A stretch of DNA of 44,688 bases from Bacteriovoracaceae bacterium (lineage in GTDB: Bacteria; Bdellovibrionota; Bacteriovoracia; Bacteriovoracales; Bacteriovoracaceae): NCBI GenBank assembly GCA_947451425.1, contig CANGAC010000002.1, forward strand, positions 1 through 44,688, written 5' to 3'. A program made the translations under genes and the position numbers. Below, piece by piece: positions 1 through 44,688 of this stretch. Below the pieces are notes generated by a model. It was not told where the DNA came from, searched no databases, and saw nothing but the letters and a program-made list of their open reading frames with translations. Positions within the stretch are counted from its first letter, which is position 1. Each line of letters begins with the position of its first letter.

Positions 1-1153
1 GACCCTCGAAAGGCTTGATCGGAGTCTTGTTGGCGTTGAGGATAATCCGTCCCATGTTCGTGACACCCAGCTGGTCACTGGAAGCCGGATCATCATAGTA
101 ATCAGAACGGAGTGAAGAATAATTGAGGGCGGTGGAGAGGAGGTCACATTCCATCTGGGGGACAAGACCGGCCTTTTTAGAAGTGTAGAGGCAGAGGTCG
201 CTTTCTTTTTTCATCCGTGCCAGGCACTCGCGAAGCTGCATGGGAGTGATAGCTGAGCTTTTTAAAGCTTTCTTGCAGATTTCCCGGGCGTAGATGGAAT
301 TGGCCTGACCGATAGCGAGCTTGTTCCAGAATGAGACGTAGAGAAATTCCTGGCAGAAAATTTTTTCTTCATCGAGGTGCGTGCAGATGTTGGCAAGGTA
401 CTCGCGGCCGGTGGGTCCGACCTTTGTTTCCAGAACGCGCGCGAGCGACTTTCTCTGGGCCAGATCAGAGGGATCACCCTGATTGGTGTTGGCCTCTGTG
501 ATGTATTCATGGATCTGGCAGAGATAAGGAGTTTTCGGATTGCTGAGCCAGGAAAGGTGAATGTTGTGGCATTGGTCTTCACCGGTTGGGAGATCAAAGC
601 TCACTTCCTTCATCGTCGCCTCGAGATTCTTGAGCGACATCGCAGAAATGAGTTTTGCGCTTTCCGGACACTCCGTTGTCACCACTTTGGCGAGAAAGTC
701 CTTCTTCGAAAGAAGAGAGGTCTCGCGCTCGCTGTTCTTGTTCATGTAAGTCACGATGACGTTTTTCACCCGGCCCTCGGCCGTGCGAAGAAGATCCGTG
801 ATGAGCGTATCGTAGAGGCGACACTTGGAAGTTCCGGCAAGTTTGAGATACCCCGCATCGGAATGAAGAATCAGGGAATTTAAAAAATCCGGTTCAAGAT
901 CCAGATTGGTGACTGTTCTCGCATCGGAAAGAGTCTTTCCCCCACTGATGAGAAGATCCGTTTTCTTCTTGAAGCGGGCCTGATCGACCTGGATGAGTTT
1001 TTCGAATGTCTCGAGGATTCCCGGGTAGGAAGTCTGCTTCGGAGTTTCAATGGGATTAGTTTGCGCGAAAGAAGAAAGGCACAGTCCAAGGAGGACTGCG
1101 CCTGATAATTTTTTAGAGGGCTGATCTCGCCAGAATCGAAGCGATATCTTCAA
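1..1153 (-). CDS. Secreted protein of unknown function, TTG start, 3' part outside window
   Basis: An uninterrupted minus-strand reading frame runs from 1153 to the window edge (384 codons). It has no ATG until about residue 100, so an ATG-only search misses it. I choose TTG at 1153 because GAGGAA lies 5-10 bases upstream and the product then begins KISLRFWRDQ and continues into a hydrophobic segment (GAVLLGLCLSSFA), a good Sec signal peptide with cleavage before QTNP. The mature part has about eight cysteines (for example SKCRLYD, TTECPES, EDQCHN, PYLCQI, NICTHL, KIFCQE), as expected for a disulfide-bonded periplasmic or exported protein. The start overlaps the end of the upstream oxidoreductase gene by 41 bases, so the two are probably cotranscribed and coupled. 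I recognise no family. The reading frame is certain; the exact start is likely. Confidence 0.75.
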   Translation of the reverse strand, partial: MKISLRFWRDQPSKKLSGAVLLGLCLSSFAQTNPIETPKQTSYPGILETFEKLIQVDQARFKKKTDLLISGGKTLSDARTVTNLDLEPDFLNSLILHSDAGYLKLAGTSKCRLYDTLITDLLRTAEGRVKNVIVTYMNKNSERETSLLSKKDFLAKVVTTECPESAKLISAMSLKNLEATMKEVSFDLPTGEDQCHNIHLSWLSNPKTPYLCQIHEYITEANTNQGDPSDLAQRKSLARVLETKVGPTGREYLANICTHLDEEKIFCQEFLYVSFWNKLAIGQANSIYAREICKKALKSSAITPMQLRECLARMKKESDLCLYTSKKAGLVPQMECDLLSTALNYSSLRSDYYDDPASSDQLGVTNMGRIILNANKTPIKPFEG

Positions 1154-3122
1154 CTTGAAGTTCCTCGGTTTTCTTGACCGTACCTTTGGAGCTGTTGAAG
1201 TTAATCATACAATATGAGCACGATGTGGCAAGTTTTGGAACGTTCACTTCTCCGATCTGCTCGAGGCGATTTTCTGCGAGATGTTTTCCTTCCGGAAGTT
1301 CATACCACATGTTACCGCCGCCCATTCCACAACACAGGGCCTTATCCTTGTTCTTTTCCATTTCCTTGAGCTTGATCCCTGGAATGGCATTGAGAATGTC
1401 TCTCGGAGGATCGTAAGCTCCGTGGTGCCGCCCGAGGTAGCATGGATCGTGGAAAGTGAGTTCGGAAGCAACTTCTTTCAGCGCCTTGATTTTTCCGGAG
1501 CGCAGGAGTTCCGCGAGGAGTTCCGTGTGGTGAACTGTCTCGAATGCTCCGTCGTCAAATTTTGCGTACTCTTTTCCGATCGTATGCAGGCAGTGTGGAC
1601 AATGAGTTACGACTTTATCAAAAGTGTACTGTCTCATGTTCGCGATGTTCTCGATGGCGATTTCGTAGAAGGAATACTCGTCACCGAAGCGGCGAACAGG
1701 ATCGCCGTTACACTTCTCCGTTTTCCCCATGACCGCGAATGAAACTCCGGCCTTCTTGAGTAGAGCGACCGTGTCTTTCACCACTTTCTGGTTGGAAGCA
1801 TCGTAAGAACCGGCACACCCTACGTAATAGAGATAATCGACTTTTTTCCCGGCTTCAATGACCGGAACGTCCACGCCCTGGGCCCAGTTAAAGCGGTCAT
1901 CCTGAGAAATTCCCCAAGGGTTTCCGTTTTTCTTGATCTTATTTGTGGCATCTGCAGCTGCCGGAGGAAGATCTCCGAGGGTGAGGGCTTTGTACCGCTT
2001 GAGATCCATGATCATCTGAACGTGTTCGATATTGGCCGGACACTCTTCCATACAGGCACCGCAAGTTGTGCAGGCATCGAGTTCATTGGAAGCATAAATC
2101 GGATTCTCGCCCCAGAACTCGGCTGTCATGCCTTTCACGTCGATCACATCTCTCATCTTGGTAACAATGAGTTTCGGATCAAGCGGCTTGTCCGCAAGAT
2201 TGGCCGGACACACCTGAGTACAGCGACCGCACTCAACACACGCGAGTGTATCAAGACGCATTTTGAGAGTTGTTTCAGAAGCTTTGCCGAGACCGAATGT
2301 TTCCGCTGCTTCATTGGCAAAGTCCATCGGATTCAGCACGGCCCCGCGGCGGGCAGGGGTCATGAGAGCGTTGAACGGAAGAACAATGATGTGGAAAAAT
2401 TTCGTGTGAGTGAGGGTCGCCACAAACGCCATGGTGTTCAGCATGTGAAGCATCCAGATGGTCTGGTAGCTTCCGATCAGGACATTTTGCGGCAGACGAA
2501 GAAGTCCAATCACTCCTGCAAGGGTGAACCCAATCGGTGACCAGAGTTTTTCCCCTTCCGGGAAGTTTGTCACGTAAAGGCGGATGGCCTCAAGGAAATA
2601 GCCGACGATGATCAAAGCGATCAGCATCGCGTACATGAATTTTTCCTGGTTCGGTTTTGTCGCCGAAAGGAATTGTTTCTTCACGACGTAGCGGCGGTAG
2701 TAGGCGAGGCCGATTCCGAAGAGAACGAAAAGTCCTCCGATATCAGCGAGAAATGAAATCACTTTGTACGTAGTACCGGTATAAATCTTAAACGGCGTAT
2801 CTGCGTGGATCCCGACAAGCTCTGTGGCGATGAAGAGAGTGAGAAATCCGTAGAAGATCATCGAGTGAAAAATTCCCACGTACGGATCGCGCTGAACCTT
2901 TCCCTGAAAGAAAATCGTTCTGAGAAAATTCGGGATATTGAATTTGCTCGGGGCAAACTGGTCTTTCCAGTTTGTGATCCCGTTCGTGACGTAACGGAAT
3001 TTTCCGAGAAGTCCCTGGAAGAAAAAATAGGTCGCGACAACAAGAGAACCGTACATGGCGATTTTCATCCACATCGGAATCATCCACATGATTTCTCTTG
3101 AAGCTGGGCTGGTGTAGTCCAT
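1113..3122 (-). CDS. Membrane-bound (Fe-S) oxidoreductase, HdrD/GlpC-like, EMO type
   Basis: 669 residues. The N-terminal ~250 residues form a membrane domain with about six hydrophobic helices resembling NarI/DsrM cytochrome b subunits. Two 4Fe-4S ferredoxin motifs follow, CVECGRCTQVCP near residue 293 and CTTCGACMEECP near 351. Then come two CCG cysteine-rich domains of the HdrB/HdrD/GlpC type: VGCAGSY near 435 with HCPHCLH, and HDPCYLG near 559 with ALCCGMGGG and CSYCMINF. This fusion is known from proteins that pass electrons from electron-transfer flavoprotein to menaquinone (EMO/EtfD-like), often in fatty-acid oxidizers. No etfAB lies in this window, so that role is inferred from architecture alone. 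AGGAGG precedes ATG 3122. The next minus-strand gene starts inside its 3' end. Alternatives are other heterodisulfide-reductase-like quinone oxidoreductases. Confidence 0.85.
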   Translation of the reverse strand: MDYTSPASREIMWMIPMWMKIAMYGSLVVATYFFFQGLLGKFRYVTNGITNWKDQFAPSKFNIPNFLRTIFFQGKVQRDPYVGIFHSMIFYGFLTLFIATELVGIHADTPFKIYTGTTYKVISFLADIGGLFVLFGIGLAYYRRYVVKKQFLSATKPNQEKFMYAMLIALIIVGYFLEAIRLYVTNFPEGEKLWSPIGFTLAGVIGLLRLPQNVLIGSYQTIWMLHMLNTMAFVATLTHTKFFHIIVLPFNALMTPARRGAVLNPMDFANEAAETFGLGKASETTLKMRLDTLACVECGRCTQVCPANLADKPLDPKLIVTKMRDVIDVKGMTAEFWGENPIYASNELDACTTCGACMEECPANIEHVQMIMDLKRYKALTLGDLPPAAADATNKIKKNGNPWGISQDDRFNWAQGVDVPVIEAGKKVDYLYYVGCAGSYDASNQKVVKDTVALLKKAGVSFAVMGKTEKCNGDPVRRFGDEYSFYEIAIENIANMRQYTFDKVVTHCPHCLHTIGKEYAKFDDGAFETVHHTELLAELLRSGKIKALKEVASELTFHDPCYLGRHHGAYDPPRDILNAIPGIKLKEMEKNKDKALCCGMGGGNMWYELPEGKHLAENRLEQIGEVNVPKLATSCSYCMINFNSSKGTVKKTEELQVEDIASILARSAL

Positions 3123-3191
3123 AGTCCTCCTGTGACTTTGCCTTGAGTCATTTTTTCAGGAAATCCGCTAAGACTTTCCCACAAAAATGAA

Positions 3192-3197
3192 TATAAT
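3192..3197 (+). promoter_or_regulatory. Perfect -10 hexamer before the 3226 gene
   Basis: TATAAT in the 103-base gap between the divergent oxidoreductase gene and the 3226 gene. No convincing -35 is visible at 16-18 bases. A start near 3204 would give a short leader with only a weak GAG ahead of the ATG. The rest of the gap is AT-rich and holds no other element I can support. Confidence 0.4.
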
Positions 3198-3225
3198 CAG
3201 ATTATTATTCTAGCTATGAGACTCA

Positions 3226-3855
3226 ATGATGGATAGCTCTTTTCTCACCCTCGTCAACGTCAGTTTGGGAATCTTCTCAACGTATTCGTTGGTCAAAGTT
3301 CTCGTCCGGTTTGGTTGGCCCAATCATCCGGCCCGGCTCACGATTTATCTCGTTTCATTTTGTGCGGCGATGTTTTTTGTGTTGAAGGCGATGGTAGGGC
3401 TCGGCATGCTTTCTCCATTCTTATGGCTCAAGTGGAAAACGCTCCCGCTTGTCATGGGGAGTCTCGCTCTCCTCCTTCAGGCCATCACTACCGTGGGTGC
3501 CATTTCCCGCATTCAGCAAAAAGTCATCTCCCGGCTTCCCCTGATGGCGGGTCTTTTATGCTTTGCTTTTTTTCCCCAGTTCGCTGAATATTTTTTTGCC
3601 GTGGCCGTCATCGCCGGCCTGGGATTCCTTAGCGTTTCAGTAGGAAAAGCCCGGCATCAGAAAAGGTTATTTTTCAAGATGGCCATCTTCCTGGGACTCT
3701 TCCAGGTGTTTCGCCTCTTCAACGACTACTGGCTTTTCGTCGTGGGAGAATCTTTTCTTCTCGTGGCGATGTTTTACTTTTCTCTCTTTGAAGAAAGCCT
3801 GGGCCTCAAGGCCTTTCTTGAAGAGCTTTCACTGGATGAAGGAAAGTCTGTATGA
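3226..3855 (+). CDS. Polytopic inner-membrane protein, unknown function
   Basis: 209 residues with five or six hydrophobic segments spread over the whole length: around residues 8-25, 38-60, 65-90, 100-135, 145-165 and 170-190. Short basic loops separate them (KARHQKR, RIQQK), and the C-terminal tail is acidic and soluble (LEELSLDEGKSV). I recognise no family motif. The start is ATG ATG at 3226/3229, with weak ribosome-binding sequence. The stop overlaps the start of the next gene (3852) by four bases in an ATGA junction, so the two are translationally coupled and probably work together at the envelope. It is certainly membrane-bound; the function is unknown. Confidence 0.7.
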   Translation: MMDSSFLTLVNVSLGIFSTYSLVKVLVRFGWPNHPARLTIYLVSFCAAMFFVLKAMVGLGMLSPFLWLKWKTLPLVMGSLALLLQAITTVGAISRIQQKVISRLPLMAGLLCFAFFPQFAEYFFAVAVIAGLGFLSVSVGKARHQKRLFFKMAIFLGLFQVFRLFNDYWLFVVGESFLLVAMFYFSLFEESLGLKAFLEELSLDEGKSV

Positions 3856-4865
3856 AATGGTTATTGCTCCTTTCACTTTTTGGCTGCGCTCAGATCACTA
3901 GCCTTAATCTTCAGAAACACCAGTTCGGCATTCTTCCTCTGCAGATTGTCTGGTTTCAGGTAGCGGGTTTAGAGGAAGAGCATCTTTCCATGCTCCGGTT
4001 CAAAGAGCCGGGGGAAGTCAGAACATCTTTTGAGGAAAACACCTGTCTCGGAAAAAGCTGGAGTTATAATCTCTATAATCTTCGCCCGAATGCACGCGCG
4101 AGTTTTCTCTCTCAGATCACCGGCAAGAAAAATATCACCGGCACATGTGATGATGCCGACCAGAAGCCAGTGTGGAGTTACCTCACTGCCAGTGGGTATC
4201 AGACAGGGATTCTTGAGATCGGTGCCAATACGGAGAGAAGCATTGTTTCTCTTACCCAGTGCGGGGAAAAAGGCTTAACTTTCCTCAGTAATATTTATCT
4301 CTGGCAAAGACAGATTGCTCCCTCCGGTGCCTCGACCTGGTCGCCTGACGATGTTCCTCTTGTTCAGAACAAAATCTTCTACGAAAAAAGCTGTGGTCAG
4401 AAAAGTTGTGGAACATCGATCACCGAGGATACGACCGCCGTCTACGAAAGACTTTCCCGTTCTTCGCGCAGGCACATGCTGATTATCCGGGACTTCAGTT
4501 ACCTTGAAGCTCTGGAAAATAAGGATTTCGTAAAGGCCCGGGAAATCCTGGGAGAACTCGAACGGTCTTATACGTATTTTTTGAAAGCGGCGAAAGATTC
4601 CAGCGAGACGCTCGTGCTCCTGACGAGTGCGGAATCCCGTTTAATCGACATGCCGGACCAGGGAAAAAACTGGTATGAGTTTGAAAAGAACGGTACGAAT
4701 CTCCAGGCGAAAAGAACGGAGCTCATGAATATGGTTCTGGCCTCTGGAGCAAGAGCGGAAAACTTCTGCGGAATTTACAGCGACGCGGATATTTTCGAGC
4801 GGATTCTCTCAGGTCCAAAACAGCAGGGACTCGAACTCAAGATCATCAATCCATTCAAGAGATAA
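3852..4865 (+). CDS. Lipoprotein with possible decayed sulfatase/phosphatase-like fold
   Basis: 337 residues. The N terminus MKWLLLLSLFGCAQ is a lipoprotein signal peptide with the lipidated Cys at residue 12. Several segments resemble landmarks of the alkaline-phosphatase/sulfatase superfamily: IVWFQVAGLEEEHL near residue 33 looks like the first beta strand with DG, GYQTGILEIGAN near 117 looks like the 'GY.T...GKWH' strand, and LVLLTSAESRL near 255 looks like the late 'TSDHG' strand. In each the metal-binding Asp/His is absent. If the resemblance is real, this is a catalytically dead relative used for binding or scaffolding. That is inference from weak similarity. The gene is coupled to the upstream membrane protein and its stop abuts the stop of the convergent hslO gene with no gap. 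Confidence 0.65.
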   Translation: MKWLLLLSLFGCAQITSLNLQKHQFGILPLQIVWFQVAGLEEEHLSMLRFKEPGEVRTSFEENTCLGKSWSYNLYNLRPNARASFLSQITGKKNITGTCDDADQKPVWSYLTASGYQTGILEIGANTERSIVSLTQCGEKGLTFLSNIYLWQRQIAPSGASTWSPDDVPLVQNKIFYEKSCGQKSCGTSITEDTTAVYERLSRSSRRHMLIIRDFSYLEALENKDFVKAREILGELERSYTYFLKAAKDSSETLVLLTSAESRLIDMPDQGKNWYEFEKNGTNLQAKRTELMNMVLASGARAENFCGIYSDADIFERILSGPKQQGLELKIINPFKR

Positions 4866-5696
4866 TCAGCTGCCGAGGATATCGGCAGGGGTGATCCAGT
4901 ACTCTTTCCGGCAGTAATCACACTTGATCTGAATCTCGGGTTTTCCCTCGAAGAGATGTTCCAGATCGTTTGCGTAGAGGCCACGGAGATTGAGAACCAT
5001 TCGCTCCATGGAGCATGGACAGAAAAAATCAATCTGCCGGCTTCCGAGGTAGGCAAAGCCACGGTCTTCGAACATCTTCACGATCTGTTCGATGTCATCA
5101 CTGGCAGTTTCAAAGACCTTATGGAAAAACGGCTGATGTTTTTTCTGGAAATCTTTCCGGAGATGAGAGTCATCCGAAACGTTCGCTGTTGCAGATCCAG
5201 GAAGTTTGGTGATCATGATCGACTGGTCACTGATGTCCCCGATGATCACCTCGGTGTTCGTCTGATAAGATTCTCTCATGATCTGGTTGATGACTTCTTT
5301 CGTTTCCACATCTTTCAGTTCGATCATCGACGTATAGGGAGTCTTTCCGCTCGTGAAGATTTTCGTCACTCTTACCTGACCAGAAATCTTCATTGGGAAA
5401 ACATTAAATTCTTCAGGTAATAAAAGGCAGCGGGTGTGGCCCGCACTGTTCGTTTCAATTTTCAGCCGGAAGTAGGGATCTTCCGAATCGATATACAGCC
5501 CCAGGCTTTCACTGGGCTTCAGAAAGAAAATCATTGGCATAAGTCCCAGGAACATGTCCCGGAAATACGCAAAACCGGAGCCTTTCATCGGGTGAAGAAG
5601 AACGAGATCGTGAATCAACTTCTGGCCTTCCAGAAAATGAACGTTGAATCCTTCCTTATGGTCAAGAAAACTGTAGAGACGACTGACGGCCAGCAT
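4866..5696 (-). CDS. hslO: Redox-regulated chaperone Hsp33
   Basis: 276 residues. The C terminus has the Hsp33 zinc signature: CPCSMERM near residue 227 (CxC followed by Ser) and CDYCRKEY near 258 (CxxC), about 30 residues apart. These four cysteines bind zinc when reduced and form disulfides on oxidation, which opens the holdase site. The N-terminal domain is divergent but has the family length, with DLVLLHPMKGSGFAYF-like strand segments. Hsp33 acts in the cytoplasm on unfolding proteins under oxidative or bleach stress. ATG 5696 has GGAG eight bases upstream. The gene stands alone, divergent from addB (83-base gap) and convergent with the 3852 lipoprotein gene. Confidence 0.88.
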   Translation of the reverse strand: MLAVSRLYSFLDHKEGFNVHFLEGQKLIHDLVLLHPMKGSGFAYFRDMFLGLMPMIFFLKPSESLGLYIDSEDPYFRLKIETNSAGHTRCLLLPEEFNVFPMKISGQVRVTKIFTSGKTPYTSMIELKDVETKEVINQIMRESYQTNTEVIIGDISDQSIMITKLPGSATANVSDDSHLRKDFQKKHQPFFHKVFETASDDIEQIVKMFEDRGFAYLGSRQIDFFCPCSMERMVLNLRGLYANDLEHLFEGKPEIQIKCDYCRKEYWITPADILGS

Positions 5697-5779
5697 AGGG
5701 TACTCCGGAGTGTCCCAGGAATTGAGACCTATAAATTATATACCAGATTGAAGACCCAAAAGGTAGAATCGGAACACAT

Positions 5780-8170
5780 ATGATGCGGATTGTTTATTTC
5801 GAGCAGAAGGACCAGCTTCTTTCCCACCTGGAAAATCTTCCGGGGGAAAAGCAGTTCATTACCCCTAGTCCTGCCAAAGCTGATGGTCTGCGTTCCCGGC
5901 TGAACAATGCGGATGCATCTGATGTCATTACCATCTCCAGATTTACGTCCTCGCTTGTAGAAGCTTTGTTTGAGGACAGAGATCCGCCGGAGATAAAACG
6001 GAAAGCAGAACTCCTCCTGATTTTCGGGATTCTGAAAGATCAGTATCTCGCCGATCTCTCCTTTGAGCAGTTTCTCCAGGCCTATAACCTTTTCTCCGAT
6101 CTCAGAAGTTTTACCCTGAACACTGAGGCGCTTGGACCAGTGCTGGAAGAAGAGCCGGCCGAGATCAGTCACGCCGTGACTTTGTTCTGGAAACTTCTCG
6201 AGCTCACGGGGTACATGGATGAGCATGCGGGTTATCAGGCCCTGTCCGAAACTCTTCGCTCATCCGAGGAAAATGAAAAGCTCAAAAAGAATTTTATCTT
6301 CTGGGGCTTTCAGCATCTGAACGGCCAGCAGGTAGATCTCCTGAAAGCACTTTCCATTCGCTACAATGTGATCGTTCCTTTTCCTTCGTCGCTGAAACCT
6401 ATTCTCAAACGGACCGACTGGATCAGCTGGCTCATGGATAGTCACTGCGAGGAAACCGAACTGAGTGGAGAGAATAAAAAACCGGCGGCGGAATGGATTC
6501 AGGTAAACTCCCGCGAGATCGCGCTGACGCTCAAAAATCTCGTGAAAGATCATGATCAGGTACTCTTAGGGGTTTCGAAACTGTCGCCCTCTCACATGGA
6601 CATCGTTCCCTCGCGGAAAGTTTCCTATAAAATTACTCACGAATTGATTCACGGTGAACTCCTCGAAGTTCACGATTATCTCCGCTCGGAATGCAAAGGA
6701 ACGAATTCTCTGCAGACTGTTCTTTCAGTGCTCTCACTCTGGAAACGTGATCTCCTTCAGGATAAAAAAAGAATTCCTTTTAAGATCCTCAAAGGGATTG
6801 AGCTCTATGAAAGTGCCATCAGAGAAATCCGGGAGCTTTCGGACACGGAAGTCAAAGTCGATCTGTTTTTCCTGAAACTCCTTCATGAAATCGTCTGCCT
6901 GAATCAACCGAGAACCTCTTACGTTCCCCTCTCAGGCGAGACGCTCACCATTGATCTCGTGGACATGTCGATGCTTGAGAATATCGACCGGAAGAGAAGA
7001 GTGCTTCTTTGCATCGATGAAAGGTTCGAGGATATCCAGGGTCTGGGTCAGAATTATCCGGAGTCTATTCAGAAAGCACTGGGTGCCCTCGCTCCCTTGA
7101 AAAGGAATGAACTCGAGCTTCAGTTTAAGAAATGGGAGTTCGATGATCTCTTCTCTCAAACAGATGTGAAAGTTCTCATGAACCCCCTGACCTTAAAACA
7201 TAATCTCGTTTGGAAAAAACTCTTCCATAATGTGGAACTTAAGGCCGCCGTTCTCCCGACGATTCGTGAAGAGAAAAAGCTCATGGATCATTACCGGAAC
7301 ATCCCGAAGAAAACGTTTGATGGGAATTTTTCGGCGAGTAAGTTCCAGAGCTTCCACGACTGCCAGCGACGCTTCTATTTCAGCTACGTCGACAAGGTTT
7401 TTCCTTCCGTCACGCTCGAGCAGGACTTTGACTCTCTTACCTCCGGATCCATCTCTCACCGGATCATTGAGCTTTACCTCAAGGAAAAGCTCAATCGCGA
7501 GGACATACCCGCGCTCACCAGGAGAGTGATGGATGAGTACATTGAAGAAAATCATCTGGAGCTTTCCGGTGAATCTTATCTTCAGTGGGAACTGCTCTTT
7601 AATCACCGCTCTACGAATGGCATTATCTTCCTCGACAATCTCTCCGCTGGACTGGGCGAGCCGGTGATCTGGCATCCCGAAGTGGACTTTGAGTTTACCG
7701 ATGATTATTTGATCAAAGGAAAAATTGACTGCGTGGGGATCAGTGACCGTTTCATCATCCTCCTTGATTTTAAATCCACTAAGAGTGCGGCATCCACAAA
7801 TTCCGAAATCGAAAGTCTTGATAGTCTCCAGCTTTGGGCCTATGCCAAGGCTGCATCCGTTAAGTATGAAGATTTTTCCCGGAAAGAAATCATCATGGGA
7901 TTTGTCTCTCTCGATAAGCCCGTGGAGTCCAATCTCTTTCATTCTTCCCCGGAAGTGGAAAAGTCGCTTAAGCCTTTAAAGCTCTGTACCCAGGGGAAAC
8001 CGAAGAAAGATTTCCGGGAGCTGTTCAAGGAAGCCGGTGAGCGGATGCAAAGTCTCGCCCTTGCCATTAAGTCCGAGAAAAATTTCGTCGCTCAACCAAG
8101 AAAAGAAAGAGTCTGCATGTTCTGTGAGTTAAATAAAGTCTGCGTGAAAAGTGTCGTGACTCATGAGTGA
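5780..8170 (+). CDS. addB: AddB/RecC-like subunit with iron-sulfur PD-(D/E)XK nuclease domain
   Basis: 796 residues. The C-terminal third is a RecB-family nuclease: HDCQRRFYFSYV near residue 533, GSISHRIIELYL near 562, the DxK core LLDFKSTK near 662 and LQLWAYAKA near 687. It ends in CMFCELNKVC near 778, which with the Cys at 533 gives the C...CxxC...C iron-sulfur staple known in AddB. The N-terminal half looks like a degenerate SF1 helicase without a Walker A motif (ITPSPAKADG sits at the expected place), so it probably serves as a Chi-scanning or structural half rather than an ATPase. With AddA it would resect double-strand ends for RecA loading. It is shorter than Bacillus AddB (~1150). 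Its last eight bases overlap addA. Confidence 0.85.
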   Translation: MMRIVYFEQKDQLLSHLENLPGEKQFITPSPAKADGLRSRLNNADASDVITISRFTSSLVEALFEDRDPPEIKRKAELLLIFGILKDQYLADLSFEQFLQAYNLFSDLRSFTLNTEALGPVLEEEPAEISHAVTLFWKLLELTGYMDEHAGYQALSETLRSSEENEKLKKNFIFWGFQHLNGQQVDLLKALSIRYNVIVPFPSSLKPILKRTDWISWLMDSHCEETELSGENKKPAAEWIQVNSREIALTLKNLVKDHDQVLLGVSKLSPSHMDIVPSRKVSYKITHELIHGELLEVHDYLRSECKGTNSLQTVLSVLSLWKRDLLQDKKRIPFKILKGIELYESAIREIRELSDTEVKVDLFFLKLLHEIVCLNQPRTSYVPLSGETLTIDLVDMSMLENIDRKRRVLLCIDERFEDIQGLGQNYPESIQKALGALAPLKRNELELQFKKWEFDDLFSQTDVKVLMNPLTLKHNLVWKKLFHNVELKAAVLPTIREEKKLMDHYRNIPKKTFDGNFSASKFQSFHDCQRRFYFSYVDKVFPSVTLEQDFDSLTSGSISHRIIELYLKEKLNREDIPALTRRVMDEYIEENHLELSGESYLQWELLFNHRSTNGIIFLDNLSAGLGEPVIWHPEVDFEFTDDYLIKGKIDCVGISDRFIILLDFKSTKSAASTNSEIESLDSLQLWAYAKAASVKYEDFSRKEIIMGFVSLDKPVESNLFHSSPEVEKSLKPLKLCTQGKPKKDFRELFKEAGERMQSLALAIKSEKNFVAQPRKERVCMFCELNKVCVKSVVTHE

Positions 8171-11100
8171 AAGAACACCGAATGCCGAACAGCTTCTGGC
8201 GATTGAACACGAAGGCGGCGTCCTCCTGCGTGCAGGGGCGGGGTCTGGAAAAACTTTCGTTCTAGTTGAGCATATCGTGTGGCTCACCCGGAAATGGATG
8301 AGTGACTGGAAGGCTGCTCCCAAAGGCACTTTCGAGGAATATATCCGCGAGAAGTACTCTCAGGTCGTCATGATGACGTTCACTAAGAAAGCCGCTGGAG
8401 AAATGAGTATCCGGCTTTCTGACCGGATTCAGAAGATCTCTCTGGCCACAGAGGAAGATAAGAGTCTCTGGATCACTGCCAATGAATCCATCCCGCTCCT
8501 CACAGTAACGACGATCGATGGATTCTGCCGGAAGCTCATTACGCAGGGGTATTTCCAGAATCTTTCCACCGAAGCTGACATCATTTTTGAGACTGAAAGA
8601 ATTGATCAGGTCACCGAACTTCTCGACCTGTGGTTTGAAGAGAGGGGAAGTAAAGTTCCCCGGGAAGTTGCCGACATTTTCATCCGGCAGAAGGACGATC
8701 TCAAGAATGCCTTCAGCCGGATCTTCAATGATCCCGGGCTTCGTCTTCAGTGGAAAACTTTCTCCCTGACAAATTCTCATCCCGATAAGCTTCCGGAGAT
8801 TTTAAGTAAGTCGTTCAAGCTTCAGCAGCTCGATCAGGCGTTACTCAAGATTCATCAGTTAGATATTCCGTCTGAGAAACCCAGTGCTTTTGAAAAAGTG
8901 GTGGAGAAGTTCCAGAAAACGGGACTACCCGAAGTGGATAGTGTGGAGAAGCTCCATAATTACGCCGTTATTTTTGCGGAGAAAAGTAAGCTCAGTCCTG
9001 AAATGACCGAAGCCAAGAAAGATGAAGCGCATAAGATGGCCCACGAGGGACTGAAGGCGCTTAAATCATGGACCGATGACTGGGATGATGTCGTTAAAGA
9101 CTACATTGCTAGTTACGATGAAAAAGTTCTTCCCTGGATCAAAGTCTGCCGCGAACTATTCTTCTACATCGACGAGCACCTTGATCCCAATCTTGGTCTT
9201 ACCTTCGGAGACATTGCTTATCTTGTCGCCCAGGGTCTCGAAGACAAAGCGGTGAGAGACCGTGTTCAGAAGGCCTATACCTATTTCATCGTCGATGAAT
9301 TTCAGGACACTTCAGCTCTCCAGTTCAGAATCATCAAGGGTCTCATCGGGGAAGATTTTTCAAGGCTCTTTTGCGTGGGTGATGCCAAGCAGGCAATCTA
9401 TGGTTTCCGGGGCGGAGAACTTTCCGTTTTCCAGGACGCCGGGGATCTGGTTCCGGTGACAAGAAGCCTCGCCAATAACTATCGCTCTCAGCCCGGTGTC
9501 ATTCAGTTTAACAATTCTCTTTTCCAGACGATTCTTCCTCTGGGTCAGGACTTCACCGGGAAAGATCTCTTCGGGGTTGCGCCGGAAGATCAGAATGTTC
9601 CCGACGATGTGAAAGCAACCGGGCCGGGAAGGATCGATATCCTTGAACTCGATCTGGAGTGGAATAAGGAAGAAGAAGATAAGTTCAGTAACGAGAAAAT
9701 TAACCGTCTCGAGTCCCAGCTCATCGCAAGGTCAATTGAGAATGACCGGAATGAGCGGCCTTCGGAAACAGTGACTGTTCTTTACAGTAAACTGAAGCCC
9801 AGTGCCGAACTCATCCGCGCTCTCATGGAAAAGAAGATCGGTTTCACTGCTCAGTTCAAAACGGATCTCCTCGATGATCCCATGATGGGAATTTTTCTCT
9901 GCTTACTGAAACGGCAGTTCGATACGAATCCGAAAACGGTCACGCGCTATCCGCTGTTTCTTCTTGAATCCTATCTGAATGTCCTGGGGATAAGCCGCGC
10001 TTCTCTTGAGTCACTGCTTATCAATTTTGACCGGGATATTTCTTACTGGGGACTTCTCCCGGCCTTCCGGAAGTTTGTTCACTCCCTGGGAATTACCAAT
10101 GAGAATGCCGACATCAACATGGACGTGATCGAAACCCTTTCCGAAATTTATCACCAGGATCCAGAAAGCATCCTGATTCAGATTGGTGGGGGAGACAACG
10201 AACGGATCAGCCTGGATCTTCGCTCCGGAGAAAATTCTCACCTCGTCCAGATCATGTCGGCCCATGCTTCGAAAGGGCTTGAATTCGAGACGGTTTATCT
10301 GGGCGGCATCTATACCAATGGACGCGATCAAAGCTCAGGCTCATTCTTTGGGAACATGCCCGGCAGCTTCAGCTGGTACTTCGATCTTTCTCTCCGGGAC
10401 CGCAGGAAATCACCATTTTTTCTCTTCGAGAAAGAAATCAGCGAGTATAAGAATTTCTCAGAAACCAAGCGCCTCTTCTATGTGGCCACGACCCGAGCGA
10501 TGAGAAAAATCAGCTGGGTAAAACTCAACATGGATGAGAAAGCCTTTTCGATTCCGGGAGATTCCTGGATTAATGGCCTTTTTGCCTGGGAATCAGACGG
10601 GGAGAAATCTCATTGTAAGGACAAGGTCACTTATCACAAAATCACAGACGTTGATGTGAACACGATTCTTCGCGGAAAATCTCAGCCTCGTCTTCCGCTC
10701 TTCTTTCATGATCCGGTCGGGATCGTGGATAAAGGGGAAGGGAAGTCGGAACTTTCGATCATGGGTGAGTTGTCTGTCACGCGGCTTAACTCTCTCGTCG
10801 ATTGTCCGCGGAAATTTTATTTTGAAAACATCCTGAAACTTACCGCAGGCAAGACGAAGTTCTTCGATGTCGATGAAACCGTAGAGTCGGAGGAGCCAGT
10901 GTTTAAGTCATCGGCTTCCCGGGGAACACTCATCCACGAAATCCTCTCGACTGCGATCCAGAAAAATTTCATCATTCCACGCGAACACCATCAGGGTCCT
11001 CATCATAAGCCACTGGCATGGGCCATAGGGGCAATGGAGAAGTTGCGCTCGGAATTTGACTTCGTCACCGAGAAGCCGCTCAAGTTCAGGTTTTTCAATT

Positions 11101-11450
11101 TCATGATCTCCGGAATACCAGATCTTCTCCTCCTTCCGAAAAAATCCGGGACGGCAGCTCAGATCTGGGATTTTAAAACCGGGAAAATTACTCAGGATAA
11201 TCTTGGTCACTATTGGGTGCAATTGAAAGCCTATGCGTATGCTCTCTATATTCTCGGCATGGTTTCAAAGTCAGATAGTATCGAAACGAAGCTATGTTTC
11301 GTGGATGAAGAGAAGTTTGTCGATCTCACTGTGAATTGGGAATCCGTAAACGCAGAACTCTTTCCACTCTGGCGTTCACAAAATGAACCATGGATTGTGA
11401 AAACTGATCATTGCAGTCTGTGTTCCTATGGTGATATTTGCCCTAGATAA
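8163..11450 (+). CDS. addA: AddA-like UvrD/RecB helicase-nuclease
   Basis: 1095 residues with all SF1A helicase motifs: Walker A AGAGSGKT (24-31), VDEFQDT (Walker B, ~376), GDAKQAIYGFRGGE (~406), ASKGLEFETVYLGG (~701) and LFYVATTRAM (~771). A C-terminal RecB nuclease domain follows: GTLIHEIL (~921), SGIPDLLLL, the core WDFKTGK (~1001) and QLKAYAYAL. It therefore unwinds and cuts DNA, pairing with the AddB-like protein in double-strand break repair. Unusually, this subunit also has DCPRKFYF (~880) and a terminal CSLCSYGDIC, the same four-cysteine spacing as the AddB iron-sulfur staple. The start overlaps addB by eight bases, so translation is coupled. The next gene starts 68 bases downstream, with no convincing terminator between. 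Confidence 0.88.
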   Translation: MSERTPNAEQLLAIEHEGGVLLRAGAGSGKTFVLVEHIVWLTRKWMSDWKAAPKGTFEEYIREKYSQVVMMTFTKKAAGEMSIRLSDRIQKISLATEEDKSLWITANESIPLLTVTTIDGFCRKLITQGYFQNLSTEADIIFETERIDQVTELLDLWFEERGSKVPREVADIFIRQKDDLKNAFSRIFNDPGLRLQWKTFSLTNSHPDKLPEILSKSFKLQQLDQALLKIHQLDIPSEKPSAFEKVVEKFQKTGLPEVDSVEKLHNYAVIFAEKSKLSPEMTEAKKDEAHKMAHEGLKALKSWTDDWDDVVKDYIASYDEKVLPWIKVCRELFFYIDEHLDPNLGLTFGDIAYLVAQGLEDKAVRDRVQKAYTYFIVDEFQDTSALQFRIIKGLIGEDFSRLFCVGDAKQAIYGFRGGELSVFQDAGDLVPVTRSLANNYRSQPGVIQFNNSLFQTILPLGQDFTGKDLFGVAPEDQNVPDDVKATGPGRIDILELDLEWNKEEEDKFSNEKINRLESQLIARSIENDRNERPSETVTVLYSKLKPSAELIRALMEKKIGFTAQFKTDLLDDPMMGIFLCLLKRQFDTNPKTVTRYPLFLLESYLNVLGISRASLESLLINFDRDISYWGLLPAFRKFVHSLGITNENADINMDVIETLSEIYHQDPESILIQIGGGDNERISLDLRSGENSHLVQIMSAHASKGLEFETVYLGGIYTNGRDQSSGSFFGNMPGSFSWYFDLSLRDRRKSPFFLFEKEISEYKNFSETKRLFYVATTRAMRKISWVKLNMDEKAFSIPGDSWINGLFAWESDGEKSHCKDKVTYHKITDVDVNTILRGKSQPRLPLFFHDPVGIVDKGEGKSELSIMGELSVTRLNSLVDCPRKFYFENILKLTAGKTKFFDVDETVESEEPVFKSSASRGTLIHEILSTAIQKNFIIPREHHQGPHHKPLAWAIGAMEKLRSEFDFVTEKPLKFRFFNFMISGIPDLLLLPKKSGTAAQIWDFKTGKITQDNLGHYWVQLKAYAYALYILGMVSKSDSIETKLCFVDEEKFVDLTVNWESVNAELFPLWRSQNEPWIVKTDHCSLCSYGDICPR

Positions 11451-11518
11451 TTCAGAGTCTTGCACCTCTTCCTGTGCGTGTTACACTTTTTGTATACGTA
11501 CTAACAAGTGAAGAGATT

Positions 11519-12226
11519 ATGACAAAAATGTTTCTCGCCCTTTTCTGTCTCACCATGACTGGTATGGTGATGGCCGCTGAATCATCCCTCTACAACTTTT
11601 CCTGGCTCGATAAGGACAAAGAAATCTATGTCCTTCAAAACCGGAAATTCCGGAAAGACGGAAAGGTTTACATCGGCGGTAACGTCGGAAAAACTCTGAG
11701 TGGAGCTTTCATCGATGCGTATGGAGGATCTCTTCGCGGAGGTTTCTTCTTCAGTGAAGACTGGGGTATTGAACTCCTCTATGGGAAATCGATGGGAAAA
11801 GAAAACACGACGGCGAAAGGAATCCGCGAGCAGGGAACGGTTCCCTTCTACCGCAAAGTCGATTCCTACACGGGTGCGATGCTCATGTGGTCTCCGTTCT
11901 ACTCGAAGATCAATACCTTCAACCGCATCTTCTACTATGATTGGCTGTTCGGCGCTGGTGCCGCAAGTGTCGGGACAAAAGACAACCGCGCAAGATTCGT
12001 CAATCAAAGTGATAGCACTCTGAAAACGGATTCATCTATTGGTCTCCTCTGGACAACCGGGATGAGGTTTTACATCGACCAGCACTGGAGTGTCCGTCTG
12101 GATTTCACGGGGATGAACTGGAAGGCAGATCGTTTCGGTAAACCGCAATCTTCTGGTGTCGTTAGAAAGAAATCAGATTACTTCAATAATTACGACGTGG
12201 CCGTGGGTCTCAACTACGCTTTCTAA
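11519..12226 (+). CDS. Outer-membrane beta-barrel protein of the Glt/Agl-like cluster
   Basis: 235 residues from ATG 11519. I prefer this start over an in-frame upstream ATG at 11474 because GAAGAG lies just before it and the product then opens with a clean signal peptide (MTKMFLALFC...VMAA). The mature protein has alternating aromatic/polar strands (GGFFFSEDWGIELLYG, SVRLDFTGMNW) and ends in VGLNYAF, whose terminal Phe is typical of Bam-inserted barrels. It resembles the small barrels (GltA/B/H, CglE class) encoded with Myxococcus gliding genes. It leads a plus-strand run of TPR and TonB-type genes, so it is probably the outer-membrane station of that machine. Barrel topology is well supported; the exact subfamily is inferred from neighbours. 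Confidence 0.72.
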   Translation: MTKMFLALFCLTMTGMVMAAESSLYNFSWLDKDKEIYVLQNRKFRKDGKVYIGGNVGKTLSGAFIDAYGGSLRGGFFFSEDWGIELLYGKSMGKENTTAKGIREQGTVPFYRKVDSYTGAMLMWSPFYSKINTFNRIFYYDWLFGAGAASVGTKDNRARFVNQSDSTLKTDSSIGLLWTTGMRFYIDQHWSVRLDFTGMNWKADRFGKPQSSGVVRKKSDYFNNYDVAVGLNYAF

Positions 12227-12247
12227 TTTTTTTAAAGGAGAACACGG

Positions 12248-13654
12248 ATGTTCTCAAAATATTTTCTCTTCCTGATAATTTCTTTCCCTGTACTTGCTTC
12301 CTATGAAGGCGCAGACCGGGCCTATGGAAAAGGTTCCATTGCTCTTTCCGGGTACCGCAGGACCATGCTCGAACTGGTAAAAGACGGGCATTACTTCTCC
12401 GTCGTTCCCTGGATGAAAGATTACCTCGTGAAGAACAATTCCACTCTCGATGGGGAACTGGAAACGGCCCTCGACAATATGTTATATATGACAGGGGTTA
12501 AGCCCTTTGAGTCCCTTCCTGAAGAAGTTCTCCGCCACTCCCGTTCCGGTAACATACGCTACATTCTCGCGAAGCGCCTGATGAAACGCGGCCGCTACGA
12601 AGAGGCACTGAAAGAACTTTCCGCGATCAGCACAAGCCACTCTGCCTATCCTTTTGTGGCGAACATGAAGGCTGCCCTTTACTCGCATCTTGAAAGAACG
12701 AAAGAAGCCGAAGCGCAATTCAAAGAGTGCGTTGAGTCCTCTGACTCCCGCATGAGGAAAGTAGAAAATCCTTCTCAGAAAGAGCAGCTTGAGGTCAACC
12801 GCGACTATTGTATTGCCGGGATCGCCCGCACGCAGTTCGCCCGCCAGGATTATGCAAAAGCGGAACTCAACTACCTCGACATCCCGAAAGACTCCTTTGT
12901 CTGGCCGGAAATTCTCTTCGAGGAAGCCTGGACCAGTTATTACGTGAAAAATTACAACCGCACTCTTGGAAAACTTGTCTCTTATAAGGCTCCGGTTTTC
13001 GACTTCATCTTCAAGCCTGAAGTGGAAGTCCTGAAAGCCCTCACGTACATGAAGATGTGTCTTTATGATGACGCTAAAAAAACCGTTGATGATTTTTATA
13101 CGGATCTTCTGAATCCCTCACGAGAGCTCAGAAACTATCTAGTGGGTAACGGGAAAAATTACCGTCGTTACTATGACCTGATGGCCGCGCATGAAGACGG
13201 AAAGAACTCAGAGCTTCCTATCGTAGACTCTGTCCTGAAGTCTGTCCGTAAAGACGGAGCTTACATTGAGCTCAAGAGTGCTCTCACAGGCGCCATCACC
13301 GAATACAATGCACTCCGAAAAAAATCGAACTCAAGTCTTCGTTCAAATCTGATTAAAAACATTCAGACACTTCTGGATGAGTACCGGACGATCATTGGTG
13401 CCTACGTCCGTGCGGGACTTGTGGGTAAATACTCTGAGCTCTACACCGCTTTTCAGGGCATGAGTTATATCAAGCTTGAAGTTCTCGCGCAGAGAAAAGA
13501 ACAGCTCTATCGGACGGAAGATTCATCCTCCGGCAAGCGCGGTGACGTGAAATACATTGAAAGAAACGACAAGCAGTACTTCTGGAACTTCAATGGTGAG
13601 TTCTGGGCCGATGAGCTTGGAGATTATGTCTTTGCCTTGAGGTCTGAATGCTGA
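12248..13654 (+). CDS. Periplasmic TPR-like protein of the Glt/Agl-like cluster
   Basis: 468 residues with a signal peptide (MFSKYFLFLIISFPVLAS) and AAAGGAG nine bases before the ATG. Degenerate tetratricopeptide helices are visible, for example RLMKRGRYEEALKEL near residue 113 and RQDYAKAELNYLDI near 200. The C-terminal part is more basic and ends with a short aromatic segment (YFWNFNGEFWADEL). TPR proteins of this kind are the periplasmic spacers of the Myxococcus Glt complex (GltC/D/E), which link inner-membrane motor and outer-membrane parts. The gene overlaps the next TPR gene by seven bases and follows the barrel gene by 21 bases, so it is in one operon with them. I cannot assign it to a particular Glt name. 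Confidence 0.68.
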   Translation: MFSKYFLFLIISFPVLASYEGADRAYGKGSIALSGYRRTMLELVKDGHYFSVVPWMKDYLVKNNSTLDGELETALDNMLYMTGVKPFESLPEEVLRHSRSGNIRYILAKRLMKRGRYEEALKELSAISTSHSAYPFVANMKAALYSHLERTKEAEAQFKECVESSDSRMRKVENPSQKEQLEVNRDYCIAGIARTQFARQDYAKAELNYLDIPKDSFVWPEILFEEAWTSYYVKNYNRTLGKLVSYKAPVFDFIFKPEVEVLKALTYMKMCLYDDAKKTVDDFYTDLLNPSRELRNYLVGNGKNYRRYYDLMAAHEDGKNSELPIVDSVLKSVRKDGAYIELKSALTGAITEYNALRKKSNSSLRSNLIKNIQTLLDEYRTIIGAYVRAGLVGKYSELYTAFQGMSYIKLEVLAQRKEQLYRTEDSSSGKRGDVKYIERNDKQYFWNFNGEFWADELGDYVFALRSEC

Positions 13655-16521
13655 AATACCTCTTCCTGACTTCCTTCATCCTGGGAACTGCCTTCGCGCA
13701 GAAGCTCTCTCTTGACGAGAGACGGACCAAGATTATCTCTATCGTTGATGAAGAACTTGCCGAGGTCTCACGCCTGGCCCGCCAGCAGGATTACAAAGAC
13801 CCGAACATCCTTCTTCGTATGTCTGAGCTGAACCTCGAGAAGGCCCGGCTCTGGAGAGAGCAGGAAAACGAAAAATTCCTCTCCATTCCCCCAGAGAAGC
13901 GGCTCGACATGGATAAGGATGACTTTTTCAGGAAGTCATCGAAGTTCTTTGCTGATGCCAATAACTCTGCTTACACGGTTGTGAAGAAGTATCCCAAGTT
14001 CAAGGGACTCAGCGAAGTCTATTACATCCTGGCTTACAACAATAAAGAACTCGGACGCCACGACGAAGCCCAGAAGTATTTCAAACTGGCGTCGTCGAAG
14101 ACTGGCGGAAACAACAAGCTGAATGCAAAGTCCAAGCTTGCACTCGCTGATTATTATTTCAACGACCATAAATACGAGAATGCTGTTCCCTTGTATGAAG
14201 CGGCTATCTCCCAGCTGGATGAAAAGTGGTGGACCAAGGATGCCTTCAATCTGGCATGGTCATATTACCGCACGAAAAAATACACCAAGGCGATTAACCT
14301 CATGCTCGAGGTTCACAAGAAAAGTCAGAATGGAAAATACATCGACATGCGCAGTATGGTGGAAAGGGACATTGGTATCTTCTATGTGGATGCCGGCCGC
14401 CTGAACGATGCCATTCAGTTCTACGAGAGTAACGGCATCAATTACACAGAACAGTTCGTAAAAATTGCCAACCTCATTGTATCCCAGGGGCGGTTCTCCC
14501 AGGCTGAGTCACTTCTCAACGAAGCGGCCAAGGTGGAAAAAGATCGCGATAGAAAAATTGCCATCTACATCGCTCAGCTCGATCTCTTTGATAAATATAA
14601 TAAGATCACTGAACATCTGGCAGTCTCCCGGGCGATGGTGAAACTTCATGAAGAAGCTCCGATCGCAGAAGATGATCTGAAGCGACTGACCTATCACGTA
14701 AACAAGAAAGCGGCTGAACTTCAGAAGGCCACCGCTTCTGACACTTATGCCAACGTGCCGAAGATCAAGGCACAGAAATCCCGTGAGGCCATTGAATACT
14801 TCGATCTTTCGACGAAACTGAATCCTTCCGAGAAAGCAGAAAAAGTATTCTTCCAGGCGGAAACGGCTTACGCCGCGACCGACTTTGGCAAGGCACTCAA
14901 TTATTACGTGAAATCTTTTGATGCTGCTTTCGCCAGCAATCAGAAAAAAATTCTGTCTCAGACTCTCGAAGGGATGCTTGCCTCCCTCGGACAACCCGGG
15001 CTGAATTTTGCGACTGCGGAGAAATACTACCTTCCCGTTTATACCAGATACCTGTCCGTTGATTCTAAGTCTGAGAGAGCGAAGTCCATTTTCGTGAAGC
15101 TTTTCAACGTCCAGTACGATAAGGGCCAGATCGAAGACTCCGAAGAAACGCTGGAAAAGTTCGCAGCGAAGTTTCCGACCGACTATGAGACTCAGGAAGG
15201 GATGCTCGCGAAAATCATGGAGCATTACCGGAAGAAAAAAGACTACTCGAAGGTTAAGGCCTACATCTCTGACATCAACCAGGGTAAGTACAAAGTTTCA
15301 AAAAAATACGCCGATGCTCTCCGGAACCTCATGACGAAGATCCAGATTGAAGGTGTGCAACAGTCACTTGAAAAAGGTGATAAAGCTGTCGCTCTCAAGG
15401 GCTATCATCAGATTTACACGAACGATGACAGCACTCCCAAAGCAAAAACCAATGCCGCATATAACCTCTCGGCCCTCTATTACGAAATGGGTGACACGAA
15501 TCAGAGTTATCAGTGGGGTCTGATTGCCGTGAAGGACATGGAAGCAGCGGACGTGAGTAAGTTTGCTGATTCGTTCCTCTCGATCTCTGCAGGTCTTTTC
15601 CTGCGCCAGCAATTCAGTCAGTCTGCGGACCTCTCCTACAGGCTCTTTGCCAAACTTTGTAACCAGAATTCACCGAACAAAGTGGTCGCGTTCAAAAACT
15701 CCGTTTTCATCTCGCTTGCGAACAATGAGCTTGATCGTGCACTTGAAATCAGAACCTATGCCCGCCAGTGTAATATCGCTCCCTCTGTCATGGCCGAAGT
15801 CAGCCTCGAACTCATGAAGGATCTTGCTAAGGCCGGGCGCTGGGAAGCATTCGAGACTGACCTGAAAGAACTCGAAGCAGATCCGAAGAATCACGCACTC
15901 GTTATCCGGCCAATGGAAGATCTCAAGAAGGAATTCCTTAAAGTCGGTAACACAGAAGAGGCCCGGACTCTCGAGCAGAAGCAGCTCCGGTATTATGCCG
16001 ATGCCAAAGCTAAGAAATACGAAATTCCTGTGGAAGCACTGGATCTCATGGCGGAAAAAGTCATGATGAAAGTCCGCTCCATGAAAACACAACTGGGAGA
16101 AATCACCCTACGTTTCCCGGAAAATGAATTTAACAATGCGGTCAAAGCGAAACTTAAAATCCTTGATCAGATGACCAATGAAGTGAACGAGATCCAGAAA
16201 ATCGGCTCAGGGAAAGGGATCGTGGAAGGATATCGGCTTGTGATTGAAGCCTACGAAAGCTTTGGTGAAGAACTGAAAGCCTTTATCCCGGAAGGGAAAT
16301 CTCCGGAGTACCTGGCAAGTTTCCAGAAAGCGATGTCTGACGTCTATAACCCGATTCTCACGAATGCCCGCAAACAGAGAAGTGAAGTGAAGAAGCTCAT
16401 CATGGATAACAAAATCCTTTCCGCTTCAAACTATTCTGTCCTTTACGGTCGTCTCGAAAGTTTCAAGAGGTACGTATCATCTAAGAACATTGTGCTGATG
16501 GATCGTGGAGGCCAGCGATGA
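13648..16521 (+). CDS. Large periplasmic TPR protein, GltD/AgmU-like
   Basis: 957 residues, with signal peptide MLKYLFLTSFILGTAFAQ. At least ten tetratricopeptide-type helix pairs occur over residues ~100-700, for example NKELGRHDEAQKYFKLAS near 135, YYFNDHKYENAVPLYEAA near 172 and YYEMGDTNQSYQWGLIAV near 610. The last ~250 residues are long amphipathic helices with coiled-coil character. Size and architecture match the large periplasmic TPR proteins of Myxococcus gliding (AgmU/GltD), which form a scaffold between membranes. It lies between two other TPR genes with overlapping ends (7 bases upstream, 4 downstream), consistent with one polycistronic message. Orthology to GltD is inference from size, order and partners. 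Confidence 0.72.
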   Translation: MLKYLFLTSFILGTAFAQKLSLDERRTKIISIVDEELAEVSRLARQQDYKDPNILLRMSELNLEKARLWREQENEKFLSIPPEKRLDMDKDDFFRKSSKFFADANNSAYTVVKKYPKFKGLSEVYYILAYNNKELGRHDEAQKYFKLASSKTGGNNKLNAKSKLALADYYFNDHKYENAVPLYEAAISQLDEKWWTKDAFNLAWSYYRTKKYTKAINLMLEVHKKSQNGKYIDMRSMVERDIGIFYVDAGRLNDAIQFYESNGINYTEQFVKIANLIVSQGRFSQAESLLNEAAKVEKDRDRKIAIYIAQLDLFDKYNKITEHLAVSRAMVKLHEEAPIAEDDLKRLTYHVNKKAAELQKATASDTYANVPKIKAQKSREAIEYFDLSTKLNPSEKAEKVFFQAETAYAATDFGKALNYYVKSFDAAFASNQKKILSQTLEGMLASLGQPGLNFATAEKYYLPVYTRYLSVDSKSERAKSIFVKLFNVQYDKGQIEDSEETLEKFAAKFPTDYETQEGMLAKIMEHYRKKKDYSKVKAYISDINQGKYKVSKKYADALRNLMTKIQIEGVQQSLEKGDKAVALKGYHQIYTNDDSTPKAKTNAAYNLSALYYEMGDTNQSYQWGLIAVKDMEAADVSKFADSFLSISAGLFLRQQFSQSADLSYRLFAKLCNQNSPNKVVAFKNSVFISLANNELDRALEIRTYARQCNIAPSVMAEVSLELMKDLAKAGRWEAFETDLKELEADPKNHALVIRPMEDLKKEFLKVGNTEEARTLEQKQLRYYADAKAKKYEIPVEALDLMAEKVMMKVRSMKTQLGEITLRFPENEFNNAVKAKLKILDQMTNEVNEIQKIGSGKGIVEGYRLVIEAYESFGEELKAFIPEGKSPEYLASFQKAMSDVYNPILTNARKQRSEVKKLIMDNKILSASNYSVLYGRLESFKRYVSSKNIVLMDRGGQR

Positions 16522-17420
16522 AAACAATTTACCTGGCACTCATTTTCCTCGCTGCCTGCTCTTCTGCTGACAAAAAACCTGGCCGCAACGCAGATGCCCC
16601 GGAAGCTGTGACGGCCCAGGCCTTTAAGAAAGAAACCACGCTGAAGAACACGGACGTTCAGGACTACTATTCCACAACGGCTGCCACTGCAAATCCTGCG
16701 CTTCAGGACGAAACACTCGATCGGTATTCAGTTGAAGAAATCGCAGCGATGGCAGAAACGACAGATCCACTGATGGAAATAACTCTCAGATGCTCACGGA
16801 ATGATTTCGCAAAAGCCTTCCAGGTTGCTGCGAAATATTTTAACCGCTACCAGAAAGTTGCCGCTTACTGGAACCAGGTCGCAAATTGCCACCTGAACCA
16901 GGGGGCACATCGCAAGGCGCTTTTGTTTTACAACAAGGCGCTTGAAGTGAAACCAAACTACATCCCGGCCCTGAATAACATTGGGGTCATGTATTCGAGA
17001 ATGGATCAGGATCAGAAGGCGCTCGTTGCATTCGAGCGCGCCAACAACGCTTCTAAGTTTGCTAAAACCCCACGTTATAATCTGGCGAAAATGTACCTCG
17101 TGTACGGGCTCGCCGAGCCTGCTCTTCCTATTCTGAAAGGTCTCCTCGAAGCAACACCTTCAGACGTCGATCTTCAAAACGCAGTCGCCAATGCTTACTT
17201 TCTTATGTCTGACTACAACCAGGCGAACGCCCACTTCCAGAAGATTCCCTCAGCTCAGTGGTCTAAGGCTGAGGTCGGGTTGAATCTCGCTGTGACTCTT
17301 AAAAAACTCGGCAAGGCAGAAGACGCCAGAAGTGTCTTCAGTAATGTCCAGAAACCTAAAGCTCAGGCACTGTCCCGTTATTACAGTTCAGTGGAATCTT
17401 ATCTCGGAGAGAAACAATGA
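16518..17420 (+). CDS. TPR lipoprotein, GltE/AglT-like
   Basis: 300 residues. MKTIYLALIFLAACSSADKK is a lipoprotein signal with the lipobox LAAC. Ser at +2 favours outer-membrane retention if Lol rules apply. Three or four canonical TPRs fill residues ~115-280: NQGAHRKALLFYNKALEV, RMDQDQKALVAFERAN, MSDYNQANAHFQKI and KLGKAEDARSVFSNV. Myxococcus AglT/GltE is likewise a TPR lipoprotein encoded next to the FHA-TonB gene. It starts with an ATGA overlap on the large TPR gene and ends with the same overlap on the next small gene, so stoichiometric coupled translation is likely. TPR content and lipidation are clear; the Glt assignment is by context. Confidence 0.75.
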   Translation: MKTIYLALIFLAACSSADKKPGRNADAPEAVTAQAFKKETTLKNTDVQDYYSTTAATANPALQDETLDRYSVEEIAAMAETTDPLMEITLRCSRNDFAKAFQVAAKYFNRYQKVAAYWNQVANCHLNQGAHRKALLFYNKALEVKPNYIPALNNIGVMYSRMDQDQKALVAFERANNASKFAKTPRYNLAKMYLVYGLAEPALPILKGLLEATPSDVDLQNAVANAYFLMSDYNQANAHFQKIPSAQWSKAEVGLNLAVTLKKLGKAEDARSVFSNVQKPKAQALSRYYSSVESYLGEKQ

Positions 17421-17671
17421 AAATAGTATTCATCCTGATGGCCCTTCTCTCAATCCAGGTTCAGGCGCAGGAATCGAAAGGTAAATCCATCCGTTACGAA
17501 TATAAAAAATTCGAAAAATTTGATTTCGATGAAATCGGTGTCGAAGGGGAAGCCGGGTCGCCCGGGGATCTTTCCATTAATCCACGCGCTCGTAATGAAT
17601 TCCGCAACAAGCTTCCGGAACGCACGAATTTTAACAGAGAAATTAAAAAATCAGTGGAAGTCATTCGCTGA
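17417..17671 (+). CDS. Small periplasmic protein, CglF/GltF-like position
   Basis: 84 residues: signal peptide MKIVFILMALLSIQVQAQ, then a short basic-acidic mature protein containing FDFDEIGVEGEAGSPGDL and NKLPERTNFNREI. Small proteins with a comparable 'V-x-G-E ... P-x-G' segment and an 'R-x-NF-x-x-E' segment occur beside AgmX/PglI-type genes in other delta-type bacteria, where annotation pipelines label them CglF. I recall that resemblance but cannot verify it here. The gene overlaps the TPR lipoprotein gene by four bases and precedes the FHA-TonB gene by 15 bases, so it should be a fixed partner of the complex. Confidence 0.65.
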   Translation: MKIVFILMALLSIQVQAQESKGKSIRYEYKKFEKFDFDEIGVEGEAGSPGDLSINPRARNEFRNKLPERTNFNREIKKSVEVIR

Positions 17672-17686
17672 CCATAAGGGGCCTTT

Positions 17687-19720
17687 GTGGAATTAGAGAG
17701 AAGTAAATCGCACACGCTCTTTGAAATCCGGCCGACGGATTCCGGTTCCCGCTCCAAGGGTGGAGTCTTTCCGAAAGGAAGGATCCTTCTCGGAAGGTCA
17801 GAGAGCTGTGACCTGATGGCGCAGCATGAGTCCGTCTCTGCGATCCACGCTGTTCTTGAAATCTTCGAAGACCGCGCTGTTCTTTATGACATGAATTCCA
17901 CTAACGGGACGTACATCAATAATGACAAGATCATTACGAAGGATCTTCATGTCGGGGATTTCTTCCGGCTTGCCGACGTAGAGTATGAATTCCTAAGATA
18001 CGTAGCTGCGAATGCTTCACTTCCTCCAATTCTCGACAGTCTTGAGCCTTCAGAAGGAGTCGCGTCCGTACGTACTGCTCCGCCGGTTCCCCCGACAGCA
18101 CCGGAGATAAAAAATCTCCCGAAAGCTGCACCAATGGTTTCCGAGATGATGCCAAGTGTGGTTTATCCACTGGCAGCAGATCCGAAAGCCGAATTCAGTG
18201 AATATATCTTTGAAGACCAGGCACAGATTTATCCCATCTTCCGGTATGAAGCTTCCCGTCAGGCAGTTGAAGTTATCATTCTCTTCAAAGATCAGATTTA
18301 CAGCGTAGATTACCTTCCGGAAGGAAAAGACACTTACTATATTTCCGGATGGTGGACATCTTCTCAGGAACTGGAATTCCCCTATTTCGCGAAGGCGGAA
18401 AAAGTTCCTTTTGTTGATGTGAAAGGGACGACTGCGACTGTTCATACACTTCCAGGCTTCGGTGTCTTCTTTCTTTCGGACCGTAAGAAAGACACTGGCC
18501 ATGTCGGAGCGTCGATCGATCTTCAGGGGCAGGATCTTGTCCGCTTTCAGAAAAATGATATTCAGATTTTCGTCCGGAACGTCGCTGCTCCACCGAAAGT
18601 CGCGGCGGCGCCTATCCTCAAGCGTGATCCGGAATTCCAGAAATATCTCTTCCTCCTTCTCTTCCTTGTGGCCTGTATCTCAGTTAGTTTCAACATGGTG
18701 GAGATTCCCGAAGACGAGAAGAAAGATGAACTGGCCCCTGAACGTTTAGCAACGATCCTCTTCAAGCAGCCTTTAACAGTGACTAAAAATAAGTCTGTCG
18801 CTCAGACAGAAAAAGCGCCTAAGGTCGCGCAGCAAGCGCCTCCTAAAGTCGCTGTGGCAAAAGATGTGCCTAAAGAAAAGCCACCGGAAGTAGACAAGCC
18901 GGATGTAGTTACAACTAAAGATCAGACGAAGAAACCGGACATCGGCGAAAAGAACGCGACCGAGAAGAAAGTTGTTAAGCAGGGAACAGAAAGAGTTACG
19001 ACTCCGACAAATAAAATTGCTACGAACGTTGCTGCGGCAAAAAATAACAACAACCTGCAAACGAAATCTGCGGCATCCGCCTTTTCTACTTCCGGGCTTA
19101 AAACAAACGGGCCGGTTGAAGTTTATAAATCTGCTGATTTCGCTTCTTCAGTCAGCACCATGGTTGCCAAAGGTGGAACTCTGTCCGGCATCCGGACTCG
19201 TGGGGCAACTGGTACGGGCGGCGGAACTGACATTACCGGTTCTGCGACGGGCGTGAGTACTGGTTCCGGAACAATTAAGACCGCTGAGATTGCGACCAAT
19301 CAGGGAAGTCTGGTGGGAGCAACAACAGGTGTCCTTGGAACCTCAAAAGGTGCTGGCGGACTTTCAGGGAAGAAAGCGATCTACACCGCGGGTATTCCTT
19401 CTGAGACGGTGGTTCTTGGGTCCATGGATCCGGATGTGATCCGTAGAATTCTTCTCGATCACCTTCCGCAATTCAGATATTGCTACCAGAAAGAGCTGGA
19501 GCGCACAGGTGCTGATACATCCGGGACGGTGAAACTTGATTTCACTATCGCCGCTGCAGGTAACGTCTCAGATGCAGGGATCGAGGGAGCTTCAACGCTT
19601 CCGGTTGACGTGAAAAAATGTGTGATTGGTGTTCTAAAAGGCATCCGTTTTCCGGAGCCCATGGGTGGCGGGAAAGTCGGGGTGAAACAGCCGATGAATT
19701 TCTATCCGAAAAAGATGTGA
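17687..19720 (+). CDS. FHA-TM-TonB protein, GltG/AgmX-like energy transducer
   Basis: 677 residues, GTG start with AAGGGG six bases upstream. An FHA domain fills residues ~20-100 with the phosphothreonine pocket residues GRILLGRSESCDL, SAIHAVLE and NSTNGTYINN. A variable region follows to ~315, then one transmembrane helix (LFLLLFLVACISVSFN, ~322-340). The outside part has a Lys/Pro-rich linker (~365-460), a Gly/Thr-rich stretch (~500-570) and a C-terminal AgmX/PglI-type TonB domain (PQFRYCYQKELERTG; VKKCVIGVLKGIRFPEP). So a cytoplasmic phospho-sensing domain is joined to a periplasm-spanning arm, the layout of Myxococcus GltG. The arm would be driven by an ExbB/ExbD-type motor such as the one at 20374-22083. 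It is the last gene of the operon, followed by a strong terminator. Confidence 0.83.
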   Translation: MELERSKSHTLFEIRPTDSGSRSKGGVFPKGRILLGRSESCDLMAQHESVSAIHAVLEIFEDRAVLYDMNSTNGTYINNDKIITKDLHVGDFFRLADVEYEFLRYVAANASLPPILDSLEPSEGVASVRTAPPVPPTAPEIKNLPKAAPMVSEMMPSVVYPLAADPKAEFSEYIFEDQAQIYPIFRYEASRQAVEVIILFKDQIYSVDYLPEGKDTYYISGWWTSSQELEFPYFAKAEKVPFVDVKGTTATVHTLPGFGVFFLSDRKKDTGHVGASIDLQGQDLVRFQKNDIQIFVRNVAAPPKVAAAPILKRDPEFQKYLFLLLFLVACISVSFNMVEIPEDEKKDELAPERLATILFKQPLTVTKNKSVAQTEKAPKVAQQAPPKVAVAKDVPKEKPPEVDKPDVVTTKDQTKKPDIGEKNATEKKVVKQGTERVTTPTNKIATNVAAAKNNNNLQTKSAASAFSTSGLKTNGPVEVYKSADFASSVSTMVAKGGTLSGIRTRGATGTGGGTDITGSATGVSTGSGTIKTAEIATNQGSLVGATTGVLGTSKGAGGLSGKKAIYTAGIPSETVVLGSMDPDVIRRILLDHLPQFRYCYQKELERTGADTSGTVKLDFTIAAAGNVSDAGIEGASTLPVDVKKCVIGVLKGIRFPEPMGGGKVGVKQPMNFYPKKM

Positions 19721-19730
19721 TGAAAATAGT

Positions 19731-19763
19731 AAAAAAAGCCGCCCTTTCGGGCGGCTTTTTTTT
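19731..19763. terminator. Bidirectional intrinsic terminator
   Basis: AGCCGCCC (19737-19744), loop TTTC, GGGCGGCT (19749-19756), with seven A before and eight T after. It can stop the plus-strand Glt-like operon and the minus-strand 20279 gene, whose stop codon lies just beyond. Confidence 0.93.
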
Positions 19764-19769
19764 GTCTGA

Positions 19770-20279
19770 TTATTTTGTCGGAGTCGTAGCTGCAGGAAGG
19801 CGTTCAGTATCAGTTGTCTTTGTCATCGCTGCCCACGGGCGGATATCCGTATCAAGAGCAGTCTTACCTTCAACTCTCACGCCGTGATCATTGTAGAAAT
19901 GGGCCACTTTCTTCGTCCCCGGACCAGTCTTGATGAAGGTCATAGCACCCTCGGATTCGCAACCAACCAGATGAGAAACGTTAGCGAAGATGTCACTTGC
20001 TACGCGGACATATGTGTACGCAAGATCAAGAGACTCTTTTCTTCCGCCTGCAAGACTAACAGTGAGCTGGTTCGAGCCGTCTTTACGGGCAATCGTAGCA
20101 GAGCTCACGCGAGTGATGGCCGATGGTTTTTCTGTGCAGTTCTGGCACCAGAAGATGATGTCTTTGTTGGTGAGAAGTCCTTTAGCGGAAATCGCATCCG
20201 TGATTGTGTTCCAGGCACACTGATCAGCAAATGCTGAAAGCGAAACAGAAGCAAGAACGAGGGTCATTAGAAACTTCAT
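19770..20279 (-). CDS. Secreted protein, unknown function
   Basis: 169 residues with signal peptide MKFLMTLVLASVSLSAFA. The mature part has four cysteines (DQCAW, FWCQNCTEK, VGCES), probably two disulfides. Visible strands include SNQLTVSL and DLAYTYVRV, ending in a low-complexity Thr/Pro-rich tail (KTTDTERLPAATTPTK). AAGGAGA lies before ATG 20279. It lies downstream of exbD2 on the same strand, but a 94-base gap with a hairpin separates them, so it probably has its own promoter. I recognise no family. It is presumably periplasmic or exported. Confidence 0.7.
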   Translation of the reverse strand: MKFLMTLVLASVSLSAFADQCAWNTITDAISAKGLLTNKDIIFWCQNCTEKPSAITRVSSATIARKDGSNQLTVSLAGGRKESLDLAYTYVRVASDIFANVSHLVGCESEGAMTFIKTGPGTKKVAHFYNDHGVRVEGKTALDTDIRPWAAMTKTTDTERLPAATTPTK

Positions 20280-20366
20280 AATCTCTCCTTAGAGGAAGTG
20301 GTTAGTAAGATTTTAAGGGAGAATCGGAGAAGAGTGACCCGGCAATTTCTGGTCTTAAGGATAAGA

Positions 20367-20383
20367 GGGTAACTTAGTTACCC
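20367..20383 (-). terminator. Perfect inverted repeat over the exbD2 stop codon
   Basis: GGGTAAC and GTTACCC (7-base arms) flank the stop codon at 20374-20376, which forms the three-base loop. The minus-strand RNA continues UCUUAUCC, a weak U-tract, so this may be a modest terminator or a 3'-end stabilising hairpin of the motor operon. Confidence 0.45.
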
Positions 20384-20889
20384 TGAGTAAGAACGACGAA
20401 TTTGAACTCTCTGAAACCGGCAGAAGCAGCCGTGTACATAACGCGCTTGAGATAACTGTACTTCAGCGACTTCTCCACAACCAGGTTCGCGATTCCGGAG
20501 AACTTCGCCGCATTCGGAGAAAGTTTCTCAGACTGCTTGATCGTTTCTTTGATTTTGATCAGCTCGTTATAGAGAGGAACAATCCTGCGGCCACCCTCAT
20601 CGAAGACTTGCCCATCGGTCGCTGACTCTGATGACAGAACTTCCTTATCATCGACCCAGATATTCGTTTTTGAGACCTGGATATTCACACCAAAATTATT
20701 GAGTGATTCAGAAGCTGAACGGGGGAGGTCGATTCCCTTAGGAACGTTAATGATCACGCCAGAAGAATTGTAACTCTGAAGAAGGAAAACAAGGAGAATG
20801 GTCAGAATATCAAGAAGGGACGTGATATCGATATCGATAACTCTGTCTTTTTTTCTTCTGTTCGCAAAGCGTGACGCCCGTACTGCCAT
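20374..20889 (-). CDS. ExbD/TolR-family proton-channel subunit (second copy)
   Basis: 171 residues. A short basic cytoplasmic N terminus (SRFANRRKKDR) leads to one transmembrane helix with the essential Asp, DITSLLDILTILLVFLL near residue 25, then a periplasmic domain. The family uses this Asp, next to the ExbB/TolQ pore, to convert proton flow into movement of a TonB/TolA/GltG-type arm. GAGGAAACC precedes the ATG. It lies nine bases after the first exbD and completes the ExbB-ExbD-ExbD set that Myxococcus AglR-AglQ-AglS also shows. Conserved length and the helix make the family certain; the partnership with the facing Glt-like operon is inference. Confidence 0.85.
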   Translation of the reverse strand: MAVRASRFANRRKKDRVIDIDITSLLDILTILLVFLLQSYNSSGVIINVPKGIDLPRSASESLNNFGVNIQVSKTNIWVDDKEVLSSESATDGQVFDEGGRRIVPLYNELIKIKETIKQSEKLSPNAAKFSGIANLVVEKSLKYSYLKRVMYTAASAGFREFKFVVLTQGN

Positions 20890-20898
20890 GGTTTCCTC

Positions 20899-21429
20899 TT
20901 AGCTCATCAGATTACTGAAGATAATCTTATCGAAAAGATTCTTCAGAGGTTCATCAATGCCTTCTTTATTCGGCTTCATGATGGAGTCGTCAGTTTTTTT
21001 CAGCATCCGGACTGCGTCCATGACTTTCACGATTTCCTCGTAAGTCAGTTCGCCGATCGGTTCAAAGATAATCATATCCTCACCGACATTCTGCTTTTTG
21101 ATATCAATCAGAGTCGTGTGGATGGCTTCGTAATCGAATGTCCCGTCGGGAAGGCGCTTAAAGCGCTGGATCTCACGGGCCGGAACACCCTTCGTCAGGA
21201 TGATTTCGTTCGTTTCAAGAGTCATGGCCAGTGCCAGAGGATCTTTCTCGTCTTTCTTTTCTTCCTGATCAGAAACGATAGGAATCGGACTGCCGATTTC
21301 ATAGATCTTCAGGAAGCTGGCTGACATCAGAAGGAAGAAGATGAAGATGAAAACTGAATCCATGATCGGAACCAGGTTCAGTTTTTCATCAGGTCTTTTT
21401 CTCTTACGGCTGGTCGGAACGCGCAACAT
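20899..21429 (-). CDS. ExbD/TolR-family proton-channel subunit (first copy)
   Basis: 176 residues. Basic N terminus (RKRKRPDEK), then the TolR-type helix NLVPIMDSVFIFIFFLLMS with the proton-carrying Asp near residue 24, then a periplasmic domain beginning with an acidic segment (DQEEKKDEKDP) and ending in a C-terminal region rich in charged helix. It differs clearly in sequence from the second copy, so the two probably form a heteromeric pair as with AglQ/AglS. AAGGAA precedes the ATG. It is 12 bases from exbB and nine from the second exbD, so one message should carry all three. Confidence 0.86.
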   Translation of the reverse strand: MLRVPTSRKRKRPDEKLNLVPIMDSVFIFIFFLLMSASFLKIYEIGSPIPIVSDQEEKKDEKDPLALAMTLETNEIILTKGVPAREIQRFKRLPDGTFDYEAIHTTLIDIKKQNVGEDMIIFEPIGELTYEEIVKVMDAVRMLKKTDDSIMKPNKEGIDEPLKNLFDKIIFSNLMS

Positions 21430-21441
21430 GAGAAGTTTTCC

Positions 21442-22083
21442 TTAGTCGTCGATCGCTTTCTTGGTACCGAGAAGATCCTGGAGCTTCACTGAATATTCAT
21501 CGATCTCGTTGACGATTTTCTCGGCCTTCGCCATGAGGAAAGCGTGGATCATCATGATGGTGATAGCTGCGAGTAGTCCCAGAGCTGTGGTGTTCATCGC
21601 TACCGCAATACCTTTGGCGAGAACTTCTGCTTTCTGAGTCGGATCAGCTGCCGATACCGCAGAGAATGACTGAATCAGACCCTGAATCGTTCCAAGGAGT
21701 CCGAAAAGAGTGGAGAGGTTAGCCGCAAGCTGGAGATAAGGAATTCTCATCTCAATTTTTGGAATCACTTCGAGTGCCGTCGCATCGATCGCGTTCTGGA
21801 CTTGTGTCGGGCTAAGACTTGCGCGCTTAAGACCAGACTTCAGCACTCTCGGAAGAGCGGCTTGTGAACCGGAGCAAATCCGGATCGCGCCCTGGATGTC
21901 ATTGGAGAGAATGTAGCGTTGGAGTTCATTCATAAATGAAGGGCCATCTACGTCGAAGGTGTAGGAGAGCTTCTTGAATCTTTCGATTGCGACTGCTCCG
22001 GCAAAGGCCCACACGGCAAGGATCACATACATGAAGATCCCGCCCTCAACGATGAACCGGACAATATCCTGAAGTAACGTCAT
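21442..22083 (-). CDS. ExbB/TolQ/MotA-family motor subunit, AglR-like
   Basis: 213 residues, the usual family length. The first helix is GGIFMYVILAVWAFAGAVAIER. The paired C-terminal helices carry the family pattern NLSTLFGLLGTIQGLIQSF near residue 118 and GIAVAMNTTALGLLAAITIMM near 155. The Thr in LLGTIQG and the small-residue faces line the proton path. It forms a pentameric pore with the two ExbD proteins encoded next. GGGGAAG precedes the ATG and a perfect -10 lies further upstream. No separate exbB/exbD or tonB/tolA neighbours are present. The partner best placed to be driven is the FHA-TonB protein encoded opposite at 17687-19720. Confidence 0.88.
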   Translation of the reverse strand: MTLLQDIVRFIVEGGIFMYVILAVWAFAGAVAIERFKKLSYTFDVDGPSFMNELQRYILSNDIQGAIRICSGSQAALPRVLKSGLKRASLSPTQVQNAIDATALEVIPKIEMRIPYLQLAANLSTLFGLLGTIQGLIQSFSAVSAADPTQKAEVLAKGIAVAMNTTALGLLAAITIMMIHAFLMAKAEKIVNEIDEYSVKLQDLLGTKKAIDD

Positions 22084-22123
22084 AACTAACTTCCCCTTCC
22101 GTGGAAAAATAATGATTTACTTA

Positions 22124-22129
22124 ATTATA
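22124..22129 (-). promoter_or_regulatory. -10 hexamer of the exbB-exbD-exbD operon
   Basis: TATAAT on the minus strand, 40 bases before the exbB ATG, with no clear -35. It gives a leader of about 34 bases containing the GGGGAAG ribosome site. Confidence 0.5.
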
Positions 22130-22170
22130 TGTGGATTTGAATTTGGCGAAAGGAAATTACTCAGCGTGCT

Positions 22171-22199
22171 CAATAGGGGCGAAGTGTGCGCCCCTATTG
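22171..22199. terminator. Perfect 11-bp stem hairpin between 22215 gene and exbB promoter
   Basis: CAATAGGGGCG pairs with CGCCCCTATTG around a seven-base loop. It lies just past the stop of the minus-strand 22215 gene and should end that unit. The U-rich side (TTTAATATT) is on the plus strand, so it may act better in the other direction or serve as an RNA 3'-end stabiliser. Confidence 0.6.
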
Positions 22200-22214
22200 T
22201 TTAATATTAGCAGA

Positions 22215-22634
22215 TCAGAAAGAGCAGGTAATCTTCTCACCCTGCAGTGGGAAACTAAAAGCTTTCAGCCTTCCGTCTTCTTTGATGGAAAGGGTGGCAC
22301 CATCTGTTGAGAAATACTCGAAGTCCCTGGCCACAACCTTGCCACCTTCATTCCAGAAATTTGTCACAGTGTATTCCTGCTCGAACTTCACGACTGACTC
22401 GTTATTCTCGTTCTTGCCGTCAAGATTCACAGATAGGATCACTCTGTACCCAGGATTTCCGAAAGCATCTTCTTCTTTGAGGTTTCTGGTCTTGCTCACT
22501 TTCACTTTGCAGGTTGAGCTCGTGCCTCTGACGTTCGTTTTAGTTTTGAGAGAACCCTTCAGGACCGGCACTCCTGTGAAGGACTGGGCCAACGCTGTTC
22601 CTGTGATCAAAAGCGCGTACGTAAAATATTTCAT
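22215..22634 (-). CDS. Small secreted protein, unknown function
   Basis: 139 residues with signal peptide MKYFTYALLITGTALAQ. The mature protein is a beta-rich domain with strands such as GYRVILSVNLDG and KFEQEYTVTNFW, and two cysteines (SSTCKVKV and the penultimate KITCSF) that could staple first and last strands. AGAGG precedes the ATG. It follows the glutaminase-like gene by nine bases on the same strand, so the two are cotranscribed and may be exported together. I recognise no family. A binding or inhibitor protein for the upstream enzyme is possible but not shown. Confidence 0.65.
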   Translation of the reverse strand: MKYFTYALLITGTALAQSFTGVPVLKGSLKTKTNVRGTSSTCKVKVSKTRNLKEEDAFGNPGYRVILSVNLDGKNENNESVVKFEQEYTVTNFWNEGGKVVARDFEYFSTDGATLSIKEDGRLKAFSFPLQGEKITCSF

Positions 22635-22643
22635 ATGAACCTC

Positions 22644-23549
22644 TTAGTATTTAGTCGTTGATTTGCCGGTGTCGAGGCCCTCGTAGGTTTCTTCCCAACC
22701 TTTGAAAGCACGTCTCGCGTCCTGAAGTTCCGGAAGAACCCAGTGATTTCTCTTCTCGCCATGCTTGTCCCGATTCTCGAGATCAAGCGGGCGGAAGTAG
22801 TACATCGGAGCTTTCATCGTGTAGCAAAGTTTCGTCCACTGATTGTCTTCGTACTGCTTGTAGTTGGTGATCGCCGGACAATTCAGCTTATCTGTTTGCA
22901 TGAAGTAGTTCGTCCACTCTTTCACCGTAACGGGCTTGCTCATGAACGTTCCATCGAGGACGTAATCGACGCCACCAGCAGTGACGAGAGGAGCAACGTG
23001 GAACCACCATTCAAACTCATCCACCACCTGGTAGCGGGCAGTATAAAACATGAAAATTTTCTGTGAGTTGATGCCCATCTTCGACCACATGTCGAAGGCC
23101 CACATGTGAGCGCGCTTAAAGCACTGAGAGCGGCCTTTATCGCCGTCATTTAAAAGATCATTGAAGACAGTTGTTGCCTGCTCGAGAGACTGAAGGTCCG
23201 TCGGAGCAACTTTCCGGAGTTCGTTATACTGGAAGTGATTCAAGTCATAAGTCGTCTCATCAACTTCACCGCGGCCGACAGCGTGGATGTTCGTGATGAA
23301 ATTCTTGTTTCCGTCAGTCGAGAAAGTGAGCTTCACAACCTGACCTGTGAGGGCTTTGAGCATCTTGGCGTTGTCTTCGGTTTTTTCCATCCGATAAACT
23401 CTTCCGTCTGCGCCGGAAAGAACGAGAAGGGCTTTCTTCTCCGGATCCTTCACATCGAGAACGTTAAAGACGGTGGTAAAGATCTCTCCCGCCTGAGAAG
23501 TCAGCGAAAAGAGCATAGCAAGAACGAGCAGCCATTGTTTGATGGACAT
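22644..23549 (-). CDS. Secreted protein-glutaminase-like enzyme (Cys-His-Asp)
   Basis: 301 residues with signal peptide MSIKQWLLVLAMLFSLTSQA. After a beta-rich N-terminal region (~22-95), the C-terminal domain resembles Chryseobacterium protein-glutaminase: RSQCFKRAHMWAF near residue 143 (nucleophile Cys), EWWFHVAPLV near 184 (His), DYVLDGTFMSKPVT near 197 (Asp), then EWTNYFM and a later conserved Cys (KLNCPAI). In the known enzyme, Cys-His-Asp deamidates glutamine side chains of intact proteins to glutamate, and an N-terminal propeptide keeps it inactive. The N-terminal region here may play that part. A target in prey or host proteins is inference. The start is set by AGTGAGGTTTT before the ATG, with the SD inside a hairpin arm. 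Confidence 0.75.
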   Translation of the reverse strand: MSIKQWLLVLAMLFSLTSQAGEIFTTVFNVLDVKDPEKKALLVLSGADGRVYRMEKTEDNAKMLKALTGQVVKLTFSTDGNKNFITNIHAVGRGEVDETTYDLNHFQYNELRKVAPTDLQSLEQATTVFNDLLNDGDKGRSQCFKRAHMWAFDMWSKMGINSQKIFMFYTARYQVVDEFEWWFHVAPLVTAGGVDYVLDGTFMSKPVTVKEWTNYFMQTDKLNCPAITNYKQYEDNQWTKLCYTMKAPMYYFRPLDLENRDKHGEKRNHWVLPELQDARRAFKGWEETYEGLDTGKSTTKY

Positions 23550-23603
23550 AAAACCTCACTTAGATTGTGAGGTCCTTATAGGAAACCGATCGCGGTTCTT
23601 GAA
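23550..23603 (-). promoter_or_regulatory. Promoter with overlaid hairpin before the glutaminase-like gene
   Basis: On the minus strand, TTCAAG (23603-23598) and TATAAG (23580-23575) are 17 bases apart. Immediately downstream, CCTCAC (23572-23567) pairs with GTGAGG (23559-23554) and is followed by TTTT and the ATG. A transcript starting near 23566-23568 would omit most of the 5' arm, so only RNA read through from upstream could form the full hairpin. Confidence 0.5.
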
Positions 23604-23628
23604 TCCTTAAGAGCGGGAGGTGTAAATA

Positions 23629-23919
23629 TTACTTGGTAAAGGTCCGCCCAAGATCGATGGGCTTATAGCCTGAATTCATGAGGAATTTGACCAGTTCGGC
23701 CCGGCACCAGCGGTTGGTGTAGGTCTCTTTTAAAAATCCATTCATGCTGAAGCGGGTTTTACAGGGAGAAGTGATCCAGAGTTTATCGAGAGATGGGAGA
23801 AGAGTTTCGTCTGTAAAGCTGAACATAATTTCGCTCCCGTTTTTCCATTCATCAATCACCGCGACTTCCACAGCAGAAGCGCTGACCGAAAGAACTAAAA
23901 AAAGGAGGACGAATTTCAC
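23629..23919 (-). CDS. Small secreted protein, unknown function
   Basis: 96 residues: signal peptide MKFVLLFLVLSVSASA, then a mature domain of about 80 residues with two cysteines (SPCKTRF and NRWCRAEL) likely to form a disulfide. It contains an acidic segment (SFTDETLLPSLDKL) and a basic C terminus (GYKPIDLGRTFTK). Its ATG overlaps the gmhA stop in an ATGA junction, so it is translated by coupling with gmhA. That is odd for a secreted protein with no obvious link to heptose synthesis. I recognise no family. An envelope role linked to LPS is only a guess from position. Confidence 0.6.
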   Translation of the reverse strand: MKFVLLFLVLSVSASAVEVAVIDEWKNGSEIMFSFTDETLLPSLDKLWITSPCKTRFSMNGFLKETYTNRWCRAELVKFLMNSGYKPIDLGRTFTK

Positions 23920-24497
23920 AGGTAGTTTTCCGGAAAGAGATCTCTCTCAATTCCCTCGATGAAGATGTGAATACACTTAATGTGGATTTCCTGAATGCGG
24001 TCTGTGATCGGGCAATCGATAACCAGAGCAACATCCACCATTGATTTCAGTTTCCCACCGTCTTTCCCCAGAAGTCCCACGACCTTCATGCCTTTGGCCT
24101 TCGCGACTTCAACGGCCTTGATGACGTTGGCAGAATTTCCGGACGTCGAGATCGCCAGGAGAGTGTCGCCTTTAGATCCCCACGCTTCGAGGTAGCGGGA
24201 AAAAATGTGATCAAAACCAAAGTCGTTCGCGACACATGTCACATGACCGGCTTCAGAAATACCTGTGGCCGGAAGTGGGGCACGATTTTTTCTGTAGCGA
24301 CCCGTGAGTTCTTCCGCAAAGTGAAGGGAGTCACACATCGATCCGCCATTACCGCAGCTGAAAACCGCTCCGCCATTCTTGAACGACGAAACGAACGTCG
24401 CGATGGCCTCTTCAATCTTCTTGATATTGTTTTTATCTTCGATGAATTGAGTGAGAGTTTTGTGGGCTTCGGTGAGGGAGGAGTGAATGTAGCTCAT
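23916..24497 (-). CDS. gmhA: Phosphoheptose isomerase
   Basis: 193 residues of the SIS fold. It aligns through its length with E. coli GmhA: FSCGNGGSMCDSLHFAEEL (residues ~46-64), ELTGRYRKNR, CVANDFGFDHIFSRYLEA, LAISTSGNSANVIKAVEVA, GLLGKDGGKL and DRIQEIHIKCIHIFIEGIE. The enzyme converts sedoheptulose 7-phosphate to D-glycero-D-manno-heptose 7-phosphate, the first step to the ADP-heptose used in the LPS inner core. The N-terminal match to E. coli fixes the start at 24497. That start directly follows the T-tract of the trxA terminator, leaving no Shine-Dalgarno. The cotranscribed downstream gene is a small secreted protein. Confidence 0.94.
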   Translation of the reverse strand: MSYIHSSLTEAHKTLTQFIEDKNNIKKIEEAIATFVSSFKNGGAVFSCGNGGSMCDSLHFAEELTGRYRKNRAPLPATGISEAGHVTCVANDFGFDHIFSRYLEAWGSKGDTLLAISTSGNSANVIKAVEVAKAKGMKVVGLLGKDGGKLKSMVDVALVIDCPITDRIQEIHIKCIHIFIEGIERDLFPENYL

Positions 24498-24540
24498 AAA
24501 AAAAGAGCGGGCGCCTCAAAGATTTGAACGACGCCCGCTT
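24498..24540 (-). terminator. trxA terminator ending at the gmhA start codon
   Basis: On the minus strand AGCGGGCG pairs with CGCCCGCT, with further inner pairing of TCAA/TTGA, followed by C and seven T that run straight into the gmhA ATG. It is a strong intrinsic terminator with no room for a separate leader for gmhA. Confidence 0.88.
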
Positions 24541-24554
24541 CCATAGGAAAAAGA

Positions 24555-24878
24555 TTAGATGAGGCTGTTGAAGTTCTTGATGATCTCAGCTTTCGGCTGG
24601 TTCCCGACGAGAGTGGATTTCACTTCGCCGTTTTTGAAGAAAATCAGCGTCGGAATGCCGCGGATGCCGTACTTCTGCGCAAGGTCAGAAGCCTGGTCAA
24701 CGTTGACCTTAACGACGGTCGCTTTTCCGTTCATTTCTGTCGCGATTTCATCCAGAACAGGAGAGAGCGCCTTACAAGGACCGCACCATTCTGCCCAGAA
24801 GTCCACGAGAACAGGTTTATCTGAATTCATGACTTCTTGTTCAAAATTAGCTGAAGTCACACTTGTTAAATTGGCCAT
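24555..24878 (-). CDS. trxA: Thioredoxin
   Basis: 107 residues, the standard length of Trx1. The active site WCGPC is at residues 31-35, the buried Asp is in VLVDFWAEW, and the cis-proline loop is GIRGIPTLIFF. It reduces disulfides in cytoplasmic proteins with electrons from thioredoxin reductase. There is no signal peptide. AAGGAG lies seven bases before ATG 24878. It is divergent from the RDD membrane protein gene and ends in a strong terminator placed directly before gmhA. With hslO in the same window it is part of cytoplasmic redox homeostasis, though the two genes are not linked. Confidence 0.96.
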   Translation of the reverse strand: MANLTSVTSANFEQEVMNSDKPVLVDFWAEWCGPCKALSPVLDEIATEMNGKATVVKVNVDQASDLAQKYGIRGIPTLIFFKNGEVKSTLVGNQPKAEIIKNFNSLI

Positions 24879-25011
24879 ACTTACTCCTTAGAGAGAAACA
24901 TTTCTCCACTTTATCTTATGATGGGCATTGGTACAAGTTCCGCAAGGGTCTCCGGTTGATTAACATGGTCCGAAAATACGCGAAAAAGGGTTCAAGTTGT
25001 GATTTTTTGGC

Positions 25012-25017
25012 TACAAT
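25012..25017 (+). promoter_or_regulatory. -10-like hexamer placed for a leaderless RDD transcript
   Basis: TACAAT ends seven bases before the A of ATG 25025. No Shine-Dalgarno is present for either candidate ATG (25016 or 25025). TTCAAG lies 15 bases upstream as a weak -35. This supports start at 25025 on a leaderless mRNA. Confidence 0.4.
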
Positions 25018-25024
25018 GTCGGGG

Positions 25025-25495
25025 ATGAAGAGAAGGGACTTCCTGGATAAACCGCTCGCCCGTGCGCGACTAAACCGCTTGATTGCGAAACTGATAGATA
25101 TCGGTCTCGTAGCCTTTGGCGGTTATATGTATTATCCGATGGGTCTGATTCTTGGCACGATCTATCTTTGTATCGCTGATTCTTTGTACGAAGGTCAGTC
25201 TATCGGCAAACGTTTCATGGGTTTTGGAGTGGTCTCTCTGGTGGATGGATCTCCCTGTTCGGCCAAGCAATCCTTCATCCGAAATCTTCCTTTTACCGTG
25301 CCACTTTTTTTATTTATCTTTCCGTTCTACGGATGGATCTTCGCGGGGATTTTTGCGCTTCCCCTTTCCGCGATGGAAGTTTATTTTCTCTTCAAAGACA
25401 AATCACCGTATCGACTTGGCGACATCATGGCGGACACAACTGTGATCGCGAATGATGGAACCCGTCTCGACCTCCGCGCCGTTCCCACAACGTAG
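25025..25495 (+). CDS. RDD-family membrane protein
   Basis: 156 residues from ATG 25025. An in-frame ATG exists at 25016, and the frame stays open further upstream only by running over the trxA promoter region. The N-terminal RARLNRLIAKLIDIGLVAF has the RDD arginine and the Asp at the membrane edge. GQSIGKRFMGFGVVSL is the family's conserved cytoplasmic loop, and SPYRLGDIMADTTVI the C-terminal RLxD motif. Three hydrophobic helices are visible. RDD proteins are small inner-membrane proteins; some are linked to ion exchange, most are uncharacterised. It ends five bases before polA, so the two may share a message. The SDs differ: polA has AGGA while this gene has none. Confidence 0.78.
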   Translation: MKRRDFLDKPLARARLNRLIAKLIDIGLVAFGGYMYYPMGLILGTIYLCIADSLYEGQSIGKRFMGFGVVSLVDGSPCSAKQSFIRNLPFTVPLFLFIFPFYGWIFAGIFALPLSAMEVYFLFKDKSPYRLGDIMADTTVIANDGTRLDLRAVPTT

Positions 25496-25500
25496 GACTT

Positions 25501-28143
25501 ATGAAAAAACTCATCATCATCGACATTTCCAATTACATCTTCCGGGCGTTCTTTGCGATCAGGCCCCTGCATGCTCCGGATGGAACTCCCGTGAACGCAG
25601 TCTATGGAGTGCTCTCGATGGTGCACAATCTCATTCAGAAACATCAGCCCACCCATATTCTTGTGGCGCGGGATACGAAGGAAGGCTCGTTCCGAAAAGA
25701 GATTGATCCGAACTACAAGGCCAATCGCTCAGAACCACCGGATGAACTCATCCCGCAGTTTTCTCTCGTGGATGAACTGGTGAAGACGCTCCGTCTTCCG
25801 GAAATTAAAATCGCCAATTACGAAGCCGATGACATCATTGGTTCGGTTGCTGTTCAGTGGAAAAAAGAATTCGACGAAATCCTCATTGCTTCGGGTGACA
25901 AAGATCTCATGCAGTTTGTGGATGGCCCGGTGAAGATGCTCGATACGATGAAGGAAGTCACTTACGGGCGCGAAGACGTAAAAGACAAGATGGGGGTTTA
26001 TCCCGAGTCGATCATGGATTATCTCTCTCTCATCGGTGATAGCTCCGATAACATTCCGGGTGTCGCGGGCATTGGTCCCAAGGGAGCGCAGAATCTCATT
26101 GAGGAGTACGGCGATCTCGACAATATTCTCGCCAACATTCCCAACATCAAAAACAAGCGCGCACAGACGGCGCTCGAAGCTCATAAAGACGATGCGATTC
26201 TTTCCAGAAAACTCGTTCGCATCGTGACCGATCTCAAGCTGCCTCATGCTGCAGTCGATTCTAATTTTAAATTAGCACTGACTCCGGAGCTGGAAGATTT
26301 CCTGGGTCGCCTTGGTTTTCGCTCGTGGATCACAAAGCTCCAGGAGTTCAAGCACAAGGAACCAACAAAAGAAGCACCTCCGGTCAAACAAGTCGTAAAA
26401 GATTCCGTGAAGAAAGCGAAGCTCTGGACACTCGATGATCTGAGGAAAAAAATTGAAGGGAAGGGTGCTATTTCTGTTTCCCATCTGTGTGACGATGAAC
26501 TTAACCAGCATCAGTGCTGGAGAGGGATGGCAGTCGCTACAGACTCCGAAGTCGGATTTATTTCCCTGAGTTCCGAAGAAGCGAAAACGTTCATTGATAT
26601 CATCCATCATGAAAAGCCCCTGGTCGTTTGTTACCAGTCAAAGCCGATTCTGCAATTAGCGATGGTGGCCGGTGTGAACCCGGACTTCCGGTATTTTGAT
26701 CTCGCTCAGGCGCATTTCATTATCAATCCCGAGCAGCGCCACGACCTCGATACGATCTGCGAGGAATTCACGGGACAGAAGCTTCCTGAGAATCCGAAGG
26801 GACAGGCCGATCTTCTCGGGAATATGACGGAAGAAGAAATTACATTTCACGGAGAGAAAGCGCAGGCGATTCTCCAGCTTTATCCGCTTCTTCGGACGCG
26901 CATGAATGAACTCCAGGTGGAAAGGCCCTATGACGAACTCGATATTCCACTCATCAAAGTTCTCGCAGCGATGGAGCTCGAAGGAATCGCTTTGAATGTT
27001 TCCTTCTACAAGGAACTCGAAGTTGAATTCAGTAAGCAGATCGATGAAATCGAAACGGAAGTAAAAAAGATTGCCGGCGATAAAGTGAATCTCCGCTCAC
27101 CGAAACAAGTGGGAGAGTTACTCTTTGAAAAACTCCAGCTGCCAGTCATCCGGAAAACGAAAACCGGCTATTCCACCGATGCCGAAGTGTTGAATGAACT
27201 TGCGGCGATGAAGGTGAGTCCGATTCCGGAAATGCTTCTTCGCTACCGGGAAGTGGAAAAACTTCTCTCCACGTATGTGAAAGCGTTGCCCCTCATGGTG
27301 AGATCTTCTACCAATAAGATTCACACCCACTTCCAGCCGAGTAATGCCGCGACCGGTAGACTCTCGAGTGATAACCCGAATCTTCAGAACATTCCGGCCC
27401 GTACGGAAAACGGAAGAAGGCTAAGAAAAGGCTTCATTCCAACCAAAGGAAGAGAACTTCTTTCAGCTGACTATTCCCAGGTAGAACTCAGGCTTCTCGC
27501 TCATTTCTCACAGGACGAGAACATGCTCAAGGCCTTCCTGAATGATCTCGATATTCACAAGCAGACGGCGGCGGAAGTCTTTGAGGTGCCGCTGGATCAG
27601 GTTACTAAGGATCAGCGTAATGGAGCCAAGGCGATTAACTTCGGTCTCATGTACGGTCAGACGAGTTTCGGTCTCTCACAGTCCCTGCACATCTCGCAAG
27701 GTGATGCCAAAAAATACATCACGAGTTACTTCAAGAACTTTCACAATGTGAAAAGCTTCCTCGATGGCCTCAAGGAGAAAGCCGAAGAAACCGGATACGC
27801 AGAGACGTTATTCGGAAGAAAACGCGTCCTGCCCGATATCAAGTCCTCTAATCGCCAGATCAAGGCGATGGCCGAAAGAGTGGCGATCAATAGTCCGATC
27901 CAGGGAACGGCCGCCGATATCATCAAGCTTGCGATGATCAATATTCAGCAAACACTCCGGGATAAAAATCTCAAGTCCCGCATGGTGCTTCAGGTCCACG
28001 ATGAACTCATCTTCGATGTGGTCCCGGAAGAGATGGAAACGATGAAGGGTTTGGTGCGTGACCTTATGGAAAACGCCGTAACTCTTTCGGTCCCGCTCAA
28101 AGTGGATATTGGTACCGGACAAAACTGGTATGACTTGAAGTAA
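25501..28143 (+). CDS. polA: DNA polymerase I
   Basis: 880 residues in three domains. Residues 1-290 are the 5' nuclease, with YLSLIGDSSDNIPGVAGIG and DKDLMQF metal-binding segments. Residues ~310-480 occupy the proofreading-exonuclease position but lack its carboxylates: the motif I site reads AISVSHLCDDE rather than DxE, and VCYQSKPILQL has no Asp at motif II. Residues ~490-880 are the polymerase: SADYSQVELRLLAHF (motif A, ~653), RNGAKAINFGLMYGQTSFG (motif B, ~706) and QVHDELIFDV (motif C, ~830). It removes RNA primers and fills gaps in replication and repair. Like Taq and Bacillus Pol I it should lack 3'-5' proofreading. AGGA precedes the ATG. Confidence 0.96.
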   Translation: MKKLIIIDISNYIFRAFFAIRPLHAPDGTPVNAVYGVLSMVHNLIQKHQPTHILVARDTKEGSFRKEIDPNYKANRSEPPDELIPQFSLVDELVKTLRLPEIKIANYEADDIIGSVAVQWKKEFDEILIASGDKDLMQFVDGPVKMLDTMKEVTYGREDVKDKMGVYPESIMDYLSLIGDSSDNIPGVAGIGPKGAQNLIEEYGDLDNILANIPNIKNKRAQTALEAHKDDAILSRKLVRIVTDLKLPHAAVDSNFKLALTPELEDFLGRLGFRSWITKLQEFKHKEPTKEAPPVKQVVKDSVKKAKLWTLDDLRKKIEGKGAISVSHLCDDELNQHQCWRGMAVATDSEVGFISLSSEEAKTFIDIIHHEKPLVVCYQSKPILQLAMVAGVNPDFRYFDLAQAHFIINPEQRHDLDTICEEFTGQKLPENPKGQADLLGNMTEEEITFHGEKAQAILQLYPLLRTRMNELQVERPYDELDIPLIKVLAAMELEGIALNVSFYKELEVEFSKQIDEIETEVKKIAGDKVNLRSPKQVGELLFEKLQLPVIRKTKTGYSTDAEVLNELAAMKVSPIPEMLLRYREVEKLLSTYVKALPLMVRSSTNKIHTHFQPSNAATGRLSSDNPNLQNIPARTENGRRLRKGFIPTKGRELLSADYSQVELRLLAHFSQDENMLKAFLNDLDIHKQTAAEVFEVPLDQVTKDQRNGAKAINFGLMYGQTSFGLSQSLHISQGDAKKYITSYFKNFHNVKSFLDGLKEKAEETGYAETLFGRKRVLPDIKSSNRQIKAMAERVAINSPIQGTAADIIKLAMINIQQTLRDKNLKSRMVLQVHDELIFDVVPEEMETMKGLVRDLMENAVTLSVPLKVDIGTGQNWYDLK

Positions 28144-28146
28144 ATT

Positions 28147-28174
28147 TTGAGAGAAACCTCACTTTGCCGATAAG
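28147..28174 (+). promoter_or_regulatory. Possible promoter for a leaderless 28181 transcript
   Basis: TTGAGA and GATAAG are separated by 16 bases, and the hexamer ends six bases before the ATG at 28181. The gene has no Shine-Dalgarno. The -35 matches four and the -10 matches three of six consensus bases, so the call rests mainly on spacing. Confidence 0.35.
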
Positions 28175-28180
28175 ACCGGC

Positions 28181-28603
28181 ATGAAAACTCTCATCGTTTT
28201 ATCACTCTTAATTTCCTCTTCTGTGTTTGCCGGCTGGTCGGAAAAAGCTAAGGCGCATCTTCCGAAAGATCTGCGCACACTCGAGCTGGGAAAAACCAAT
28301 CGTGATTCGGCCCGTAAGTCCCTTGGAAAGCCTGATCTCGTCAGAGGGGACAAGGAATACTGGATCCGCGATGGGTTCAAGTACGCCGTTGAGCTCACCT
28401 ACAAAGACAATAAGCTCTCAAGCCTTCATTACAATTTCACAAAGAAAGATTTTCCCCTCGAGGAACTGAAAGCTGATATCGATCCCAAGCAATTAAAATC
28501 TTCACCTACGGCACCACATACAACACTTGTGTATCAGGACAAGGAAGGAAAGCTTGAGGTCGAACTTTCAACGGGGAAAGTTGAAAGTGTGAGGTTCCAG
28601 TGA
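28181..28603 (+). CDS. Secreted BamE/SmpA-like small protein
   Basis: 140 residues with signal peptide MKTLIVLSLLISSSVFA. The segment LELGKTNRDSARKSLGKPD near residue 35, followed by EYWIRDGFKYAVEL and the strand LSSLHYNFT, has the helix-helix-strand pattern of the SmpA/OmlA (BamE-like) fold ('G-x-t ... a ... lG-x-P'). It is not lipidated (no lipobox), unlike true BamE, so it is more likely one of the many soluble periplasmic relatives than the Bam subunit. It overlaps the next secreted-protease gene by four bases (ATGA-type), suggesting a joint role. No Shine-Dalgarno is visible before its ATG. Confidence 0.6.
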   Translation: MKTLIVLSLLISSSVFAGWSEKAKAHLPKDLRTLELGKTNRDSARKSLGKPDLVRGDKEYWIRDGFKYAVELTYKDNKLSSLHYNFTKKDFPLEELKADIDPKQLKSSPTAPHTTLVYQDKEGKLEVELSTGKVESVRFQ

Positions 28604-29628
28604 AGATCATTTTTCTCTCACTCATTCTCGCGTCCTCAGCAATGGCGGAAGACTGTGCCACCTGCCATCCGGAATTTCTCCCGGATACTTCGACGTCAAA
28701 TCTGGAAGAATTTTCAAGCAGGCTGGAACACTGGAGCGCGAACAATGATCAGGTGATGAACGCTCCTTGTAAGCACAAGACGCTCGATCTCGCCCAGCTC
28801 AATCAATCTCTCGAGACTATGACGGGAAATAAGAGCAAAAAAATCCAGGGAGTGAAGTTTGATCATGAGAACCCGGAGCTTCTCCGGGTGTTTAAGAATC
28901 TCACCTCAAAAATCAGTGACTGGAAGTGGTGGGAAAAAATTGTGTATAAGCATGAAGGCGAAATTGACCTTCAGGCGAACTACCAGGTAAATCCTGAATG
29001 TAATAAGGTCCTCTGTGCCGTGGATAAAATCTGGGGCCAGTACGTGGGAAGAAAGCTTCTCTTCATGAACCTCAAGTATGGTTACAACGGTTCAGAACTC
29101 ATTCACGCTAATGCCGCAAAATACACAGATGCCGAAATGGATGACCTGCTTCTGGCGATGTCCGATCTCCCGCAAGCGATCATGCCCCTTGGGCGTAATC
29201 ACGAAATCACAAAATACGCAGCCACCGAAAGTCATCCGGATAAGGGACCGACCGTGTGGGCCGATTCTCTCGTGAGACTTTACGCTCCATGGTTCCGCGG
29301 ACCACAAGGGCTTCGTTTCCAGACTCTCATTCACGAAATTGGCCACAACATGAACTCGGCGATTGCGCCGGAAATCAACCAGCGTTGGCTCTCTATGAGT
29401 TCGTGGGTGAAAACAGGGGATAAGTGGGAATTCGATTCCGTCGGTGCCTGTATGCCTTCCCGTTACGCGATGACGAGCCCCCTGGAGGATTATGCTGAGA
29501 CTTCATCGGCCTATCGCTACAACGGACGCGCCCTCCTTGCCCAGTGCCCGGACAAATACAATTTCATGAAGGACAATGTCTTCCGCGGGGTCGAATACCG
29601 GGAAGAGTCCCAGTGTTCTGGTAAGTGA
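28600..29628 (+). CDS. Secreted zinc metalloprotease with N-terminal CxxCH
   Basis: 342 residues with signal peptide MKIIFLSLILASSAMA. The zinc site is LIHEIGHNMNS near residue 245 (HExxH). LEDYAETSSAYRY near 296 offers the downstream Glu expected of gluzincins or related clans. I cannot name the peptidase family. The mature N terminus begins EDCATCHPEF, a CxxCH sequence at residues 19-23, which is the haem-attachment motif of c-type cytochromes. Here it could be a haem site, a metal site or simply two disulfide cysteines, since the protein has about eight Cys. It is coupled by a four-base overlap to the BamE-like protein and probably acts in the periplasm or outside the cell. Confidence 0.72.
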   Translation: MKIIFLSLILASSAMAEDCATCHPEFLPDTSTSNLEEFSSRLEHWSANNDQVMNAPCKHKTLDLAQLNQSLETMTGNKSKKIQGVKFDHENPELLRVFKNLTSKISDWKWWEKIVYKHEGEIDLQANYQVNPECNKVLCAVDKIWGQYVGRKLLFMNLKYGYNGSELIHANAAKYTDAEMDDLLLAMSDLPQAIMPLGRNHEITKYAATESHPDKGPTVWADSLVRLYAPWFRGPQGLRFQTLIHEIGHNMNSAIAPEINQRWLSMSSWVKTGDKWEFDSVGACMPSRYAMTSPLEDYAETSSAYRYNGRALLAQCPDKYNFMKDNVFRGVEYREESQCSGK

Positions 29629-29657
29629 TTCAATAAATATTCTAAGCTTCCGATAGT
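29629..29657 (+). promoter_or_regulatory. Promoter-like pair positioned for a leaderless 29664 transcript
   Basis: TTCAAT and GATAGT are separated by 17 bases. GATAGT ends six bases before the ATG at 29664, so transcription would begin at or next to the start codon. There is no purine-rich SD of usual spacing; the AGGG at 29658-29661 is part of the hairpin arm. Confidence 0.42.
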
Positions 29658-29658
29658 A

Positions 29659-29689
29659 GGGTCATGAGATATCTCGTGGCCCTTTTTTT
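29659..29689 (+). terminator. Intrinsic terminator overlying the start of the 29664 gene
   Basis: GGGTCATGAG (29659-29668), loop ATAT, CTCGTGGCCC (29673-29682), then seven T (29683-29689). The stem has ten pairs, two of them G-U. The ATG of the next gene is at 29664-29666 inside the 5' arm, and the T-tract encodes hydrophobic signal-peptide residues. It is placed 30 bases after the metalloprotease stop. Confidence 0.75.
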
Positions 29690-30074
29690 GTTCGTATCCG
29701 TGAATGCCTTCGCCATGAAGTGCGATTGCGAAGTGCGCGTGTATTCTCCCACGACGGGATCGTATCAGATGGATTCCACACCACTCAAAACATATACGCT
29801 TGAAACTTACGATTCTTATCGCGTGAAAAATCAGCTTCGCTGCCGTGATCTCTGTCTCAAGACTTTTGAAGAAGATCTCCCGACAGAAAGAATGACTGCA
29901 CTCTTACTTCTTCATTCGGCACGACTCATCCGCGAGGGACTACTTGGCTATAACTGCACGGGTCTCAGCACCCTGAAATATCCCGTGCGCGTGAAGGCCA
30001 ATCTCGGAAGACTGAATCTGGGCAATGTGGCCGACCAGGTCTATGTCGTGAATCACGAAGAACAGTGTTTTTAA
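29664..30074 (+). CDS. Secreted protein, unknown function
   Basis: 136 residues. MRYLVALFLFVSVNAFA is a signal peptide, followed by MKCDCEVRVYSPTTGSYQ. The mature part has about six cysteines (KCDCEV, LRCRDLCLK, YNCTGL, EEQCF), suggesting three disulfides. I recognise no family. The first 26 bases of the coding region form the 3' part of a terminator hairpin and T-tract serving the upstream gene, so the signal peptide codons (CTT TTT TTG) double as the U-tract. The stop codon shares bases with that of the convergent rhodanese gene: TTAA at 30071-30074 is read as TAA on both strands. Confidence 0.68.
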   Translation: MRYLVALFLFVSVNAFAMKCDCEVRVYSPTTGSYQMDSTPLKTYTLETYDSYRVKNQLRCRDLCLKTFEEDLPTERMTALLLLHSARLIREGLLGYNCTGLSTLKYPVRVKANLGRLNLGNVADQVYVVNHEEQCF

Positions 30075-30391
30075 ACGACCGGATAGCCTGATTCCATCCA
30101 CTGATCCATTCCCGCATCGTGAATACAAACCAGATTCGATAAACCCGCGTTCGAAAGAATTTCATACGCAGTTTTCGCCCGGCCGCCTCGCTTACAGTGA
30201 ATGTAGATGGCCGAGTATTTCCTGAGATCGTCCACAAATCCTGCGACCTGATCGACTGGAATGTTGCGGGCATTTTCAATGTGGCCCGCCTCAAACTCTT
30301 CTGGACGGCGGACGTCGAGAATGACCTCATCCTTTTTCAGTGATTTGTGCAGGTTAAAGAACTCGTGCAGGCCTAAGAGCTTATTTGACAT
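30071..30391 (-). CDS. Single-domain rhodanese-like protein
   Basis: 106 residues from ATG 30391, chosen over an in-frame ATG at 30433 because AAGGAG lies nine bases upstream of it and the protein then has the usual single-domain length. VILDVRRPEEFEAGHIENA is the CH2A-type rhodanese motif. The active loop CKRGGRAKTA near residue 72 has the sulfur-accepting Cys. GMDQWMESGYPV is the normal C-terminal end. Such proteins carry persulfide sulfur in the cytoplasm (GlpE/PspE class); this one has no signal peptide. The substrate is unknown. It diverges from the M48 peptidase gene across a 70-base gap. Confidence 0.85.
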   Translation of the reverse strand: MSNKLLGLHEFFNLHKSLKKDEVILDVRRPEEFEAGHIENARNIPVDQVAGFVDDLRKYSAIYIHCKRGGRAKTAYEILSNAGLSNLVCIHDAGMDQWMESGYPVV

Positions 30392-30461
30392 GTTTGGTCT
30401 CCTTATACGGAAAATATCATATTCATCATACAAATACCGATAAAGACCAGGAAGGGGAAGT

Positions 30462-32255
30462 ATGCTTTACGCCTTCTTTTTGGTAATTGCTGTCGTGTAC
30501 AACTGGAGAAAGTTTCGCCGCGAGCGGAACAGTTTCCTGTCGTCTCTGATTGATGCCAAGGATACGTCTCATCGCGAAATGATTCTCTCTCACCACTTTT
30601 ACATTTTTGTGTTCGAAGCTTTCTTATCCATCGTGGTCGCTCACTTCATTTCGGAAGGAGCGATTGCCATCGGTCTGATTGGTCTCGGGATGGTGTATCT
30701 CGCTCTTTTATTTTCTGGTTACTGGCTCTATCAGTTTTTTATCCGCTACGTGGAAAAACAAACCCACCTTGAACTTCTCTCTTCCTTCCGCCGCCGTCTC
30801 ATTCAGGAAGTGCGGGTGAACTTTGCCCTCATCCTCCTTCCGATCTTTACGTACTCCGTGATCAATATGACTTTCCAGGACGGTGTTTACGAAGACTGGG
30901 GCTCGCTCTGGTTCATCGGGCTGGTGTTCAATATTATTTTTGTTTCGGTCCTGACTCTGGCCTGTTCCGTGATTCTCATGCTGAAGCTTATTCCCAATCG
31001 TGAAATCACTGAGCCCGAGTATCTCGATATCATTAACCGGCGGCTCGACCAGATCGGCATGCCATACTTCCGCGTGCGCTGGATTGAAACAGATATCAAG
31101 AACGCCTTCGTCGTGGGACTCAAGCTCTTCCGCTTCTCGAACCAGACGATGTTCATCGGGAGAAAACTCCGCACAACTCTCACGCTGTCAGAGTTCGATG
31201 CCGTGATTGCGCATGAACTTTCTCACGTGGCCAATCGTCATATCCACAAGCGCGTGATTGATCTCATCAAGAATCTCCTGACTGTTCTGACGGGTGTGGG
31301 ACTCATCATGATGGTCCTGATCGGAATCTCCCTTCTCTATTGGGGGGAGGACGCTTCCTTCCATTCGGGCATGACCGCTTCGCTTGTTTTTATCTCGTGC
31401 TTTGCCTGGTTCGTTTTCAATTACGCACTTCTCTTTGATACGATTCGTTCTCACGAATACGAAGCGGATGCCTATGCCGTCCTGAAGCTAGGTGCAGATT
31501 TTGAATCGATGAAGTCTGCGCTTCAGAAACTCGCTTCTCCGGAGGAAATTCCGGAGTATCTCAAAGGGAAAGTGGCGCAGCCGCAGAAGAAAACTTTCTT
31601 TGCCAGACACTTTTCCACGCATCCGGATCTTGATTCCCGGATCAATTCCCTCGAGTGGAAACTCGTGAATAAGATGGCCTATAATTACTACGTTTCCCCT
31701 GCTAAAAAAATCCGCAATGCCATCGGATCGTTTCTCAACTGGAAAGTTCTCGTGCCCGGCTTCACCGTCTTTGTGATGATGTCGGCCTATTACGTGAACG
31801 GTTACCGTCAGACCCAGAAGGCGCTGGCGTTTCTTCAGAAATCCGACCGCGAACAGATCCTGAAGCGTGACATTGCCTCCGTGATCAATTCCCGACCCAC
31901 ACCCTTGAGTCCGAGTCTCATGTATTACGTCGTGAAAAGACAGGACGAAGTTCTGATTGACCATTTCTTAAAGCAGGGTGCGGACAAGGGGAAAACTCTC
32001 ATCTACATCACGCAAACGCGGAGCCTGCCGCTTCTTGAGAAGTACTACGGGCAGCTGAAAAACGAAATCAGTGATGAAGAGTATTTCCGGGTTCTCAAGA
32101 AGACCGCGGAGATGAACTACACAAACGGTTACCGCTATCTGGTGAACGCTGATAAGTTTGAAACACTTGATTCGAATTACAAGCAAAGTATCGCCCGCAT
32201 CCAGACGAAAGCGATCAGAGGCCGTCAGCCGGCCTCAGTCAGAAAAGAGAAATAA
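30462..32255 (+). CDS. Membrane-embedded M48 family metallopeptidase
   Basis: 597 residues. Four or five hydrophobic segments occur within the first ~180 residues and two more after the active site. The zinc motif is VIAHELSHVANRHIHKR (HELSH ~250-254), with the third ligand in SHEYEADAYAV near 331, the M48 (HtpX/Ste24-like) signature. HtpX-type enzymes cut misfolded inner-membrane proteins at the cytoplasmic face. This one is twice the length of HtpX: after the peptidase domain a further helix (~430) leads to a ~170-residue C-terminal part whose LIDHFLKQGADKGKTLIYI and SLPLLEKYYGQL resemble ankyrin-like helix pairs. GGAAGGGGAAG precedes the ATG. It stands alone; nine bases separate its stop from the convergent lipoprotein gene. 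Confidence 0.82.
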   Translation: MLYAFFLVIAVVYNWRKFRRERNSFLSSLIDAKDTSHREMILSHHFYIFVFEAFLSIVVAHFISEGAIAIGLIGLGMVYLALLFSGYWLYQFFIRYVEKQTHLELLSSFRRRLIQEVRVNFALILLPIFTYSVINMTFQDGVYEDWGSLWFIGLVFNIIFVSVLTLACSVILMLKLIPNREITEPEYLDIINRRLDQIGMPYFRVRWIETDIKNAFVVGLKLFRFSNQTMFIGRKLRTTLTLSEFDAVIAHELSHVANRHIHKRVIDLIKNLLTVLTGVGLIMMVLIGISLLYWGEDASFHSGMTASLVFISCFAWFVFNYALLFDTIRSHEYEADAYAVLKLGADFESMKSALQKLASPEEIPEYLKGKVAQPQKKTFFARHFSTHPDLDSRINSLEWKLVNKMAYNYYVSPAKKIRNAIGSFLNWKVLVPGFTVFVMMSAYYVNGYRQTQKALAFLQKSDREQILKRDIASVINSRPTPLSPSLMYYVVKRQDEVLIDHFLKQGADKGKTLIYITQTRSLPLLEKYYGQLKNEISDEEYFRVLKKTAEMNYTNGYRYLVNADKFETLDSNYKQSIARIQTKAIRGRQPASVRKEK

Positions 32256-32264
32256 GAAGAAAAT

Positions 32265-32747
32265 TTACATCCAGTTGACGTCGAAGATAGCGTCGGCCTT
32301 AAGTTCGTCCGAGCTTGAAGTGAATTTGATGGTGTTTCCCGCATCGATCAGCATGATCGTTGACCCGTCGGTGATGTTTCCGAGATCCACCCCATCCTGA
32401 TCCACGCATTTTTCTACCGGCATGGTTTCTGGAGCATTTCCTTTATAAGTACATTTCGCATCGTAAGTTTCCGGATCATCGGCGCGGATGTTGTACACGA
32501 TCGTCACCGTTTTTCCGGTGGCGTTGGCAGAACGGACACGAAGGCGATCGGGAAGGAGATACTGACCCGAGCGTTCCGGAATGAAATTCAGTGTTCTCTG
32601 TTCAATCGCGATGATCAAAGTCGGAGAAGGTTCCTGATGCTGAATGTTTGGTTTTGTTTTGGGAGTGGACTCTGTCATCTTTTTCCCACAGCTCATCATG
32701 AGGAGAAAGGAAAAGAAGGGGCAAAGTTTTTTAGAGAGCGTTAGCAT
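32265..32747 (-). CDS. Lipoprotein, unknown function
   Basis: 160 residues. MLTLSKKLCPFFSFLLMMSCGKK is a lipoprotein signal with lipobox LMMSC, the lipidated Cys at about residue 20. A Pro/Thr/Lys-rich linker (ESTPKTKPN) follows, then a beta-sandwich-like domain with strands TLIIAIEQRTLNFI, KTVTIVYNIRA and NTIKFTSSSDEL. Two cysteines (DAKCTYK, VEKCVDQ) could form a disulfide. I recognise no family; the fold looks like a small binding domain on a tether. AAGGATGG precedes the ATG and a perfect TATAAT lies 29 bases upstream. It is divergent from groES across a 294-base gap. Confidence 0.65.
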   Translation of the reverse strand: MLTLSKKLCPFFSFLLMMSCGKKMTESTPKTKPNIQHQEPSPTLIIAIEQRTLNFIPERSGQYLLPDRLRVRSANATGKTVTIVYNIRADDPETYDAKCTYKGNAPETMPVEKCVDQDGVDLGNITDGSTIMLIDAGNTIKFTSSSDELKADAIFDVNWM

Positions 32748-32775
32748 TTTCCATCCTTGGATACTGCCTGTTTAA

Positions 32776-32781
32776 ATTATA
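32776..32781 (-). promoter_or_regulatory. -10 hexamer of the 32747 lipoprotein gene
   Basis: TATAAT on the minus strand, 29 bases before the ATG, with no clear -35. The gap to groES also holds TTGAAA-GGT-TTTCAA (32815-32829), a short inverted repeat of unknown meaning. Confidence 0.45.
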
Positions 32782-32940
32782 CCGTGACTCCTTATCGGCG
32801 CTGGAAGGGCCCCATTGAAAGGTTTTCAAAGCACCGTAATTTAACGCAGGGATGGGGATAGATTTGCCGGTATCAGAAGGATTCCAATGAGGGAATCAAG
32901 CACTTGCACGAATGGTAAATGTTTTTTTCATAGGGCGACC

Positions 32941-32968
32941 TTGACACTCGTCCTTTCGGACATACATT
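32941..32968 (+). promoter_or_regulatory. groESL promoter
   Basis: TTGACA (32941-32946), perfect -35, then 16 bases and TACATT (32963-32968). It lies about 70 bases before the groES ATG. I searched the 294-base gap by eye for the CIRCE inverted repeat bound by HrcA and found none, so heat control, if any, must use another sigma factor or regulator. CCTTGACAC also fits a heat-shock-type -35 partly, but no CCCCAT-type -10 is visible. Confidence 0.6.
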
Positions 32969-33041
32969 GTGATGACACAAAATAAGACCTTAAATAGCTG
33001 ACTATTGCACAGCGCTAATTATCTTTTCTTAGGAGGAAAAT

Positions 33042-33332
33042 ATGGAACTGAGACCACTGAATGACCGTGTTGTCGTAAAGAGAATCGAAGAAGAAACAAA
33101 GACTGCAGGCGGGATCATCATTCCTGATAACCACAAAGAAAAACCGTCTCAAGGAAAAGTCGTTGCTGTTGGAAAAGGCCATCGCCTTGCTAACGGTGAA
33201 GTCAAAGCTCTCGACGTGAAAGTCGGGGACACTGTTCTCTTCGCTAAATGGGGCGGCGGAACTGAGGTGAAAGTTGGCGGTGAGAACCTTCTCATCATGA
33301 AAGAAGAAGAAATCCTCGGAGTTCTTCAGTAA
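33042..33332 (+). CDS. groES: Co-chaperonin GroES
   Basis: 96 residues, the standard length. [18 protein letters not shown] is the canonical N terminus. The mobile loop is [18 protein letters not shown], and the conserved core follows in [12 protein letters not shown] and [18 protein letters not shown]. Heptameric GroES caps the GroEL cavity during ATP-driven folding. A strong AGGAGG lies five bases before the ATG. It is followed by groEL after a 30-base gap, the usual bicistronic order. Third-position T is favoured (GCT, GTT) more than in neighbouring genes, as expected for very high expression. Confidence 0.98.
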
Positions 33333-33344
33333 TTAATTTTTTAA

Positions 33345-35018
<1,674 letters not shown>

Positions 35019-35022
35019 TGTC

Positions 35023-35039
35023 ATTTCGTTAAACGAAAT
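35023..35039 (+). repeat. Perfect 8-bp palindrome after groEL
   Basis: ATTTCGTT and AACGAAAT flank a single central A, four bases after the groEL stop and five before the terminator stem. The odd one-base centre looks more like a protein-binding site or RNA-processing site than a hairpin with a loop. Function unknown. Confidence 0.6.
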
Positions 35040-35044
35040 TTCAC

Positions 35045-35072
35045 AAAGGGCTCCTTCGGGGGCCCTTTTTTT
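35045..35072 (+). terminator. groESL intrinsic terminator
   Basis: AAAGGGCTCC pairs with GGGGCCCTTT (one G-U) around a stable TTCG tetraloop, followed by a run of T to 35072. Strong rho-independent terminator of the groESL operon. Confidence 0.95.
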
Positions 35073-35155
35073 ATGGAAAAAAATGCCGGTGTCATAAGGC
35101 CTCCCGCGCTCGCACATGGGGCCAGCTCGCCTCTCAGAAAAATCATCCTTTAATA

Positions 35156-35380
35156 ATGTTGAGTTACCTTTTGTCCCTGTCTAGATTACTCCTGATAGTA
35201 AAAAAGAGAGTTTACGCTCTCTTGCTATTGGCACTCACCATGCAATCATCTGGTTGTAGAAAGCAGCGGATGGATTCGCAGCTTGAAGAAAACCGGATGC
35301 CAGGGAGTAGGCATGAAAACAGTATTCTTACTGTCTCTCGTTTTGTCCTCGATGAATGTTTGGTCCACGGTCACGGTTGA
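35156..35380 (+). CDS. Doubtful small ORF with lipoprotein-like start
   Basis: 74 codons. The middle reads VKKRVYALLLLALTMQSSGC, which has the basic-hydrophobic-Cys pattern of a lipoprotein signal, but the lipobox is poor (SSGC, without the usual Leu at -3) and a second hydrophobic stretch (MLSYLLSLSRLLLI) precedes it. No Shine-Dalgarno is visible. The last 68 bases overlap the well-supported secreted-protein gene at 35313 in another frame, and codons in the overlap look like a shadow. A shorter real peptide starting inside is possible but has no ATG in the right place. I keep it only because the 294-base gap holds nothing better. Confidence 0.2.
   Translation: MLSYLLSLSRLLLIVKKRVYALLLLALTMQSSGCRKQRMDSQLEENRMPGSRHENSILTVSRFVLDECLVHGHG
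35171..35223 (+). promoter_or_regulatory. Promoter-like pair followed by a perfect hairpin
   Basis: TTGTCC and GATAGT are separated by 17 bases (35171-35199). The likely RNA start is inside AAGAGAG (35204-35210), which pairs with CTCTCTT (35217-35223) around TTTACG. This would put a hairpin at the very 5' end of the leader of the 35313 gene, either stabilising it or blocking it. Inference from pattern only. Confidence 0.35.
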
Positions 35381-35621
35381 TCAGCTGGACTGCCCTTCAC
35401 AGTTTGAAGGGAAGGTGAAAGAGGTCATGGAAGAAGTGGGACCCACAAACCCGCTGTCGACCCAGAAAGTGATCTTCGATAACCAGCACACCATCAAGGG
35501 CGACGTGAATGAGACTGTGACGTTGGACGTGTTAAAGCACGGGCCCTTCGAGATTGAGCCAGGTAAGGATTACCTTGTTCAGATGAGAGGGAGCAAGCTC
35601 TGCTGGATCGAGAAAATCTAA
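35313..35621 (+). CDS. Small secreted protein, unknown function
   Basis: 102 residues from ATG 35313. I prefer it over the in-frame ATG at 35283 because GGGAGTAGG lies directly upstream and the product then opens with a clean signal peptide (MKTVFLLSLVLSSMNVWS). The mature domain is beta-rich: DQLDCPSQFEGKVKEVMEE, QHTIKGDVNETVTLDVL, DYLVQMRGSKLCWIEKI. Two Cys near its ends would form one disulfide. The strand order and the phrase 'F-E-G-K-V ... G-x-D-Y-L-V' resemble an OB-fold-like small domain, but I do not recognise a family. A 25-base gap separates it from the matrixin gene, so they may be cotranscribed. Confidence 0.65.
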   Translation: MKTVFLLSLVLSSMNVWSTVTVDQLDCPSQFEGKVKEVMEEVGPTNPLSTQKVIFDNQHTIKGDVNETVTLDVLKHGPFEIEPGKDYLVQMRGSKLCWIEKI

Positions 35622-35646
35622 ACGGCTTTTTCAGGAAGAAAAACCT

Positions 35647-36384
35647 ATGTGGATCAAACTAATTCTCTGCTTGTTTTTAACAACCCCGGCGTTGGCATTC
35701 AAGCTCACAACCGATTTTGAAAACGGTTTCTACTGGGCCAGCCTCCCGATCAATATCACTGTGGTGGAAGCCGATGCCACACTGAAATCCAAACTCGAGT
35801 ATCTCTCGAAGATGGCAGTTCAGGAGTGGGAGAACAGCACAGGACTCAACCTCTGGGACACCACCAATTCAGGAACGGCCAATGTCATCCGCTGGTCGAA
35901 AAACTTTGCGGCCGAGACCAACATGGATCCGGCTTCTGTTCTCGCAGTGGCCGTTCGTTATACGGACGGACCGTACTTCGCGAAGACGGAGATTATCATC
36001 AACGGTAATCACATCTACAATCAGCAGAACAACTATCTCTTAACGACGATCACTCACGAACTTGGGCACACGATGGGGCTCGATCACTCGAACATCAATG
36101 ATGCGATCATGGCGCCTTCGCTTCAGTTGAATTCGACCGGGGTCCGTCAGGACGATGTTCAGGGTATGGATCAGGCGGTCGCTGAAACGAATCACCGCCA
36201 GGAAATCGGCTATGTCTCACCCCTGGCCTACCAGAAGGATGAGAAGTCGACTTCTCCACTGTCTTGCGGAACTGTGGCCGTCGCCAACTCGTCGGTACCA
36301 GTGAATGGGCTCCTCTCACTCGGCATGGGAATCCTGATCGGATTTGTCAGACGAATCCGCAAATGGCTCAAGTCTCTCCTATAA
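35647..36384 (+). CDS. Secreted matrixin-type metalloprotease with C-terminal membrane anchor
   Basis: 245 residues. Signal peptide MWIKLILCLFLTTPALA, then a catalytic domain with THELGHTMGLDHSNINDAIM near residue 136: the metzincin motif HExxHxxGxxH followed by a Met-turn (IM). This fits the M10/matrixin group, zinc proteases with three His ligands. The C terminus is tripartite: a short motif LSCGTVAVANSS, a hydrophobic helix (GLLSLGMGILIGFV) and a basic end (RRIRKWLKSLL). That is the general layout of protein-sorting tails such as MYXO-CTERM, where a Cys before the helix is processed and the protein moves to the cell surface. Surface display is therefore plausible. The protein lacks a propeptide of matrixin type. 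Confidence 0.78.
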   Translation: MWIKLILCLFLTTPALAFKLTTDFENGFYWASLPINITVVEADATLKSKLEYLSKMAVQEWENSTGLNLWDTTNSGTANVIRWSKNFAAETNMDPASVLAVAVRYTDGPYFAKTEIIINGNHIYNQQNNYLLTTITHELGHTMGLDHSNINDAIMAPSLQLNSTGVRQDDVQGMDQAVAETNHRQEIGYVSPLAYQKDEKSTSPLSCGTVAVANSSVPVNGLLSLGMGILIGFVRRIRKWLKSLL

Positions 36385-36409
36385 ACTAAATCTTCAGCAT
36401 TCCGAAAAG

Positions 36410-36444
36410 AAGGCATGGATACGACCATGCCTTTTATCTTTTTT
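36410..36444 (+). terminator. Terminator hairpin over the start of the 36415 gene
   Basis: AAGGCATGG (36410-36418), loop ATACGA, CCATGCCTT (36425-36433), then TTATCTTTTTT. It is 25 bases past the matrixin stop. Both arms contain an in-frame ATG of the next gene (36415 and 36427), and the T-rich tract encodes its residues PFIFFL. Confidence 0.75.
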
Positions 36445-36873
36445 CTTACCCTTGATGAATCCCTTCCGGGTTCGTTTTATGTCTTTGACCGCCTCATGAA
36501 GGACGCAGGATTTATCCTCGTTCCCGTAAGAGTGGATCAACTTCAGAAACTCGTCGCTTCGACGGAGCAGAATCACGTGATGGTTTTAAGCTGTGTCACG
36601 AACTTCCGCGAGTATCGCCAGTTCAATGATAAGGTCCGGAAGATTCTGAAGTTCGTTCTGAAATCGCGTCGCCTCACATTCTTAAGTCTTTCGAGTTTTT
36701 CAAAACTCAACGACAGTCGTGTTCATGCGCTTTCTAAAAATTATTTCTTCATCAAGAATCCCATTGATGCCAAAGTTCTGGTTAATCGCATGGTAAGTTA
36801 CCATGAGATGAAATCTGAAAAGAGCGATATCTGGCCCGGCAGTCACCGCGTCTCCGTTTCGGGAGCTGCATGA
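36415..36873 (+). CDS. Conserved-looking cytoplasmic protein, unknown function
   Basis: 152 residues from ATG 36415 (or 148 from ATG 36427; neither has a well-spaced SD). Alternating hydrophobic strands and charged helices are visible: PFIFFLTLDES, GFILVPVRVDQLQKL, HVMVLSCVTNF, RRLTFLSLSSFSKL and YFFIKNPIDAKVLVNRM. The order resembles a receiver-like (flavodoxin-type) alpha/beta fold without the phosphoacceptor Asp. The ending 'IKNPIDAKVLVNRM' is like the last strand and helix of response-regulator domains ('KP.....L...'). This is weak. Both candidate starts lie inside a terminator hairpin. The stop overlaps the next gene's ATG by four bases. Confidence 0.6.
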   Translation: MDTTMPFIFFLTLDESLPGSFYVFDRLMKDAGFILVPVRVDQLQKLVASTEQNHVMVLSCVTNFREYRQFNDKVRKILKFVLKSRRLTFLSLSSFSKLNDSRVHALSKNYFFIKNPIDAKVLVNRMVSYHEMKSEKSDIWPGSHRVSVSGAA

Positions 36874-37358
36874 AAAGTAAGCACGACGAAGCTACGATGC
36901 GGGTCCTTCTCCTTCTGAAGGTTGATGCCAATAATCTTTTTAACAGGATTGCAGACAGGAAATCTGAGTACCTCGAGATCTTTGCCCTTCGTCGCACCCG
37001 CGCTCACTTCCCGAAAATTTTCCATAACCGCTATGAAACAACATCCATCATGGATCTTTCTCATTGCGGGGAAGAGCTCATCACACTTCTTGACCAGTAC
37101 TACACCATGGCAGAAGAAATGAGTTGGTATCTGTTTTCCACTGAAGACATGCCCGGAACAGTTGAGGCCTACATTGACCGTAAAATCAAAAAAATGGGTA
37201 AGCTCCTCGAGACCCTTAATCTTTTCCTCAGTGCAGAACTTGGCGGAGAAGAGGTCGTAGAAATTCCGGAACCGAGTCCGGCCTATTTTTACGATGAGTC
37301 GCAGGAAGATCCCTTCACAGAAACCCCGGCGGATGATACTTCTTCTCAGGACTCATGA
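36870..37358 (+). CDS. Helical cytoplasmic protein, unknown function
   Basis: 162 residues without signal peptide. Mostly helical: VDANNLFNRIADRKSEYLEIF, CGEELITLLDQYYTMAEEM and DRKIKKMGKLLETLNLFLSAE. It ends with a very acidic Pro/Thr/Ser-rich tail (SQEDPFTETPADDTSSQDS) that is probably disordered. I recognise no family. Coupled by ATGA overlaps to the gene before (36873) and to the methyltransferase gene after (37355), it is the middle member of a three-gene translationally coupled set. That points to a shared pathway, although one partner appears exported while this one is cytoplasmic. Confidence 0.6.
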   Translation: MKSKHDEATMRVLLLLKVDANNLFNRIADRKSEYLEIFALRRTRAHFPKIFHNRYETTSIMDLSHCGEELITLLDQYYTMAEEMSWYLFSTEDMPGTVEAYIDRKIKKMGKLLETLNLFLSAELGGEEVVEIPEPSPAYFYDESQEDPFTETPADDTSSQDS

Positions 37359-38026
37359 AATTTTCCATCTGCCTTCTCCTCATTCTGGCCTCGGGTATAG
37401 TTTTCGGTCGCGATCCGATTTCCGGAAACCGTTACCAGCAACTCTCGGGAGTCAAAGTCCAGGGCGACGCCAAGGATCAGTGGGATAAGCGCTACCAAAG
37501 ACCCACATACGTTTTCGGAAAATCGCCCGCGCGGTTCCTTTCGGAAAACTACCAGTTCATTCCTTTTGAATCCTCAGTTCTCGACATGGGAATGGGAGAG
37601 GGACGGAATGCCGTGTTCCTGGCGCAAAAGGGTTATCGGGTAACAGGGATTGATATCAGTTCCGTTGCCGTGAAGAAGGCGCATCTCCTGGCCGAAGAAT
37701 TTGGCGTGAAGTTCAAGGGAATCGTGGCGTCACTCAATGACTATAAGATTTCTCCGGGATCTTTTGACGCTATCATCTGTTTTTACTACGTCGACCGTTC
37801 TCTAATTGAGCGCATGAAATCGTGGTTAAAGCCCGGTGGGATTCTCGTTTACGAGGCCCATACTCTCAGTGAGATGAAATCCAACAAGACTGCTGAGCAG
37901 AACCCTGACTATTACCTGAAAGAGCAGGAACTCCTCCACTTGTTCAAAGGTATGCAGATCCTGAAGTTTGAAGAGCCCCGTCACGAAAAAGAGTTCCGCT
38001 CAAGTATTATCCTCCAGAAAGAATAA
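37355..38026 (+). CDS. Class I SAM methyltransferase with a signal peptide
   Basis: 223 residues. The core is a Rossmann methyltransferase: motif I VLDMGMGEGRNAVFLAQKG near residue 76, the acidic SAM-ribose loop TGIDISSVAV, motif IV/V FDAIICFYYVD and LKPGGILVYEAHT, typical of the TehB/UbiE-like group. Upstream of it the N terminus MKFSICLLLILASGIVFG is a normal Sec signal peptide, followed by RDPISGNRYQQLSG with no second ATG before the domain. Export would place the enzyme where SAM is not normally available. Either it works in a SAM-containing space such as prey cytoplasm, or the hydrophobic segment is a membrane anchor with the enzyme facing inward. The gene is last of the coupled trio starting at 36415. 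Confidence 0.78.
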   Translation: MKFSICLLLILASGIVFGRDPISGNRYQQLSGVKVQGDAKDQWDKRYQRPTYVFGKSPARFLSENYQFIPFESSVLDMGMGEGRNAVFLAQKGYRVTGIDISSVAVKKAHLLAEEFGVKFKGIVASLNDYKISPGSFDAIICFYYVDRSLIERMKSWLKPGGILVYEAHTLSEMKSNKTAEQNPDYYLKEQELLHLFKGMQILKFEEPRHEKEFRSSIILQKE

Positions 38027-38062
38027 ACTAAAGCCTTACCTTCCCAAAAATCCACTCTCTGG

Positions 38063-38068
38063 CATAAT
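38063..38068 (+). promoter_or_regulatory. Extended -10 placed for a leaderless 38076 transcript
   Basis: TGG-CATAAT (38060-38068), an extended -10-like element, ends seven bases before ATG 38076. The gene has no Shine-Dalgarno and the -35 region is weak. Confidence 0.42.
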
Positions 38069-38075
38069 AAAATCA

Positions 38076-38774
38076 ATGTCTAAGTTGTTTTTGATATCGC
38101 TATTTTTTGTCAGTCTGGCAGTCCATGCTCTGGGCCCTCTTCCTTCGCCGGAAGATGAGAACTCCCGTTTTTTTTCGGGGAGAGTTTCCAGATCAAATCA
38201 GGTCGCTAAGCTCATCCGTGTCCGCACAGATTTTGCGAACATCAAATTTCTTAACCGCCGTGATCGCATCGAATTCTTTAACGAGCAGTATCCCGCTTTC
38301 CGCTGCCGTGGATTCATCGAAGGTCGCACGAACGATTACTTCCTGGTTAAAATTCCTGATTTCGAAGCATGTCTCAGGAGTGTGCATTTCACGACAGGTT
38401 CGTATCTCCGCTTTGAAAGTGGGGATCTCAATCAGTCCGTAGATCTCGCCCGCGAAGTTGTCGGCATTCTTCAGAAGAAACGCCTTGCCATGCAGGCCAA
38501 GAAAAATCGCCACCAACGTGACCTCGATGGACATGTTGACCGAGTGGATACTGTGAATAAGCGGTTTGAAATTCTCAGGCAAAAGCTTGAGATCGAATGG
38601 CAAAAAGAACTCGCCCTTCTCGAAGAAGACAAAGCACGCACCTATGCCGAATTCAAGAATTCAGAAGCTCGGTTAAATGAGATCGACACGAAGCTCGAAG
38701 CCTACCGGATTGAAGACCACAATCTGAAGCTCGACCGCTGGTCGCTTGATCCTGCTCTCTACATCAGAAAATAG
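38076..38774 (+). CDS. Secreted coiled-coil protein, unknown function
   Basis: 232 residues from ATG 38076, chosen over ATG 37968 because the product then begins with a signal peptide (MSKLFLISLFFVSLAVHA) and no longer overlaps the methyltransferase gene. The first half has a short domain with two Cys (AFRCRGFIEG, FEACLRSV) and strands such as NDYFLVKIPDF. The second half, from about residue 120 to 220, is a long charged helix with heptad-like spacing (KRFEILRQKLEIEWQKEL; EARLNEIDTKLEAYRIED). This suggests a rod-shaped periplasmic or surface protein. I recognise no family. It precedes the transporter operon by 16 bases but the solute-binding gene has its own SD. Confidence 0.68.
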   Translation: MSKLFLISLFFVSLAVHALGPLPSPEDENSRFFSGRVSRSNQVAKLIRVRTDFANIKFLNRRDRIEFFNEQYPAFRCRGFIEGRTNDYFLVKIPDFEACLRSVHFTTGSYLRFESGDLNQSVDLAREVVGILQKKRLAMQAKKNRHQRDLDGHVDRVDTVNKRFEILRQKLEIEWQKELALLEEDKARTYAEFKNSEARLNEIDTKLEAYRIEDHNLKLDRWSLDPALYIRK

Positions 38775-38790
38775 TTTAAAGGAGTTTTCC

Positions 38791-40401
38791 ATGTCACATA
38801 AGGTTATCAACCTCATACTTATTGTTATCGCCCTGGGCTTCCTCGGCTGTAATAACAAATCCGGTAAAGCGAGCAAGGCGATCTATCTCAACATCGGTGG
38901 TGAGCCCACAACTCTCAATCCACTGGCATCTTCGGATGGATATTCCCCGCAGGTTCAGGGATACATTTTTGAAAGCCTTCTCACGCGGGACCTTGATTCT
39001 TACGAATGGAAACCAGCCCTCGCTACCGAGTGGGAGATCTCCCCGGACAAAAAGGTCTTCACCTTTAAACTGAGAAAGGGTGTGAAGTGGCATGACGGGA
39101 AAGACTTCACTGCCCATGATGTGAAATTCTCTTACGATGTCATTTACACCGACGATTACAAAGCCGTTCAGATCCGTCCATATTACGATGCCGTGAAATC
39201 CGTCACCGTGATCGATGATTTCACAGTGCGCTTTGAAGTGAAGGATGATTACTTCCTGAACTTTGACGTTTGCGCAGGAATCGAAGTGCTTCCTAAGCAT
39301 TTTTACTCAGCTCCTGAGAACAAGAAAGATTTCGGGAAGAAGCTGATCGGCACAGGTCCGTATACTTTCACCAAGTACGACAAGGGCCAGAAGATCACCC
39401 TCACCAAGAATGACAGCTGGTGGGGAACAACTGTTCCAGCCGAAAAAGATTCTTACACGATCCCTAAAATTGTTCTTCGTTTCTCTTCTGAAGAGAACGT
39501 GAGTCTCGAGCTTCTGAAAAAAGGCGACATCGATTTCCTTGGACTTCGTCCGGATGGATTCGTGAAGAAAACTGTCGGCGCCATCTGGGAAGAAAAAATT
39601 GTTAAGGTGAAAACCGAAAACAAAACTCCGAAAGGCTATAACTTCATCGGCTGGAATATGAGCCATCCGATTCTCAAAGACCGCGAAGTGCGAAAGGCCC
39701 TCGGCATGCTCGTCAATCGTCCGCTCATGGAAGAGAAATTTGAATACAATCTCTCTGAAGCAGCGACCGGACCGATCTACGTTCAGTCTGATTATGCTAA
39801 TCACGATGTGAAACCGCTGGCCTATGATCCACAAGCCGCGCTCAAGATTCTCAATGCTGCCGGCTGGAAGGATTCTGATAAGGACGGAACGCTCGATAAG
39901 ATGATTGGCGGAAAGAAAACTCCGCTTTCTATTACCATTCTTGAACCATCTCCGGATTTCATGAAGTACCAGACTGTATACAAGGAAGACGCGAGTAAGA
40001 TCGGTGTCGATATCCAGATCAAGAACATTGAATGGAACTCATTTGTGAGTCTTCTCGATTCAAGAAAGTTCGAAGCTGTCCGCATGGCATGGGGTGGGGG
40101 TGGAGTTGAGACGGATCTCAAGCAAGTCTGGCACTCAAGCTCGGCCGCTGGATCAGGTTCAAACTTTATTGGCTACTCAAATCCTGAAGTTGATAAGCTC
40201 ATCGATCAGGCAAGAAAGCTCTATGAAAAAGACCAGCGCATTCCGCTTCTCAGAAAAGCTCACGAGCTGATCGCTGGTGATTATCCATACGTCTTCTTCT
40301 TTAACTCAAAATACTCTCTTTACGCTCACACGAAACGTGTCGTGAAGCCGAAAGAGACTTTTGTTTACGGCATTGGCCAGATGTACTGGAAGCTACAGTA
40401 A
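38791..40401 (+). CDS. Solute-binding lipoprotein of a peptide ABC transporter (family 5)
   Basis: 536 residues from ATG 38791, with AAAGGAG eight bases upstream. The upstream in-frame ATG at 38746 lacks an SD and would hide the signal. MSHKVINLILIVIALGFLGC is a lipoprotein signal with the Cys at residue 20. The family-5 pattern GEPTTLNPLASSDGYSPQ, VFTFKLRKGVKWHDGKDFT, IGTGPYTFTKYD and RKALGMLVNR is clear. It captures oligopeptides or related ligands outside the inner membrane and hands them to the permeases encoded next. Its partners resemble YejB and YejE, so YejA-like function is possible. No stop-to-start gap separates it from the permease gene. Confidence 0.88.
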   Translation: MSHKVINLILIVIALGFLGCNNKSGKASKAIYLNIGGEPTTLNPLASSDGYSPQVQGYIFESLLTRDLDSYEWKPALATEWEISPDKKVFTFKLRKGVKWHDGKDFTAHDVKFSYDVIYTDDYKAVQIRPYYDAVKSVTVIDDFTVRFEVKDDYFLNFDVCAGIEVLPKHFYSAPENKKDFGKKLIGTGPYTFTKYDKGQKITLTKNDSWWGTTVPAEKDSYTIPKIVLRFSSEENVSLELLKKGDIDFLGLRPDGFVKKTVGAIWEEKIVKVKTENKTPKGYNFIGWNMSHPILKDREVRKALGMLVNRPLMEEKFEYNLSEAATGPIYVQSDYANHDVKPLAYDPQAALKILNAAGWKDSDKDGTLDKMIGGKKTPLSITILEPSPDFMKYQTVYKEDASKIGVDIQIKNIEWNSFVSLLDSRKFEAVRMAWGGGGVETDLKQVWHSSSAAGSGSNFIGYSNPEVDKLIDQARKLYEKDQRIPLLRKAHELIAGDYPYVFFFNSKYSLYAHTKRVVKPKETFVYGIGQMYWKLQ

Positions 40402-41439
40402 ATGCTTAAGTACTTCATCCGTCGGATTTTGATCCTGATTCCCACTCTTCTTGGAGTGACAGTGGTGGTCTTTGCCATCATCAACATGGCACCGGGTGGA
40501 CCGATTGATCAGAAGCTTCACGAAATGCGCTTTGGTTCCCAGGGCGGAGGGGCTGAAGGACTTACTACTTCTTCCCGTGGCAGTACCCAGGGTGTTCCGG
40601 ATGAAGTTCTCGCGGCCTTGAAGAAACAATATGGTTTTGATAAACCGATGCACGAACGGTATCTGTTGTGGCTAAAAAATATCGCGACCTTGAATTTCGG
40701 TGATAGCTTTACTTACGAAGAGCCGGTGGTTGATGTGATCGTAAGCAAGTTCCCCGTTTCCCTTCAGTTCGGAATCATCTCGCTTCTTCTTTCCTATCTC
40801 ATTTCCATTCCCCTTGGGATTGCGAAGGCAATCAAGAACGGATCAGTCTTCGATGTCACTTCAAGCTTCATCCTTTTTATCTTGTATTCCGTTCCCTCCT
40901 TCATGCTCGCCATCCTCCTGATTGTTCTCTTTGCAGGAGGAAGTTTCTGGGAGATTTTCCCGGTGGGGGGGATTCAGTCAGAAATGTATGACGAGCTCTC
41001 GGGCTGGGATCAGATCCTTGATCGCATTCATCACTTCACGCTGCCTCTTATCTGTTACACGATCGGATCGTTCACCAGTCTCACTGTCCTCATGAAGAAT
41101 TCCATCATTGAGGAAATCAAGAAGGATTACATTCGTACTGCACGTGCCAAGGGTCTGGAAGAGAAAGTCGTCTACATGAAACACGCTCTCCGGAATGCGC
41201 TCATTCCGATCGTCACCGGTCTTGGTGGCTTTCTTTCCGTTTTCTTCGCCGGATCGCTTTTACTTGAAACAATTTTCCAGCTCGATGGGATCGGACTACT
41301 TTCCTACAAGAGCATTTTATCACGCGACTATAATGTCATCATGGGTCTCGTTTTCATCCAGAGTGGTCTTTTCCTTCTGGGGAACGTGATTTCGGATTTC
41401 GCCTATGTCCTCGTTGATCCAAGGATCGATTTCACATGA
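40402..41439 (+). CDS. yejB: Peptide ABC transporter permease, YejB-like
   Basis: 345 residues with about six transmembrane helices. IINMAPGGPIDQKLHEMRF near residue 30, a glycine-rich insert (SQGGGAEGL), and QYGFDKPMHERYLLWLKNI resemble YejB rather than DppB/OppB. The cytoplasmic EAA loop is TARAKGLEEKVVYMKHALRN near 245, which docks with the ATPase. The end VDPRIDF is normal for the family. It starts directly after the stop of the solute-binding gene and overlaps the next permease by four bases. Yej systems import peptides such as microcin C in enterobacteria. The substrate here is unknown. Confidence 0.86.
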   Translation: MLKYFIRRILILIPTLLGVTVVVFAIINMAPGGPIDQKLHEMRFGSQGGGAEGLTTSSRGSTQGVPDEVLAALKKQYGFDKPMHERYLLWLKNIATLNFGDSFTYEEPVVDVIVSKFPVSLQFGIISLLLSYLISIPLGIAKAIKNGSVFDVTSSFILFILYSVPSFMLAILLIVLFAGGSFWEIFPVGGIQSEMYDELSGWDQILDRIHHFTLPLICYTIGSFTSLTVLMKNSIIEEIKKDYIRTARAKGLEEKVVYMKHALRNALIPIVTGLGGFLSVFFAGSLLLETIFQLDGIGLLSYKSILSRDYNVIMGLVFIQSGLFLLGNVISDFAYVLVDPRIDFT

Positions 41440-42452
41440 TTGAAAGACTGATCAAGAACGACGAGACATTGAAAAAATGGCGGCGCTTTAAGGGCCGGAA
41501 GCTCGCCGTGGTATCCGTCTGGATTATTCTCATCTGCTGCTTTGTGAGTTTCACGGCAGAATTCTGGGCCAACAGTAAGCCTCTCTATCTTCGTTACAAT
41601 AACCAAACCTATTTTCCGGTTTTCAAGAGCTATCACCCGTCTGAATTCGGGCAGGAAGACGCCGTCGTGATGGACTACCGGACTCTTGAACTAAAAGACG
41701 GCGATTCGGCCATCTGGCCCCTCATCCACTGGAATCCTTACGAATCGAATAAAGATGTTGTCTCTTATCCGTCCGAGCCGACTTCGATAAACCTCATGGG
41801 AACCGATGACCGAGGCCGCGATATTTTCGTGAGACTTATGTATGGCCTTCGCTATTCCGTTATCTTTTCCATTCTCGTCTGGGTTCTCACTTTCGTCGTC
41901 GGTACAGTCCTCGGTGGAGTCATGGGTTACTTTGGCGGGAGAACAGATTTCTGGGGCCAACGGATTGTGGAAATCCTTTCGACGGTGCCACAGTTTTTCC
42001 TCCTGATCATTATTATCTCGATCTTCAAGCCCACACTTCTTCTTCTCGTTGTTCTCTCGAGTGTCTTCGGCTGGATCAGTATTTCCTATTACGTCCGCGG
42101 CGAGTATCTGAAAAACCGCAAAAAAGAATTTGTTGAAGCTGCCCGCGCTCTGGGAGCTGGCCACGTCAGGATTTTCTTCCGTCACCTTCTTCCGAACTCC
42201 TTTTCTCCGATTATTACCTTTTCACCTTTTGTCATCGCCGGGAATATTGTCAGTCTTGCTTCGCTCGATTATCTTGGCTTTGGTCTCACTCCTCCGACAC
42301 CGAGTTGGGGAGAGTTACTGAACCAGGCGCAGAAGCATTTCACCATCGGCTGGTGGCTCGCTGTTTACCCGTCCCTGGCACTGTTTCTCACTCTCACGAT
42401 GCTCTCTTTGATCGGAGAAGGGGTACGGGACGCCATGGACCCTAAGGAATAA
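41436..42452 (+). CDS. yejE: Peptide ABC transporter permease, YejE-like
   Basis: 338 residues. After a first helix, a periplasmic insert of about 100 residues (NSKPLYLRYNNQTYFPVFKS) matches the YejE insert rather than OppC. Then come the membrane domain, the EAA loop (AARALGAGHVRIFFRHLLPN near 234), the family segment DDRGRDIFVRLMYGLRYSV and the end EGVRDAMDP. It pairs with the YejB-like protein. The ATP-binding subunit (YejF or OppD/F type) that should complete the importer is not in this operon: the next gene, two bases on, is an aminotransferase. Either the ATPase is encoded elsewhere or is shared with another importer. Confidence 0.88.
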   Translation: MIERLIKNDETLKKWRRFKGRKLAVVSVWIILICCFVSFTAEFWANSKPLYLRYNNQTYFPVFKSYHPSEFGQEDAVVMDYRTLELKDGDSAIWPLIHWNPYESNKDVVSYPSEPTSINLMGTDDRGRDIFVRLMYGLRYSVIFSILVWVLTFVVGTVLGGVMGYFGGRTDFWGQRIVEILSTVPQFFLLIIIISIFKPTLLLLVVLSSVFGWISISYYVRGEYLKNRKKEFVEAARALGAGHVRIFFRHLLPNSFSPIITFSPFVIAGNIVSLASLDYLGFGLTPPTPSWGELLNQAQKHFTIGWWLAVYPSLALFLTLTMLSLIGEGVRDAMDPKE

Positions 42453-42453
42453 A

Positions 42454-43608
42454 ATGAAATCTACATCTGTGAAACTCGCTGACTTTAAAGATTCTATCTT
42501 CGGCGTGATCTCGCGCCTGGCCCGTGAGCATCAGGCGGTAAATCTTGGTCAGGGGTTCCCGGATTTTGACGGACCTGATTTCATGAAAGACCTGGTGACG
42601 AAGAAAATGAAAGAGGGACACAATCAGTACGCCCCCTTTCACGGTACTCCCTCCCTTCGCACAGAAGTCTCGAACTACTATAAAAGTTTTTACCAGCTCG
42701 ATTATGATCCCGAGACTCAGGTTTCCATCACCGTAGGAGCCACGGAAGCGATTTACCTCGTGATTACTGCTCTCACTAACCCCGGTGATGAAATCGTTGT
42801 CCTCGAGCCTTTTTATGACTCTTACGTTGCTTCCATTAAGATGAGCGGCGGAGTTCCTGTTCCGGTCACTATGCACGCACCGGACTTTCACGTCGACAAG
42901 GCCGAGCTCGAAAAAGCGATCACCCCCAGAACCAAGATGATCATCCTCAATAATCCCCACAATCCTTCCGGGAAAGTGTGGACCAGAGAGGAACTTCAGA
43001 TGGTCTGTGACATCGCTGAAAAAAATGACCTCTATATACTTTCCGATGAAGTTTATGAGTTCCTGGTTTTCGATGAAGCCAGACATATCCCGACTGCTAC
43101 TTTCGCAGGTATGAAAGAAAGAACCATTACCGTATCAAGTGCGGGAAAAACTTTTGGTCTCACCGGCTGGAAGATCGGCTGGATCTGCGCCAATCCGGAA
43201 ATCTCCCGCGTCTGTCGTCTCGTGCACCAGTATGTCACTTTCGCTGTTTCGACACCGATGCAGGAAGCAGTCGCCGAAGGACTTAAAAAACTTCCCGAGT
43301 ACCTTCCGGGATTCGTGTCCCTCTATAAAGGGAAGCGCGATTTCTTTTACGCCGAGATGAAGAAGCTAGGATTTGAATTTGCCTCCCCGAAAGGAACCTA
43401 TTTCATGATGGTGCCCATCTCGAAGAAAACGAATCTGAATGACGTGGATTATGCGATGAAACTAATTAAAGAGCGGAAGGTGGCGACTGTTCCTCCCTCG
43501 GCGTTTTATCTGAAATCCACCGAGGGAGCGAAGTTCCTTCGCTTCTGTTTTGCGAAGAAAGAAGAAACACTGACTCAGGCTATTGCGAACTTATCGCCTG
43601 AAGCGTGA
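42454..43608 (+). CDS. PLP-dependent aminotransferase, class I/II (YbdL/KAT-like)
   Basis: 384 residues. PLP lysine in SSAGKTFGLTGWKIGW (K near 232), with NNPHNPSGKVW and SDEVYEFLVFDE binding the cofactor pyridine and phosphate, and the early motif NLGQGFPDFDGPDFM. Within fold-type I the sequence is closest by eye to the methionine/kynurenine/glutamine aminotransferases (YbdL, MtnE-like). It probably moves an amino group from methionine or an aromatic amino acid to a keto acid in the cytoplasm. AAGGA lies six bases before the ATG, two bases past the permease stop, so it is cotranscribed with the transporter. That suggests use of imported peptide-derived amino acids. Its 3' end overlaps the convergent protease gene by 29 bases. 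Confidence 0.88.
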   Translation: MKSTSVKLADFKDSIFGVISRLAREHQAVNLGQGFPDFDGPDFMKDLVTKKMKEGHNQYAPFHGTPSLRTEVSNYYKSFYQLDYDPETQVSITVGATEAIYLVITALTNPGDEIVVLEPFYDSYVASIKMSGGVPVPVTMHAPDFHVDKAELEKAITPRTKMIILNNPHNPSGKVWTREELQMVCDIAEKNDLYILSDEVYEFLVFDEARHIPTATFAGMKERTITVSSAGKTFGLTGWKIGWICANPEISRVCRLVHQYVTFAVSTPMQEAVAEGLKKLPEYLPGFVSLYKGKRDFFYAEMKKLGFEFASPKGTYFMMVPISKKTNLNDVDYAMKLIKERKVATVPPSAFYLKSTEGAKFLRFCFAKKEETLTQAIANLSPEA

Positions 43609-44620
43609 TCTTCGTCGTGAGAGTCTTTCCTTCTCGCTGATATTTCACATCAACCTGATCGCCGACTTTTTTCGTCTCTAAGATCTGGTAGATATCATCA
43701 AGGCTGTTCACTTCTTTTCCTGCCACCGCAAGGATGATGTCACCGATGTAAACGCGGCCGTACTGATCCTGGGTCATGCCCTTAAGCCCTGCTTTCGCAG
43801 CTGATCCCTTGTCATCAATATAAGAAATAATGAGACCCTTGGTTTTTCCCGTGAGGCGGCTCTTCATCGAATCAGGAACGATGCCGATGCCGAGGCCCGG
43901 GCGGATGACTTTTCCGTGTGTGATGAGCTGGGGAACGATCTGCTTAATCGTATCAACCGGAACGGCGAAGCCGAGACCCGCGCTTGACCCCGAGGTTGAA
44001 AAGATCACCGTGTTCATGCCGATGATTGATCCGGATGAATCGAGGAGTGGTCCACCGGAGTTTCCCATGTTAATCGCGGCATCGGTCTGGATCATGTCGT
44101 TGATTTTTACACCACCAATCCCGTCGATCTTTCTTCCGAGTGCAGAGATCACACCTGTCGTGAGAGTGTAATCAAGTCCAAAGGGAGAACCGATCGCAAA
44201 GGAATACTGGCCCACAAGAAGATTCTTCGAATTTCCGATCGTAATGGGAGAAAGTTTCGCCGGTTTTTCTTCAAGCTTCAGGACAGCGATGTCCTTATCA
44301 GGAGCAGTTCCCACCAGTTTTGCGTGATACTGTTTCGGATCATTATAAAAAGTTACCACAAAATTATTCCCACCCTGGACCACATGGAAGTTTGTGACGA
44401 TGTGGCCTTCGGCATCCCATACCCAACCCGAACCTTGTCCTTGCGGAATTTCCACTTCACCGTAGTAGAAGTTTTTTGCGAGCTTAATGTTTGAAACGTT
44501 GACCGTACTCGGGACTGCGCGACGATAAATGTCGATGGTTTTGGTCTCTACCGGTAGAAGATCTGCGGTAAAACCGGGAGTTGTCAGAAGAAGAATAAGG
44601 ACCAGGAACATAGCTTTCAT
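43580..44620 (-). CDS. HtrA/DegS-type serine protease with one PDZ domain
   Basis: 346 residues from ATG 44620, chosen over ATG 44683 because AGGAGG lies eight bases upstream and MKAMFLVLILLLTTPGFTA is then a clean signal peptide. The trypsin-like triad is NFHVVQGG (His ~77), DKDIAVLKL (Asp ~108) and GNSGGPLLD (Ser ~186). A single PDZ domain follows (~245-335: GLIISYIDDKGSAAKAGL, YIGDIILAVAGKEVNSLDDI). One PDZ is the DegS/HtrA-A type, in which peptide binding opens the active site. It should act in the periplasm in envelope stress or protein turnover. The promoter directly upstream has two copies of TTGGGATTAT. Confidence 0.9.
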   Translation of the reverse strand: MKAMFLVLILLLTTPGFTADLLPVETKTIDIYRRAVPSTVNVSNIKLAKNFYYGEVEIPQGQGSGWVWDAEGHIVTNFHVVQGGNNFVVTFYNDPKQYHAKLVGTAPDKDIAVLKLEEKPAKLSPITIGNSKNLLVGQYSFAIGSPFGLDYTLTTGVISALGRKIDGIGGVKINDMIQTDAAINMGNSGGPLLDSSGSIIGMNTVIFSTSGSSAGLGFAVPVDTIKQIVPQLITHGKVIRPGLGIGIVPDSMKSRLTGKTKGLIISYIDDKGSAAKAGLKGMTQDQYGRVYIGDIILAVAGKEVNSLDDIYQILETKKVGDQVDVKYQREGKTLTTKITLQAISSQ

Positions 44621-44654
44621 AGAGGGCCTCCTTTTGACTGTGCTTGGCGCAGAA

Positions 44655-44683
44655 AGTATAATCCCAATACAGAATAATCCCAA
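44655..44683 (-). promoter_or_regulatory. Promoter of the HtrA-like gene
   Basis: On the minus strand TTGGGA (44683-44678) and TATACT (44660-44655) are 17 bases apart. The latter lies about 35 bases before the ATG. -35 matches four and -10 matches five of six bases. Confidence 0.55.
44658..44683 (-). repeat. Two direct copies of TTGGGATTAT over the HtrA promoter
   Basis: Copies at 44683-44674 and 44667-44658 (minus strand) are 16 bases apart start to start. One covers the -35 and the other the spacer and the first part of the -10. This is the spacing of a tandem regulator site. Confidence 0.55.
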
Positions 44684-44688
44684 GAGGA

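Follow-up and report, generated by a model that had tools for sequence, protein, structure and literature searches.

Genes and features of the locus

The window, a stretch of 44,688 nucleotides from a Bacteriovoracaceae bacterium, contains a gene for a secreted 136-amino-acid protein that lies on the same strand as a protease-like gene ending 35 nt before its start codon (Table 1). No start codon other than ATG 29664 occurs in frame after the stop codon TAA at 29643, the product begins with a clear signal peptide, and the orthologues start at the same position. The protein contains conserved cysteines; neither it nor the product of the protease-like gene matched any Pfam or NCBIfam family. The gene adjoins polA in most of the 26 genus genomes, with polA ending just upstream of the orthologue in most relatives. 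Extra coding sequence between polA and the 29664 gene was found in the window genome and in its nearest relative, G018. Two genes (28181 and 28600) intervene in the window genome, and the same protease-like gene lies directly upstream of the orthologue in G018.

Table 1. Coordinates of the features discussed (window positions unless a locus is named).
Feature	Position	Strand	Remarks	Basis
Second leaderless FliA-type promoter (predicted)	28167..28183	+	CCGATAAGACCGGCATG; CCGATA-8-ATG; heads unit 28181-29628	
Upstream protease-like gene	28600..29628	+	Signal peptide, HEIGH zinc-protease-like motif; its RNA is the candidate for termination	
TTCAA, likely weak -35 element	29629..29633	+	16 nt before CCGATA; consensus TTAAG	
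CCGATA, sigma28/FliA-type -10 element	29650..29655	+	8 nt before start codon	
Hairpin 5' arm	29658..29668	+	Terminator-like; start codon inside	Folding
Start codon ATG	29664..29666	+	Within 5' arm; predicted leaderless RNA 5' end	
Secreted Cys-containing protein, 136 aa	29664..30074	+	Orthologue in all 26 same-genus genomes	
Hairpin 3' arm	29673..29683	+	In signal-peptide codons 4-7	Folding
T7 tract	29683..29689	+	Codes for signal-peptide Leu/Phe	Sequence
Second window start-codon hairpin	36402..36442	+	CCGAAA, ATG 36415, 11-pair stem 36408-36435, T-rich tail	
Chaperone/usher cluster	L205:4398-8953	-	Two small secreted subunit-like genes, 76-aa gene with start-codon hairpin, PapD-type chaperone, usher	

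Promoter of the 29664 gene

The stretch 29629-29700 opens with TTCAAT (29629-29634), followed after 17 nt by GATAGT (29652-29657), AGGGTC, and ATG 29664. A sequence-only reading of this DNA had taken TTCAAT-17-GATAGT, a sigma70-type arrangement, as the promoter; its letters are correct, but the conserved -10 element is CCGATA, and a generic sigma70 promoter scan gave no match at 29664. In a start-codon alignment, 25 of the 26 same-genus orthologues have CGAT(A/G) 7-8 nt ahead of the ATG, mostly as CCGATAAG, and the published consensus of attack-phase, FliA-dependent promoters in Bdellovibrio is TTAAG-N16-CCGATA (PMC3627812). The 25 orthologues together with the Bdellovibrio CCGATA consensus led us to reject the sigma70 assignment, and the promoter, judged by motif and conservation, is of the sigma28/FliA type. 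In most relatives, the last codons and stop codon of polA (CTTAAG-TAA/TAG) supply a TTAAG about 15 nt before CCGATA. A TTAAG-like -35 element is clear in many relatives, whereas the window genome and G018 have only TTCAA; the N16 spacing after TTCAA is preserved in G018 and agrees with the published consensus. That the -10 element keeps a fixed distance from the ATG even in diverged species speaks for a leaderless start, and the spacing GATAGT-6-ATG falls in a genome-wide peak of -10 hexamers 6 nt before start codons (see below).

At L004, L005, and L007, immediately ahead of the orthologue start, and also at L015, the FliA -10 element forms the centre of inverted repeats (CCGATAAGATCGG, CCTCCGATAGGAGG). 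In G010 and G009 (L009/L010), which have another upstream gene, a very stable G+C-rich hairpin with no T tail (CCGGGGCGTGGCC...GGCCACGCCCCGG) adjoins the -10 element on its upstream side, some 15-45 nt ahead of the orthologue start.

A hairpin across the start codon

The hairpin that encloses ATG 29664 consists of an 11-pair stem (29658-29668/29673-29683) and a 4-nt loop, ATAT, with a folding energy of about -17.5 kcal/mol. Two of the pairs are G-U, and the outermost pair, A29658-T29683, extends the 29659-29668/29673-29682 stem of the sequence-only reading, which was otherwise accurate as to the hairpin, the seven T residues, and the translation of the T tract from ATG 29664 as signal-peptide Leu/Phe codons. 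At -19.2 kcal/mol (z = -3.4), the minimum free energy of the 29629-29700 stretch was equalled by none of 200 shuffles. As in intrinsic terminators, the stem is stable and G+C rich (about 5-12 pairs with a small loop being usual) and is adjoined by a U tract (T7), and a terminator scan identified this hairpin as the sole terminator-like site of such quality within 27.5-31 kb. A search of the locus against Rfam returned no match.

The predicted fold depends strongly on where the RNA begins: an RNA starting at A29664 reaches -3.4 kcal/mol, compared with -10.1 kcal/mol from position -3 and -17.6 kcal/mol from position -6. The claim that RNA from the ATG cannot form the terminator is borne out by these energies, and the escape of the downstream RNA holds if that RNA starts at ATG 29664 or no more than 2 bases away.

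The hairpin was seen in the window genome alone and was absent from all 25 other same-genus orthologues. It was absent even from the closest relative, G018, in which the same protease-like neighbour lies 36 nt upstream. When the 29664 gene was recoded synonymously, a T-tailed hairpin persisted in 23% of trials. The hairpin ranks among the strongest of the class of start-codon hairpins described below. The second start-codon hairpin of the window, at ATG 36415, was not found in any relative; its promoter is conserved.

Leaderless-type genes in the genus

TATAAT-like hexamers stand 6 nt before the start codons of 77 genes in 1.18 Mb of the window genome (G000), compared with about 21 at other spacings. 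The spacing-6 peak repeats in a further 0.54 Mb of G000 (36 versus about 9) and in sampled stretches of G025 (36 versus about 16 elsewhere), gene starts for these and the other genome-wide counts having been taken from a simple purpose-made caller. A peak at exactly 6 nt before start codons is the mark of leaderless genes, indicating, on the evidence of spacing, that about 5% of the genes in this Bdellovibrio-like lineage are leaderless genes of the sigma70 type. A Shine-Dalgarno motif was found for 4/84 leaderless-type genes, versus 413/1108 genes overall. CCGATA peaks at 8 nt before start codons, and the pattern CCGATARN{5,8}ATG has 52 matches in G000 compared with 13 for the control, with an excess over control genus-wide as well. 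Leaderless FliA-type promoters, in which CCGATA lies 7-8 nt before ATG, thereby appear as a widespread class. At position 3866 on the plus strand of L142 (G025), a perfect 12-bp inverted repeat (GATAAAATAAGG...CCTTATTTTATC) surrounds a leaderless-type start and includes the -10 element.

Excess of T-tailed hairpins at leaderless-type starts

The sequence-only reading had suggested a genome-wide scan for hairpins over start codons, and the excess that it anticipated is present. The scan covered 1.72 Mb, or about 52%, of the window genome, and the leaderless class, defined by its -10 element, comprised 156 genes. Hairpins were counted when the stem started no more than 9 nt upstream, enclosed the start codon, had a dG of -7 or better, and was followed by at least 6 T in the next 8 positions. 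Such T-tailed start hairpins occurred in 8/156 leaderless-class genes and 2/1453 other genes (Fisher, 2.5e-7), the two latter matches (L089 and L173) having doubtful start codons. Permuting the upstream 9 nt among the leaderless genes gave a mean of 0.83, and 0/20,000 permutations reached the observed 8; with the two window genes excluded, 6 were observed compared with 0.38 permuted (0/20,000 reached 6). Synonymous recoding yielded a mean of 2.05 T-tailed hairpins and a maximum of 4 in 60 simulations, so that the amino acid sequence accounts for part but not all of the excess. This agrees with the earlier suggestion that U-rich signal-peptide codons contribute, recoding alone still yielding roughly 2 of the 8. 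A tail of 6 or more T in 8 positions followed 8/14 start hairpins, compared with 8.8% at matched positions (P = 7e-6); the start hairpins at L121 and L078 have no T tail. All 8 T-tailed cases lie 19-76 nt behind a co-directional gene (8/8 versus 76/143, P = 0.008), and the cases inspected had no other terminator in the 150 nt upstream. The first sample contained 86 strong terminator-like structures, of which 7 extend across a start codon and a single one is located entirely within coding sequence.

The class definitions were widened after a first look at the data. Under the strict promoter definition, the first sample contained 5 cases in 84 genes, compared with 0.48 expected, and the second G000 sample contained none in 39, its two cases (L205 and L168) counting only under the wider, post hoc definitions. 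No excess was found in 0.8 Mb of G025, where 0/55 leaderless genes had a T-tailed start hairpin. As an independent set, seven other genomes supplied 99 matches to CCGATAR-N5-9-ATG with T4 after it. The set contained 6 hairpins of -8 or better, compared with 1.04 when permuted over all rows (0/5,000) and 1.62 when permuted within genomes (P = 0.003), which replicates the hairpin part of the excess.

Among individual members, L092 and L120 are strong cases whose candidate orthologues are too divergent or multicopy to judge, and the G018 orthologue of the L095 gene is of the leaderless type and has no hairpin. A covariance model for RNA of this class was abandoned, the loops being too variable to be aligned usefully.

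A conserved case in a chaperone/usher cluster

One of the 8 cases lies at the start of the 76-amino-acid signal-peptide gene of the chaperone/usher cluster (Table 1). The same arrangement and register were found in the orthologues of G001, G002, G008, G025, and G009, making six genomes with G000, and bases -11 to -1 pair with +11 to +21. In the six-sequence alignment, 97% of the cells are paired and 6 of the 11 pairs are compensatory, with both sides changed. The covariation score is 0.56, compared with 0.19 in shuffles (0/500 as high) and with 0.06-0.15 in slid registers. U-G pairs, which are expected for RNA, occur in the stem, and in G001 the stem is followed by a poor U tract. The stem is gone from a seventh genome, G018, where the upstream neighbour is 192 nt away instead of 39-46 nt. 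An alignment that includes G018 and omits G009, whose orthologue was identified by coinciding coordinates of the sequence and the profile-search match, gave a covariation score of 0.44 versus 0.27.

Proposed mechanism and alternative explanations

The favoured reading, with a probability of roughly 0.6, is that the window hairpin is a terminator placed over a leaderless start, belongs to a class that recurs in the genus, and ends read-through RNA. The hairpin at 29658-29683 and its T tract would act as the intrinsic terminator of unit 28181-29628, which is predicted to be FliA driven and to end in the protease-like gene, and would overlie the leaderless, FliA-type start of the 29664 gene. A polymerase arriving from upstream would make the whole stem and the U tract and be released, whereas a polymerase starting at A29664 would lack the 5' half of the outer stem, form no terminator, and produce a leaderless mRNA for the secreted protein. 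Because upstream polymerase would be released and polymerase starting at the ATG would not, adjacent genes could be separated without extra intergenic DNA. That the RNA starts at the ATG, that termination takes place, and that insulation is the purpose are inferences. The earlier claim gave one short sequence three tasks, ending the upstream RNA, starting the downstream RNA, and encoding an export signal. Its general idea is supported by the genome-wide excess, the hairpin excess in seven other genomes, and the six-genome covariation at one other locus; conservation at 29664 did not bear it out, and use of the hairpin as a terminator is presumed.

It is doubtful, though conceivable, that the 29664 hairpin arose by chance where a G-rich discriminator meets pyrimidine- and T-rich signal-peptide codons and that it has no selected role. 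Its absence from all 25 orthologues and the survival of a T-tailed hairpin in nearly a quarter of synonymous recodings are what such an origin would predict; the class, however, exceeds both the permutation and the recoding expectations, every member follows a close co-directional gene, and the 29664 hairpin is among the strongest. The 29664 and 36415 hairpins could have joined the class recently or could be fortunate by-products. In strength, T tails, and neighbours they match the class, but any function there is putative. Comparative support for the reading is good at other loci of the genus. Translational insulation, with the hairpin serving chiefly to conceal the start codon of read-through RNA, the leaderless transcript as the sole source of the secreted protein, and the T tail as secondary, is unlikely. 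It would account for the enclosure of the AUG by the stem, for the start hairpins without T tails at L121 and L078, and for the conserved G001 stem with its poor U tract, but not for the strong enrichment of T tails after start hairpins, and internal starts would be little used anyway because leaderless genes lack Shine-Dalgarno motifs (just 4/84 have one).

In pap-type operons, stem-loops separate the expression levels of genes for small subunits and for the chaperone and usher. The genes upstream of the conserved case likewise encode small subunit-like proteins ahead of chaperone/usher genes, a setting that suits a hairpin stabilizing or processing the 3' end of the upstream mRNA. This, or a regulator-bound DNA palindrome, is nevertheless very improbable: T tails fit termination, the U-G wobble in the covariation and the two such pairs in the window stem fit RNA rather than DNA symmetry, and the stem sequences differ between loci, which argues against a common operator. 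For the terminator reading, the pattern across loci suggests a class that recurs in the genus, usually at signal-peptide genes, and that would arise and vanish quickly at most loci and be kept at some, such as the chaperone/usher cluster. There is a somewhat better than even chance that terminators over leaderless starts constitute a selected class of insulators in the Bacteriovoracaceae, arising repeatedly through pairing of signal-peptide codons with the 6-10 nt that lead from the -10 element to the ATG and separating close co-directional units with almost no intergenic DNA.

Were the terminator reading true, the start codon and export signal of one gene would also serve to stop the gene before it, and the downstream gene would get past this signal solely by initiating its RNA within the hairpin. 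A single 30-nt stretch would then couple promoter position, codon choice, and termination. Such coupling would offer a reason, open to testing, why compact genomes use leaderless transcripts, and it would mislead annotation as well as those terminator-finding programs that exclude coding sequence. FliA-type promoters would also be used leaderlessly in a Bdellovibrio-like lineage, a relative of predatory bacteria.

Comparison with known systems

The promoter resembles the FliA attack-phase promoters of Bdellovibrio in its CCGATA -10 element and in a TTAAG-like -35 element about 15-16 nt upstream (PMC3627812), but it differs in lying 7-8 nt before the ATG, as expected of a leaderless gene, and in being overlapped by the putative terminator. 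No description of leaderless use of FliA-type promoters was found in the literature searched. Leaderless genes of mycobacteria, corynebacteria, and Zymomonas (PMC4633059, PMC3890552, and PMC7566282) similarly have a -10 element 6 nt before the start and no Shine-Dalgarno motif; the terminator-over-start arrangement was not found in these three papers. Nor was a terminator over the (leaderless) start of the next gene described in the open literature searched, most subscription papers lying outside the search.

The closest parallels are overlaps of terminator and promoter. In Escherichia coli frd-ampC, the ampC attenuator is the frd terminator, according to the account of Grundstrom and Jaurin (1982) given in PMC6045580, and nlpD1-penA of Burkholderia pseudomallei has a comparable overlap (PMC6045580). 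As proposed for the window locus, one hairpin ends the upstream unit in the promoter region of the next gene, so that neighbours share sequence. The frd-ampC terminator sits in the downstream leader and attenuates ampC, the RNA of which contains the hairpin, whereas the downstream RNA of the window locus is predicted to begin inside the 5' arm; if it starts at A29664 it cannot form the stem, unlike the RNA of a classical attenuator of the ampC/frd type. The window hairpin also holds the start codon and signal-peptide codons.
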